From positions 1-50,800 of IMG/VR virus record IMGVR_UViG_3300022937_000032: a stretch of DNA of 50,800 bases; one strand, given 5' to 3'. Numbering within the stretch: position 1 is the stretch's first letter; each line of letters begins with the position of its first letter. Shown here piece after piece: positions 1 to 50,800 of this stretch. The translations under genes were made by a program, and so were the position numbers. The notes beneath the pieces were generated by a model, which was not told where the DNA came from, ran no database searches, and worked only from the letters and a program-made list of their open reading frames with translations. This stretch comes from a virus.

Positions 1-1910
1 GCCGCCTCATACCCAGACATATCAAAACTATTATATGTTGAAGTTGATACATCTTTATTATCAACCACTTGACTATCACCTTGTCTAATAATTGTAATTG
101 CTTGTTGAGAAGTTATCGTACCTTCTTCAATTGCATCTAATGCTTGTTGTAGTACTTGTCGATTTGCTGGGCCTTCGTAAGATTCTTGGAACTCTTCAAA
201 TGCTTGTTCTTCTCTTCTGATTCTTCTATCTCGATTATCTTCCCATATATCAAAAAAGGTTTCCCAAAATCCTTCTGGGGAAATAGCTTCTAAGGCTGCC
301 GGATCAACACCTTCAGCAATTCTTGCATCTCTTGTTGCTAAAATTTCTGCAAAATATTTTTCTTGCGCTTCCAACGCCCCTGCCCTTTGTTCTTGCATTT
401 CAGCAATTTGAGTAGCATCTGTAACATCCATCCACATGCCCCCTGTCCTACCAGAATAGTCTGGGATAAAAACCTGATACGGATCATCTAACTGTTGTCG
501 TAGTCTATCTAATTTTGCTTGTTCGCGCGCTACGGCTTCAGCAATTTCTTCGTTCGTTTGATTAATTAATGCTTGCATTTGAGGAGTCATTGTTCCTTCA
601 ACTAAAGGTTCTCCAGTTTCGGGATCTAACCCAGCTTGTAATCTTAAGTTCCTTAATTGAACATCAGATACGGTGAGCTCTCCTGCCTCAACTTCGGCTA
701 ATAATCTTTCAGCTTCTGCTTTATTAGCTTCAGCCTTTTGAAAGGCTACTTCTTCTTCAAGCATAGCAACATCAATTTGTTCTGCTGAATCTCGAGTTAC
801 TACATCATAAGTCTTTTTCAATACGCCGTATGTAAAACCTAAAATACCACCAACGATTGCACCTTTTTTTCCAAAATATGAACCAAGCGTTGCGCCTGCC
901 GCGGCATATCCTGCCATTGTAGTAGCTGCTGATGCGGTTGTATCATAACCTACAGCTTCGGCTCTCATAATCTGTTCGTCGGTCATTCCGTCAAATCGTA
1001 TTGAGTCTCTTATTCTATCTGCAGCAAAAACAGTCCCAGTCGCGACTAAACCTAGTAGTCCTGCTTTTAATACATTTTTTGTACTTAAGAACCCAGGAGC
1101 ACTTTTTATTTCTGCACCTGACATTTTTGCGAGTGCGGTTGTTAATGCGTTTATTCTTAAAGCTTCTCCTACTAAATTTACTGCTAAAGGAACTCCAAAG
1201 TCGACTAATAACCAACTACTTAATACAGTAGCAAACGCAGCCCATTTATTGCTTCCTAACCATTCAGCAAAATCTTTGAAATTTTTACCGATGGCTTCCC
1301 AGTCAATACCTTCAATAAAGTCAGTCATTGCTCCACCAGTCCAGGCGTCAACAACTCCTCTTATAACATTGAATCCAACAAAACCAATTAATGCACCTTT
1401 TAATACTTTGGTTAAGAAACTTACTGGGTTAGTTAATAATTGTCCAGTTACTGTATTTTCTTTTAAGGCTTTTAGATTTTCTTCACCTTGTTTCTTCAGA
1501 CGATCTTTCTTTTCTTGTTCTTGCTTTTCTTTCTCTGCTTCTTCAGCTCTAGTTAATGCCGCAGCATCAAGGTCGGCTTGTCGTCTTAATTGATCTCTAA
1601 CATCCGCCAGGAGAGCTTCTCTTTCCTCACTGCCTTCTTCGAATGCTGCTTCAATTCTCGCGGCGGCACTTGCAGTAGCACTACCTTCATTAAAACTACC
1701 ACCTGTCGTTGTTCCATTACCAACCATTGTATTCATGGATGCGGCAATCTGAGATAAGAATCCGTTCATGGCAGTAAATGCACCATGGAATTTATCAAGC
1801 TTTATATTAACAGTCTTAATAGAATTTGTTCGGCCGTCATTACGCAATAACCTACCCTGCTCTATCAGAGTATCTATTATTGCTTGTGTATCAGCGCTCA
1901 TTTCTGCCAT
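1..1910 (-). CDS. Putative tail tape-measure protein (gp29 position), C-terminus cut by window edge
   Basis: Reading leftward from an ATG at 1908-1910 the frame stays open to base 1, giving at least 636 codons; the 3' end lies outside the window. A ribosome-binding site (TAGGAA) lies about 8 bases upstream. The start is MAEMSADTQAIID. Residues about 100-150 are a highly charged Lys/Glu/Gln coiled-coil stretch. Four hydrophobic, Gly/Ala-rich segments follow near residues 165-185, 225-245, 275-290 and 335-360, then a second coiled coil and a Glu/Gln-rich tail. Long helices plus membrane-compatible segments are usual for tape-measure proteins, which fix tail length and leave the tube during DNA delivery. 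Its place just downstream of a tube protein and a frameshifting chaperone supports this. I see no peptidase or lysozyme motif in the visible part. The alternative is another internal tail protein. It is already longer than T4 gp29 (590 residues). Confidence 0.62.
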   Translation of the reverse strand, partial: MAEMSADTQAIIDTLIEQGRLLRNDGRTNSIKTVNIKLDKFHGAFTAMNGFLSQIAASMNTMVGNGTTTGGSFNEGSATASAAARIEAAFEEGSEEREALLADVRDQLRRQADLDAAALTRAEEAEKEKQEQEKKDRLKKQGEENLKALKENTVTGQLLTNPVSFLTKVLKGALIGFVGFNVIRGVVDAWTGGAMTDFIEGIDWEAIGKNFKDFAEWLGSNKWAAFATVLSSWLLVDFGVPLAVNLVGEALRINALTTALAKMSGAEIKSAPGFLSTKNVLKAGLLGLVATGTVFAADRIRDSIRFDGMTDEQIMRAEAVGYDTTASAATTMAGYAAAGATLGSYFGKKGAIVGGILGFTYGVLKKTYDVVTRDSAEQIDVAMLEEEVAFQKAEANKAEAERLLAEVEAGELTVSDVQLRNLRLQAGLDPETGEPLVEGTMTPQMQALINQTNEEIAEAVAREQAKLDRLRQQLDDPYQVFIPDYSGRTGGMWMDVTDATQIAEMQEQRAGALEAQEKYFAEILATRDARIAEGVDPAALEAISPEGFWETFFDIWEDNRDRRIRREEQAFEEFQESYEGPANRQVLQQALDAIEEGTITSQQAITIIRQGDSQVVDNKDVSTSTYNSFDMSGYEA

Positions 1911-1925
1911 TTCTTATATTCCTAT

Positions 1926-2108
1926 CTAATTAGCATTAGCTCTTGCTTCTTTTTGTTTCTCTAAAAACTCCAACAACATTTGAAAATATAAATCTCTTTC
2001 ATAAGGCATCAAACCTTCAATATCACTCAAACTCCATTTATGATGTTGAGTTAAACCGAATATAATTTGATAATAATGCCCTAGTGTTATATGACTAAGG
2101 CCTAGGTA
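1926..2108 (-). CDS. C-terminal extension of gp26 reached by -1 frameshift (chaperone T-like domain)
   Basis: This 60-codon open stretch lies in the -1 frame relative to gp26 and begins exactly at the slippery T run. It starts YLGLSHITLGHY and ends at TAG 1926-1928, 15 bases before the tape-measure ATG. The frame has an upstream TGA seven codons before the T run region and no ATG, GTG or TTG ahead of the slip. The first internal ATG would leave only 27 residues, so independent initiation is unlikely. The peptide contains WSLSDIEGLMPYERDLYF, which resembles the short 'xLxELExMxPxER' segments of tail-assembly chaperone extensions and of small gp51-type hub-assembly proteins. The fusion would be about 292 residues (232 of gp26 plus 60). 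The role, assisting polymerisation of tube protein around the tape measure, is inferred from position and mechanism. Confidence 0.72.
   Translation of the reverse strand, partial: YLGLSHITLGHYYQIIFGLTQHHKWSLSDIEGLMPYERDLYFQMLLEFLEKQKEARANAN
2078..2101 (-). promoter_or_regulatory. Putative frameshift-stimulating hairpin
   Basis: On the minus strand, GCCTTAG (2101-2095) can pair with CTAGGGC (2084-2078) around a 10-base loop, giving seven pairs including one G-U wobble. The stem begins six bases after the slippery heptamer, the spacing usual for -1 frameshift stimulators. The gp26 stop codon lies in the spacer. The stem is short, so the stimulation may be modest. Confidence 0.5.
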
Positions 2109-2803
2109 AAAAAAGTACGCATGCCCTCCACGACAAACGTTTTCTCATCACCTTTACTATTTGTATATTTCAGTTCTTGCCTTAACTTAGGCATTGTTTC
2201 AAAAAACTTTGTTACTTTTTTAATTACATCCCCTGACATATTATCCATAAAGTCAGCAATCTCTTGCTCTGAATGATCTTTAAAATAATGGACTTCATCT
2301 TCAGTGGCTATTTTATCTAAACATGCAACCATAATTCTATAATTCAATAATGGGTCATTAGGATCCATATCAAGTATAGATGCAAAATCATCAATAGACG
2401 GATACTGTAAAAATAAAGTCAATTCATCATTAATTTGAACTTCTTTCGAATGATCAGGATGATGAATAGTTTCCATTGTTTCAATGTCAAAGTCAAGTGT
2501 AATTTGTTCTTTTGTATCTGGGTCAGTAATAACAAACTCTGTAGTATTACTAACTGAACTTGATCTTAACTTTAGAAACACGTATTCTAAATCAATCATC
2601 GCGATTTCACTAATGTCAATATCAAATAAGCAATTATTTACAACTTGTTTAATTGCCATCATTTCAGCATACGGATCTTTTGTCTCCGCAGCCACTAAAA
2701 GGACTTTCTCTTCTTTTACCGTAAACGGTCTATATTTAACTTTACCTCCTGTGCTGGGTAATACCAACTCATTTAATGGTAAATCAATTTTTGGTAATGC
2801 CAT
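2102..2803 (-). CDS. 26: Baseplate hub protein gp26 / tail-assembly chaperone
   Basis: This 233-residue protein begins MALPKIDLPLNEL and has the family signature LPSTGGKVKYRPFTVKEEK near residues 17-35, followed by an acidic, helical body typical of T4-type gp26 (T4 gp26 is 208 residues). T4 gp26 is needed for hub assembly. In marine relatives this protein sits immediately upstream of the tape-measure gene, where other long-tailed phages place the tail-assembly chaperone. AGGAG precedes the ATG. The upstream gp54-like gene stops 16 bases before the start codon. The final codons read R-T-F-F-T-stop over T_TTT_TTT, so a minority of ribosomes probably continue in the -1 frame. Family identity is well supported; the chaperone role is inferred. 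Confidence 0.85.
   Translation of the reverse strand: MALPKIDLPLNELVLPSTGGKVKYRPFTVKEEKVLLVAAETKDPYAEMMAIKQVVNNCLFDIDISEIAMIDLEYVFLKLRSSSVSNTTEFVITDPDTKEQITLDFDIETMETIHHPDHSKEVQINDELTLFLQYPSIDDFASILDMDPNDPLLNYRIMVACLDKIATEDEVHYFKDHSEQEIADFMDNMSGDVIKKVTKFFETMPKLRQELKYTNSKGDEKTFVVEGMRTFFT
2108..2114 (-). promoter_or_regulatory. -1 ribosomal frameshift slippery heptamer T_TTT_TTT
   Basis: The minus strand has seven consecutive T. In the gp26 frame they read ACT TTT TTT ACC TAG, which is a canonical X_XXY_YYZ heptamer where both tRNAs can re-pair after slipping back one base. The gp26 stop is two codons later, and the -1 frame stays open for 60 codons. Confidence 0.75.
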
Positions 2804-2819
2804 AATATATTTCTCCTAA

Positions 2820-3632
2820 TTAATTACCTGTTCCATCTGTATTTGGAAAATTGTCTGATACATTATCAAGCGCATTTCCTAATCTCTGTAATCTGTTAAC
2901 TGCATCTTGTATGCTTCTTGGTCTTCCTGCTTTAATTGTTCCTCTTACGGTATCGGCAAATCCTGCGATATCTCCAAGGAGATCCAATAGACCAGCACCT
3001 CTTGTTGAACGAGCTCCTGTGTTTCCTGCTTTATCATCTGAGAAGTGATAATCATCAAAAGCAAAATCAACAGTTATTGTTGCTGGTTCTGTAGAACCCC
3101 AAGATAATGCTACGGGCGAAACTTTTGTTGGAAAAGCACGTAAAAGATTTGCTGCATAATATACACCAGGATCGCTTTGTGTTGAGTAATGTAATATTTC
3201 TAAATCACAGGCATAGTTATCTTTAAATCCTGCTTCTCCTTTTAACTTTCCACCAAATTCTGAATGTTGTCCACCTTGTGAACTGAAGTTCATAACTTCT
3301 CGCATCCATCTGTGAAAGAATCTAACTGTGTTATGATCTGAGTCACAATAAAATTTACATGTTATTGGACCTGGGGTTGTGACTGATGTTGGTATTGATC
3401 TTGTTAATTGTCCTACATAATCCATTGCGCCCATAGTAATATCAACACCAGGAAAAGTTACATCAGAACAAAACAAAGAAAAATCTCTTGCTGTAAAATC
3501 TGAAACCTTTTCTTCCGGGGTTAATCTTGCTACCCATAAAGGCTGAGACATTCTTACTTCAAATAGGTTAGTCTTCCCAGGACCACCCATTCTATCCATT
3601 CTAGCTTTAAATTTTGAAATATTAAATGACAT
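2820..3632 (-). CDS. 54: Tail-tube initiator of the gp54/gp19 fold
   Basis: This 270-residue protein starts MSFNISKFKARMDRMGGPG, followed by NLFEVRMSQP, SDVTFPGVDITMG, GQLTRSIPTSV and CDSDHNTVRFFHRWMREVMNFSS. This is the tail-tube fold seen in T4 gp19 and gp54. The N-terminus and the 'FFxxWMxxVxNxSxxGG' block match proteins annotated gp54 (baseplate tail-tube initiator) in marine T4-like phages. The product would sit on the hub next to gp48 and nucleate tube polymerisation. The C-terminal 60 residues are Gly/Arg/Asn-rich and probably variable. The gene order tube-type protein, gp26 chaperone, tape measure mirrors that of many long-tailed phages. The major tube protein gp19 is a less likely alternative, since the neighbours are baseplate genes. 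AGGATAAT precedes the ATG. Confidence 0.72.
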   Translation of the reverse strand: MSFNISKFKARMDRMGGPGKTNLFEVRMSQPLWVARLTPEEKVSDFTARDFSLFCSDVTFPGVDITMGAMDYVGQLTRSIPTSVTTPGPITCKFYCDSDHNTVRFFHRWMREVMNFSSQGGQHSEFGGKLKGEAGFKDNYACDLEILHYSTQSDPGVYYAANLLRAFPTKVSPVALSWGSTEPATITVDFAFDDYHFSDDKAGNTGARSTRGAGLLDLLGDIAGFADTVRGTIKAGRPRSIQDAVNRLQRLGNALDNVSDNFPNTDGTGN

Positions 3633-3635
3633 ATA

Positions 3636-4250
3636 TTATCCTGCGACCATTTTACGCGAATCAGCCCAAACTGTTTGAGCACCTTTCTTCTGAAAATCAG
3701 CTACTGGTAAAAATAAAGCAATGTCCCATTCAGAAGCTTCTATTTTAATAAATCTTGATTTTACATGTGAACTTAAATATCTTTTAATACAAGGTTTAAA
3801 TAACTTAAACTTTGATGCTTTATTTAAAATATCATAGCTAAGTTCTATCTTTGTATTTTCATCATATCTATCATCACTTGCCAAATCATACAACGCATCC
3901 ATTAATCGAGCTCTTAATTGAGGTGGCAAGTAATGCATATTTAATCCGTAAAATCCGCCTTTTGCTGTATTTATTGGAAATACCAATGGAAACCTATCAT
4001 AGTAAGGTAATGTCTCTTTTGTTTTAGGATCATATGAAAAGAAATACATTTCTCCGATAGAACCTTCACCTTGTAATCTTGCTTTAGATCTTCCTCTTCC
4101 TCTTGCCGCTGTAATTTGTTCTTGTGTAATTGCTTTACCATCTTTTGAAGTTGCTTGCTTACGATACCACTCTCTTGCGGTTTGAGTACGAGCAGGTACT
4201 TCACCTCTTCGGATCCCTTTTGCTAATATGTCTGTAAATAAAGTTGCCAC
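3636..4250 (-). CDS. Conserved T4-like phage protein of unknown function (204 aa), GTG start
   Basis: I do not recognise a characterised family. The start is GTG (4248-4250), directly after the gp4 TAA, with an AGGGG-type site inside the end of gp4, so the two are translationally coupled. The N-terminal 65 residues are basic and Arg/Lys/Gln-rich (ARGRGRSKARLQG), possibly disordered or nucleic-acid binding. A compact domain follows, containing GEMYFFSYDPKTKETLPYYD, FPLVFPIN and FYGLNMHYLPPQLRARLMDAL. The MYFF-YDPK and GxNxHYLPP blocks are familiar from proteins next to gp4 in marine T4-like genomes. The context suggests a head-completion or virion role. No enzyme motif or membrane segment is visible. 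Confidence 0.75.
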   Translation of the reverse strand: MATLFTDILAKGIRRGEVPARTQTAREWYRKQATSKDGKAITQEQITAARGRGRSKARLQGEGSIGEMYFFSYDPKTKETLPYYDRFPLVFPINTAKGGFYGLNMHYLPPQLRARLMDALYDLASDDRYDENTKIELSYDILNKASKFKLFKPCIKRYLSSHVKSRFIKIEASEWDIALFLPVADFQKKGAQTVWADSRKMVAG

Positions 4251-4712
4251 TTATCTTGCCCCTGGAATATGTTTCTCTGTCATAATGGTAAATTGCCAAC
4301 CTCTATCAGCACAAAAAGATTTTGCTGCTTTCCACTTTGCTTCATTAACACCGTATCGTTTAACTTCATTCAAATATCTTCTTGATATTCTTCCTGTCTT
4401 TGTATTGTTCTTATTAGCCGGATTTGGTGGTATACATTGACTGCTTGGTTTAATTTCAATCATAATAGTTTGAGGATTACCTAAACCGTCTCTTTTGTGT
4501 ACTATCACATCCGGAAAATATCTATGTACTCTACCGTCAATCGGAGATCTGTATGGAACAATCACTTCTTCTGATTGCCACCATATTACATCATTATGTA
4601 AATCAAGCCACTTAAATACTTTAAATTCCCATAAAGACCTATAAATAATCTTTGTAGGATCACCTTTATACTTTTCGGGGTGCTTTGGTCTAAATCTACC
4701 CTTATATGCCAT
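4251..4712 (-). CDS. 4: Head completion protein gp4 (PD-(D/E)xK nuclease fold)
   Basis: This 153-residue protein matches T4 gp4 (gp50/gp4 head completion) in size and motifs. YRSLWEFKVFKWLD (residues about 24-37) carries the conserved Glu29. RYFPDVIV places the catalytic-type Asp68, and IMIEIKPS supplies the E86-x-K88 pair, so the PD-ExK core is complete. In T4 the protein finishes the packaged head before tail joining; the nuclease-like core may trim or monitor the DNA end. It is the first gene of the leftward unit, with a GGAAG site before the ATG and a late-promoter box at 4761-4768 on the same strand. The role is known for the family; the residues are seen here; nuclease activity is inferred. 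Confidence 0.85.
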   Translation of the reverse strand: MAYKGRFRPKHPEKYKGDPTKIIYRSLWEFKVFKWLDLHNDVIWWQSEEVIVPYRSPIDGRVHRYFPDVIVHKRDGLGNPQTIMIEIKPSSQCIPPNPANKNNTKTGRISRRYLNEVKRYGVNEAKWKAAKSFCADRGWQFTIMTEKHIPGAR

Positions 4713-4733
4713 AATGTAACTTCCGATTACCGT

Positions 4734-4741
4734 TATAAATA
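4734..4741 (+). promoter_or_regulatory. T4-type late promoter TATAAATA, rightward
   Basis: A perfect TATAAATA box lies 62 bases upstream of the gp48 ATG in the 91-base gap between divergent genes. T4-like phages use this box with sliding-clamp-activated, gp55-directed transcription. It would start the baseplate operon. Confidence 0.75.
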
Positions 4742-4760
4742 ATAAATTATCCGTACTACA

Positions 4761-4768
4761 TATTTATT
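4761..4768 (-). promoter_or_regulatory. Late promoter AATAAATA, leftward
   Basis: TATTTATT on the plus strand reads AATAAATA on the minus strand, matching the NATAAATA form of late boxes in marine T4-like phages. It lies 48 bases upstream of the gp4 start and faces the rightward box at 4734-4741, so predicted start sites fall within a few bases of each other. Confidence 0.6.
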
Positions 4769-4803
4769 AGAAAATGTCGGAAAGATTCCAAGGAAACAGA
4801 TAA

Positions 4804-5892
4804 ATGGCAAGACCCAACTTAGAAACAAGAAGATCCAATTCTGGAACAGATAGATTGCAGTGGCCATCTGCTTCATTTCCTCACGGCATTCAAATGATCT
4901 TTAAGAAATACGATTATAAAGAAGTTGTGTCAGGTTCAAAAGTAGGAAATTTAAGTGGAGCAGGCGCAGCTGCCGGTGGCACGGCCTCAAGTACTCAATG
5001 GAGAACTGCGGCCAATAGAAGAGCACAAGAATCAGAATCATTTATTTTAGAATTACCTATTCCAAAAACTTTAACTGATAGTACAGGAGTTTCAATTTCT
5101 AGTTTTGAAAGAAGCTTCATCGAAGAGTTTTTAGTAACAAATGCAATAGCGGGGACTGAGGATTTTGTTGGTACTGCCAAAAAACTTGGAAACGCAATAG
5201 CTAGCACAGCAGGAAGTTTATTTGGTGGGGGCGGAGATGATACTATTGGCGGCGTATTTTCAGAAGCAAATGGAAAAGTATTTAAAAGATTAATAGGTAC
5301 ATTAGGAACAAGTGTTCTAGGCGGATTAGGTATTGGAGAAAAATCTATTGGTGCTGCTTTAGGATCAGTAACAAACCCATTAACTACTTTACATTTTAGT
5401 GGAGTTGATCTTAGATCCTTTACATTTAGTTGGCAAGTTTATCCATCTAATCCACAAGAAGCAAATGATATACGTGATATTGTTAAAAAAGTAAAATCAA
5501 AAATCTTACCAAGAGTTCAAGCATTAGTTCCATCTAATGCAGATGATAATACTCGAAACGTAGTTGCATCTTCTTTGGCAAAAGCTTATTTAGAATATCC
5601 ATCAGTAGTTTATATTAATCTATTAGGAGTTAACGAAGATCATTTTCCTAGATTCAAACCATGTATGTGTTCAGGCATTGATGTTAATTATGCAGAAGGT
5701 GGAAGTATATTAACTATTGCTGAAGGCGGAGTACCTATGGGTATGAATATTTCAATGACCTTTATGGAACTCGAAATTCAAACTGCTGAAGATTATGGCT
5801 CTGACCGAGGAGAGGATAGAAAGTTTGAACTTGCGCCTGAAACAACTAATGATGAAGCATCTAGCACGTCGGGAGATGGAGGAACAACATAA
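4804..5892 (+). CDS. 48: Baseplate tail-tube cap gp48
   Basis: This 362-residue protein matches T4 gp48 in length (364) and in motifs of the marine family: N-terminal MARPNLETRRSN, SFPHGIQMIFKKYDY near residue 25, GVDLRSFTFSWQVYPSNPQE near residue 200, and a C-terminal MTFMELEIQTAEDYG. The FTFSW-PSN-EA segment is shared with tube-fold proteins. gp48 caps the hub and, with gp54, starts the tube. A Gly/Ala-rich linker (residues about 45-60 and 135-160) interrupts the fold. The Ser/Gly/Thr-rich tail ends at TAATG, overlapping the gp53 start. It is first in the rightward operon behind a perfect late box. Confidence 0.85.
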   Translation: MARPNLETRRSNSGTDRLQWPSASFPHGIQMIFKKYDYKEVVSGSKVGNLSGAGAAAGGTASSTQWRTAANRRAQESESFILELPIPKTLTDSTGVSISSFERSFIEEFLVTNAIAGTEDFVGTAKKLGNAIASTAGSLFGGGGDDTIGGVFSEANGKVFKRLIGTLGTSVLGGLGIGEKSIGAALGSVTNPLTTLHFSGVDLRSFTFSWQVYPSNPQEANDIRDIVKKVKSKILPRVQALVPSNADDNTRNVVASSLAKAYLEYPSVVYINLLGVNEDHFPRFKPCMCSGIDVNYAEGGSILTIAEGGVPMGMNISMTFMELEIQTAEDYGSDRGEDRKFELAPETTNDEASSTSGDGGTT

Positions 5893-6272
5893 TGGCAAAA
5901 AAATATTTTCAAGATTTTCCAATCATTACTTATCAAGGAAGAAGAGTAAGAGATATTTCCAGAAGAGCTTCTTTTATAAGAGCAGTATCAAATAATCCTT
6001 ATGTGTATTATTCATATACTGTTAAAGACGGCGAAAGAGCCGAAGATATTGCTTTAGAATACTATGGTTCAGTCGATTATGTTTGGTTAGTATATATGGC
6101 AAATAATATTATAGATCCTTATTATGAATGGCCTATGGATGCTCAAACATTTAACGATTATCTCGTATCAAAATATACAGAGCAATCTGGTGAAGTTGGA
6201 GAAGATGTAATTGATTGGACTAAAGACGAAACTATTGATGAAAATGTTTTATATTATATCAAAAAAGTATAG
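5892..6272 (+). CDS. 53: Baseplate wedge protein gp53
   Basis: This 126-residue protein begins MAKKYFQDFPIITYQG, as in gp53 of marine T4-like phages. The central YSYTVKDGERAEDIALEYYG then DYVWLVYMANNIIDPYYEWP is the LysM-like domain of the wedge protein, and FNDYLVSKY follows. T4 gp53 (196 residues) locks neighbouring wedges around the hub; the marine form is shorter, lacking much of the C-terminal arm. The start overlaps the gp48 stop as TAATG, indicating coupled translation. Confidence 0.85.
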   Translation: MAKKYFQDFPIITYQGRRVRDISRRASFIRAVSNNPYVYYSYTVKDGERAEDIALEYYGSVDYVWLVYMANNIIDPYYEWPMDAQTFNDYLVSKYTEQSGEVGEDVIDWTKDETIDENVLYYIKKV

Positions 6273-6281
6273 GAATAGCAA

Positions 6282-6539
6282 ATGGCAGTAGATGATATTA
6301 TTTTAGCACCGGAATCGTTCCGAACCATTTATCTTCGTCGTGAGGACCGCGTCATTATGCGTACTGAACGAGGTGATAAGATTATTATTAAAAGAATTAT
6401 TCCTGAGGATTGGGTTGCTTATCGTATCTATGAATACGAAGAAGACCTAAACAATAACAAGAAAGAAATATTTTTATTTGATAACGCATATTTAAATCAG
6501 CTTAATACAGAATTTACTAAAAGCATAACTGGTACATAA
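6282..6539 (+). CDS. Small unknown protein in baseplate operon (85 aa)
   Basis: I do not recognise this protein. It is rich in charged residues and beta-forming hydrophobics (RTIYLRREDRVIMRTERGDK, then KIIIKRIIPEDW) and ends in a short acidic helix. No signal peptide or membrane segment is visible. It starts 9 bases after gp53 and its stop overlaps the hub-gene ATG (TAATG), so it is made in step with the hub proteins. A small hub or wedge accessory is plausible by location only. Confidence 0.75.
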   Translation: MAVDDIILAPESFRTIYLRREDRVIMRTERGDKIIIKRIIPEDWVAYRIYEYEEDLNNNKKEIFLFDNAYLNQLNTEFTKSITGT

Positions 6540-7840
6540 TGGAAACTTTTAATCCTGGATATTGCACTATTGAATCTGCAATGCTAAAAGCATATGCAGG
6601 TGGCTCCGAAAGAATTGATGGAATGATCGGAAGATTTTCAATGCATCAATCTATGGGATCAGTTACTATTAGCGGTGAAATAGAAATGTTGGATGGTGTT
6701 GGTTTAATTAATAACCTGCCTATTCGTGGTGAAGAAGAATTAAGAATTAGATTAAAATGTCATGACTTACAAACTGAAGTTGACTTAGTATGTCAGGTCG
6801 TTGAAATAACAGACGTGATTCAACAACCTGGTTCTGGTGATATGTATAGTTACATACTTAAATGGATTTCAAAATCTTCTTTTGAGGCAAGTAAATATAG
6901 TATCATAACTTCCTTCAGTGATAAGAAAGCTTCTTTTGCTGTTAATAAACTTTTTAAAGATTACTTTAAACCAGGATTAGAAAGTACAAGAAAATGGCAA
7001 TTTGAAGAATCAGCTGGTAATATGAGAATTATTATTCCTGACTATACACCACATGAAGCAATGAAGTTTTTAGCTCGTAAAGCATTTTCAAATACTTCTA
7101 AATCATCGACATTTAGATTCTTTGAAACCATAAGTGGTTATTATTGGGTAACAGATGAATGGCTTTTAGCAGAAGCGCAAAAGTCAGAAATTAAACAATT
7201 AAAGTATTCTCCAATTGTTGATAGAAATCCATTAGATGGAGCCACTATTATTGAAACATTAGAATCATTTAATAATGCATCACATATAGCAACAATGAAA
7301 GATATGCATGAAGGTGCGTATAAAAATACAGTAATGGAAATTGATTTGGTAACACATAAGAAAAGAGTTTTCAATTACGACTATTTAGAAAATAAAGGTT
7401 CTTATAAAGGTATGCAAGGAAGGATTGGTGGAATTGTTGGAGGAAAACATTCTGACAAATTTATTAGTGATACATTTACTTTAGACAATGCACCTCAGTA
7501 TGTTGTCTATAGAGATTGGAGTCCTGAAGGAAAACAAGTAATAGAAGGTCAAGTTAATCGCGAAGACCAACATATGACAGAGATTATTCAAAATAGAAGC
7601 GCATATCATTATCACTTAATGAATAATATGTGTACTGCTTCTATGAGAGGAAGAATAGATTTACAACCAGGTGAAGTAGTTAATCTTTCAATATTAGAAC
7701 CTAATGCTGGATTGGAAGGCGAACAAAATAAAAGATTAAGCGGATACTATTTAATTTATGCAACGCAACATAATATCAATGGAACAAGTTTGGAAACAAA
7801 TTTACAGCTTGTGAAGTTTGATTGGGAAACTGAAATATGA
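6539..7840 (+). CDS. 27: Baseplate hub gp27-like protein
   Basis: This 433-residue protein has the length and layout of T4 gp27 (391 residues) and of the gpD/VgrG-type hub fold: an N-terminal beta domain (ISGEIEMLDGVGLINNLPI, LRIRLKCHDLQTEVDLVCQVVEI), a middle section with FRFFETISGYYWVTDEW near residue 190, and a C-terminal beta domain (RGRIDLQPGEVVNLSILEPN, LSGYYLIYATQHNINGTS). The last block is the recurring 'DLxPGxxVxLxxxE' to 'LSGxYxIxxxxH' signature of hub proteins. A trimer would form the torus under the tube and hold the spike encoded next. The ATG overlaps the previous stop, and its TGA overlaps the next ATG (ATGA). Assignment to the gp27 superfamily is strong; exact orthology is inferred. 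Confidence 0.8.
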   Translation: METFNPGYCTIESAMLKAYAGGSERIDGMIGRFSMHQSMGSVTISGEIEMLDGVGLINNLPIRGEEELRIRLKCHDLQTEVDLVCQVVEITDVIQQPGSGDMYSYILKWISKSSFEASKYSIITSFSDKKASFAVNKLFKDYFKPGLESTRKWQFEESAGNMRIIIPDYTPHEAMKFLARKAFSNTSKSSTFRFFETISGYYWVTDEWLLAEAQKSEIKQLKYSPIVDRNPLDGATIIETLESFNNASHIATMKDMHEGAYKNTVMEIDLVTHKKRVFNYDYLENKGSYKGMQGRIGGIVGGKHSDKFISDTFTLDNAPQYVVYRDWSPEGKQVIEGQVNREDQHMTEIIQNRSAYHYHLMNNMCTASMRGRIDLQPGEVVNLSILEPNAGLEGEQNKRLSGYYLIYATQHNINGTSLETNLQLVKFDWETEI

Positions 7841-9546
7841 TAAGTGGATCAGGTATTGGACAACCGCATTTCTTTATAGGAATTGTGGAAAATAATGTTG
7901 ACGAATCTCGAGAAGGAAAGGTTCAAGTTCGTGCGTTCGGTATTCACGGTACACATTCTGATATTAAAACAAAAGATTTGCCTTGGGCATTATGTGCATC
8001 AGGTAATTACGATACCAATAATCCACCACCTCCATTAAATTCTTTTGTATATGGAATGTTTCTTGATGGAAGAAGTGCACAACATCCTTTAATACTTGGT
8101 TTAATTCCTGGAACATATAATAGTGAATTAGATCCTATAACTGATGGATATGGAGTTATTGCTGCTAAAGATGGTGATCTATTAGGTGGACCTTATGCTC
8201 CTAGAAACTTTAATGCTGCAGGTGGTCCTGATAGATTAGCCACAGGTGAAAAATTATTAGAGACTTATTTGTTATCAATGGCAGCCAATCGAGTTCACGA
8301 CCAAAAGATTGCCAATGAAGACGAAACATGGGCTGAACCAAGTCCTGCATACGCAGCAAAATATCCTTACAATAAAGTAATTAAAACAGCAAGACATTCA
8401 ATTGAAATAGACGATTCTCCTGGTGCAGAAAGAATCATGATTCATCACAACAGTGGTGCATATATTCAAATAGATGCAAAAGGAACAGTTGCCGAAAAAG
8501 CAACAGCAGATCGTTATGAGATTAATATTGGAACAAAACATGAATCATCGGGTCACAGTGTCGTAACGATTAATGGTAATGCTCATGTATACGTAAAAGG
8601 AAATAAGACCGAAGAAATAGAAGGTGATTACAGAATGCTTGTTCACGGCAATGCCGAGTTTGGTGTTGGCGGACAAATGAATCTAAATGGTGGAGATCAA
8701 GTTCAAATAAGAGGCGGTGATGTTAAGTTAGAAGCCAATGCAGGTATTATGACTGTATTTGGTAAAAAAGAAATTCAGTTTGAAGCAAGAAACCAATTAA
8801 ACTTTGTTTCTAGGAATATTAAAAATACTGCATTATCTACTTACGATGTATATTGTAATAAAGCAGTTAAGTTATCATCTCCTGGTGATATCCATTTAGC
8901 TGCCTCTAATATTGTTAACCTAGCAAGTGGTCTAATTCCTCCATCACCTCTTTCAGGAGCTGTAGGGACACCTGGTTGGAGTTTAACAACACCAATAATG
9001 GCAATAACATCAGCGTTCGGAAGCTTTAGTGGTATATGGAATGCAGGAACATTAAATGGTGGAATCATTACTGGAACTGTTGGAAACTTTACTGCAGCAA
9101 ATATAACTGGATTGAACTCAACCGCTGCAGTGTTTGGAACAGCGTCGGCTGTCAATTTAAATGCTGCAGCATATGTCGGACCTGTCGGAAGTACACCTGC
9201 GGTTGTTCCTCCTCCTACTATTGCTATACCAACATTACCTGCATTAGTACCTGCTGCTGTAAGTACACCTATCGCAGCACCATTGCCTGGGTTTACTTCA
9301 GGTTGGGCTTATCCTACAGGAAACAGTCCAACATTCTTTGCCGAAGTATTATCAAATCCATTTGGTGCTCTTATTGCCGATTTCTTACCTGTAGGTTTAG
9401 GAGCTTGGGGTATGACTTTATCTAAGATGCCTGAACCACCTAGCAAGTCAACATCAATTGTTCCTAAAGGATATTTTGCGATGGGATATGCTTCAGGAGT
9501 TCTTTCACCATTAGATGATACTGCATCATCAGGAGGTATTGTATAA
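7837..9546 (+). CDS. 5: Baseplate hub spike gp5-like protein without lysozyme domain
   Basis: This 569-residue protein has an N-terminal OB-fold (FFIGIVENNVDESREGKVQV, then RAFGIHG and DLPWALC, residues 10-75), as in gp5/VgrG/gpV spikes. A linker follows, then a repetitive beta-helix at residues about 185-370 (INIGTKH, VTINGNAHVYVKGNKTEEIE, MNLNGGDQVQIRGG, EIQFEARNQLNFVSRN). The C-terminal 200 residues are Ala/Pro/Gly-rich. T4 gp5 carries a muramidase between the OB-fold and helix; no E-8-D/C-5-T lysozyme pattern is seen here, and the connecting region is too short for one. The protein would puncture the outer membrane mechanically. The next gene encodes a likely zinc peptidase that could replace the lost enzyme. 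It overlaps the hub stop (ATGA) and the next start (TAATG). Confidence 0.82.
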   Translation: MISGSGIGQPHFFIGIVENNVDESREGKVQVRAFGIHGTHSDIKTKDLPWALCASGNYDTNNPPPPLNSFVYGMFLDGRSAQHPLILGLIPGTYNSELDPITDGYGVIAAKDGDLLGGPYAPRNFNAAGGPDRLATGEKLLETYLLSMAANRVHDQKIANEDETWAEPSPAYAAKYPYNKVIKTARHSIEIDDSPGAERIMIHHNSGAYIQIDAKGTVAEKATADRYEINIGTKHESSGHSVVTINGNAHVYVKGNKTEEIEGDYRMLVHGNAEFGVGGQMNLNGGDQVQIRGGDVKLEANAGIMTVFGKKEIQFEARNQLNFVSRNIKNTALSTYDVYCNKAVKLSSPGDIHLAASNIVNLASGLIPPSPLSGAVGTPGWSLTTPIMAITSAFGSFSGIWNAGTLNGGIITGTVGNFTAANITGLNSTAAVFGTASAVNLNAAAYVGPVGSTPAVVPPPTIAIPTLPALVPAAVSTPIAAPLPGFTSGWAYPTGNSPTFFAEVLSNPFGALIADFLPVGLGAWGMTLSKMPEPPSKSTSIVPKGYFAMGYASGVLSPLDDTASSGGIV

Positions 9547-11093
9547 TGGCTGAAGCGTGTATTGATAGAAATGACCAAACGGTCCAGAATAAATTAGCTC
9601 TTAGTCCAAATCCTGTCACTGATATGCAAGGAAGATATACTCTTGCGCAAATTGACGCAGTTGTTGAAGAGATTGCTCAAAGTATTGTAAATGAAGCAGA
9701 AACTAATCCTCTTTCTATTGCGGTAAACAAATACGGAAATGTTTTATATGAAGCAACTGATTATTTAAATGGATTATTAAGACAAAGAATTGGAGATCTT
9801 GATAGTTATCCTGATTTATCAGGTAGATGGCAAAGAGGTAATATTTCTAATTTAGAACTATCAGATTTTTTACAGAATTATAATTATACTCCTTCAGGAT
9901 TCATGAATGAAAATGATGTTCCTCGACTTGCTCGTAATTTAGATTCATATTATAAAAATGATTTCAGTACAAGTATCTTAGGTGGATTCTGTGATAGGTT
10001 TGATTCTCTTTTTGCTTCAATTGATGCATTCTTTGATCTAATTGGAGAAGTTGAAGAAATCGTAACAAAGATCTTTGACTTTGTTGAAAAGGTAAGAACA
10101 TACGATGGTATACAAGATCTTACTGTTGCTGGTTTAATAGAAAAACTTATTGATGAAATAAAGGAAAAGATTGAAGAAGTTATTGATAGAATCTTTACTG
10201 AAGTACAAGATATAATAGACAACTTTGATCCTGCGGCTATTACAGAAGATTTTGAAACTTTTGTAGATAAATCGGTTGTGAAAGGTATTATGACCGCAAG
10301 AGAACAAATGTGCGCATTCTTTACCGATGAGAATAAGAAAACAGTAAAAGATAAAGTAAAAGGATTAATTGATTACGCCGTAAGTTTGTTTGAATCACCA
10401 GGTATTGAAGAAATTCAATTCCTCATTGCTCGTGTTTGTGCACTTGCTGGAAATATTGAAGCATTAATTAAAGATATCAATTCTCCTCTTGATAATTACA
10501 CATCAAGATATACTACAATTGTTAGCCGACTCAAAAGAATTTCCAGAATAAACGAATCCTCTGCTATACGAGCTGGAGCCATAAGGTATTCTCCAACAGA
10601 TCGTCAAGAGGTAATAAATAGATTAGAGGGTAGATGGACTGAGACAGGTGGAAATGTAATCACCAATACAGGAGAACCACCTCAAAATATAGCTCCAATT
10701 ACGGCTGCAGATTATAGAGATCTTCCAAGATGCGGAGCGGTATTTAGAGGTAGTGATACAAGCTTTGGAGTGGAAGGAGAATCCTTTGACGAAAAAGAAG
10801 GTGATGGAATTTATGCTTACACAAGAGTTGATCTTGATGTTAAAGTATATTTAAAAAGAGTACAACAAGAAATCGGTTCTAAACTTATTATTACAAATGG
10901 GTGGGTAAGTAAAGCCTATAACAAAAAGAAAGAATGGGCAGAAGATAATTCACACCTAAGTGGAATGGTAGTTGATATTAAAAAAGATGGATTCGATGCT
11001 GAAAGATTTATTGAATTGGCATTTGCGAACGGATTTAAATATGTTAAAGAATATGACGAATTCATTCATTTAGACTTAAGAGAAATACTATAA
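9546..11093 (+). CDS. Hub-associated protein with C-terminal M15-type zinc peptidase domain
   Basis: This is a 515-residue protein. Residues 1-310 are mostly helical, with a strongly amphipathic coiled-coil stretch at about 155-240 (IEKLIDEIKEKIEEVIDRIF). The C-terminal 100 residues resemble peptidase M15 (D-Ala-D-Ala carboxypeptidase or L-Ala-D-Glu endopeptidase): LKRVQQEIGSKLIITNGWVS, then the zinc motif SHLSGMVVD giving His470 and Asp477, then EFIHLD giving the ExxH pair Glu505 and His508. All expected ligands and the general base are present. The likely job is cutting peptidoglycan peptides during infection, replacing the muramidase missing from the gp5-like spike. It lies between the spike and gp25, coupled by TAATG at both ends. 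Activity and substrate are inferred. Confidence 0.75.
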   Translation: MAEACIDRNDQTVQNKLALSPNPVTDMQGRYTLAQIDAVVEEIAQSIVNEAETNPLSIAVNKYGNVLYEATDYLNGLLRQRIGDLDSYPDLSGRWQRGNISNLELSDFLQNYNYTPSGFMNENDVPRLARNLDSYYKNDFSTSILGGFCDRFDSLFASIDAFFDLIGEVEEIVTKIFDFVEKVRTYDGIQDLTVAGLIEKLIDEIKEKIEEVIDRIFTEVQDIIDNFDPAAITEDFETFVDKSVVKGIMTAREQMCAFFTDENKKTVKDKVKGLIDYAVSLFESPGIEEIQFLIARVCALAGNIEALIKDINSPLDNYTSRYTTIVSRLKRISRINESSAIRAGAIRYSPTDRQEVINRLEGRWTETGGNVITNTGEPPQNIAPITAADYRDLPRCGAVFRGSDTSFGVEGESFDEKEGDGIYAYTRVDLDVKVYLKRVQQEIGSKLIITNGWVSKAYNKKKEWAEDNSHLSGMVVDIKKDGFDAERFIELAFANGFKYVKEYDEFIHLDLREIL

Positions 11094-11512
11094 TGGCAAT
11101 AGCAGATTACATATCACCAAAGGCAAAGAAAGTAAATCTTTATACGGACTTTCATAAAGATCTTACTATAAGTCCAGTGTCAAAAGATATTGCTTTGCTA
11201 AAAGATGAAGATGCTGTTAAAGATTCAATTAAAAATCTTATTTTAACCGACCGCGGTGAAAGACCTATGCAACCATACTTAGGTGGAAGCATAAGAGATA
11301 TGCTTTTTGAAAATCTTACGCCAGGTACACTTAAACTTATTAAAGATAGAGTAACATCTACAATTGAAACATATGAACCAAGAGCAGAGTTATTAGATGT
11401 ATATGTTTCAGGAGATTTAGATAACGGTAATGTTGTTGTAAGAATTATGTTCTATATTAAAAACGAACAGCAACCGATTAACTTAGATGTTATATTAAAA
11501 AGGAATAGATAG
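11093..11512 (+). CDS. 25: Baseplate wedge gp25 (gpW/gp25 family)
   Basis: This 139-residue protein matches T4 gp25 (132 residues) in length and signature: LLKDEDAVKDSIKNLILTDR, then GERPMQPYLGGSIRDMLFEN and ETYEPRAELLDVYVSGD. The family also includes P2 gpW and type VI TssE. It initiates sheath attachment and forms the wedge core bundle with gp6 and gp7. It overlaps the peptidase gene stop (TAATG) and ends two bases before gp6. Confidence 0.93.
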   Translation: MAIADYISPKAKKVNLYTDFHKDLTISPVSKDIALLKDEDAVKDSIKNLILTDRGERPMQPYLGGSIRDMLFENLTPGTLKLIKDRVTSTIETYEPRAELLDVYVSGDLDNGNVVVRIMFYIKNEQQPINLDVILKRNR

Positions 11513-11514
11513 AG

Positions 11515-13365
11515 ATGGCAAATCCAAAAACACCGATTACCGAATTAGATTTCGCGGCAATTAAAGAACAGTTTAAAGTATATCTTCAAACACAAACTCA
11601 GTTTAAAGATTATAACTTTGAAGGTTCTAATATGTCAGCGTTGCTTGATGTACTTGCATTTAACAGTTATCAAAATAACTTTTATACAAACATGGCACTC
11701 AATGAAATGTTTCTTGATTCTGCCAATCTTAAAAACTCAATCGTTTCTCATGCAAAAGAATTAAACTATATTCCAAGATCACGTAAATCTGCAAAAGCAA
11801 TTTTAAATTTGAGAATCGTAGACAATACCGAAACAGCATCTACAATTACAGTTCCACAATATTTTGCTCTATCTTCAAACTATCAAGGTGAAAGTTATAA
11901 CTTCATTACCAATCAATCATACACAGCAAGAAGAACTGCTCCTGGTGTATATGAAGTACAAAATGTAGAATTCTTTGAAGGAGAAATATTATCAAGTTTC
12001 CAAAGAGAAGGATTTATTGTTGATGCCGACGGTGTATTAAGAGTATATTTAACAAACAACGAAGTAGATACCGATTCCATTGTTGTATATGTTGACGCCG
12101 AAGCAACCGATGATGCAAATGTATTCACAAGAGCAAATACTATTTTCGGTGTTAAGCCTGATGATAAAGTATTTTATTTAGAACCATATCTCGATGATCG
12201 TTATTCAATTTACTTTGGTAAGAATCAGTTCGGTTTACAACCTGAAGAATTTGAAGATGTAAGAGTAAGATATAGAATCTGTTCAGGTGCAGAACCAAAT
12301 GGAGCCGATACTTTTGGTTCAGGCACAATTGGAGATAATGCAACTGTATCAGCAACAACAGTTGTAGCAGCTGCAGGTGGTGCTGAAAGAGAATCAATGG
12401 AATCTATTCGATACTTTGCTCCTAAAGCATTACAGGTTCAAGAAAGAGCAGTCACAACAAAAGATTACGAAGTATTATTACAACAAGCATTCCCTGAAAT
12501 TTCTGCGGTCTCTGCTTACGGTGGAGAACAACTTGACCCACCTCAATTTGGAAGAGTTGCGATTTCAGTTTTCTTAAATGATAATACAGAAATCATTTCT
12601 TCAACATTATCTAATTCTTATATTGCATATTTAAAAGAAAGAGCGCCATTAGGTATCGAACCTATATTCATTGCGACCGAATACTTATATGCTGATATGG
12701 TTGTGAATGTAACTTACAGTAAAAAGAATACAGAAAAATCTGCGTCAGATTTAGAAAAAATGGTTAGGGATGCAATTACAAAATATTCCGACGAAAATCT
12801 TGAAGGATTTAATAAAACTTTACGACTATCTAAACTGTCAGGTAAAATTGATGATTTAGATGTAGGTATTGAAAGTAATGAAATTTCAGTTGCTCCAATT
12901 ATCGAGTATACTCCTCCATTAAACTTTAATACTAATCCTTCATTTAGATTTGAAACTGAACTTACGAAACCATATCCTTATAGAAGTGCAAATGGTTTCA
13001 CAGATTATAAACCTGCGATTAAATCAACTACATTTGATGTTGATGGAACTTGTGTATTTTTACAAGATGATGGTAAAGGTAATATTATGACCATCACTGA
13101 TGAGATTATTAATCCACAAATTATTAATCCAACCGCAGGAACAGTCGATTATGTTAAAGGAGAAGTTAAATTAACCAACTTTAAAGTCGAGAATTTTACT
13201 GGTTCAGCAATTAAGATTATGGCAAAAACTAAAGTTGATGATGTTAAAGCTCCACAAGGTAGAGTGTTTATTATAAGAGACGTTGATGTTAAAATTTATA
13301 TGAATTTAGACGAAGCTACTAAAACTACAACATCATCTACAGGAACAACAACAGCATCTTATTAA
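11515..13365 (+). CDS. 6: Baseplate wedge gp6
   Basis: This 616-residue protein (T4 gp6 is 660) starts with ITELDFAAIKEQFKVYLQTQ and FEGSNMSALLDVLAFNSYQN, then NMALNEMFLDSANLKNSIVS and KELNYIPRSRKSAKA, a diagnostic gp6/BaseplateJ N-terminus. The central ESIRYFAPKALQVQERAVTT and DYEVLLQQAFPEISAVSAYG are the conserved J-type core. gp6 forms the continuous ring that connects wedges. The end is Thr/Ser-rich (KTTTSSTGTTTAS). It belongs to the same operon as gp25, 12 bases before gp7. Confidence 0.93.
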   Translation: MANPKTPITELDFAAIKEQFKVYLQTQTQFKDYNFEGSNMSALLDVLAFNSYQNNFYTNMALNEMFLDSANLKNSIVSHAKELNYIPRSRKSAKAILNLRIVDNTETASTITVPQYFALSSNYQGESYNFITNQSYTARRTAPGVYEVQNVEFFEGEILSSFQREGFIVDADGVLRVYLTNNEVDTDSIVVYVDAEATDDANVFTRANTIFGVKPDDKVFYLEPYLDDRYSIYFGKNQFGLQPEEFEDVRVRYRICSGAEPNGADTFGSGTIGDNATVSATTVVAAAGGAERESMESIRYFAPKALQVQERAVTTKDYEVLLQQAFPEISAVSAYGGEQLDPPQFGRVAISVFLNDNTEIISSTLSNSYIAYLKERAPLGIEPIFIATEYLYADMVVNVTYSKKNTEKSASDLEKMVRDAITKYSDENLEGFNKTLRLSKLSGKIDDLDVGIESNEISVAPIIEYTPPLNFNTNPSFRFETELTKPYPYRSANGFTDYKPAIKSTTFDVDGTCVFLQDDGKGNIMTITDEIINPQIINPTAGTVDYVKGEVKLTNFKVENFTGSAIKIMAKTKVDDVKAPQGRVFIIRDVDVKIYMNLDEATKTTTSSTGTTTASY

Positions 13366-13377
13366 GAGAGAAGAAAC

Positions 13378-16300
13378 ATGCCTCAGGGTGAAATAGAAAA
13401 AAATATATCGCTTTTTATTGAGCGTCAATTCCCTGCGATTTATCGGGAAGATGGTCCTGAGCTTGTTCAATTAGTTAAGGATTATTATAAATGGTCTGAA
13501 ACTCAAGAAAATCAACATATCTATCAGCAAAGAAGATTTTTTGAAACTAAAGATATAGATACTACATTGGAGAGTATGATTATATTCTTCAAGAAAAAGT
13601 TTCTTGCCGATCTTCCACTTAAATCTGATATCATTAAATTCATTATTAAAAATATCCTTGACTTATATAGGTCAAAAGGTACTGCTCGTGGTATAGAATT
13701 ATTCTTTGCCATTTTCTATCAAGAACATGAAATTGAAATTGTATATCCTTCTGAAAAGATGGCAAGAGTTTCAGACTCTGAATGGAAACAAGGTGTTTAT
13801 TTACAAATGTTTCCAAACAATAATCAATTCTTTTCAAAGTCAGGAAAAGAATATTCATATTTCGATTTATTATCTCGTAACATTACAGGTGCTTTCTCCG
13901 GAGCAAAAGCATCAGTTCGTTCAGTTAACTTCTTTATCTTAAACGGTATTAAAACTGCTGTTGTATACCTTGATGGTATTAAAGGAAACTTTGAAAAGTT
14001 TGAAGATATCACAACAAAAATAAACGGTGAAGTTGTTGGCTTTGGTAAAGTAAATGGTTCATTATCTGGATTTATAGTTGACAGTGCTGCCAAAGGAATG
14101 ACAGGAAGATCTGTTGGTGAGATCCTTGATGTTAGGCAAAAAGATGGAAATTCTGGTAAAGCAATCGTTACTGCATTATCTGATGAAAGCACAGGAAGAA
14201 TTAATTATACTTTACTTGATGGCGGTTATGGTTATACTATTGACAACACAAGGTTATTGGTTTCTAATCAATCTCTTATTTTTAATAATGAAGATTTAAA
14301 TTATATCGTTGGAGAAACAGTTGAAGATCAGGCTGGTAATTCTGGTACTGTGATCGGACAAAATGAAAGTTCTGCTGGATTTAAAATGGATTCAGGAGAA
14401 GCATTTACTATTGCTAGTATAATAACAACTGTAAGACCAAATGATGCACAAGGAAATCCTGTCCCACAATTTGTAATTACTGTAAATTCACAAGGTAATC
14501 AACTTACAGTTAAAAATGAATCTTCTCCAGGTTTATTATATCCTGACACAGCATCTACAGACGATGTAATAGTTACAGGATTAACCGATACATCAATCGC
14601 AAATGTTATAACCGATGTTATAACTCCACATTTATCAACAGTTTTAAATATTGCTGATTATGAAGTTAATGCTCCGTTCTCAGGTACCGCTTCTCCAGTT
14701 AATTTAAGTACTCCATTAGATGAAGCATTTGATATTCAATCTTTAACTATTGGTAGTATTACTGGATTTTCAAATATTAACCCAGGCGGTGATTATAAGA
14801 ATGATGTATTCGCAATTGCTCAAGATTCTGTGTTTAAAAACTTTCAAAGAAAAAATCAAGTTATTCAATTTACTGATGCAGGAGACGCTGGTAGTTTTTC
14901 AATTGGAGATAGAATTCAAGGTGTAAGCACTGGCATTAAAGGTGTTGTTAAAAGTATTAATCAGGATGCAGGAAGTATTACCGTCACTCCATTTGATTAT
15001 AATGGATTTGACGGAGAAGATATAAGATTTGAAGGTTCTCCAGAACCAACACTTGAAGTTTCTGCTGTAGAGACAGATTATTTAAATTCTCCAAACATGG
15101 GAGATAATGCTGTTATTGATGCTGAGACGGAATTTGCTGTAGGAAGAGTTTCAGAAGTAGCAATATTAGCTTCAGGATTTGGATATGTTGATTATGAAAC
15201 AGACCCAGTTGACTTTGCGACAGGAAAAGGCGAATTAAGAGATGCAAATAATGATATCGTTAGTGTCGGATGGATTGAAGCAAAGAAACAAGGTGTTACA
15301 TCAGGATATTGGGCAGGAGAAAATTCTCACTTAAGTGGTTTTAGAATACAGCCAGGACAAACAGCAAACACAACATTAGAATATTATGATTCAGGTTCAA
15401 GAATTCAAGATAGTGATTTTTATCAAGAGTATTCTTATCAAATTAAATCAACATTGCCGTTAGGAGAATACGAAAAATTATTAAAAGAAAATGTTCACCT
15501 AGCAGGTACAAAACTATTTGGTGACTTTACATTTAAAGCTTATGTTGGTTCAACAATGAAACCACGATTCTTAAGAATGTTCAATGATGATGGAACAGGT
15601 TCACCATTTGACCTAGCTGACATTACAGCATTAAGAGCCTCAGTCACTAATTATACAGCAGATAGTACTTATGTATCAGCGGATCATGAACCAGGAGGTG
15701 CTGGTGGATTAACACTAAGTACAAGTTCAGTAACTGATTTAACGATTACTAGAAATTGGAGTCAAGGCTTCCACGATTATGACGTGACAATACAAATGCC
15801 TACACAAGGTTCTGCTCCTTACCCAGTTGCTATTTTATTACATGAAAACGGTGGAACTGGTGCAGGAATGGTTTCTCAATTCGCCTCTTCATTACCAGGA
15901 CATATATTAATCGGTGTTGATGGATTTACTAATTCATGGAATATTGCTAATGAAATATCAAAAGGTCCTGATATATCAGTATTAGACGAATTAATTGATA
16001 TGTTAAAAATATATAATAATGTTGATGATACCAAGATTCGTATTATTGGTGAAGGCAACGGTGGTGCACTTGCATTAAGAGCCGCAATTGAACTTGGTGA
16101 TACTTCTATTGATACAGTTATAAGTATGCTATCACAAGCCCACACAGAACAATACAGAAACAATAACTTCTATTATCCGTCTAATCATGAGCTTACAGGT
16201 GGAAGTAATACAAACTTAGGTTACGATTATATTAAATCACCAATACCTCAAAGAAAAATAGTTTGTATGAATGGTACTCAAGATTCAACAGTACCATACA

Positions 16301-16542
16301 CAGGAGGTATTGTTTCAGGTGTAACATATATTTCAGCACAAGACAGTGTATTTAGATTTGCTCAAGCTCAAGGTTATTTAGGAAATCAAATCTTAGGCGG
16401 AGCAACTTATGGAACAAATAGTTTAATTGTTGACTATAACAATGTAATATTCTTAAAGGATGCTGTTGCACATACTGTATCAGCTGATATGCTTTATTTA
16501 GTTAATAAGTACCTTGAGAACAATTACGATATAACATATTAG
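13378..16542 (+). CDS. 7: Baseplate wedge gp7-like protein with C-terminal degenerate esterase domain
   Basis: This is a 1,054-residue protein. Residues 1-180 (SLFIERQFPAIYREDGPELV, FYQEHEIEIVYPSEKMARV) match the gp7-type N-terminus, and position after gp6 fits (T4 gp7 is 1,032). The middle has repeated beta modules with GETVEDQAGNSGTVIGQ-type motifs and a YxxxKSTLP-like block near 690. From about residue 783 the sequence becomes an alpha/beta-hydrolase of the PHB-depolymerase/LpqC esterase type: VAILLHENGGTGAGM (oxyanion loop, residues about 816-830), GEGNGGALALRAA (nucleophile elbow), MNGTQDSTVPYTGG (acid Asp969) and VAHTVSADM (His1032). In the elbow the expected GxSxG serine is Gly893 (GGC; AGC would be Ser), so the domain is probably a binding module rather than an enzyme. 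gp7 is the outer wedge arm, so this domain may face outward. Identity is strong for the N-terminus, and fairly strong for the fold. Confidence 0.8.
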   Translation: MPQGEIEKNISLFIERQFPAIYREDGPELVQLVKDYYKWSETQENQHIYQQRRFFETKDIDTTLESMIIFFKKKFLADLPLKSDIIKFIIKNILDLYRSKGTARGIELFFAIFYQEHEIEIVYPSEKMARVSDSEWKQGVYLQMFPNNNQFFSKSGKEYSYFDLLSRNITGAFSGAKASVRSVNFFILNGIKTAVVYLDGIKGNFEKFEDITTKINGEVVGFGKVNGSLSGFIVDSAAKGMTGRSVGEILDVRQKDGNSGKAIVTALSDESTGRINYTLLDGGYGYTIDNTRLLVSNQSLIFNNEDLNYIVGETVEDQAGNSGTVIGQNESSAGFKMDSGEAFTIASIITTVRPNDAQGNPVPQFVITVNSQGNQLTVKNESSPGLLYPDTASTDDVIVTGLTDTSIANVITDVITPHLSTVLNIADYEVNAPFSGTASPVNLSTPLDEAFDIQSLTIGSITGFSNINPGGDYKNDVFAIAQDSVFKNFQRKNQVIQFTDAGDAGSFSIGDRIQGVSTGIKGVVKSINQDAGSITVTPFDYNGFDGEDIRFEGSPEPTLEVSAVETDYLNSPNMGDNAVIDAETEFAVGRVSEVAILASGFGYVDYETDPVDFATGKGELRDANNDIVSVGWIEAKKQGVTSGYWAGENSHLSGFRIQPGQTANTTLEYYDSGSRIQDSDFYQEYSYQIKSTLPLGEYEKLLKENVHLAGTKLFGDFTFKAYVGSTMKPRFLRMFNDDGTGSPFDLADITALRASVTNYTADSTYVSADHEPGGAGGLTLSTSSVTDLTITRNWSQGFHDYDVTIQMPTQGSAPYPVAILLHENGGTGAGMVSQFASSLPGHILIGVDGFTNSWNIANEISKGPDISVLDELIDMLKIYNNVDDTKIRIIGEGNGGALALRAAIELGDTSIDTVISMLSQAHTEQYRNNNFYYPSNHELTGGSNTNLGYDYIKSPIPQRKIVCMNGTQDSTVPYTGGIVSGVTYISAQDSVFRFAQAQGYLGNQILGGATYGTNSLIVDYNNVIFLKDAVAHTVSADMLYLVNKYLENNYDITY

Positions 16543-16543
16543 G

Positions 16544-16551
16544 TATAAATA
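16544..16551 (+). promoter_or_regulatory. T4-type late promoter TATAAATA
   Basis: A perfect box starts two bases after the gp7 stop and lies 32 bases upstream of the next ATG. It would let the fibre and subtilase pair be expressed independently of the baseplate operon. Confidence 0.72.
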
Positions 16552-16583
16552 ACAAAAACCAAAATTTTTAGGAAAGAATAGCA

Positions 16584-17981
16584 ATGGCCAAGCAAATTAT
16601 TAATATCGGTGCATCTGCAAATGACGGAACAGGTGATCCGTTAAGAAACGCATTCGATAAAACAAACGATAACTTTAATGAGTTATACCTTGCTTTAGGC
16701 GGAGCATCGAGTGCAACAAATTTATTTGACACTAACGGTGCTTTTGACTTAGTCGGTAAACCTCATAAGATTACATTTTATTACGATACTGAAGCCGCAT
16801 TACTTCAGGTAAACCCAGCAACTTATCATGGAGCAATAGGACATGCTCATGATACAGGAGCTTTATATTACGCTCACGGAAGTTGGAGAAAATTATTATC
16901 TGACACTTCAGGCGGTTCTATTACTAATTACACAGACCCACTTAACGCATTTGTATATTCGGCCAATATTACAAATAGTGAACAAGCAGGTTATGTTCTT
17001 GGTACAAGTGCAAACGGAAGCTATTCTTGGATAGCAGGTGGTGGTTCTTCGTTTACCACTACAGATGTTGACAATCATCTTAATTCAGGTTCAGCCCAAA
17101 CTAATGAAGTGTTAAGTTGGGATGGTTCTGATTATGCTTGGGTATCTGCCGGCGGCGGCAGTAGTTATACTGATAGCGACGTCAATGCTCACTTGAATGT
17201 ATCAGGTGCAGGAAGTAACGAAGTATTACAATGGAGCGGTTCAGATTATCAATGGGCTGCTTTACCAACTGGGTTTACAACAGGTGCTGTTGATGCTCAC
17301 CTAAATACTGGTTCAGCTTCAGCAAGTCAATTATTAAGTTGGGATGGTTCTGATTATGCTTGGGTATCTGCAGGTGGTGGTAGTGGTTATACTGACAGTG
17401 ATGTAAATGCTCACTTAAATACTTCTACTGCTTCTAGCGGAGAAGTTCTAAGTTGGGATGGTTCTGATTATGACTGGGTTACTGTTTCATCATACACAAA
17501 TTCTAATGTAGACGCTCATATAAACACCAGCACTGCAGCTAATAATGAAGTACTAAGTTGGAATGGAACTGACTACGAGTGGGTAGCTCAAAGTGGCGGA
17601 GGCGGCGGTCTTCAAACAAGAACAACAAAATCTATCGCAACAAGTTCTATTTCTGATGGTGTAAAAGTTGATACAGCAATAGATGGATTCGCAAGTTTTG
17701 GTTTAATGAAGATTGAAACTTCTCATGCTGCTTGGGTAAGACTATATGTTGATACTGCTTCAAGAACGGCTGATGCTTCAAGATTAGAAACAACAGATCC
17801 TTCTCCTGATGCAGGTGTTATTGCTGAAGTAATTACAACAGGTGCTGAAACTATTAAGTTCGGTCCTGGTGTATTAGGTTGGTTAGATTCAGGAACATCT
17901 ATTCCTGTTTCAATTACAAATAAATCCGGTGGCCAGGCCGCAATAACAGTCACATTAACTGTATTAGAATTAGAGGCTTAA
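16584..17981 (+). CDS. Repeat-bearing virion fibre or decoration protein
   Basis: This is a 465-residue protein. The N-terminus INIGASANDGTGDPLRNAFD followed by KTNDNFNELY is a common attachment start in marine phage structural proteins. Residues about 155-345 are five tandem units of about 37 residues (DVxAHLNTxxAxxxEVLSW then DGSDYxWV), separated by Gly/Ser linkers. The C-terminal 120 residues (VRLYVDTASRTADASR, GVIAEVITTGAETIKFGPGV, ITVTLTVLELE) form a beta domain seen at the ends of many phage appendage proteins, possibly glycan-binding. AGGAAAG precedes the ATG. The gene lies in an accessory position between gp7 and gp8, 4 bases ahead of the subtilase gene, so the two products may act together. 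No enzyme motif is visible. The exact role is unknown. Confidence 0.72.
   Translation: MAKQIINIGASANDGTGDPLRNAFDKTNDNFNELYLALGGASSATNLFDTNGAFDLVGKPHKITFYYDTEAALLQVNPATYHGAIGHAHDTGALYYAHGSWRKLLSDTSGGSITNYTDPLNAFVYSANITNSEQAGYVLGTSANGSYSWIAGGGSSFTTTDVDNHLNSGSAQTNEVLSWDGSDYAWVSAGGGSSYTDSDVNAHLNVSGAGSNEVLQWSGSDYQWAALPTGFTTGAVDAHLNTGSASASQLLSWDGSDYAWVSAGGGSGYTDSDVNAHLNTSTASSGEVLSWDGSDYDWVTVSSYTNSNVDAHINTSTAANNEVLSWNGTDYEWVAQSGGGGGLQTRTTKSIATSSISDGVKVDTAIDGFASFGLMKIETSHAAWVRLYVDTASRTADASRLETTDPSPDAGVIAEVITTGAETIKFGPGVLGWLDSGTSIPVSITNKSGGQAAITVTLTVLELEA
17045..17616 (+). repeat. Five tandem 'DVxAHLN ... LSWDGSDYxWV' repeats
   Basis: Five in-frame repeats of about 110 bases lie within the fibre gene. 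Units 1 and 3 share a nearly identical stretch of about 45 bases around the LSWDGSDYAWVSA coding segment, differing mainly at third positions in the Gly run. This points to fairly recent internal duplication. Confidence 0.8.
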
Positions 17982-17985
17982 TTTA

Positions 17986-19680
17986 ATGAAGGAATATATT
18001 GTCACTCTTCATAATAAAGAAGACCTAGAAGATTTCTATAATGATATGGAAACTCCTGGCGGTGACCTTTATATTCCTGATAGAGCAGTTGATTTAACAT
18101 TAAGAAGAGCAATAAGTCGTAATACTTATTATATGTTAACTCCTGAAGAAGCGGAACAATTAAAAGAAGATCCGAGAGTGTGGGATGTTTCCCCAAAAGA
18201 TTTAATAGATTTAATTGAATGGAAACCAACAGGTTATTCGGATTCAGGTAACTTTGTTAGAAATAGTAGTTCTTTCCCATCTTCTTCTGAAAAAAATTGG
18301 GGAATGTTAAGACATAATGTTACGAATAACATTGATGGAAATTGGGGCGCTGATAGTGTTTCTACTAAATCAGGATCATTCACAATTACGGCATCAGGAA
18401 AAAATGTTGATGTATTAATTGTTGATGGAAGTATTACAACTGCTGCAGCAAATCATCCTGAATTCGCAGTAAATCCAGATGGCAGCGGTGGAACAAGAGT
18501 TCAATTCTTTAATTGGTTCTCTCTTACAAATCAATTAGGATTTGGGTCGAATGGAAATTATGATTATACTACGGTAGGATCATCCTCTGATACTGCTCAC
18601 GGGTGCCATGTTACTGGAACAGTCGCAGGTAATACCTTAGGTTGGGCAAGGGATGCAAATATTTACAGTTTAGAATTTTATTATTCAGGCGCCGTAAACT
18701 ATGGTGGTGTTCTCACTCAGGACACAATGTGGGATTATATTCGTGAATGGCATAATACCAAACCAATTAATACAGCAACAGGTCGACGAAATCCTACAGT
18801 AAGCAATCATAGTTATGGTGGTACATATACAAAAGATTCATTAATTACAAATGGACCTTATGATAGCATAGGAGCAATGAATTTTAGAGGTACATTGTAT
18901 AATCCTCTTGGCGATTTTAGTAGAGGTTTAAATGATGCTGAATTAGAAGAAAGAGGTATTAATGTACCAGGAAATGGTGATTGGGAAATTAGTGCATATT
19001 ATACTTCTTTCATAGCCGACATTCAAGATGCAATAGCTGACGGGATTATTGTAGTATGTGCTTCAGGAAATCATTATCAAAAAGTAACTTTATCAGGCGA
19101 TCAAGATTATAATAATATTGCTTATTTAGAACAAAGCGGATCCATTGTATCTGCATTTAATACACACAGACCTGGAATTAGTGGAGGCGGAGCTGTTCCA
19201 GAAAGTATTGTAGTAGGGAATCTTGATGACCAATCCAATGATAGAAAAAGAGCTTCTTCAGTTTGTGGTGGTGCAGTTGATATACATGCAGCAGGATCTG
19301 GTATTGTGAGTTCAGTATATGGAACAGGGAATGTACAAGATAGTAGGAATGGAAGTTTTTGGCTATCAAAATATACTGGGACAAGTATGGCATCTCCACA
19401 AGTAACAGGTGTATTGGCGTTATTTGCTGAAAGTAATCCAAACTTAGTTCAATCAGATGCAGTTGCTTTTCTTACGAATATGGCAACAATGAATCAGATG
19501 TATGATACAGCAACTGACGATTGTACTGACTTTGAAAGCTTACAAGGTGCACCAAACAAAATTTTATATTGGAAAAATCAAAGACCTGAAACAGGAATGA
19601 GTTTTCCAAAACAAAATGCAAAAGCAAGACCTACATCAGGTCGAGCCTGGCCTAGACCAAGAATGAGAGTTAGAGGTTAG
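17986..19680 (+). CDS. Subtilisin-like serine protease (S8) with propeptide-like N-terminus
   Basis: This is a 564-residue protein with a complete subtilase triad: Asp147 in VDVLIVDGS, His205 in DTAHGCHVTGTVAGN, and Ser467 in YTGTSMASPQVTGVLAL. The oxyanion Asn362 is in VVCASGNHY. Residues 1-70 (EYIVTLHNKEDLEDFYNDM, LTPEEAEQLKEDPRVWDVSP) look like an I9-type propeptide, which folds and inhibits subtilases until self-cleavage. No signal peptide is seen, so it acts in the host cytoplasm during assembly or from the virion. The tail is basic (RPTSGRAWPRPRMRVRG) and may anchor to DNA or acidic virion surfaces. It follows the repeat fibre gene by 4 bases, inside the baseplate cluster, and there is no such gene in T4 itself. 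Protease family and intact site are well supported; the target (virion protein, host surface protein) is unknown. Confidence 0.9.
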   Translation: MKEYIVTLHNKEDLEDFYNDMETPGGDLYIPDRAVDLTLRRAISRNTYYMLTPEEAEQLKEDPRVWDVSPKDLIDLIEWKPTGYSDSGNFVRNSSSFPSSSEKNWGMLRHNVTNNIDGNWGADSVSTKSGSFTITASGKNVDVLIVDGSITTAAANHPEFAVNPDGSGGTRVQFFNWFSLTNQLGFGSNGNYDYTTVGSSSDTAHGCHVTGTVAGNTLGWARDANIYSLEFYYSGAVNYGGVLTQDTMWDYIREWHNTKPINTATGRRNPTVSNHSYGGTYTKDSLITNGPYDSIGAMNFRGTLYNPLGDFSRGLNDAELEERGINVPGNGDWEISAYYTSFIADIQDAIADGIIVVCASGNHYQKVTLSGDQDYNNIAYLEQSGSIVSAFNTHRPGISGGGAVPESIVVGNLDDQSNDRKRASSVCGGAVDIHAAGSGIVSSVYGTGNVQDSRNGSFWLSKYTGTSMASPQVTGVLALFAESNPNLVQSDAVAFLTNMATMNQMYDTATDDCTDFESLQGAPNKILYWKNQRPETGMSFPKQNAKARPTSGRAWPRPRMRVRG

Positions 19681-19689
19681 TCCAGTGGT

Positions 19690-19697
19690 AATAAATA
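19690..19697 (+). promoter_or_regulatory. Late promoter AATAAATA
   Basis: GTAATAAATA contains the NATAAATA late box, 10 bases after the subtilase stop and 31 bases before the gp8 ATG. The spacing matches the other late boxes in this window. Confidence 0.55.
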
Positions 19698-19728
19698 AAC
19701 AAATATACTCAAGAGCGATAGTAAGATT

Positions 19729-21693
19729 ATGGCAGAAATCCTAACAAATAATTTTAAAAGTGATGTAAACAAAACTTTCATCATTGATGCAAAAGCGAAT
19801 GAAGATTATTATATGTTTGTTTCTTCTATCGGAACATTCAATCCGGTAGATTCTGCCGTCTCACAAAATGAATTTTTAGAAAATACATTATTTGCCAAGA
19901 AGATTAAAAACGAAGATATTAATTTTATGATTAGATATTATCCTTGGCAAAGAGGAACAGTATATACTCAATACGATGATGCAGTCGATTTAACAGGAAC
20001 AAACTTTTATGCAGTAGTTGGTCCTAATGATAATGATACCGGTGACTACCGAATTTATAAATGTTTGGATAACAACAACGGCGGAACTGCAGAATCGCCT
20101 CCTACATTTGATAATGCTAACTTAAATCAAATTTATGAAACGGCAGACGGTTATGTGTGGAAGTATATGTATCGTCTCACTACATTACAATTCGAGGGGT
20201 ATAATGCATTAGGTTATATACCAATTGATCCTTCAGCAACGATTGAACCAGCGGAGGTTTCAGGCGGTGGAATATCAGATATAGAAGTAACAAATGCTGC
20301 TTCTAATCAAGGATATCAACAAAAATATGCTGTATTAGATTTTATCTTTGGAAGAACTGGTGGAATAAATGTTCACGGAGAAGTTTCTGTTAGAGTAGAT
20401 CCTCTTGATACAACTTGGTCTTCAATTGATAACTATTATGTAGGACAATATCTTTATATCACAAACCCAAGTTCAAGTGTAACAAATTTATTCAGAATAG
20501 ATTATTACAAATATAATACATCAACAGGTAAAGCAGAAATTAGAGTTGGACCAGAATTGTCAAATCCTAATAGAGGAAATGTTGAAGGTGCAACACAAGC
20601 CAATCCAGTAGTTATTACATCAACCGATCACGGTCTTTCTCAAAGACAACCTATTCGTTTTAAAGATGTAGGCGGTATGACAGAACTAAACGATGATGAT
20701 GGAGATGGAAATCCAGTTTATTATGTTGATGTTATAGATACAAACAATTTTAGTTTAAAAACAGATACTTCTTTATCATCAGGTCTAGACGGTTCAGGAT
20801 TTGGAGCATTTACTTCAGGCGGAACTTGGGAAGCAGATAAAGACTTAGTTACAGCAGGTGTTAAGACACAAGGACCTGCAGATATTATACCAAGAATTGA
20901 TATTAAAGGTGATGGAGTTGGTGCAGTTGCGATTCCTGTTATTGACGAAGATCGAATTGCATCTGTTACTGTTTTGAATGCAGGTTCAGGATATAATAAT
21001 GTAATTGCAGAAGTTGTAGATCCAATTGTAGATTTTAATCCTGACGATGATAACTCAACGGATGTAAGAGCAGTCATAAGACCTATAATTGAACCTAAAG
21101 GCGGTCATGCATACAATCTTATTGATGAATTAAAATGTAAACACTTTTCAATGTATGCATATATTACAGCAGATGATAATACAAATATAGGTGATGTAAA
21201 TACATATGGGTCATTAGGAATTGTAAGAACTCCGTCCTTTAGGGATGTTGGTGCAGGTACATGGAGAAGCGGTCAAGCAAACACTGCTTTAATTCCTGAT
21301 ATATTTGATAACAGAATAGCAATTACAACGGATGATTGGCAAAGTGTAACAGCAAACAGTATTGTGACTCAAGTAGATGGAAGTAATCAGATTACATTTA
21401 CAGCACAAGTACATGAAATTGACGACACAGCAAACACAATTTATTTGGCTGAATACATGGGTCCATATCAAAATAATAAGCTTGTAGGTAACGGAGATAC
21501 ATCTTTTAACCCTAATCTTGATATTGTATCAGATACAGGTCAGAGAATCACAATAAATAATCCTGTAGACGATAATATTGTGTATTCAGATTATATACAA
21601 AGAACAGGTGAAGTATACTTCATGGAAGACTTCTTCCCATTAGCAAGAACAGACCTATCAAGAGAAGAATTTAAGTTTGTATTGGAATTTTAA
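19729..21693 (+). CDS. 8: Baseplate wedge gp8
   Basis: This is a 654-residue protein. The N-terminal 150 residues carry the marine gp8 signatures: YYMFVSSIGTFNP, ENTLFAKKIKNEDINFMIRY, YPWQRGTVYTQYDD, YRIYKCLDNNNGG and ADGYVWKYMYRLTT. T4 gp8 is 334 residues; marine forms are longer through inserted beta domains. Here residues about 285-370 hold an insert of the widespread phage-tail type (STDHGLSQRQPIRFKDVGGM, then TELN and NFSLKTDTS). The C-terminus returns to conserved sequence (YIQRTGEVYFMEDFFPLARTD). gp8 bridges gp7 and gp6 in the wedge. The preceding fibre-subtilase cassette separates it from gp7. Confidence 0.85.
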   Translation: MAEILTNNFKSDVNKTFIIDAKANEDYYMFVSSIGTFNPVDSAVSQNEFLENTLFAKKIKNEDINFMIRYYPWQRGTVYTQYDDAVDLTGTNFYAVVGPNDNDTGDYRIYKCLDNNNGGTAESPPTFDNANLNQIYETADGYVWKYMYRLTTLQFEGYNALGYIPIDPSATIEPAEVSGGGISDIEVTNAASNQGYQQKYAVLDFIFGRTGGINVHGEVSVRVDPLDTTWSSIDNYYVGQYLYITNPSSSVTNLFRIDYYKYNTSTGKAEIRVGPELSNPNRGNVEGATQANPVVITSTDHGLSQRQPIRFKDVGGMTELNDDDGDGNPVYYVDVIDTNNFSLKTDTSLSSGLDGSGFGAFTSGGTWEADKDLVTAGVKTQGPADIIPRIDIKGDGVGAVAIPVIDEDRIASVTVLNAGSGYNNVIAEVVDPIVDFNPDDDNSTDVRAVIRPIIEPKGGHAYNLIDELKCKHFSMYAYITADDNTNIGDVNTYGSLGIVRTPSFRDVGAGTWRSGQANTALIPDIFDNRIAITTDDWQSVTANSIVTQVDGSNQITFTAQVHEIDDTANTIYLAEYMGPYQNNKLVGNGDTSFNPNLDIVSDTGQRITINNPVDDNIVYSDYIQRTGEVYFMEDFFPLARTDLSREEFKFVLEF

Positions 21694-21708
21694 GGAACGT
21701 AAGCAAAA

Positions 21709-24700
21709 ATGCCTATTAATAAAAATTTAAATATTGCCCCATACTTCGATGATTACGATGTTGAAAAGCAGTTTTATCGAGTTATGTTCAAACCTGGTTA
21801 TGCTATTCAGGCAAGAGAGCTTACTCAATTACAATCAATGCTTCAAAATCAAGTCGAGCAGTTTGGTGATAATATTTTCAAAGAAGGTTCAATTGTTAAG
21901 GGATGTAACTTTACAGAACTTGATGATCTTAAATATGTAAAAGTAAATGACGGTCCTGTTGGATTTAATGCACTTGCATATATTAGTGGACCTGGTGTAG
22001 AACCTATTCAAGGACAAGATGTTGAAGTTGATTATGTTTACGAACTTGTTGGTCAATCGACAGGTTTAAGAGCAGAGATTGTTCAAGCTTCAGTTGGTTT
22101 CCAAACAAGACCACCAGATTTAAACACTTTTTATATTAACTATTTAAATACTGTTCCATCAGCAAAAGAATTCCAGGCTGGTGAAAACCTAATTATTAAT
22201 AAGCATAAGTACTTAAGAGGAACGACCACAGGTACTCTTGCATCCGAAGTTGTATTATCACAAGGTCTTGCTGTTAGTACAGGAGTTAGTACACCACATG
22301 TTGGTAAGTCTTTTGGTATTGAATCTGCTCCAGGTATTATATTTCAAAAAGGACACTTTATCTTTGTTGCAGAGCAAAGAATTGTAGTTGAAAAATATTC
22401 CGACCAACCCGACGAAAAATCTGTTGGTTATTCAGTAAGCGAATCTTTAATAAGTGCATTACAAGATGCATCATTATACGATAATGCAAACGGTTCTAAA
22501 AATGAAAATGCTCCGGGTGCAGACAGATTAAAGCTTGTACCTAATTTAACAGTTTTAGCTACTGCTGATGCAAAAGCAGACGAGAGTTTCTTTACATTAG
22601 TTCGTTATCAAAATGGTAATGCAATTACTGTCCGTGATGTTTCTCAATACAATGTATTAGGTGAGGAACTTGCTCGAAGAACATACGAAGAATCAGGCAA
22701 TTACATTTTACAACAATTCCCATTAAGCACAGACGATCGTGTTCCTTCAGGAGCTGCTAACTCTGAGGTTCAAGTTATTGTAGGACAAGGTGTTGCTTAT
22801 GTTAAAGGTTATCGAGTAGAAAATTCTGGTGAGCGTTCATTCACAATTGACCAAATTTCATCAACAGAAGAAATATTCAATCAAAATGTTTCTATGGAAT
22901 ATGGAAACTATGTTGAAGTTTTAGGCGGAGGTAATCCTGGTACAGGTTGGAATGGAAGATTAGATTTAGATATTACTGGTACTGCTAATGCACAAACAGC
23001 AGCTAATGCTAATATGGGTAGTGTTACTATTCAAAACCTAACACCTGAAAGAATTTATTTACATTCATCTATGTATACTGGTGCGTATGCAATGTCAGAT
23101 TTAGATAGAATTTCTGATGGTAATGGATATGTTCAAATTAAGCAAACATCAGGCGGCGCACCTTTACTTAAAGAAACAAATAAAAAGGCATTAATTTTTG
23201 ATACAGGTCTTAATGGATTATTCGCAACAAGTAATACACTTATTCCTGTAAGAGCTCAAGTATCCGCAACTCATACAAGTGGATCTATTACAATTACAGC
23301 AAACCCAGGAGAAGATTTCAATTGTCTTAATGATGATATATTGGTTGTTGATAATTCTTCAGTTCAGTGGCCTGCTACATATACTACTTCATTAAACAAT
23401 TCACAACTTAATATTAACATTGACCCAAGTGCTGCTGCAGGTGTTACTGTTTATTATAATAAAAGATTAATTGGTTCAACCGCTGGTGTTGATCCATACA
23501 ACAAAACAGTAAGAGAGCCTTGGATTAGATTCGTTTGGAATAATGCTAAAACAAAATACAGCTTAGGTTTTCCTGATGTCTTTGATATTATTTACATCGA
23601 AGATTCAAGTGGTAATGACGTCACAAGTAGTTTCAGATTAAAAAGAAACCAAAAAGATACTTATTACGATATATCATATTTAGAATATATTGAAGGTCGA
23701 CCTATACCAACAGGTACTTGTTCTGTTCACTTAAAAGTATTTGAAGTTAATACATCAACTGGTGATTATTTCTTTACTATTAACAGTTATCCAAATACAT
23801 TAAGCAGATACGATATTCCTTCTTATGTATCTTCTACAGGTAAAGTTTATAACTTAAGAGAATGTTTTGATTTTAGAGCATATATTGATAAAGATAGTAA
23901 TGCAAATTATAATGCTTCAACTGCAGGCTCTGCTCCAATAATTTCACAAACGGTTGGACAATATCCTTTATCATTTACTAATTTAGGAGCTCCATTAATT
24001 CCTGCTGCTCAACAATCATTACAAACAGACATAGAATACTACCTAACAAGAATTGATACTATTGCCTGTGATTCATACGGAGAAATCAGTTTAATTAAAG
24101 GTGAAGAAGAAAGATACGCGGTTCCACCAAAACTAGGAAATGACAAATTAGCAATTGCCGAAGTTGAAGTTCCTACATATCCTGCATTATCTAAGAAACA
24201 AGCTGATGTTCTTCGTAAGAGAGAATATGCTGTTAAGCCAAGAGCAACAGGTATTAAGAATTACACAATGAAAGATCTTCATTCTTTAGAGAAGAAGATT
24301 GATAACATGGCTTATTATATTTCATTAAATCAATTAGAGTCTGATACATCAAATTTAATTATCAGAGATGAAAATGGATTAAACAGATTTAAGAATGGGT
24401 TTGTCGTAGATCCATTTAACGATTTAACGTTGGCTGAAATTACACATCCACAATTTAGTTCAGCAGTTCCGTTTAATCAAAAGATTTTAACTCCGTCATT
24501 AAAAACATTTGCATTAGATTTGATTTATGAATCTTCAACAGGTTCTTCTGTATTCCCAAGCACTGATGATGCTAAAGCTGCAACCATTGGAAGAAATCAA
24601 AACGTAGATATTATTGAGCAACCTTATGCTTCTAATTTTAGAAACTGTGTTTCTAACTTCTATAAGTACATAGGTGATGGAGTTATTTCTCCACCTTATG

Positions 24701-27156
24701 ATGCGGCTTATGATACAACAGTTAATCCTGCTACGATTGATATTGATCTAACAACTCCTTTCCAAGATTTTGTTGATGATATTCAGCAATTCATTCCAAT
24801 GACTGATACAACAGTAACTACACAAATTACTGATGATCGTTGGGTAAGAAGATTTGGTAATAGAGGAGCAAGAACAGAAGTAGATACCATCACAACAAGA
24901 ACAAGTGAAATCAGTATTGATGGTTCAACAACAACCGAACAATTTGTTGGAGAATTTGTTTCTGACTTTAGATTCCAACCATTTATGGCAGGAAGAGATA
25001 TTAAAGTTTATATGTCAGGATTAAGACCTAATCAAAGACATTACTTCTTCTTTGATGGTGTTGATGTAAATGCTCATGTATTACCAGGTTCACCAACAGC
25101 AGATTCAGTCGGAGACGTTCAAAGATACGGAGAAAAAGGCGATGCGGTTGAAACAGATGGAAACGGCGTATTAAGAGCCGTATTTGCTTTACCACCAGAA
25201 ACATTCTATGTTGGTGATAGAGTATTAGAAATCGTTGACGTAAATCAGTATGCAAGTATTGAATCCGCTTCTACTTCAAAAGGATTCATTACATATAGAG
25301 CATATAATTTCAGTGTTGAAAAAACAGCACTAACAACTTCAACAAGATCTCCAAACTTTGATGTTAACACAACAGTTACCACAAGAAACGTTGCCCGACG
25401 TATTAGAGGTAGAGATCCACTTGCACAAACATTCTTTATTAAGAAAGGTATGGGTGCAGGTTCAAATTCAGTATACTTATCAGATATTGATATCTATTTT
25501 AAACGTAAGCCGTCTCAAACCACAGGCGGTGCTAATGCCAATGCTGCATTGAATGGAGTCACCGTTCAAATCAGAGAGGTAGTTAATGGTTATCCTACTA
25601 ATCAAATACTTCCTTTCTCTGCAGTTCATAAACTGCCTTCACAGGTAAATGTATCAGACGATGCTTCCGCAGCAACAACATTTGCCTTTGAAGCGCCAGT
25701 TAGATTAGATGTTGAAAAAGAATATTGTGTTGTTATTCAACCTGATGCTTCGGATCCTAACTATCTTGTATTTACTTCTAAAGTCGGTGGTACAGATTTA
25801 ACTCCAGGTGATACTCAAGGTTCAGCCATTGTTCAGGATTGGGGAGACGGTGTTCTATTTACCTCAACAAATAACTCTGCTTGGAAATCATATCAAGACG
25901 AAGATATTAAATTTACATTAAGAAGACATAACTTTAATTCTTCTACAGGTACCGTAAGATTAACAAATAATAAAAATGAATTCTTCTCTGTAGACAATAT
26001 TACTGGAAGATTTAATGCTGGTGAACAAGTATACCAAGAAAAAGCATTAGATCCTAACACAAGTACAACAATCACAGTCGCAAATGCCAATAATGTAATT
26101 ACAGGTACCGCGTTAACTGATACATATTCTGAAGGAGACTTCCTTAAGATCTCTGGTGGATCGCCTGTCGTTTCAGGTTTATTTAAGGTAGTGACAATTA
26201 CAAATGCAGATACACTTGTTCTTGATAGACCATGGTTCTCAACCGGCGGTTCAGCAAATCATCTTCCTGTCGTGGTTGGTGATTTATGTTACTATGATTT
26301 AAGAAATCCATTTGAAATGTATTTAGAAAATTCATCAGTAACAACAACTCGTGTATTTGCCACAGGGTCAAATATTATTGGACTTGATAGTGGCTCAACC
26401 GCTAATCTATCGGCAATTAACAATATTAATTTAAGTTATGTTCAGCCGATGATTATGAGAGCAAATGATTCAACTTCTAAAACAAATTTAACTGGAACCT
26501 TCGTTCCTCCAGCAGATGTTAATTCAACTTATCTATCGCAAATGAAGTTCAATGATAATAATCACTTTAGTCAACAAGGTGTTATTATTTACAGTATGTC
26601 TAATGATCCTTCAAGAACAAAGGTATTTAAATTAAATATTGGTCTTGAAAATGGATCTAACGTAACTTCAACACCATTTGTTGATATTGAATCTTCTAAG
26701 TTAATTGCGTATCAATATAAGATTACGAATGATCCAGCAACAACTGCAAAATATATTAGTAAAGTAATTGAATTGGCAGAAGATCTTGATGCAGAAGATT
26801 TCAATTTAATTCTTTCTGCTTATCGTCCAACCAATACAAATGTTAAAGTTTATATCAAAGCTCAAAATGCATATGACAATGATGAGTTTGATAATTTAGA
26901 TTGGACAGAATTAGAATTATTTGAAGGTGTAGGTTCATATTCAACTGTTTCAAACCTAAATGATTACAGAGAATTTAAATATAGAATTGCTGCCGCTGAT
27001 AAGACAGGTTCTTCACCTAGCGGTCCGTATGTATACAGCTCACAAGGCGGAACATTCGAAGGATTTAAGAGATTCCAAATTCGTATAGATTTATTATCAC
27101 CAAACATTCATAGTGCACCTACACTTAAAGATTATCGTGGAATTGCATTGACATAG
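21709..27156 (+). CDS. DUF4815-type virion structural protein (large baseplate or fibre protein)
   Basis: This is a 1,815-residue protein. The N-terminus NIAPYFDDYDVEKQFYRVMF then KPGYAIQARELTQLQSMLQN is the hallmark of DUF4815 proteins, common next to gp8 in marine T4-like phages. A coiled stretch MKDLHSLEKKIDNMAYYISL starts near residue 854. Near residue 1,090 is GRDIKVYMSGLRPNQRHYFF followed by FDGVDV, and near 1,237 DPLAQTFFIKKGMGAG, both recurrent in these proteins. Residues about 1,450-1,500 look like a small inserted beta domain (VITGTALTDTYSEGDFLKIS). The position after gp8 corresponds to the gp9/gp10 fibre-connecting region of T4, so a baseplate periphery or fibre-socket role is likely but inferred. 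No enzymatic motif is seen. It starts 15 bases after gp8. Confidence 0.75.
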   Translation: MPINKNLNIAPYFDDYDVEKQFYRVMFKPGYAIQARELTQLQSMLQNQVEQFGDNIFKEGSIVKGCNFTELDDLKYVKVNDGPVGFNALAYISGPGVEPIQGQDVEVDYVYELVGQSTGLRAEIVQASVGFQTRPPDLNTFYINYLNTVPSAKEFQAGENLIINKHKYLRGTTTGTLASEVVLSQGLAVSTGVSTPHVGKSFGIESAPGIIFQKGHFIFVAEQRIVVEKYSDQPDEKSVGYSVSESLISALQDASLYDNANGSKNENAPGADRLKLVPNLTVLATADAKADESFFTLVRYQNGNAITVRDVSQYNVLGEELARRTYEESGNYILQQFPLSTDDRVPSGAANSEVQVIVGQGVAYVKGYRVENSGERSFTIDQISSTEEIFNQNVSMEYGNYVEVLGGGNPGTGWNGRLDLDITGTANAQTAANANMGSVTIQNLTPERIYLHSSMYTGAYAMSDLDRISDGNGYVQIKQTSGGAPLLKETNKKALIFDTGLNGLFATSNTLIPVRAQVSATHTSGSITITANPGEDFNCLNDDILVVDNSSVQWPATYTTSLNNSQLNINIDPSAAAGVTVYYNKRLIGSTAGVDPYNKTVREPWIRFVWNNAKTKYSLGFPDVFDIIYIEDSSGNDVTSSFRLKRNQKDTYYDISYLEYIEGRPIPTGTCSVHLKVFEVNTSTGDYFFTINSYPNTLSRYDIPSYVSSTGKVYNLRECFDFRAYIDKDSNANYNASTAGSAPIISQTVGQYPLSFTNLGAPLIPAAQQSLQTDIEYYLTRIDTIACDSYGEISLIKGEEERYAVPPKLGNDKLAIAEVEVPTYPALSKKQADVLRKREYAVKPRATGIKNYTMKDLHSLEKKIDNMAYYISLNQLESDTSNLIIRDENGLNRFKNGFVVDPFNDLTLAEITHPQFSSAVPFNQKILTPSLKTFALDLIYESSTGSSVFPSTDDAKAATIGRNQNVDIIEQPYASNFRNCVSNFYKYIGDGVISPPYDAAYDTTVNPATIDIDLTTPFQDFVDDIQQFIPMTDTTVTTQITDDRWVRRFGNRGARTEVDTITTRTSEISIDGSTTTEQFVGEFVSDFRFQPFMAGRDIKVYMSGLRPNQRHYFFFDGVDVNAHVLPGSPTADSVGDVQRYGEKGDAVETDGNGVLRAVFALPPETFYVGDRVLEIVDVNQYASIESASTSKGFITYRAYNFSVEKTALTTSTRSPNFDVNTTVTTRNVARRIRGRDPLAQTFFIKKGMGAGSNSVYLSDIDIYFKRKPSQTTGGANANAALNGVTVQIREVVNGYPTNQILPFSAVHKLPSQVNVSDDASAATTFAFEAPVRLDVEKEYCVVIQPDASDPNYLVFTSKVGGTDLTPGDTQGSAIVQDWGDGVLFTSTNNSAWKSYQDEDIKFTLRRHNFNSSTGTVRLTNNKNEFFSVDNITGRFNAGEQVYQEKALDPNTSTTITVANANNVITGTALTDTYSEGDFLKISGGSPVVSGLFKVVTITNADTLVLDRPWFSTGGSANHLPVVVGDLCYYDLRNPFEMYLENSSVTTTRVFATGSNIIGLDSGSTANLSAINNINLSYVQPMIMRANDSTSKTNLTGTFVPPADVNSTYLSQMKFNDNNHFSQQGVIIYSMSNDPSRTKVFKLNIGLENGSNVTSTPFVDIESSKLIAYQYKITNDPATTAKYISKVIELAEDLDAEDFNLILSAYRPTNTNVKVYIKAQNAYDNDEFDNLDWTELELFEGVGSYSTVSNLNDYREFKYRIAAADKTGSSPSGPYVYSSQGGTFEGFKRFQIRIDLLSPNIHSAPTLKDYRGIALT

Positions 27157-27166
27157 GATATGAGTT

Positions 27167-27352
27167 ATGAGTAATACTTTAAATAGAGATCAATCTGGAG
27201 CAATCGTTAGTACAGATGCAATTGCCTTAAATAAATATAAGGTAGAAAGAAACTTTTATCGCAAGGTAGAAAGAATTCAACAAGATCTTGTAGATATTAA
27301 AAGAAGTATTGTTAACATTTACGAAAGAATAGAAAAATTGGAAGAAGAATAA
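27167..27352 (+). CDS. Small coiled-coil protein (61 aa)
   Basis: This is a 61-residue protein. Residues 24-61 (VERNFYRKVERIQQDLVDIK, NIYERIEKLEEE) form a regular heptad pattern, so an oligomeric coiled coil is expected. It lies 10 bases after the DUF4815 gene and one base before the S74 fibre gene. The ATG at 27167 follows GGATATGAGTT, a moderate ribosome-binding site. A trimeric connector between a socket and a fibre is plausible by context only. It is not a shadow: the frame is tightly packed between two real genes. Confidence 0.72.
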   Translation: MSNTLNRDQSGAIVSTDAIALNKYKVERNFYRKVERIQQDLVDIKRSIVNIYERIEKLEEE

Positions 27353-27353
27353 A

Positions 27354-28589
27354 ATGGCTCGAGATATAGGGGAAATTAATACATCGCAAACCTTTCAAAA
27401 CTGGTTTGATAAAACTAATGATCTCGTTGAAGAATTAAGGGATAATATTATGACTGCCACAACAAGTGGTGAGTCAACGACTGGTAATGCAACTTTAGTT
27501 GGAACCTTTACAGGTACTAATGTTGTTGCTAGTACTTTATTATCATCCGATGATATTAGTTCTGCTTCAGGCGGTGTAATTAATTTTCAAGATCCAATTC
27601 AAATTACAGGTACTTCAGCCACAACTGCAACATTCTTGTTCTCAGGAACAGGTGGGCAAACAAGATACACAGATGGAAATTTATCTTGGGATGTTGGATT
27701 AGAAAGTTCTAACCCAGGCAATTTTATTATTGATACTGGAACCGGCCAAAATAAATTTCAATTATCAGTCGCAGGAACTTTAACAGTTCCTGATGCAGTT
27801 GTAACTGGTTCTTTAACTGTCGGAAGCTTGTCAATTGGTGCTGGTGGTGCAGGTTTAAATACAGATGATATTACTGAAGGCTCAACAAATTTATATTATA
27901 CCGATGCTAGAGCAAGAGGTGCTTTCTCAGGCGGAGACGGTATTAATATCGCAAGTGATGGAACAATTTCATTTGACGGTGAAGGTAAATTAACCACTTA
28001 TGAAGGTGATGAATTTAGATTAGCAGGTTCTGTTGATGTAGGAAACGGTTTAAAATCTTATTTAACAGGTGGTTTATCGGTTGGTGTACCTTTTGGACAA
28101 TTAAGGTCTAATTGGGCAAGTAATACTTATGATGTGTTAACTTGGTACCCAGCCGGAATTTCAGTTAATGGTTACGGTTATTTCACAACTGATATACAAA
28201 CAAATGGTGGTGACATTGTCGTTAAGACAGGTTCAACTATCAAAGCATATATGGACCAAAATGGTAATGGTTACTTTACAGGTGATGTAACATCAAATGG
28301 ATCTGCATCAGACGAAAGATTAAAAGAAAATATCGTTCCTCTCGACAAAGGATTAGGAACAGTAGAACAAATTAAGACATATAAATTTAATTATAAAGAT
28401 AGACCTGAAGATACATTACCAGGTGTAATTGCACAAGAGATTGAAAAAGTTTTACCGGAAGTAGTTTATGATATTGAAATGGAAGATGGTGTTTACAAAG
28501 CTGTAAGATACCAACAAATTGTGCCAGTACTTATTGAGGCAATTAAAGAATTGAGTGATAAGGTAAAAGATTTAGAAAACCGCCTCTAA
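27354..28589 (+). CDS. Tail fibre with C-terminal S74 self-cleaving chaperone domain
   Basis: This is a 411-residue protein. The N-terminus (INTSQTFQNWFDKTNDLVEE) is a common fibre attachment start. The middle is beta-rich with modules such as GGQTRYTDGNLSWDVGLESS and TEGSTNLYYTDARARGAFSG. From residue 318 the S74 intramolecular chaperone follows: SDERLKENI with the nucleophile Ser319, then GTVEQIKTYKFNYKD, IAQEIEKVLPEVVYD and a C-terminal leucine-zipper-like helix (LIEAIKELSDKVKDLENRL). In known S74 fibres the domain trimerises, folds the shaft and cuts itself off. The residues for cleavage are intact. It starts two bases after the coiled-coil gene and is followed by a late promoter for the next unit. 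Confidence 0.85.
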   Translation: MARDIGEINTSQTFQNWFDKTNDLVEELRDNIMTATTSGESTTGNATLVGTFTGTNVVASTLLSSDDISSASGGVINFQDPIQITGTSATTATFLFSGTGGQTRYTDGNLSWDVGLESSNPGNFIIDTGTGQNKFQLSVAGTLTVPDAVVTGSLTVGSLSIGAGGAGLNTDDITEGSTNLYYTDARARGAFSGGDGINIASDGTISFDGEGKLTTYEGDEFRLAGSVDVGNGLKSYLTGGLSVGVPFGQLRSNWASNTYDVLTWYPAGISVNGYGYFTTDIQTNGGDIVVKTGSTIKAYMDQNGNGYFTGDVTSNGSASDERLKENIVPLDKGLGTVEQIKTYKFNYKDRPEDTLPGVIAQEIEKVLPEVVYDIEMEDGVYKAVRYQQIVPVLIEAIKELSDKVKDLENRL

Positions 28590-28614
28590 ACGACGAATAA
28601 ATTAAGATTGGTCT

Positions 28615-28622
28615 TATAAATA
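28615..28622 (+). promoter_or_regulatory. T4-type late promoter TATAAATA
   Basis: A perfect box lies in the 59-base gap, 27 bases before the giant-gene ATG. The surrounding 14-mer TCTTATAAATATAA occurs identically around the late box at 45247. Confidence 0.78.
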
Positions 28623-28648
28623 TAAGTAATACCAAAGGGAAAAGTTAA

Positions 28649-31600
28649 ATGGCAAAAATTTCAGAACTAGGTTCCATTACCGGTGCAAATACCAGGTCGG
28701 AAGACCTGCTTGTCATAGTCAACCTTGTTCAGGGTGATGACGGTACTAAGAACATTACTAGAAAAGAATTAGTTGAAGCAATTCAATATGAAATCTTTTC
28801 TAGGATCACAATTACTGGAGGATCAATCTCCGGTGTGGTCATGCGAGATTCACGCCTCGATAATGTAGAAATTGATAACTCTGAAATTGAAGATACTGAT
28901 TTCTTACGTGGTACAATAGCTGATACCAGAATATTTGATTCTACAGCAAACAACATCACAATGACATATAGTAGTTTCAATTTTGGAACACTACTTAATT
29001 CTACTGCCAACAATATTACAATCACATCATCTTCTTTTGCTGATGGTACTGGTAATAATAACATTTTCAACAATACAACACTACTTGATGGTAGTGCTAA
29101 TAATTTTGTCATTACCGATTCTTCAGCAAATAATATTACGATCACAGATTCAACTGCGAACAACATAATCATTACAAACTCTCAGTTCAACGAAGGAACT
29201 GGAAATAATGTTGTTCTAACTAATTCTATAATTGATAATTCTACATTCAGAGATGGCACTGTAAATAATTCAGTCATCGAGCAATCAGATTTTAACAACG
29301 GTGAATTAGCGGATTCAACAGGTACAAACATTCAGCTTGATGATTCTTCATTCGCTGATGGTACTATTTCAACATCAATTATTACTGATTCTGAATTCTT
29401 AGATGGTATAGCAAATAATGTTGCGATTACAGATTCAACATTCACAAGTGGTGATATCTTTGATAGCAATGCAAATAATGTTATCATTACAAATTCTCAG
29501 TTTAATGATGGTACAGGCAATAATGTAGTACTTACAAATTCAACTATTGACGATTCAGTATTTTCAGATGGTACTATTTCTAATACAACATTCACAGGTA
29601 CCATGGATAATGTTGTTGCTACCAATATGCAAATCAGAAGTTCTAGTGCTGATGGTCTTGGTGCAAATAATTCAACATTTGAAAACGGTGGAATTTCTCA
29701 ATCAACATTCTCGGGCGGTGTAATTGATACATCCAAGCTTGTTGACTTTGATATGGATCTTACCAAAGAGTTTGATCCACCTATGGATGATGAAAGTTAT
29801 TTCGCAATTAAAAACGAAAAGACTGGTGATACAGAACAAATTAATTTCGGTCAATTATTTGATGAAATTTCTAGAAGAACATCTCAAGCATTAAAAATTC
29901 ACGTTGATGCAGGTTCAGGTAATGATGATTGGCCTGGTTCACAAATGCAACCTGTTAGAACATTAGAAAAAGCATTTGAACTTTGTTTAGAAAAAGCAGG
30001 CGGTGAATTAAATCGTAACGCAATTAATAACTCCGTTCATATTTCTGTTGGACCTGGAACATATTATACAAAAGGTAATCTTGCACTACCAGATGATTGT
30101 TCAATGTCTTCAACAGCTGGACAATATGCAACTGTTATTGAACTTGAAAAAGGATACGAAAACAATAACGGTATTCTTGTAGGTTCAGGTTGTTATGTTC
30201 AAGGATTTGCATATCAGAATTTCCAAGTTGATAACTTTGATTACCCAGAAGGCGGATTTGCGATTGCATATCGTCCTGGTGCCAAGTTATTGCGTTCACC
30301 TTACTTAAGAGATAGTTCACAGTTATCAAACTTCTTACGTGCTGATGTTGAACCACCTCTTAATCCTTATAACTCAAAAGGTACTCTTGCTGACTTAGGT
30401 AGAGAATTTACTTTAACTAATATTTCAGATACTACCAAGTTTGCGATTGATGATGAAATTGTATTCTCATCAGGTGCAGTTGGTTTCGTATCTTATATTT
30501 CTGAAATTGCTTCAGATAGTAAAATTCATGTAAGGAACTTAAAGAACAATCAAGGTTTTGCTGTAGGAGATGTAATTACATCTGAATCCGGTGGTACTGC
30601 TACAATTTCCGCTATCGGAATTGACGACTTCCCTAACAGAGAGGTTGGTCGAGGCGGTGGTTGTGTACTTGCAGATAGAAGAGCACTCGATACAGATTCG
30701 TTATATACCTACGTATTATGTTTTGGTTTCACACCTCGTTCACAAAACGGTATCGGTTATGTGGCAAGAGACGGTGCTGGTGTTAACGGTATTGGTTCTC
30801 TATCCATCTTCGTTCGTTGCGCATTCTATGCATTGAACGGCGGTCAGATGACATTGAACAACTCAGGTACTCAGTTCGGTGATATTTCAATGAGAGCAAA
30901 AGGAACAACAGAATTCTTTGCTCCAAAATCAACAAATGCAACCATTATTGGTAATACAGTATTTGCTGATACTATTGATGACAATGCAGATGCAATCATT
31001 GATGATGTAGTTGAATACTTAACAGCAAATAGTGTAAACGGTGGATTAGGTTATAAAGAATACGATTCAGAAAAATGTTTAAGAGATGCAGGTATTGTTC
31101 TTGACGGTACAGGATACGATGTTGCTCTTGATACGAACTATTGGGGTAGATTGGCAGGTATTACTTATCGTTCTCCAATCTCATATGTTGTTCCTGGTGA
31201 ACAGCTTGTAGAAACAAAAGGTGCATTAGAATATTTAAGAGATCAAACAAAGAATGTATTCGTTAGTGCTAATGCAGAAATTAATTCAAGAATTCAAACT
31301 TCTTTTGCTGAACTTCTAAACGTCTTAGAATACGGCGAAGAGAATATGAATGGAATTATATGGCAAGATACTTCCGTTGCACGTACCGCGGCCAGAACAT
31401 TACTACAGGACAATAAATCATTCATTGCTGATGAACTAATTGATTGGATAGAAAACAATGATGAATTCTATGCATATGATTCAGCAAAATGTCGCAGAGA
31501 TGTACAAGATTATATTTTACCTGCTGTTACTAACGATATGCAATTTGACACAAACTATAATGCTGTCACTGCAGGTCGTGCTTACTACATGGCAACAGCA

Positions 31601-34600
31601 GCCAAAGTTGTTCAGCAACAAAATAACGAAACTGTTGCTGCTTATAAGAGATTAAAGGACCAAGTAAATGAATTAATTGATGGTGATTCTTATCTTGCGT
31701 CTGAAAGATCAGATGAAGCATTTGAAGAAATTCTAACTATCTTAGAAAATTCAGGAACTCAATTTACACCAAGCAATGCAACTTATGATCCTTCCAATGG
31801 GTTATCAGTTATTACATTAGGTACAAGCAAAAACTTTACTCCAACTGATGTTGATTATGATCCTACAACTGGTATCATGACAGCAACAATTGGTTCTCAC
31901 GAATTAACAACTGATGATCATATTTGGTTTAAACCAGAAGGAATCACATTTACATGTAACTCCGATGGCAATGTTACTCAATTAGCTGCACCTCAAGCTC
32001 ATCATCCATATTATAACAAACCATGTCCTATTATTGGAGTGACAAGCAATACTATCACATTGAATGTTGGAGTTGGTGCAGGTGGAGTACATACATTTGT
32101 ATCTTCTATAACAAATGCATTCCAATCAGGACACGGACTTGGTAAAGGTAGAAAAGTATTATTAAAACAAAACGGTTTAGTATTTACATGTTCATCTGAT
32201 AATAATACAACAAGACATTCATATCCTCGACCTACTGATCCTGCTGCAGGATCGCCTATTGAAGTTATCGGTGCAACACCAAGTAAAATTGTAGTTAATG
32301 TTGGTCCTGGTTCAGGAGGAACTCATACATTTGTTGAAGCATTGCCTAATGCTGTTTCTGCATTGGGTTCTGACATTAGGTGGAGCGATTCAACTAGCAT
32401 TTCAGCTGATAAGCGCAATGCAAGAAAGCAACTACAAAAGAACAGAGAATTCTTACAAGAATTAGTATTAGGTTATATTGATGAAAATTATTTCAGATAT
32501 AATTCTGATAAGTGTAAGAGAGATATTGAAGAATATATTGTACCTGCAGTTGAAAGAGATATTCTAACAGGAACAAATTATAACGCAATTCAGACAGGTA
32601 TTGCTTATCGTGCAGGAACCGTAGGAACTGATATTGTTCTTGATGATCAGTTATTAGAAACAACTGGTGCAATTAATAACTTAAAAGATAGACTTAAAAT
32701 AAATGGCGGTCAATCAGGATTTACAGTAAGTAATGCTACTTACGACCCAGTAACTGGAATATTTACCGCAACTGTTGGTGCAGATCACGGACTTGTTGCT
32801 GGAGATTTTGTAAACTTTGTTGGTGAAGGTATTACATTTGAATGCGATTCACCTGCTGTTCAAATTTCGCACCCAAGACCAACTGATCCTTATTATGGAA
32901 AACCTGTTCCTATTACAAGCGTAACAGCAACAACGATCACAATGAATGTTGGAGATGCAGGCGGTTATACAGGTGCTCATACATTTGTATCAGCGGTCGC
33001 AAATGCAATTTATCCTTCAATGTTAAGAGGATTAAGTTATACTCCAACAACAGCAACTTACGATCCTGTAAATGGAAGGTTTGAAGCAACAATTGGTTCT
33101 CACGATATACAACCTGGTGATTATGTAGAATTTGCTCCAGAAAGTATTACTTGGACTTGTGATTCAGATGGTAATGTTACTCAATTGGCATCTCCTCAAT
33201 CACATCACCCATATTATAACCATCCATGTCCAGTACATTCAGTTACATCAACAACTATTGTCTGTTATGTAGGACCAGGACAAGGCGGAGTACATACATT
33301 TGTATCTGCAACAGCCAATGCAATTTCTCATGTAATTGGTATTACAGATAATTCTTCTGAACATCGCTCAGATGAAGCATTTGATAAAATTGTTGGAATA
33401 CTCAATAGTTCAAATAAAACTTATTCAACATCAACTGCCACTTACGACCCAGATACAGGATTATCTGTATTAACAATTGGCAGCCATGATTTACAACTTG
33501 GTGATGAAATTATCATTGCTCCAGAAAGTTTAACATTCACATGTGCTTCTGATGGTAATGCAACACAGCATACATACCCAACAACTACAATAACAAGTTT
33601 CACACCAACTGCAGCAACATACGATCCTTCAACAGGAATCTTTACTGCTACTATTGGTGCTCATAAATTAAAGGTTGGAGATTTTATTGAAATTGCTCAA
33701 GAGAGTATTGTATTCTCATGTGATTCTGATAACAATGCTACTGAACTTGCTGCACCACAACCACATCATCCTTTCTATAAGAAGAAGATTGCATTAACTG
33801 ATGTCACTGGAACAACTATTACATGTAATGTTGGAACAGGTTCAGGTGGAGTACATACATTCGTATCGGCTGTATCTGGTGCAATTACAGGAGAAAGACA
33901 ACATCCTGCATATAAGAAACCAGTTGTAGTTGCCGCTAAAACAGCAACAACAGTTACAGTTAATGTTGGTACAGGTGCAGGCGGAGCTCATACATTTGTA
34001 TCAGCAACTCCAAACAATATTAAAACTGCCGAATACATTTCAACATATACACCAACCGCCGCAACTTATGATGCCGCAACCGGTGAATTTGTTGCTACTA
34101 TCGGTCAACATAATTTGGTTGCTGGTGATTATATAGAGATCAAACCAGAATCTGTAGTATTTACTTGTGATTCAGACGGCAATGCAACAGAACATGCATA
34201 TCCACAATCTCACCATCCTGCATATAAGACCCCTGTAAGGATTTTATCAGTAACCACCGATACAATAACAACAAATGTCGGAGTTGGTGCTGGTGGGACC
34301 CATACATTTGTTAGAGCAGATGTTGGAGCAATAGATTCAGATGCATTAGTATTTACAGATCCTGCATCTCATATTCAACATTATACACCAACAACAGCAA
34401 CTTACGATCCAGTAACTGGAATCAGTGTCGTAACGATTCCAGGACATAACTTAACAACATCTGATTGGATTCAATTTGCTCCATACAGTTTCACATTCAC
34501 ATGTTCTTCAGATGGTAACGCAACAGAACATTCATACCCAAGAAAAGGTGATGGGAATTACAACACACCAATGCAAATTACAAATGTTGCTGGTGATGAT

Positions 34601-37600
34601 ATTACAGTTAATGTTGGGGTTGGCGCAGGTGGAGCTCATACATTCGTAACCGTAGAAAAACATGCTGTAACTAAACTAAGTTATAATTCTCAAGGTCAAT
34701 ACGCAAGAGAACAATTACAAGCTAACAAGGATTTCTTGGCTGCTGAAGTTAATGCATGGATTGACGATAACTACTTTGTATTTGATGGAGCAAAATGTTC
34801 AAGAGATACAGGTTTAATTCTTGATGCAGTACGAAGAGATGTTGCATCAGGTTCAAATTATCATGCGGTATTTAACGGTCTATCATATAGATTAGGCGGA
34901 GCTGGTGCTCAATTAGTTTATCAAACTCAATTGACAGAAACTGTTGCTGCTATTAATTACTTAAAAGATAAAGCTGCAGCTGAATCAGCAATTACAGGAA
35001 CTGCCTTAACAAGATCAAATGCAGCATTTGATGAAATCATTGATATTTTACAAAACAGTGAAACTGCTGCAGATGCCATATCGTTCGGATCTAACTCTGT
35101 ATCTGCTAATCATACTATTGCACGACAGATATTACAATTAAACAAAGCATTCATGCAAGCAGAAGTAACTGCCTTTATTGCACAACAATTCCCAACATTA
35201 ACTTATGATGTTGCTAAATGTGAAAGAGATACAGGATATCTTGTTGATGCAATATCTTGGGACATTCAACATGGTTCTAATACAGCTGCTGTTAACTTCG
35301 CAAGAATGTATTACGACAATGCAATTGCCGTATTACCTGAAGAACAAATTTTACCAACAGCAAAAACTTGGGAACATATCGCAAATGTTGCTTATGACAT
35401 TGTAAGGGATGTTGCAGTTACACCAACAACAGGTAATGGTGCTTCACAAAATCAATCATTAACTGATGCAGGTCTTGAAGTTGGAGAATCTGTAAGAGCA
35501 GGAATTAATATTACAACTCAAGTTATTAGAGATAAAAATAGAGACCATTTACCTGCATACATTGAACCTATTGTTGAAACAGGAATGGAATCTGCTGTAA
35601 GTGTTCTTGATGGTATTACAGAAAATCTTCAGTTATCAGTTATAGATTACTTAAGACAAGAACATAACGGATTGCCTTATAGCAAAGCAAAATGTACAAG
35701 AGATGTTGGATTAATTGTTGATGCGGTATCAAGAGATATTGAATACGGCGGAAATGAAAATACTGTTGAAATCTTTGAGTATTACTTCAAGAGATTCAAT
35801 ACAACATCAGCCGATTACGAACAATTAAGATCTACTAACGTATTGCCGGTTGAGGTAAGAGGACAATTTAAAACATTATCTGAATACCAAGATACTGCTA
35901 ATGTATCAGGTTTAAGAGAAGCAATTAATACTCTACCTTATGAACAACGCATTCCAACTAAATTGGCATTTGCTCATTTAGCAGATGTTGCTGAAAAGAT
36001 TGTTAAAGAAGTTGCTCATACACCTACAAGTGGTAATGCATTAACTCAAGATACAACAGGTACACCTGCTGATGTGGCAACTGGTACTGCTGTTCATGAT
36101 TTAATTAATTCAATTGCTGAATTAGTTGACAATGTTAATATTGAAGAGGCTGAAATGCCTACAGTTGTTAAAGCAACCTTTGATCCTAACAGAACATTGG
36201 CAAGAAAACAATTACAAAGAAATAGACAGTTTATTATTGAAGAAGTAAATGGATATATTCATGATCGTTGGTTTGCATTTGATGGAGATCTATGTAAGAG
36301 AGATATCGGTCTTATCTTAGATGCAGTTGCTAATGATGTATTAACAGGTTCTAACTTTAATTCAATATTCAACGGTCTTGCTTATAGGGCTGGAACAACA
36401 AGTACAGATTCAGTCATTAATGAAGAATTATCAGAAACAGTTAAAGCAATAGAATACACAAGAGATCTTGCTGTTGCCGCAGTTACTGATGCTGCTATGA
36501 AACAAAGAACATTAGATTCATTTAATGAAATCATTGATATTATGACTAACGGTTCTGCGGCTGCTGATGTAATTGATTATACAGCGGTATCACCAAGCTT
36601 CAATAGACTTAATGCAAGAAACCAATTACAAAACAACAGAACATTCTTAATTGCTGAAATGACAGCATGGCTTGCAGCAAATAGACCATCATTAACATAT
36701 GATGTTGCTAAATGTGAAAGAGATGTTGGTTACTTAATTGATGCGGTTTCGTTTGATATTCAAATGGGTGGAAACTTTGCTACCATTAATGACGCAAGGT
36801 TATATTTTGAAAATGCGGTGGATTCAGTATTACCTGTAGATCAAAGACAACCTACAGCTGATGCATTTGCTCATATTGCCGCTTGCGCTGAATTAATTTG
36901 TTTAGATACAGATATCGGTGGATTGAAATCAGTAGGCAACGCTGAAACTCAAAACTTTACTGCAGGTTCAGCAGGAGCAGCAACGGCTGCTGAAGTAGAA
37001 TCATTAATTAATATTGTTGCTAATTCAATTGTGAATAATACATTATTAATGAATCCTGTTAAAGAAGGACCTAATGCAAGTTCATTCAATGCAGTTAATG
37101 CTGGTGCTTATAATCAAATCCTTGGAATTAAAACAACAGCTCAAGATGGTGTAATTAGTCATCTATCTAAATTCTTCGAAGTATTACCATATAACGAAGC
37201 AAAATGCAAGAGAGATGTTGGTTATATCGTCGATGCAATTTCACATGATATTCAATACGGTGGAAATGCTGCAACCGTAAATACTGTTAATATGTATTTC
37301 ACAAACGGTATTAATACAGGATTACCAATTGAGCAAAGATTAAAAACAAAAGATGCATATTTACACCTAGCAAAAATTGTGGAACATGTTGTTGGTGCTA
37401 AATCAATTACAACAACTGAATTCCCAAGAGAGAAAACATATTGGACAGGTGATAGATTATTAGCAAACGAATATTGGAATGGTATTCCTTCTTATCAAAC
37501 AATAGAAACTCAAGACTTTGCAGTACATGGTGCAAATCCTGATACTTGTATGGCTGCAAGACAACTCGTTGAGATTATTGCCAACGGTGTTGATGATGCA

Positions 37601-39508
37601 TACGAAGTTAAAAATACAATACCTGAAAGAATTGATGTATTACAAACTTGGATGGGAGATAACTATATTGCATCTAAGGAATTGGTTGAAAGACAAGCCG
37701 ATACATATTCAGAAGGTGTAATTAATTACATATCAGCTGTTCATAATGGATTGAGTTTCCCTGAAGCAAAATGTAGAAGAGATATCGGTTACTTAATTGA
37801 TGCGGCTTCTCATGATGTTCAGCATGATACAAATTATGCCACAAGAATCGTTACACAAATTTACTTCGAGAATGGAATATCTGTATTACCTGCAGCTACA
37901 AGAACACAAACCGCTGATGTTTATCAATTCTTAGGAGATGCGGTTGAGCAGGTGGTTCAAGAGATTCCTGTAACGAATGCAAGTACATATACTTTATTAC
38001 AACAGAACACCGCAGGTACAGCCGCTACGGCTACCGAAGGAACAAGAGTTCACGATTTAATTGGTTATGTTGAAACTGCTATACGTGAAAATGATCTTGA
38101 CCAATTACCTGCACTATCTTCAACAGCAACATGGCCTGCGGCTGAATTAACAGCAGCAGCAATCACTATTGACGATAATTCCGAAGAACTTGCTTCTGAT
38201 GTAACTGAATATATTAATAACAACTTTAATGTATTGGATTACAACAAAGCAAAATGTAGAAGAGATGTTGGATACTTGCTTGATGCATTCAGCTTCGACT
38301 TGAACTTCGGTGGTAATACTGCTTCAAGATGGAATGCTGATTTCTACTTCTGGAATCAAATATACAGATTGCCTGAAGATCAAAGAATTCCTACAGCAAA
38401 ATCATATCGTCATCTAGGTAAAATTTGTAAAGATATTGTAATTGGTGAATACCCAGGACAAGTAATACTTGGTGAATTAGGAACAGAAGAAGAAAGCAAT
38501 AAAGTTGTAAAACTTGCTGATATATTCTATAAGACACAATTGTATAATGATACTAAGTACTTACCAATTAAGGAAGAACCAGATTATACATACAGCCAAG
38601 GAACATTCACTGATGCTCAAAATATCATTGGGCAAAGGAGAAAAGATTTACAAAAAGATACTGTAAGATTTGTTAATTCTTCATACGACTTCATTGATAT
38701 TAATCTAACAAGACGTGATGCAAGAAACTTATTAACAGCAGTAATGAACGACTTCAAATTTGAAGATCTTCAAGTAAGTTCTCCAAGCTATACAACAAAC
38801 GGTAATCAAAATGCTGTAAGAACATTTACATCATCATTATTCAACTATGATGGAACACATGTATTCCCAGTATTCAATCCATCTATTTCAGGATTGAAAT
38901 ACAAAGGTTCAGTTAACGATGTTGCTGACTTAGCATCATTAACAGGAATGAAACCAAACTGGGCTTATATTGTTGCGACTGATTATTCAACAAACTATTA
39001 TGCAGGAGATATATATTATTGGAATGGAATTCAATTCGTCAATGCAGGCGCAAATGATACTTCATTATTAGATGCCTTCACTGGTGCATGGGATAGAATG
39101 AGAACATATCTTGTAAATAACCTATCACCTGATGGAGATCATTCTGCAATGATAGAAGGATTGTTTAACGATTGTCTGAAAGATAACGTATTAAGACCTA
39201 ATACATTAACGTTCGGATCATTGGTTGAATCCATTGCCCACCAGTTTAACGGTGCTTCTGCTGGTGTTAACAGAAATGCGTTGCCTCTAAACTTTAGAAA
39301 CTTAGGACAACCAATTTCTGCTATTGCTTCTGTACTGAATGAGGATGGCGGTAGAATTCGTTGGTCAGGTGCTGACGAATTAAACAACCAATACTTCGCA
39401 AGAGGATTAAGAATCAACGGTAGGACCGGTAGAATTGAAGGAAGACCATTTACATCTTCTGTAAGAAAACTCGCAAGAAGAGCTTCGAACAGTAGAGCGG
39501 TAGTTTAA
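28649..39508 (+). CDS. Giant virion adhesin or fibre protein (3,619 aa) built from three repeat families
   Basis: One uninterrupted frame takes up over a fifth of the window. Residues 1-60 (ISELGSITGANTRSEDLLVI) are an attachment start seen in marine phage fibres. Residues about 90-330 are pentapeptide-like beta-helix repeats (ANNITITDS, FNDGTGNNVVLTNS). Residues about 415-720 (HVDAGSGNDDWPGSQMQPVR, HISVGPGTYYTKGN) look like a single-stranded right-handed beta-helix of a fibre or depolymerase type. Residues about 800-3,230 contain 11 helical 'KCxRDxG' units, with 8 beta units ('ATYDPxTG ... GxGGxHTFV') at about 1,040-2,010, two of them nested inside sister units. The C-terminus (DELNNQYFARGLRINGRTGR) is basic and conserved in similar large cyanophage structural proteins. 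No catalytic motif was recognised. It likely forms a long host-contact fibre; the function is inferred. Confidence 0.78.
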   Translation: MAKISELGSITGANTRSEDLLVIVNLVQGDDGTKNITRKELVEAIQYEIFSRITITGGSISGVVMRDSRLDNVEIDNSEIEDTDFLRGTIADTRIFDSTANNITMTYSSFNFGTLLNSTANNITITSSSFADGTGNNNIFNNTTLLDGSANNFVITDSSANNITITDSTANNIIITNSQFNEGTGNNVVLTNSIIDNSTFRDGTVNNSVIEQSDFNNGELADSTGTNIQLDDSSFADGTISTSIITDSEFLDGIANNVAITDSTFTSGDIFDSNANNVIITNSQFNDGTGNNVVLTNSTIDDSVFSDGTISNTTFTGTMDNVVATNMQIRSSSADGLGANNSTFENGGISQSTFSGGVIDTSKLVDFDMDLTKEFDPPMDDESYFAIKNEKTGDTEQINFGQLFDEISRRTSQALKIHVDAGSGNDDWPGSQMQPVRTLEKAFELCLEKAGGELNRNAINNSVHISVGPGTYYTKGNLALPDDCSMSSTAGQYATVIELEKGYENNNGILVGSGCYVQGFAYQNFQVDNFDYPEGGFAIAYRPGAKLLRSPYLRDSSQLSNFLRADVEPPLNPYNSKGTLADLGREFTLTNISDTTKFAIDDEIVFSSGAVGFVSYISEIASDSKIHVRNLKNNQGFAVGDVITSESGGTATISAIGIDDFPNREVGRGGGCVLADRRALDTDSLYTYVLCFGFTPRSQNGIGYVARDGAGVNGIGSLSIFVRCAFYALNGGQMTLNNSGTQFGDISMRAKGTTEFFAPKSTNATIIGNTVFADTIDDNADAIIDDVVEYLTANSVNGGLGYKEYDSEKCLRDAGIVLDGTGYDVALDTNYWGRLAGITYRSPISYVVPGEQLVETKGALEYLRDQTKNVFVSANAEINSRIQTSFAELLNVLEYGEENMNGIIWQDTSVARTAARTLLQDNKSFIADELIDWIENNDEFYAYDSAKCRRDVQDYILPAVTNDMQFDTNYNAVTAGRAYYMATAAKVVQQQNNETVAAYKRLKDQVNELIDGDSYLASERSDEAFEEILTILENSGTQFTPSNATYDPSNGLSVITLGTSKNFTPTDVDYDPTTGIMTATIGSHELTTDDHIWFKPEGITFTCNSDGNVTQLAAPQAHHPYYNKPCPIIGVTSNTITLNVGVGAGGVHTFVSSITNAFQSGHGLGKGRKVLLKQNGLVFTCSSDNNTTRHSYPRPTDPAAGSPIEVIGATPSKIVVNVGPGSGGTHTFVEALPNAVSALGSDIRWSDSTSISADKRNARKQLQKNREFLQELVLGYIDENYFRYNSDKCKRDIEEYIVPAVERDILTGTNYNAIQTGIAYRAGTVGTDIVLDDQLLETTGAINNLKDRLKINGGQSGFTVSNATYDPVTGIFTATVGADHGLVAGDFVNFVGEGITFECDSPAVQISHPRPTDPYYGKPVPITSVTATTITMNVGDAGGYTGAHTFVSAVANAIYPSMLRGLSYTPTTATYDPVNGRFEATIGSHDIQPGDYVEFAPESITWTCDSDGNVTQLASPQSHHPYYNHPCPVHSVTSTTIVCYVGPGQGGVHTFVSATANAISHVIGITDNSSEHRSDEAFDKIVGILNSSNKTYSTSTATYDPDTGLSVLTIGSHDLQLGDEIIIAPESLTFTCASDGNATQHTYPTTTITSFTPTAATYDPSTGIFTATIGAHKLKVGDFIEIAQESIVFSCDSDNNATELAAPQPHHPFYKKKIALTDVTGTTITCNVGTGSGGVHTFVSAVSGAITGERQHPAYKKPVVVAAKTATTVTVNVGTGAGGAHTFVSATPNNIKTAEYISTYTPTAATYDAATGEFVATIGQHNLVAGDYIEIKPESVVFTCDSDGNATEHAYPQSHHPAYKTPVRILSVTTDTITTNVGVGAGGTHTFVRADVGAIDSDALVFTDPASHIQHYTPTTATYDPVTGISVVTIPGHNLTTSDWIQFAPYSFTFTCSSDGNATEHSYPRKGDGNYNTPMQITNVAGDDITVNVGVGAGGAHTFVTVEKHAVTKLSYNSQGQYAREQLQANKDFLAAEVNAWIDDNYFVFDGAKCSRDTGLILDAVRRDVASGSNYHAVFNGLSYRLGGAGAQLVYQTQLTETVAAINYLKDKAAAESAITGTALTRSNAAFDEIIDILQNSETAADAISFGSNSVSANHTIARQILQLNKAFMQAEVTAFIAQQFPTLTYDVAKCERDTGYLVDAISWDIQHGSNTAAVNFARMYYDNAIAVLPEEQILPTAKTWEHIANVAYDIVRDVAVTPTTGNGASQNQSLTDAGLEVGESVRAGINITTQVIRDKNRDHLPAYIEPIVETGMESAVSVLDGITENLQLSVIDYLRQEHNGLPYSKAKCTRDVGLIVDAVSRDIEYGGNENTVEIFEYYFKRFNTTSADYEQLRSTNVLPVEVRGQFKTLSEYQDTANVSGLREAINTLPYEQRIPTKLAFAHLADVAEKIVKEVAHTPTSGNALTQDTTGTPADVATGTAVHDLINSIAELVDNVNIEEAEMPTVVKATFDPNRTLARKQLQRNRQFIIEEVNGYIHDRWFAFDGDLCKRDIGLILDAVANDVLTGSNFNSIFNGLAYRAGTTSTDSVINEELSETVKAIEYTRDLAVAAVTDAAMKQRTLDSFNEIIDIMTNGSAAADVIDYTAVSPSFNRLNARNQLQNNRTFLIAEMTAWLAANRPSLTYDVAKCERDVGYLIDAVSFDIQMGGNFATINDARLYFENAVDSVLPVDQRQPTADAFAHIAACAELICLDTDIGGLKSVGNAETQNFTAGSAGAATAAEVESLINIVANSIVNNTLLMNPVKEGPNASSFNAVNAGAYNQILGIKTTAQDGVISHLSKFFEVLPYNEAKCKRDVGYIVDAISHDIQYGGNAATVNTVNMYFTNGINTGLPIEQRLKTKDAYLHLAKIVEHVVGAKSITTTEFPREKTYWTGDRLLANEYWNGIPSYQTIETQDFAVHGANPDTCMAARQLVEIIANGVDDAYEVKNTIPERIDVLQTWMGDNYIASKELVERQADTYSEGVINYISAVHNGLSFPEAKCRRDIGYLIDAASHDVQHDTNYATRIVTQIYFENGISVLPAATRTQTADVYQFLGDAVEQVVQEIPVTNASTYTLLQQNTAGTAATATEGTRVHDLIGYVETAIRENDLDQLPALSSTATWPAAELTAAAITIDDNSEELASDVTEYINNNFNVLDYNKAKCRRDVGYLLDAFSFDLNFGGNTASRWNADFYFWNQIYRLPEDQRIPTAKSYRHLGKICKDIVIGEYPGQVILGELGTEEESNKVVKLADIFYKTQLYNDTKYLPIKEEPDYTYSQGTFTDAQNIIGQRRKDLQKDTVRFVNSSYDFIDINLTRRDARNLLTAVMNDFKFEDLQVSSPSYTTNGNQNAVRTFTSSLFNYDGTHVFPVFNPSISGLKYKGSVNDVADLASLTGMKPNWAYIVATDYSTNYYAGDIYYWNGIQFVNAGANDTSLLDAFTGAWDRMRTYLVNNLSPDGDHSAMIEGLFNDCLKDNVLRPNTLTFGSLVESIAHQFNGASAGVNRNALPLNFRNLGQPISAIASVLNEDGGRIRWSGADELNNQYFARGLRINGRTGRIEGRPFTSSVRKLARRASNSRAVV
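28920..29640 (+). repeat. Pentapeptide-like beta-helix repeats in the giant protein
   Basis: Units such as ANNITITDSTANNIIITNS and FNDGTGNNVVLTNSTIDDS recur with a five-residue rhythm, with Asn/Asp and Ser/Thr at fixed places and a hydrophobic residue facing inward. The pattern predicts a narrow quadrilateral or triangular beta-helix shaft. Confidence 0.7.
31040..38300 (+). repeat. Eleven 'KCxRDxGxxxDA' helical repeats
   Basis: Eleven copies have their Cys codon near 31077, 31490, 32512, 34795, 35218, 35693, 36293, 36714, 37205, 37769 and 38260. Each has Y-x-x-A-K-C-x-R-D, then about 10 residues to a D-x-x-x-G-x-N turn and an aromatic helix. Most are preceded by a helix of the form ARxQLQxNxxFxxxEV. 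The Cys-x-Arg-Asp core is kept in all copies. Confidence 0.82.
31767..34668 (+). repeat. Eight beta-domain repeats ('ATYDPxTG' to 'GGxHTFV'), two nested
   Basis: Eight units of about 95 residues share YDPxTG at the start, a FTCxSDGN middle, a HPxYxxP turn and an HTFV end. Unit 1 is split after ...VITLG and resumes at GHGLGKG; a full unit (about 31824-32127) sits in the gap. Unit 5 is split after ...QHTYP and resumes at HPAYKKP; another full unit (about 33590-33895) sits there. The other units are contiguous. Confidence 0.78.
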
Positions 39509-39530
39509 TTAAGATTAGGAATAAAAGAAA

Positions 39531-39956
39531 ATGCCAATAACAACAATTACAACTTCTCAGGCACCTGACGCAAAACCAGTTGCTAAGAATTTGGTCCTAT
39601 CGACTAACTGGCAGGAAATCATTAATGTACCAAATTATGAAGTTCCTGAATTAGTATTCGGTGGGTCCACAACTGTCGAGCCTGGTGTAGGTGAAATTAT
39701 TTCGCCTTTAGTGTTATGTAATACAACAGCAAATACAGTGAATGTAGATGTTCAGGTATATCGTTACGATGATAATATTACTTATTATCTTCTTCGTAAC
39801 TTACCAGTACCTGGATATGATACTGTTCCTGTTCCTCTGAATGGCCAATTTTTAAAGAGTGGTGATATTTTAGAAGCAAAGGCAAGTGTTGATCTTGCTA
39901 TTCATTCAACATTATCATTCACATTAGGTCAATCAGAAGAAGACGATGTTGTTTAA
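39531..39956 (+). CDS. Small beta-rich virion protein (141 aa)
   Basis: This is a 141-residue protein, mostly beta by pattern, with SPLVLCNTTANTVNVDVQVY and QFLKSGDILEAKASVDLAIH. The layout (an NTT-x-x-x-TV-x-V strand pair, then a 'SGDILEA' hairpin) resembles small beta-sandwich structural proteins found among fibre genes in marine T4-like phages, which may cap or decorate fibres. The acidic end EEDDVV is likely flexible. It lies 22 bases after the giant gene and is probably cotranscribed with it. I do not recognise a characterised family. Confidence 0.72.
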   Translation: MPITTITTSQAPDAKPVAKNLVLSTNWQEIINVPNYEVPELVFGGSTTVEPGVGEIISPLVLCNTTANTVNVDVQVYRYDDNITYYLLRNLPVPGYDTVPVPLNGQFLKSGDILEAKASVDLAIHSTLSFTLGQSEEDDVV

Positions 39957-39960
39957 ACGT

Positions 39961-39968
39961 AATAAATA
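39961..39968 (+). promoter_or_regulatory. Late promoter AATAAATA
   Basis: GTAATAAATA matches the NATAAATA late box and repeats the context of the box at 19690. It starts four bases after the stop of the preceding gene and lies 39 bases before the collagen-like fibre ATG. Confidence 0.58.
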
Positions 39969-40007
39969 TATTATTAATAAAACTTGATTTAAAGGAAAAC
40001 ATACTAA

Positions 40008-43000
40008 ATGGCCAAATTTGGAACATTAACAGGAAGAGGGCAGTTAATCGGTCACGGCGTACCGCAAACCTTTCCTGTCCAATTAGATCCTGCTCCTTTT
40101 GAAGGTGCTATCATATATGCCGATAACGGAGAGTTAAGATACTCTGATGGTTCCGCTTGGCTTCCTTTAGGTACAGGACCACAAGGTACGCAAGGTACAA
40201 CTGGTATTCAAGGTAATCAAGGTGTTCAAGGTGATTACGGTCCTGGCTTTACAATCATTGGTTCTATTGCTGGTCCAGGAGATCAATCAAGTTTAAATAC
40301 AGCTTTCCCAGGAGCCAATATCGGCGATGGTGTAATTGATGAATCCGATGATACTCTATGGATTTATGATGGAACTAATTGGGTTAATATTGGTTCATTC
40401 CGTGGGGTTCAAGGCTTACAAGGTGTTCAAGGTGTTCAGGGTTTACAAGGCCCAATCGGTAATGAAGGTATTCAAGGTGAAAGAGGTTTCCGTGGTTTCC
40501 AAGGTGAACGCGGGGTTCAAGGTTTCCAAGGTGTTCAAGGTCTATTAGGTTTCCAAGGTATTCAAGGAAGACGCGGTCCACAAGGCGTTCAAGGTATCAC
40601 GGGTATTCAAGGTGATCTTGGTTTCCAAGGAACACAGGGACGTGCGGGACCACAGGGTATTCAAGGCATAACAGGTATTCAAGGCGATACTGGATTACAA
40701 GGCTTTGTCGGTTCATACGGTGGAGTATCATTTGAATTTGATTTTAATACTGGAGTTATTGCTCAAGATCCAGGTGCTAACGAATTCGCAATTAATAATT
40801 CTGATATAACATTACCTACAGCTTTATTCATTGATGATCTTGCTAAGAATGGTGCAGATCTATCAGAATTATATGCTTCTATTGATGCAGTCGTAGGTCC
40901 TGTTAAAGGTCTCATTCAAATTACAAACATTGCTGACAATCAAAAATTTGTCACATACGAAATTTCAAATATATCTGATAATACTGGTTGGCATACATTC
41001 TTTGTTAGCCATGTTGCTTCAACAGTATCTGTTGCAGAACTAACATCAAGCCCAGCTTGTATCATTTCATTTACAAGAGTTGGTGATAGAGGTTCTCAAG
41101 GTATTCAAGGTATTAATGGTATTCAAGGTTTCACCGGTATTCAAGGCTCAAGAGGACCACAAGGTACTCAGGGTATTCAAGGACCTCAAGGAGTACAAGG
41201 CCTTACAGGAATTCAAGGTTCACAAGGACTTCAAGGTTTACAAGGACCACAAGGACTTCAAGGTTTACAGGGTAATGATGGTATTCAAGGACATATCGGA
41301 TTTAGTGGTGGCCTAACATTTGATTGGGACTTTAATAATTCTACAACAGAAGGTTTCCCAGGATTAAATCAATGGTTAATTAATAATGCTGATGTTACTC
41401 AAGCAACCACTTTATATATTGACGATTTAACAAACACAGGCCGTAGAGTAGACGGTTTATTTGATTTCTTAGATACATTAACATCTCAACCTAAAGGTCA
41501 AATCTTTATTCGTACTCCAAAAGATACAACATCTGACGATTACGAATTTGTAATTTATAATTTTACTAATTGGACTTGGTCAACATCAGGAACAGGAAAA
41601 GATTGGGGTCACTTTGATATTGAGTGGGTAGCAAGTAGTACATTAGGTGGTACTGATGCAAGCCCAGGTACAAGTTGGCAAAACGGTGCAGTTGCTACTT
41701 ATGGTAATACAGCAATTATTGACTTTATTCCAAATGGCCAACAAGGTATTCAAGGACTTCAGGGTTCTCAAGGATTACAAGGTCTATTAGGTTTCCAAGG
41801 TATTCAAGGACCACAAGGTGTTCAGGGTACTACTGGTATTCAAGGCTTCCAAGGTATTCAAGGTATTCAAGGTGAAGCTGTTCAAGGTAGCCAAGGTACA
41901 CAAGGACTTCAAGGATTACAAGGCCTACAGGGACTTCAAGGATTACAAGGCGAACAAGGTAGTACAGGTATTCAAGGTGTTCAGGGTATTCAAGGATTAC
42001 AGGGACTTCAAGGTATTCAAGGCGAACAAGGTCAATATGGTGGCTTAACTTGGATATGGAACTTCTCAAGTAATATTGTTGGTGGTACAGATCCTGGAAC
42101 AAATAATTGGAAACTTAATAACTCCAACCCAGCAAGTGCTACATTACTTACACTTGATGATATTCCTCTTGACCAATATACTCAAGAGATTGATGCTTTC
42201 TTAGATTGGATTGATTCACAACCAGGAACAGTTAAAGGTTATTTAAAAGTTCAAGAAGGTAATTACGATGATGGGTCTGGTCCTGCTGGTCACCATTGGA
42301 TGGTTTATGAAATTACAGATTGGACTTGGGATTCAGGTTCTAAGAACTACGGTTTCTTTGATGTTACCTATGTTGATGGTAATGTATCAAATTGGCAAAC
42401 ACAAGTTAATGCAATTCACGGTCCTGCCACATTAATTACATTTATTCCACGCGGTCCTGCTGGTATTCAAGGTGCGCAAGGTACTCAAGGTTTATTAGGT
42501 CTTCAAGGTTCAACAGGACAAGGTTTACAAGGACCACAAGGTTTACAAGGTTCATTAGGTTTACAAGGTGCTGAAGGTTCATTCGGTGGTATTACATTTG
42601 ATTATACATTTAGTACTGATACATTAAACAATGACCCAGGTCCTGGTAATTTAAAATTCAATAATGGTACATATTCATCAGCAACAGCAATGTACATTGA
42701 TGATAGAGATGATAACTTTGTTGATATTCAACCTTTCTTAAGAACAATTGATGATTCAACAAGTCCTATTAAAGGTCATTTCAAGGTTACGAAAAAATCT
42801 CAACCTGAAGTATTTGCCGTATTTACAATCTCAGGTCTAACCGAAGTCACAGGATATTTTAATGTTACTTGTGCATATGTAAATGGTAATGGTTCATTCT
42901 CTGATGGAGAAGATATTACAATTACATTCGCAAGAACAGGTGATGCTGGTGCAACAGGTGCAACAGGACCTCAAGGTGTTCAAGGTTTCATTGGTATTCA

Positions 43001-45149
43001 AGGACCTCAAGGTTTACAAGGTGCAACTGGTGCAGGAGCACAAGGTGCTATCGGTGGAGACGGTATTCAAGGTATTCAAGGTATTCAAGGTTTACAAGGC
43101 GATTTTGGTCCTATTGGTCCACAAGGTGTTCAAGGTATTAAAGGTGATACCGGTGACCTAGGTTTCCAAGGACCGGCCGGAGCAGGTGCTCAAGGTATTC
43201 AAGGTATTCAAGGTCTCATCGGTGCTCAAGGTATTGCTGGTGTAGGTGGTATTGGCGGACAGGGTACTCAAGGTATTCAAGGTCCTGCTGGTGCAGATGG
43301 AGCACAAGGTATTCAAGGTGGAAGCGGTGGAGACGGACAACCTGGACCTGCTGGTGCTCAAGGTGTTCAAGGTGCTGATGGTGCAGGTACACAAGGTCTT
43401 CAAGGACCTCAAGGTACACAAGGTACAACAGGATTAGGTTTCCAAGGTACTCAAGGACCACAAGGTATTTCAGGTATTACAGGAACCGGTACACAAGGTG
43501 TTCAAGGTGATACTGGTATTCAGGGTATACAAGGTATACAAGGATACGATGGATTTGGTATTCAAGGACCTGCTGGTTTCCAAGGTACTCAAGGTTTCCA
43601 AGGTGTTCCAGGACAAGGTGGACAAGGTATTCAAGGTAGTGATGGTTTCCAAGGACCTATTGGTCCTCAAGGTTTCCAAGGTATAAGCGGATCATTTGGT
43701 GGACAAGGTGTTCAAGGCCCATTTGGTTTCCAAGGTACTCAAGGTTCTGTTGGCGCTGGAGCAACTGGTGCTCAAGGTGTTCAAGGTATGCAAGGTATCC
43801 AAGGTGGACCTGGTGAGATCGGAGGAACAGGCCTTCAAGGTGCTCAAGGATTTATTGGTATTCAAGGGGTTCAAGGACCTGATGGTATAGGAGCAGACGG
43901 TCCTCAAGGTCCCGCTGGCCCACAAGGTGCCACAGGTAACGCAGGTGGCGGCGGTCCACAAGGTACTCAGGGTTATGCTGGTGCACAAGGTCCTCAAGGT
44001 GAAGATGGTATTCAAGGTCCTGTAGGTGGTGGTGCTGATGGTGCACAAGGTCCTGCTGGTCCACAGGGTGCAGCCGGGTTAAGCGGTGGAGAAGGTGCTC
44101 AGGGTTCAACAGGTTTAACTGGTCCACAAGGTCCTACAGGTACTGGAGGACAAGGTCCTGCTGGTCCGCAAGGTGCTCCTGGTTCAGGCGCACAAGGTAC
44201 AGACGGAGCTCCGGGTCCGCAAGGTTTAACAGGATTCCAAGGTGTTCAAGGACCATTTGGACCACAAGGTATTTCAGGTATTACAGGTTCTGGTATTCAG
44301 GGCCCACAAGGTACAACTGGTGCAACAGGCCCAATAGGATTCCAAGGGATTCAAGGTACAACTGGTTCTTCTGCTTCTATTGATGTTGCTTCAATCCATA
44401 ACTCTGGATTACAAGGTACCGCAATGTTTATCACAATGGTCCAAGGTGGTTCAGGAGCAAGACCTTTATACGGAACAACAACTCCTAACCCAGATGGTCC
44501 TGATGGTGATTCATCGCCAGAAAGTAACTTCTACTACATTAACGATGATGATGAATTAACAGTACATAACTTAAATGCAGTTAATTCAATAACTCTAGGC
44601 GGTTCTACTATTACAACATGGCCTTCTGGTGGTGGTTCTTTCGATGGAACAGCTACAAATACAGTATCTTCTGGTAAGATTGTATTCCAAGATGGTTCTA
44701 ACGGCGGCGGCGGCTCCGCATACTTCGGTACAGGTGAAGATGTTCAGTTCTATGACAATGGAACTACAATGTACATTGACTGTGATGCTACTCATGATGT
44801 TATCATTCGTGAAGGTACCACAACAAGATTCACGTTTGATACAGGAACAGGTGATTTTACAGCAACAGGTAATGTCACAACAAATTCTGACGAAAGATTA
44901 AAAGAGAATATAGAAACAATTGATAATGCTCTGAATAAAGTAAAAGAATTACGCGGAGTATCATATAATAAGATAGATAACGAAAGACATGAAATTGGTT
45001 TAATTGCGCAAGAAGTAGAAAAAGTTCTTCCTGAAGTTGTTGGGCTTTCAAGTGAAGGATATAAATCAGTTTCTTATGGAAATATTGTTGGATTGTTAAT
45101 TGAAGCAATCAAAGAACAGCAAAAGCAAATTGACGAACTGAAAAAGTAA
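40008..45149 (+). CDS. Collagen-like Gly-X-Gln tail fibre with S74 chaperone end (1,713 aa)
   Basis: Residues 1-57 form a head domain (FEGAIIYADNGELRYSDGSA). Long collagen triplet tracts follow (GIQGPQGVQG style), with Gln strongly favoured in the third position and Ile, Val, Leu or Phe often second. Four homologous beta domains of about 120-145 residues, each opening with GG-[VIL]-[ST]-[FW], interrupt the tracts at about 40713-41092, 41308-41745, 42037-42462 and 42583-42945. The last tract (about 42945-44375) leads to a beta tip and an S74 domain: SDERLKENI with Ser1627, IAQEVEKVLPEVVGL and a terminal helix. A trimer, a long flexible triple-helical shaft and self-cleavage are expected from the families. 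It is a likely receptor-binding fibre. It is followed by a terminator. Confidence 0.88.
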   Translation: MAKFGTLTGRGQLIGHGVPQTFPVQLDPAPFEGAIIYADNGELRYSDGSAWLPLGTGPQGTQGTTGIQGNQGVQGDYGPGFTIIGSIAGPGDQSSLNTAFPGANIGDGVIDESDDTLWIYDGTNWVNIGSFRGVQGLQGVQGVQGLQGPIGNEGIQGERGFRGFQGERGVQGFQGVQGLLGFQGIQGRRGPQGVQGITGIQGDLGFQGTQGRAGPQGIQGITGIQGDTGLQGFVGSYGGVSFEFDFNTGVIAQDPGANEFAINNSDITLPTALFIDDLAKNGADLSELYASIDAVVGPVKGLIQITNIADNQKFVTYEISNISDNTGWHTFFVSHVASTVSVAELTSSPACIISFTRVGDRGSQGIQGINGIQGFTGIQGSRGPQGTQGIQGPQGVQGLTGIQGSQGLQGLQGPQGLQGLQGNDGIQGHIGFSGGLTFDWDFNNSTTEGFPGLNQWLINNADVTQATTLYIDDLTNTGRRVDGLFDFLDTLTSQPKGQIFIRTPKDTTSDDYEFVIYNFTNWTWSTSGTGKDWGHFDIEWVASSTLGGTDASPGTSWQNGAVATYGNTAIIDFIPNGQQGIQGLQGSQGLQGLLGFQGIQGPQGVQGTTGIQGFQGIQGIQGEAVQGSQGTQGLQGLQGLQGLQGLQGEQGSTGIQGVQGIQGLQGLQGIQGEQGQYGGLTWIWNFSSNIVGGTDPGTNNWKLNNSNPASATLLTLDDIPLDQYTQEIDAFLDWIDSQPGTVKGYLKVQEGNYDDGSGPAGHHWMVYEITDWTWDSGSKNYGFFDVTYVDGNVSNWQTQVNAIHGPATLITFIPRGPAGIQGAQGTQGLLGLQGSTGQGLQGPQGLQGSLGLQGAEGSFGGITFDYTFSTDTLNNDPGPGNLKFNNGTYSSATAMYIDDRDDNFVDIQPFLRTIDDSTSPIKGHFKVTKKSQPEVFAVFTISGLTEVTGYFNVTCAYVNGNGSFSDGEDITITFARTGDAGATGATGPQGVQGFIGIQGPQGLQGATGAGAQGAIGGDGIQGIQGIQGLQGDFGPIGPQGVQGIKGDTGDLGFQGPAGAGAQGIQGIQGLIGAQGIAGVGGIGGQGTQGIQGPAGADGAQGIQGGSGGDGQPGPAGAQGVQGADGAGTQGLQGPQGTQGTTGLGFQGTQGPQGISGITGTGTQGVQGDTGIQGIQGIQGYDGFGIQGPAGFQGTQGFQGVPGQGGQGIQGSDGFQGPIGPQGFQGISGSFGGQGVQGPFGFQGTQGSVGAGATGAQGVQGMQGIQGGPGEIGGTGLQGAQGFIGIQGVQGPDGIGADGPQGPAGPQGATGNAGGGGPQGTQGYAGAQGPQGEDGIQGPVGGGADGAQGPAGPQGAAGLSGGEGAQGSTGLTGPQGPTGTGGQGPAGPQGAPGSGAQGTDGAPGPQGLTGFQGVQGPFGPQGISGITGSGIQGPQGTTGATGPIGFQGIQGTTGSSASIDVASIHNSGLQGTAMFITMVQGGSGARPLYGTTTPNPDGPDGDSSPESNFYYINDDDELTVHNLNAVNSITLGGSTITTWPSGGGSFDGTATNTVSSGKIVFQDGSNGGGGSAYFGTGEDVQFYDNGTTMYIDCDATHDVIIREGTTTRFTFDTGTGDFTATGNVTTNSDERLKENIETIDNALNKVKELRGVSYNKIDNERHEIGLIAQEVEKVLPEVVGLSSEGYKSVSYGNIVGLLIEAIKEQQKQIDELKK
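40176..44375 (+). repeat. Low-complexity GGT-rich collagen repeats
   Basis: Hundreds of GGT/GGA-NNN-CAA triplets, many as ggtattcaaggt, run through the fibre gene between the four globular inserts. Synonymous codons vary (CAA/CAG, GGT/GGA/GGC), so the repeat is old rather than a recent slippage product. The tract produces many spurious open frames on both strands. Confidence 0.85.
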
Positions 45150-45197
45150 TACATTATGGAGTATAAGGTGCTCTAAATCATTTGAGACGATTCATAT

Positions 45198-45230
45198 AAA
45201 GGGCATTTCTATAAGATGTCCTTTTTCGTT
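45198..45230 (+). terminator. Rho-independent terminator
   Basis: AAAGGGCAT (45198-45206) pairs with ATGTCCTTT (45216-45224) around a 9-base loop, with one G-U pair, and a T-rich run follows. It is placed about 50 bases after the collagen-like fibre stop and just before a late promoter, so it insulates the two units. Confidence 0.8.
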
Positions 45231-45246
45231 TTGACTGCCGGTATCT

Positions 45247-45254
45247 TATAAATA
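45247..45254 (+). promoter_or_regulatory. T4-type late promoter TATAAATA
   Basis: A perfect box lies directly after the terminator, 36 bases before the next ATG. It shares the 14-mer TCTTATAAATATAA with the promoter of the giant gene. Confidence 0.8.
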
Positions 45255-45290
45255 TAACAAGTATAACAAAATTTAAAAGGTTTCATCACC

Positions 45291-45629
45291 ATGGCATCAA
45301 GAGCTAATATTTACATCGATAAAGGAATGGACTTCAGAACAGAACTGAATCTGTTTAATGATGAGGGTGTCGAATATGATGACGCAACTATTTCTGTTTA
45401 TAACTTTTACAGCAGCATAAGAAAAGTATATTCGTCCGCCTCGGCATTAAATTTCAATATTGAAGTAGCAAACAATGACATCACATTGGTATTAACAGAC
45501 CAACAGACAGATTCGCTGCAGCCGGGCAAATATCAATATGATGTAATAATGGAAAAACAAACAGGAGAACGAACCAAAATAGTTGAAGGCCTAGCAATCG
45601 TAGTCGATACTATTACGGAGGTTTCGTGA
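45291..45629 (+). CDS. Small beta-rich structural protein (112 aa), BppU N-terminus-like
   Basis: This is a 112-residue protein. The pattern is an Ig-like beta sandwich: IYIDKGMDFRTELNLFNDEG, then DITLVLTDQQTDSLQPGKYQ and YDVIMEKQTGERTKIVEG. The 'LTxxQTxxLxPGxYxYDV' segment resembles the BppU/DUF2479 N-terminal domain that anchors receptor-binding proteins on baseplates. This is a resemblance by eye, not a proven match. The stop overlaps the GTG of the next, large fibre gene (GTGA), so it may be made in a fixed ratio with that protein as its adaptor. It is the first gene after the terminator and late promoter. Confidence 0.7.
   Translation: MASRANIYIDKGMDFRTELNLFNDEGVEYDDATISVYNFYSSIRKVYSSASALNFNIEVANNDITLVLTDQQTDSLQPGKYQYDVIMEKQTGERTKIVEGLAIVVDTITEVS
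45617..45622 (+). promoter_or_regulatory. Ribosome-binding site GGAGGT that fixes a GTG start
   Basis: GGAGGT lies three bases before GTG 45626, within the end of the preceding gene. It is one of the strongest Shine-Dalgarno sites in the window and supports GTG as the start rather than a downstream ATG. Confidence 0.7.
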
Positions 45630-48600
45630 GTATAAAAGTCAAAATCGGTGCTGGCCGTTCGATTAAGGCCATACCGAAACAAGGACAATCTACTCCTATT
45701 GTCGCACCGGCGGAACGAAAGCCGCAAATCGTTCCAGACTCCGTTGTTCTTGGTATTGATACTATTGGGGAATACGTTGTTTCCGTTGCCAATACGGTTG
45801 GCATTACCATATCACAAACAGTTTTTGACCAAGGTGCAAATGTAGTTATTGGTCACGCTGACACATCAAATGCTGTCAGTACTACAAACTCAAATTTATC
45901 TTATCCGAAAAATATTTCAATTGATACTTTCGGACATATTACAGATTTTGAAAACGCAAGTTTTAGTCCATTAAACTTTACTGCTAATTCCACAGTTATA
46001 TCTTCTGCCGATTTTACTCTCGGTACAACTTCACTTACACTAGGTGAACAAACTTCAGTTATTGAAGGTCTTACTGACTTAACCATAACAAATCAATTCA
46101 CTGCCTTGAATGGCGCATTTTTAAATGGTATAGATGTTACAGGGCAAGCAGAAGTTGGATCATTAAATGTTGAAGATTTAACTCAAGGACGTATCGTATA
46201 TGCAGGTGCTAATGGCGAATTAATTGACAGCCCAGGAATGACATTTAACGGTACAAGCATTATTGCTACCGGTGGTGTATTCTTAGATAACTTATCAGTT
46301 CCTGGTCAAGCAACATTAGGAAGTGTTAATATATTAGACCTCGAAGAAGGTCGTATAATGTATGCTGCTGCAAATGGTGAATTAGTTACTTCTGCAAACC
46401 TATCTTTTGATGGTGTTTCAATTACAGCAACAGGTGGAGTATTTTTAGATATTCTTCAAGTGCCTGGGCAAACAGAATTAGGTTCTGTTAATGTTACTGA
46501 TTTAACATCAGGTAGAGTTGTATATGCAGGAGTTGATGGCGAACTTGTTGATAGTGAAAAATTAACATTTAACGGTACAACATTTACCGTAGATGGTGAT
46601 GCTGATATTACAGGTAATGTTACCATCGGGGGTAACTTAACACTCGGTGATAATCAAGTAGATACCATTAATGTTGTTGCTGATTTTACATCTGATTTAA
46701 TTCCTGACCAATCAGGATTATACAGTTTAGGTACGCCTACCAAAGAATGGCGAAGAATATTTACACCTACACTTAAGAGCTCAAGTGGTGTAGTAACGAT
46801 TGATGAAACCGGCGCTTTAACATTACCTGTTGGTGGAACCGCTGACCGACCTACTGCTGCTTTAGGTATGATTCGTTATAATACTTCAGATAGTAGATTT
46901 GAAGGTTATGATGGTAATCAATGGTCAGAATTAGCAGGTAGTGTTAAAGACGTTGATAAAGATACATTTATACGAGCAGAATTAAGTGCTGGTTCTGATA
47001 ACGACCAACTAGATTTTTTCACGGCAGGTACACAAAGAATACAAATTGATGAATCTGGTAATTTTAAATATGGACCAACATTAAGTGAAGTTGTATTTGA
47101 CTTTGCTACTGGTGGTGCAACTTTTGGTGCTGCCAATGTTTCTGATATTCCAAACCAAGCTATTGTATATGCAGGACCTGGCGGAAATCTTAGAGGTACA
47201 GCAAACCTTTCTTGGGATGGAACAAACCTAACAGTACTTGGTGGTATTTCTGTTGATGGTGATTTCAGTACATCAGGTGGTTTATCAGGTGACAGTTTAT
47301 CAGTAGGTAACTTACAAGCGAACACGATGATGTTCGTATCTGATACCGGTGCGTTATCGTCAAACAATAATATTCAGTTTGACGGTAGTCACATGGTTGT
47401 TAATGCAACCTCTGAATTCCGAACAGCACCAACATTTGAAACTGTTGCCGAAGGTTCGGTATTTGTCGCAGGCGCAAACGGTGCAATTCAAGGTGATGCA
47501 GGTTTAACTTACAATCAAACAACCAATGTTTTAAGTGTAGGAAGTTTAACAGATAATAGAATTGTAGTCGCAGGACCAAGTGGTGCATTAACAGATGATG
47601 CAGGATTTACTTGGGACGGTTCAAATTTTTATGTTGATGGATCAGCAGAATTTACTGGTGATGTTTCTATCGCAGGTAATTTAACATTAGGTAATCAAGC
47701 GGTTGATACTATTAATGTTGTTGCCGATTTTACATCTGACTTATTACCTAAAGATGATGCAACGTATAATCTTGGTACAACAGGTTCAAATTGGAATGCT
47801 TTATATGTAAGAACCATTGATAGTGATACAGAAGTTGTTGTCATTGATACAACAGGAGCATTAACGGTTCCTGTCGGTACCACAGGAGATAGGCCTGCTA
47901 CATTAACTGCAGGTATGGTTCGTTTCAATACAACAGATGGTGTATTTGAGGGTTATAGTGGAAATGCATGGGCTTCACTCGGTGGAGTTAAAGATGTTGA
48001 CCAAGATACCTTTATTGAAGCAGAGTCAAGTCCTGGTGCAGATAACGATGAATTAAGATTTGTCACTGCGGGTATTACTGCATTTACAGTTGACAACCAA
48101 CAACGAATTACAACTCCTGCTGCAACTGACCTTGTATTTAATGTCACTGGTAATATTGATGTTAGCAATACTATTATAACAGGTTTAGCTGAACCTGTCA
48201 GCAATTCTGATGCAGTTACTAAATTCTATGTAGAGAATACTTTTGCTCGTGATTTCAATATCACAAAGAGTGCTAATACTTATGTATTAGATTTATTCAA
48301 TACATCTAACGAACCAAGTATTGAAATCGGAACAGGATTAACAATTTCAAATTATGATAGCGGTAATAATGTTACTGAAGTTAGTTTAGATCCTGTATGG
48401 AATACATTCACAGGTTTAAGAAATGCAGGTCCTGAAGGATTTATTCCTAACTTTGAATTTGACGTTTATGGACGTGTTCGTTCATTAATTAATGTTCCTC
48501 TATCTGTTTCATCAAATGCGGTTGTTGACTTTGCGAATAGTATTTTTGAAGTTCTTGAAGATTCAGTAAGAAATGGTAATATTGAACGAGGTCTTACTGT

Positions 48601-49561
48601 CACATCAAATACTGCATCTAGTAAATTAAACTTTGAAACTGATAATTTCGATATTGCTTTAACAGGAGCAGTTACTGGTGATGGTACTGTTGTTCATAAC
48701 TCAAATGTTTCAATCGCAACAACATTTAATTATGTAGACCTTGATGCAAGATATATTAATGCGGAAGGTGGTGATACATCTAACGGTGACTTACGAGCAA
48801 CAAAATTTGTAAGTAAAGACGATTTAAGTTATTATGCCGATCCAGCAGGTACTTCAAGATTTGCTGATTTGTGGGTTGGTTATCAGAAACCTAGTACAAC
48901 CCTTACTTTTGGTACTGGTTCTGGAAATATGTATATGTATGCTCAAGGAACCAAATTAGGTTTCTTAAGTTCTACATTTAACTTTGGTACATATTTTGAT
49001 AATACTAACAATAGTTGGTATGTATCAGACGGTTCCGTATATTCAAGGAACTTTATTGACAGTCAAAATAATAATTATTTAATTAACCCTGCGGGTGGTA
49101 ATAACCGTCTTTTAGGACTTAATGTTGATACACAAATACTAATAGGAAGCAATTTCTTATTTGCTAATTCGACTATTTCTACTACTACAGGTGATATTAC
49201 ATTATCTCCTAATAGTAATATCCTTAGTGTCGATAACTCTATTATAACAAACATTTTAGATCCTGTCAATAGTTTAGATGCAGTAAATAAACAATTTTTA
49301 GAATCTGCCATAAATAATTTAACATCTGGTGGTATACAACTTGCCGCTGAACAAGGTAGCGTAGATACAGTTGCCTTAGGAGAACTCATTACTTTTGCCG
49401 CCGGTGAAGGTATTGACACAACGGTCAGCAATAATCAAATATTAATTGCTGGTGAATTAGCAAACAATACCAATATTGGTGTTGCTTCATTTAATGTAGC
49501 TAATTTTACCGTGACAAGCGGAGATGTTACCGTCACAACATTAGATGGAGGAACCTTTTAA
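45626..49561 (+). CDS. Modular fibre or virion structural protein (1,311 aa), GTG start
   Basis: The start is GTG at 45626-45628, overlapping the previous TGA, with GGAGGT upstream. Residues 1-35 are basic. Residues about 170-700 hold seven modules of the form GRIVYAGxxGELxDS, then LTFNG. A longer module of about 130 residues occurs twice (near 350-480 and 690-820): VDTINVVADFTSDL, GALT-x-PVG, then GMxRxNT, FEGYxGNxW and KDVDxDTFI. These units are common in marine phage fibres. Residues about 880-1,311 contain DAVTKFYVEN- and DAVNKQFLES-type repeats. There is no S74 domain and no enzyme motif. It is probably a long shaft or adhesin; the partner is likely the small upstream protein. Confidence 0.78.
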   Translation: MSIKVKIGAGRSIKAIPKQGQSTPIVAPAERKPQIVPDSVVLGIDTIGEYVVSVANTVGITISQTVFDQGANVVIGHADTSNAVSTTNSNLSYPKNISIDTFGHITDFENASFSPLNFTANSTVISSADFTLGTTSLTLGEQTSVIEGLTDLTITNQFTALNGAFLNGIDVTGQAEVGSLNVEDLTQGRIVYAGANGELIDSPGMTFNGTSIIATGGVFLDNLSVPGQATLGSVNILDLEEGRIMYAAANGELVTSANLSFDGVSITATGGVFLDILQVPGQTELGSVNVTDLTSGRVVYAGVDGELVDSEKLTFNGTTFTVDGDADITGNVTIGGNLTLGDNQVDTINVVADFTSDLIPDQSGLYSLGTPTKEWRRIFTPTLKSSSGVVTIDETGALTLPVGGTADRPTAALGMIRYNTSDSRFEGYDGNQWSELAGSVKDVDKDTFIRAELSAGSDNDQLDFFTAGTQRIQIDESGNFKYGPTLSEVVFDFATGGATFGAANVSDIPNQAIVYAGPGGNLRGTANLSWDGTNLTVLGGISVDGDFSTSGGLSGDSLSVGNLQANTMMFVSDTGALSSNNNIQFDGSHMVVNATSEFRTAPTFETVAEGSVFVAGANGAIQGDAGLTYNQTTNVLSVGSLTDNRIVVAGPSGALTDDAGFTWDGSNFYVDGSAEFTGDVSIAGNLTLGNQAVDTINVVADFTSDLLPKDDATYNLGTTGSNWNALYVRTIDSDTEVVVIDTTGALTVPVGTTGDRPATLTAGMVRFNTTDGVFEGYSGNAWASLGGVKDVDQDTFIEAESSPGADNDELRFVTAGITAFTVDNQQRITTPAATDLVFNVTGNIDVSNTIITGLAEPVSNSDAVTKFYVENTFARDFNITKSANTYVLDLFNTSNEPSIEIGTGLTISNYDSGNNVTEVSLDPVWNTFTGLRNAGPEGFIPNFEFDVYGRVRSLINVPLSVSSNAVVDFANSIFEVLEDSVRNGNIERGLTVTSNTASSKLNFETDNFDIALTGAVTGDGTVVHNSNVSIATTFNYVDLDARYINAEGGDTSNGDLRATKFVSKDDLSYYADPAGTSRFADLWVGYQKPSTTLTFGTGSGNMYMYAQGTKLGFLSSTFNFGTYFDNTNNSWYVSDGSVYSRNFIDSQNNNYLINPAGGNNRLLGLNVDTQILIGSNFLFANSTISTTTGDITLSPNSNILSVDNSIITNILDPVNSLDAVNKQFLESAINNLTSGGIQLAAEQGSVDTVALGELITFAAGEGIDTTVSNNQILIAGELANNTNIGVASFNVANFTVTSGDVTVTTLDGGTF

Positions 49562-49566
49562 TTTTG

Positions 49567-49574
49567 CCTAAATA
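49567..49574 (+). promoter_or_regulatory. Weak late-promoter-like box CCTAAATA
   Basis: CCTAAATA differs from NATAAATA at one position and lies in the 39-base gap, 26 bases before the last ATG. Spacing fits; the sequence match is imperfect. Confidence 0.3.
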
Positions 49575-49600
49575 GGTATATGATATAGAAGGACATATAT

Positions 49601-50800
49601 ATGTCGACATTAATTAAGCTAAAAAGAAGTGCCGTTGCCGGTCGAGTGCCTACTACTGCCCAGTTGGACTTAGGCGAACTTGCGATTAATACAGCTGACG
49701 GTAAGATATACATTAAACAAGATATTAATGGAACAGAATCCATTGTCGAGTTTAGTGCGGATCCTGCTGATCTTTTAACCTTAATTAAAACAGTCGACGG
49801 AACAGGTTCAGGTCTTGATGCTGATTTACTTGATGGTTTAGATTCAACACAATTCTTAAGGTCAGATGTTGATGATACCTTCGCAGCAAATTTAACCATT
49901 ACAGGCGATCTTACAGTATCAGGAAACACCACATATGTCAATACAGAGACTATTAATTTATCTGATAATATCATTACTCTTAATGCTAATCACACGGGCA
50001 GTCCAACTCAAGATGCTGGTATCGAAGTTGAAAGAGGATCCTCAAATAATGTAATTCTACAATGGAATGAAGCAAATGATTATTGGGAAATTGCTTCAGG
50101 TGGAACTACAGGCCGAATTATTACATCAGGTGATATAGGTTCAGGATCTGGTTTCGATGCTGACTTATTAGATGGTCAAGAAGGTTCTTATTATTTAGAT
50201 TGGACTAATACAACAAATAAACCTGATCCTCAAATTGATGTTAATATAACAGGAAAGGTCACAGGTTCAGGAACAACAACTTTAACCGACCTAGCAAGTG
50301 GAACAATTAATATATCCGCAGAACTTGCGAATACAACAGTCACAGCAGGTTCATACGGTTCAGCTTCTTTAATTCCAACATTCACCGTTGACGAAGATGG
50401 TCGTATTACCGCGGCCGCTGATGTATCAGTCGCAGGTGTTTCTGATACTGATTGGTATATCGCAAACAACACATTCCAAATATCTACTGTTGACGGCAGT
50501 ATTTTTAATACTGTTATTGGTGAGTTTACAAATCTTACAGTTAACGGCGATATTACAGTCACAGGAACTGTTGATGGTCGTGACATTGCTGTAGATGGTA
50601 CAAAGCTTGATGGAATTGAAGCAGGTGCTCGTAACCTTTCAAATACTGAAATCCTTAATATCGTATTAACTAATGATGGAGAAAATTCAACATTAGACGC
50701 TGATTTGCTTGATGGAGCAAATAGTGATTTCTATCTCGACTTTACAAACGCAACAAATAAACCTGACCCAACAATTACACTCGCAGGCGATGTCACAGGT
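49601..50800 (+). CDS. Tail fibre protein, C-terminus cut by window edge
   Basis: From ATG 49601 the frame is open for 400 codons to the last base. GAAGGACAT upstream supplies the ribosome-binding site. The start MSTLIKLKRSAVAGRVPTTA then QLDLGELAINTADGKIYIKQ is a very common attachment module of phage fibres. At residues about 70-90, 180-205 and 365-390 the repeat 'DADLLDG' followed by YLD-x-TN-x-TNKPDP recurs. Between them are ITGDLTVSGNTTYVNTETIN and GRITAAADVSVAG, both frequent in marine myovirus fibres. The C-terminal tip, which decides receptor specificity, lies outside the window. Confidence 0.8.
   Translation, partial: MSTLIKLKRSAVAGRVPTTAQLDLGELAINTADGKIYIKQDINGTESIVEFSADPADLLTLIKTVDGTGSGLDADLLDGLDSTQFLRSDVDDTFAANLTITGDLTVSGNTTYVNTETINLSDNIITLNANHTGSPTQDAGIEVERGSSNNVILQWNEANDYWEIASGGTTGRIITSGDIGSGSGFDADLLDGQEGSYYLDWTNTTNKPDPQIDVNITGKVTGSGTTTLTDLASGTINISAELANTTVTAGSYGSASLIPTFTVDEDGRITAAADVSVAGVSDTDWYIANNTFQISTVDGSIFNTVIGEFTNLTVNGDITVTGTVDGRDIAVDGTKLDGIEAGARNLSNTEILNIVLTNDGENSTLDADLLDGANSDFYLDFTNATNKPDPTITLAGDVTG

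Follow-up and report, generated by a model that had tools for sequence, protein, structure and literature searches.

The gp26 gene of the phage analysed here ends over a run of seven T's, raising the question of whether all ribosomes stop at the gp26 TAG or whether some are moved into the -1 frame to produce a longer tail assembly chaperone, as the original prediction had it. The window (the whole stretch of DNA that was analysed, i.e. 50,800 nucleotides of the IMG/VR virus record IMGVR_UViG_3300022937_000032) carries the locus on its minus strand [Table 1]. We are highly confident that the gp26 locus is a TAC-N/TAC-NC gene with programmed -1 frameshifting, the long form of which would be the equivalent of T4 gp51; judging from the sequence, the ribosome very probably slips back by one base on the T run near the end of gp26.

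Site geometry and identity of the -1 frame extension

The zero-frame product matches PF12322 (T4_baseplate; E 1.7e-48, 165.7 bits for a Pfam gathering cut-off of 24.5), a family also matched by all 57 relatives, as well as phrog_150 (E 1.7e-50). The gene ends on the minus strand in ACT TTT TTT ACC TAG; the T_TTT_TTT heptamer is thus in place near the end of gp26, followed by one sense codon (ACC) and TAG. In-phase U_UUU_UUY occurs twice in the 16,155 codons of the window's ATG-initiated open reading frames of at least 100 aa, and one of the two occurrences is the gp26 site, located 10 nt from the stop. We confirmed that the -1 frame is open for 60 codons from the slip at 2108 to a stop at 1928-1926, and that it ends 15 bases before the downstream ATG (1910). 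Upstream of the slip it extends over 12 sense codons back to a TGA and, as claimed, holds no ATG, GTG or TTG.

Table 1. Features of the gp26 locus, listed in the direction of transcription
Feature	Position	Strand	Details
Tail tube-type protein, upstream of gp26	3632-2820	minus	phrog_45 tail tube, E 5.5e-35
gp26, predicted short tail assembly chaperone (TAC-N)	2803-2102	minus	233 aa, zero frame
Shine-Dalgarno-like GGAGGG, candidate 5' stimulator	2129-2124	minus	9 nt upstream of heptamer
Slippery heptamer T_TTT_TTT	2114-2108	minus	in X_XXY_YYZ phase with gp26 frame
-1 frame extension, predicted C-terminal domain of long form (TAC-NC, gp51 equivalent)	2108-1926	minus	60 codons + TAG
gp26 zero-frame stop TAG	2104-2102	minus	single sense codon (ACC) between heptamer and TAG
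Hairpin, possible lineage-specific 3' stimulator	2101-2078	minus	8 bp, -11.0 kcal/mol, 6 nt after heptamer
Probable tape measure gene, start	1910-1	minus	position and size; runs off window

The extension matches phrog_634 (baseplate hub assembly catalyst; T4 gp51) with an E-value of 2.2e-20, and its addition to gp26 raises the phrog_150 score, the match then reaching profile position 276 of 282. In profile alignments (hhalign), the extension aligns only with the C-terminal end of T4-type gp51 (E 8e-8) and finds no match in gp26, while the gp26 profile aligns with the N-terminal part of gp51 (E 1.8e-9) and the joined-family profile with T4-type gp51 over 241 columns (E 1e-15). T4 gp51 aligns end to end with the joined protein but not with gp26 alone. 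T4-type gp26 and gp51 are themselves homologous (192 columns, E 1.8e-19) and PHROG 150 is matched by both T4 proteins. Together, these alignments and PHROG 150 matches indicate that T4 gp51 is built like the joined product and gp26 like the unjoined one. Modelled as a chain separate from gp26, the extension folds into three helices (pLDDT 86).

Codon differences among the loci tell which frame is under constraint. Over extension codons 1-20, synonymous and nonsynonymous differences number 149:151 in the -1 frame, as opposed to 40:264 in one of the remaining frames and 39:263 in the other; the synonymous excess is found in the -1 frame only, and this is the frame in which purifying selection acts. 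Restricted to the 16 loci with no start codon nearby, the comparison comprises five pairs only and is weak alone.

Conservation of the site and candidate stimulators of slippage

A search with gp26 as bait yielded 87 homologues (80 from IMG/VR and seven from named phages), 85 of which keep U_UUU_UUY, that is, every one with an intact gene 3' end; the reading frames of the other two (L048 and L053) are broken far upstream. The heptamer is U_UUU_UUU in 52 of the 85 loci and U_UUU_UUC in 33, lies exactly one codon from the stop in 83, and in none of the 85 is there a start codon upstream of the slip in the -1 frame. Because gp26 had served as the bait, a second scan was baited by the extension alone: U_UUU_UUY was found at 79 of 80 loci and U_UUU_UUA at the 80th, such that all 80 are slippery, with the reservation that the two sets share some contigs and are not independent. 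The heptamer and open -1 frame are accordingly kept among relatives by either route. Sinorhizobium phage phiN3, Caulobacter phage Cr30, Pseudomonas phage pf16, Cronobacter phage S13, Stenotrophomonas phage BUCT608, Vibrio phages VmeM-32 and K567 (the latter as U_UUU_UUC) and Aeromonas phage phiAS5 all have it; in Rhizobium phage I34 it reads U_UUU_UUG. The marine T4-like setting in which the original prediction placed this way of making a gp51 equivalent is therefore too narrow, even though the gp51 equivalence itself stands, on PHROG 634 and the profile alignments.

A homopolymer at the break point is also where a sequencing indel, or gene decay, might have split a once-continuous gp51-like gene. 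The heptamer and the relation of the frames are, however, the same in independent assemblies, in isolate genomes and in the near-identical contig L004, and this conserved architecture refutes such an error or decay, to which we give practically no chance.

Three members of the Straboviridae, phiAS5 (L183:2217-2390), VmeM-32 (L182) and S13 (L180), have an annotated gp26 and no full gp51; the C-terminal domain of gp51 is found in their -1 frame behind U_UUU_UUY, partly or wholly unannotated. Enterobacter phage EC-F2, a Pseudotevenvirus (L095:1501-2794), carries gp51 followed by a gp26-like gene on the same strand, unlike the divergent 26 and 51 of T4, and this gp26-like gene ends in an ALRGLEAFLKV motif.

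The most regular companion of the heptamer is a Shine-Dalgarno-like sequence. In 82 of 85 loci, 9 or 10 nt separate the heptamer from the end of an upstream GAGG or AAGG, and pairing with the anti-Shine-Dalgarno at or below -5 kcal/mol is predicted at the element in 82% of loci versus 3.4% elsewhere in gp26. The element falls on a conserved Glu-Gly, the Glu being encoded by GAG in 49 of 77 cases, versus 26% elsewhere (0 of 30 for Glu codons before Gly elsewhere), a bias that points to selection on the RNA. As in E. coli dnaX, a homopolymeric heptamer is here preceded, at a distance of some 10 nt, by a Shine-Dalgarno-like sequence and followed by a 3' stem, although the dnaX heptamer is A_AAA_AAG, slips with about 50% efficiency and, unlike the present site, makes the shorter product by the shift.

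The hairpin after the slip had been described as a stem of seven pairs; its 6-nt spacing held, but the stem has eight. Downstream of the heptamer, stems are enriched among the loci (mean z -1.1 to -2.1; controls, -0.2 to -0.5). They vary in place and shape from one relative to the next, and a conserved 3' stem-loop was therefore dropped and the hairpin not counted as a defining element. From the aligned loci, the candidate for a conserved stimulator is thus the upstream Shine-Dalgarno-like sequence rather than the hairpin. U_UUU_UUU alone is weaker than A_AAA_AAG in E. coli (PMC5009743), whence the slippage rate would depend on the candidate stimulators.

The same features bear on whether RNA polymerase, rather than the ribosome, slips on the T7 run, some mRNAs then joining the two frames. 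The window and 52 of the 85 loci do carry seven consecutive T's, as this explanation would have it. Described transcriptional slippage nonetheless involves runs near nine (PMC5009743), the run is T6C in 33 of 85 loci and T6A or T6G in others with the X_XXY_YYZ phase always kept, and a slipping polymerase needs no Shine-Dalgarno-like element at a fixed distance. We regard transcriptional slippage as highly improbable.

Termination at the gp26 stop followed by a restart at a nearby start codon would yield a free small gp51, and a separate gp51 is in fact annotated in S-PM2, P-SSM2, Syn9, Cr30, K567 and others. An NTG codon lies within three codons of the slip in 65 of 85 loci, often as TAATG, so that a separate start is possible there in principle. 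Two Ackermannviridae, Vibrio phage YC (L184:2150-2170) and Dickeya phage Ds9CZ (L185:2280-2300), keep the extension and lack the T6 run, the gp26 stop overlapping an ATG as TAATG, which suggests reinitiation or another route in these phages. Against reinitiation, the first NTG of the window's extension is codon 27, within the conserved domain, and pure reinitiation was rejected at this locus for want of an earlier start; 16 of 85 loci likewise have no NTG before codon 8. At about 20 nt from the TAATG starts, the Shine-Dalgarno-like element is too far upstream to be a ribosome-binding site, but it is at a dnaX-type distance from the heptamer. Reinitiation also leaves the invariant heptamer unexplained, and T4 gp51 is a single long protein that contains the gp26-like part. 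We therefore hold reinitiation to be very unlikely and retain programmed -1 frameshifting as the reading of the locus.

Chaperone fold, neighbouring genes and proposed mechanism

The original prediction recast gp26 as a chaperone, and the predicted structure supports this. In the AF2 model of gp26 (pLDDT 89.8), residues 1-84 superimpose on the HK97 tail assembly chaperone 2ob9 with a Z-score of 7.5 (83 aligned, 3.9 A; VIA-align) and the N-terminal region (84-93 residues) on 3fgx with a Z-score of 8.3, the next row, a non-chaperone, scoring 2.7. Both 2ob9 and 3fgx are named tail assembly chaperones (PMC9603447). Foldseek returned no PDB match to gp26 below E 0.001, with 2ob9 ranking first at E 0.61, and a sequence search of the PDB with the gp26 profile gave chance-level matches only. 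T4 gp51 is not part of the particle and is listed, together with gp26, among the hub assembly chaperones (PMC3004832).

The assignment of gp26 as the short form and of gp26 plus extension as the gp51 equivalent, two products predicted from the frames to share their N-terminal domain, is well supported because the extension matches the C-terminal domain of gp51, the signal and -1 frame are conserved, and the N-terminal fold is that of a tail assembly chaperone.

In the predicted order of tube-type protein, chaperone and tape measure, the upstream gene is of tube type by its phrog_45 match; downstream, the tape measure is assigned by position and size only. In the near-identical contig L004, where the frameshift architecture is repeated, the downstream open reading frame is complete (642 aa), and a related one lies downstream in relatives also. 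The probable tape measure protein has no convincing family match and no similarity to T4 gp29; its candidacy as a gp29 homologue was rejected for lack of a match. Phage lambda places a short and a -1 frameshifted long chaperone (G/GT) between its tail tube and tape measure genes, the order proposed here, although lambda is a siphovirus, unlike the T4-like phage studied here. The slippery heptamer of lambda G/GT differs from T_TTT_TTT.

That the ribosome slips, how often it does so, what each stimulator contributes and how the chaperones act are what we infer, in the following form. Most ribosomes would terminate at the TAG and release gp26, the short chaperone. A minority would be paused at U_UUU_UUU by the GGAGGG located 9 nt upstream, by the nearby stop and probably by the hairpin, and would slip backward by one base, both Phe tRNAs re-pairing with UUU. 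They would then read 60 more codons to make a 292-residue long form, the equivalent of T4 gp51. If the two forms act as lambda gpG and gpGT do, the short one may coat the tape measure protein, and tail tube subunits may be recruited through the C-terminal domain of the long one.

Relation to known chaperone genes and significance

Frameshifting is reportedly apparently conserved in several T4-like groups according to the 2022 work of Vladimirov and colleagues, T4 itself using genes 26 and 51. As expected from the original prediction, we confirmed that T4 has 26 and 51 as separate, divergently transcribed genes; both carry the N-terminal domain, and T4 gene 26 has no frameshift site at its end, unlike gp26 of the window.

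As cited by others, Vladimirov, Gautam and Davidson identified the tail assembly chaperone genes of T4-like phages (Virology 566:9-15, 2022; PMC10885494, PMC12846349), some of these phages having, in place of the frameshift, one short gene and one long fused gene (PMC10885494), as is reported for the T4 group, and poly-T -1 signals are ascribed to that work in T4-like TAC-N genes (PMC12846349). As far as these citing papers convey it, the locus studied here has the same gp26/gp51 family as TAC-N/TAC-NC and the same kind of poly-T site, here in an uncultivated phage. The arrangement is thus correct and, to judge from those citations, already published in kind. The fixed distance of the Shine-Dalgarno-like element, the one-codon spacing and the loss of the site in Ackermannviridae may go beyond the work of Vladimirov et al. 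as these papers cite it. Phage Adele, of another family (Vandenendeviridae), is described as having a TAC-N followed, ahead of its tape measure gene, by a TAC-C in the -1 frame, the extension being misannotated; its shift motif is GTTTTT, and the description of the site reports that motif but no Shine-Dalgarno-like element (PMC12846349).

A cassette of the dnaX type (a Shine-Dalgarno-like sequence 9-10 nt upstream, U_UUU_UUN, one codon and a stop) may well be ancestral, and we lean slightly toward a history in which it was replaced by the 26/51 duplication in the T4 group and by the overlapping TAATG in Ackermannviridae. If this is true, there would be three solutions for keeping the ratio of short to long chaperone.

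The frameshift also accounts for the seemingly truncated gp51 of marine T4-like phages. Cyanophage gp51 was described as about 20% of the length of other gp51 proteins with the first 200 residues missing (Sullivan et al. 2010, PMC3037559), and the portion of that paper concerned makes no mention of frameshifting; the N-terminal part would be the one held in common with gp26 and joined through the frameshift. The seeming lack of gp51 in Aeh1 is probably explained in the same way, its relative phiAS5 having the domain in the -1 frame. Many cyanophage records enter the extension as a small gene of its own or leave it unannotated. Finally, the fixed signal makes the ratio of short to long chaperone in the assembly of contractile tails testable.

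Follow-up and report, generated by a model that had tools for sequence, protein, structure and literature searches.

Cyanophages S-ShM2, S-SSM4, ACG-2014d, and ACG-2014h carry, in proteins of PHROG 2576, the domain that is the subject of this study (37 to 40% identity). In three of them (S-ShM2, S-SSM4, and ACG-2014d), the gene with this hydrolase domain adjoins baseplate genes. The domain follows a YHYH domain in S-ShM2 and a subtilase in ACG-2014h, and the proteins are annotated as hypothetical or, in S-ShM2, as "gp7: baseplate wedge initiator." In contrast to the protein described below, these cyanophage proteins keep the catalytic Ser, and their domain is not attached to a gp7 core. Among characterized proteins, acetyl xylan esterase B of Aspergillus oryzae (AoAXEB; PDB 9j07 and 9j08) and the type 1 PHA depolymerases (NF050058) share the fold and the order of nucleophile elbow, acid, and His with our domain. 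However, they are free enzymes with an elbow Ser and show 20% identity to it.

Phage tailspike esterases and deacetylases mostly have SGNH folds, are carried on trimeric tailspikes, and are active enzymes. Virion deacetylases acting on host glycans are known, as the report on phage PP99 indicates (PMC6989608), and Vi-type acetyl esterase tailspikes, as cited in PMC7029224, remove acyl groups from host glycans. The domain described here is likewise virion borne, but it lacks the nucleophile. Pseudoenzymes are an already known kind of protein. For example, neuroligins have a cholinesterase-like alpha/beta-hydrolase fold without the active-site serine and work by binding (PMC8526735). As animal synaptic adhesion proteins from another hydrolase family, they serve as an analogy only.

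Hydrolase domain at the C terminus of a gp7-type wedge protein

We analyzed a 50,800-nucleotide stretch of viral DNA (IMG/VR record IMGVR_UViG_3300022937_000032; here, the window). The main features of the gene and its neighborhood are as follows.

11515-13365: gp6 homologue (phrog_219), preceding the gp7 gene
13378..16542, + strand: gp7-type baseplate wedge protein (1,054 amino acids) ending in a hydrolase-fold domain
13378..15570, + strand: gp7 core (residues 1 to ~731)
15724..16539, + strand: alpha/beta-hydrolase domain (residues 783 to 1054; phrog_2576)
15841..15855, + strand: oxyanion-type loop HENGG (residues 822 to 826), with Glu823
16048..16065, + strand: nucleophile elbow GEGNGG (residues 891 to 896)
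16054..16056, + strand: Gly893 codon (GGC), in the place of the catalytic Ser
16123..16125, + strand: Ser916 (Cys in 50 of 51 relatives)
16282..16284, + strand: Asp969, catalytic acid, kept
16471..16473, + strand: His1032, catalytic histidine, kept
16584-17981: gp9-like gene, following the gp7 gene
17986-19680: subtilase gene, between the gp9-like gene and the gp8-position gene
19729-21693: wedge subunit (phrog_438) at the gp8 position

The open reading frame at 13378 to 16542 matches phrog_17744 (baseplate wedge subunit; E = 6e-94; best stretch, residues 5 to 315), and the Pfam family Baseplate_wedge scores it at 21.5 bits, below its cut-off of 27. A profile built from a 13-sequence gp7 alignment reached no solved gp7 chain by sequence. 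The protein is assigned to the T4-type gp7 group by its wedge-family match and by its gene order with gp6 and gp8. By tblastn, the core is common to Caulobacter phage Cr30 and Sinorhizobium phage phiM12 (to residue ~715 in the latter, whose homologue is annotated "similar to PHA02579"), and the gp7 proteins of these two phages gave no match to the hydrolase domain. The Cr30 coding sequence terminates 69 bases past the match to residue 731. With both matches stopping near these positions, where the Cr30 gene also ends, the hydrolase domain seems to have been added at the C terminus in the phage group of the window. Its placement on the outer wedge is presumed from the biology of T4 gp7. A full-length gp7 model (13 sequences; pLDDT, 52.9) was uninformative on how the domain docks.

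The neighboring genes have features of their own. The subtilase gene lies inside the baseplate gene cluster (Peptidase_S8, E = 3.9e-20), and the motif GTSMAS at residue 465 together with AHGCHVTGT and LIVDGSI stretches suggests an intact triad; its family, phrog_9158, is the one fused to the hydrolase domain in ACG-2014h. The gp9-like protein (T4_gp9_10_N) contains repeated units of the type DVNAHLNTSTASSGEVLSWDGSDY, with DNA repeats of ~133 bases at 80% identity. After the gp8-position gene, a large phrog_358 protein is encoded (21709-27156); in phiM12, gp8 is followed by a gene with a VrlC-like annotation. Thus, a VrlC-like gene may occur alongside a gp7 homologue; cyano- and pelagimyophages have been reported without gp7 and with VrlC (PMC7029224).

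Family and predicted fold of the domain

Residues 772 to 1049 match positions 290 to 582 of the 587-position profile of phrog_2576 ("unknown function"; E = 1.9e-64 for the whole protein), and this match over the hydrolase half of the profile places the domain in PHROG 2576. A domain-wide alignment extends to 65 cyanophage records at 37 to 40% identity. Given this E value and the number of aligning records, the family match is not due to chance. AlphaFold2, supplied with a 42-sequence alignment, predicted the domain with a mean pLDDT of 95.6 and a pTM of 0.93. The best solved structure found by Foldseek was AoAXEB (E = 1.9e-13; VIA superposition, Z = 24.4, rmsd of 3.1 across 241 residues), closely followed by feruloyl esterases, acyl-protein thioesterases, and PHB depolymerases. 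The family sequence profile also reaches the AoAXEB chain (E = 1.3e-9), whose GKSNGG elbow and GTADKTIPYGGG acid loop align with those of the window (acid loop, GTQDSTVPYTGG). The domain is assigned to the alpha/beta-hydrolase superfamily by its predicted fold and by the order of its elbow, acid, and His, as the first-pass annotation of the sequence had proposed.

That annotation had further named an LpqC/PHB-depolymerase type, which comes close. NCBIfam NF050058 (type 1 scl-PHA depolymerase) is matched by most of the family, including all 42 members compared (best E = 1.3e-12), but among solved structures, a fungal acetyl xylan esterase is the closest. The window protein itself scores 20.2 bits against NF050058, far below the curated cut-off of 150, and by this measure falls outside the CE1/PHA-depolymerase family; no Pfam family matched the domain at E = 0.01.

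Loss of the nucleophile and change of the HG loop

Enzymes of the alpha/beta-hydrolase fold have Ser, Cys, or Asp at the elbow, whereas the window has Gly893. The reading frame, the coordinates, and the motifs around Gly893, Asp969, and His1032 proved to be as first described. We collected 63 distinct domain sequences from scans of IMG/VR and of GTDB genomes and from the four cyanophages. The elbow residue is Ser in 60 of them and Gly in 3, the latter confined to the window lineage and one other lineage, while the acid and the histidine are invariant (63/63), including on the long L118 branch with its 1.4 changes per column. Every other gp7 fusion in the sample that covers the elbow has the complete catalytic set at the same gp7 position. 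Most of PHROG 2576 keeps the catalytic residues, and the dead version is a derived exception. The remark that GGC is one transition from AGC was correct as to the codon GGC, but the closest Ser-bearing sisters carry AGT or TCA. A scan for GxXNGA-type elbows with Ala, Asp, Val, or Glu codons at the nucleophile position gave 17 contigs and no relatives, and searches seeded with L121 (from the second Gly lineage) and S-ShM2 yielded nothing new beyond near-copies.

The HG loop is changed as well. All 51 Ser-bearing relatives on viral contigs read HG, whereas the window reads HE and the other Gly lineage reads HD. In the dereplicated set, an acidic residue at this position with an intact Ser is found only in ACG-2014d (HDDGG; 1 of 44 Ser sequences), giving an association of the acidic residue with elbow Gly at P = 0.003 (Fisher test), a value that ignores phylogeny and rests on two Gly lineages. 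In related thioesterases, the residue after the HG-loop Gly donates a backbone NH to the oxyanion hole. By analogy, an acidic side chain here would be expected to disturb substrate placement or to touch the catalytic His. Another variant of the loop was seen in a Ser-bearing relative (L110, 1850-2656), which has HGEGET rather than HGNGG.

On the basis of these comparisons, the loss of serine-hydrolase chemistry in the window domain is strongly supported, and the main point of the earlier reading, a dead hydrolase, stands. Two other serines were considered as migrated nucleophiles. Ser916 is thought unlikely since it lies inside a strand of the predicted model (domain residue 134; strand, 129 to 135), and the conserved Ser919 is thought unlikely since it appears equally in Ser-bearing relatives. 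Our search of the phage's own genome for esterases covered the 50.8-kb fragment, and a second, intact esterase may be encoded elsewhere in the phage.

A second lineage with Gly at the elbow

The second Gly lineage consists of the near-identical contigs L116, L117, L118, L121, and L123, with the following feature.

L121, 4138-7626: 1,162-residue protein with Ig-like repeats and the second Gly hydrolase domain (near-copies, L131 to L135)

Here, the hydrolase domain is located near the N terminus, and no gp7 part was detected in the protein. At E = 0.001, the protein matches a single PHROG family, phrog_2576, and does so across its hydrolase domain. This lineage repeats the replacement of Ser by Gly together with a change of the HG-loop Gly to Asp. 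In the tree, the window is placed among Ser-bearing gp7 fusions (support, 100/99). When the two trait columns and the long-branched L125 were left out, well-supported branches required two changes, and no bootstrap tree was found with one. A shared, single origin of Gly in the two sequences was borderline in the AU test (p = 0.066; lnL difference, 21), and a first, larger tree was compatible with one origin of Gly. The most economical history would be the uptake of a secreted esterase into phage tails, followed by a loss of the nucleophile in two lineages. The retention of the catalytic residues by the family, the repetition of the change in a second lineage, and the accompanying change of the HG-loop glycine were not part of the earlier reading.

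Proposed role of the domain and alternative explanations

We propose, with a probability of roughly two in three, that this gp7 carries at its C terminus a captured serine esterase domain of a CE1/PHB-depolymerase-like kind, which lost its nucleophile in this lineage and was kept as a noncatalytic virion module. The secreted esterase may have entered phage tails to modify polymers, the direction of this transfer being putative. During adsorption, the ancestral domain may have removed ester groups from a polymer of the host surface or of the extracellular space. The replacement of Ser by Gly, with the acidic HG-loop side chain, would then have abolished acyl-enzyme chemistry, and the pocket might now bind, uncut, the polymer that it once cleaved, or the domain might form a rigid peripheral element of the wedge. 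The bacterial relatives, all with Ser at the elbow, look exported or surface borne, which fits an extracellular polymer as the original substrate. Three are from Bacteroidota; of these, L126 was tested and has a type IX sorting domain, and the remaining two have similar ends. A relative from a myxobacterium resembles a lipoprotein, and one from Opitutia is a very large repeat protein.

A sequencing or assembly error at a true Ser codon might be considered, given that the difference is a single codon, but the comparison of homologues leaves this explanation practically negligible. Homologues have an intact Ser, yet all contigs of the window's population have Gly: five other IMG/VR contigs, which differ from the window by 6 to 18 nucleotides over the whole length (0.1 to 0.3%), carry the same GGC codon with no amino acid change in the domain, and four of the five have SNPs in gp7 relative to the window. 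In addition, Glu823 is changed too, and the second lineage shows the same replacement of Ser. Since every contig of the population has Gly, Gly893 is a fixed derived state rather than an error. It is also very unlikely that the domain was recently inactivated and is heading for loss. The window domain has moved somewhat farther from the outgroups than its sisters have (mean identity to outgroups, 0.602 versus 0.630 to 0.646; end branch, 0.23), but its frame is open, and its pairwise dN/dS against the sisters (0.18 to 0.20) is like that of the Ser-bearing sisters among themselves (0.17 to 0.25), values that are rough at synonymous distances of ~0.9. Population SNPs in the domain amount to one synonymous and no amino acid change, while the gp7 body has several of both. 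Departures from the 79 near-invariant columns are few (E823, G893, L906, and S916), with two of the four inside catalytic loops (clustering P = 0.09, not significant alone). The domain is therefore maintained, though its divergence has been somewhat faster than that of the sisters.

Two further explanations concern what a maintained domain does. It could be purely structural, a spacer or contact surface of the baseplate without a ligand, as its fusion to a wedge protein and the retention of the fold without the nucleophile would allow. We regard this as a possibility, albeit an unlikely one, because the full catalytic set in the other gp7 fusions makes catalysis likely ancestral and because the pocket still contains Asp and His. 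The retention of these two residues could also mean residual or altered chemistry. Glu823, Asp969, and His1032 might form a new acid-base or metal site for a nonserine route, an idea that draws on the pairing of elbow Gly with an acidic HG-loop residue in both Gly lineages, on the rarity of that acid among Ser sequences, and on the persistence of Asp and His along the long branch. We consider it improbable, as only two Gly lineages underlie the association and HDDGG beside an intact Ser in ACG-2014d indicates that Ser can persist alongside the acid. Our best reading is a pseudo-esterase that the phage retains for binding or for structure, with a putative binding role and a putative ligand, for which the earlier reading proposed a polysaccharide or polyester; most likely, the domain either binds its target uncut or has a structural function.

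Implications

Phage tail hydrolase domains might repeatedly turn from receptor-cleaving enzymes into receptor-binding modules through the same two changes (Ser to Gly and HG-loop Gly to Glu or Asp), with the acidic residue rewiring Asp and His into a ligand or metal site, although we consider so general a conversion unlikely. PHROG 2576, a family of "unknown function," gains a predicted fold and a probable ancestral chemistry, and its esterase domain is found in several different tail proteins. The window protein and its Ser-bearing sisters form a natural dead/live pair (72 to 75% identity) with which to ask whether an inactivated depolymerase is retained by phages for receptor binding.
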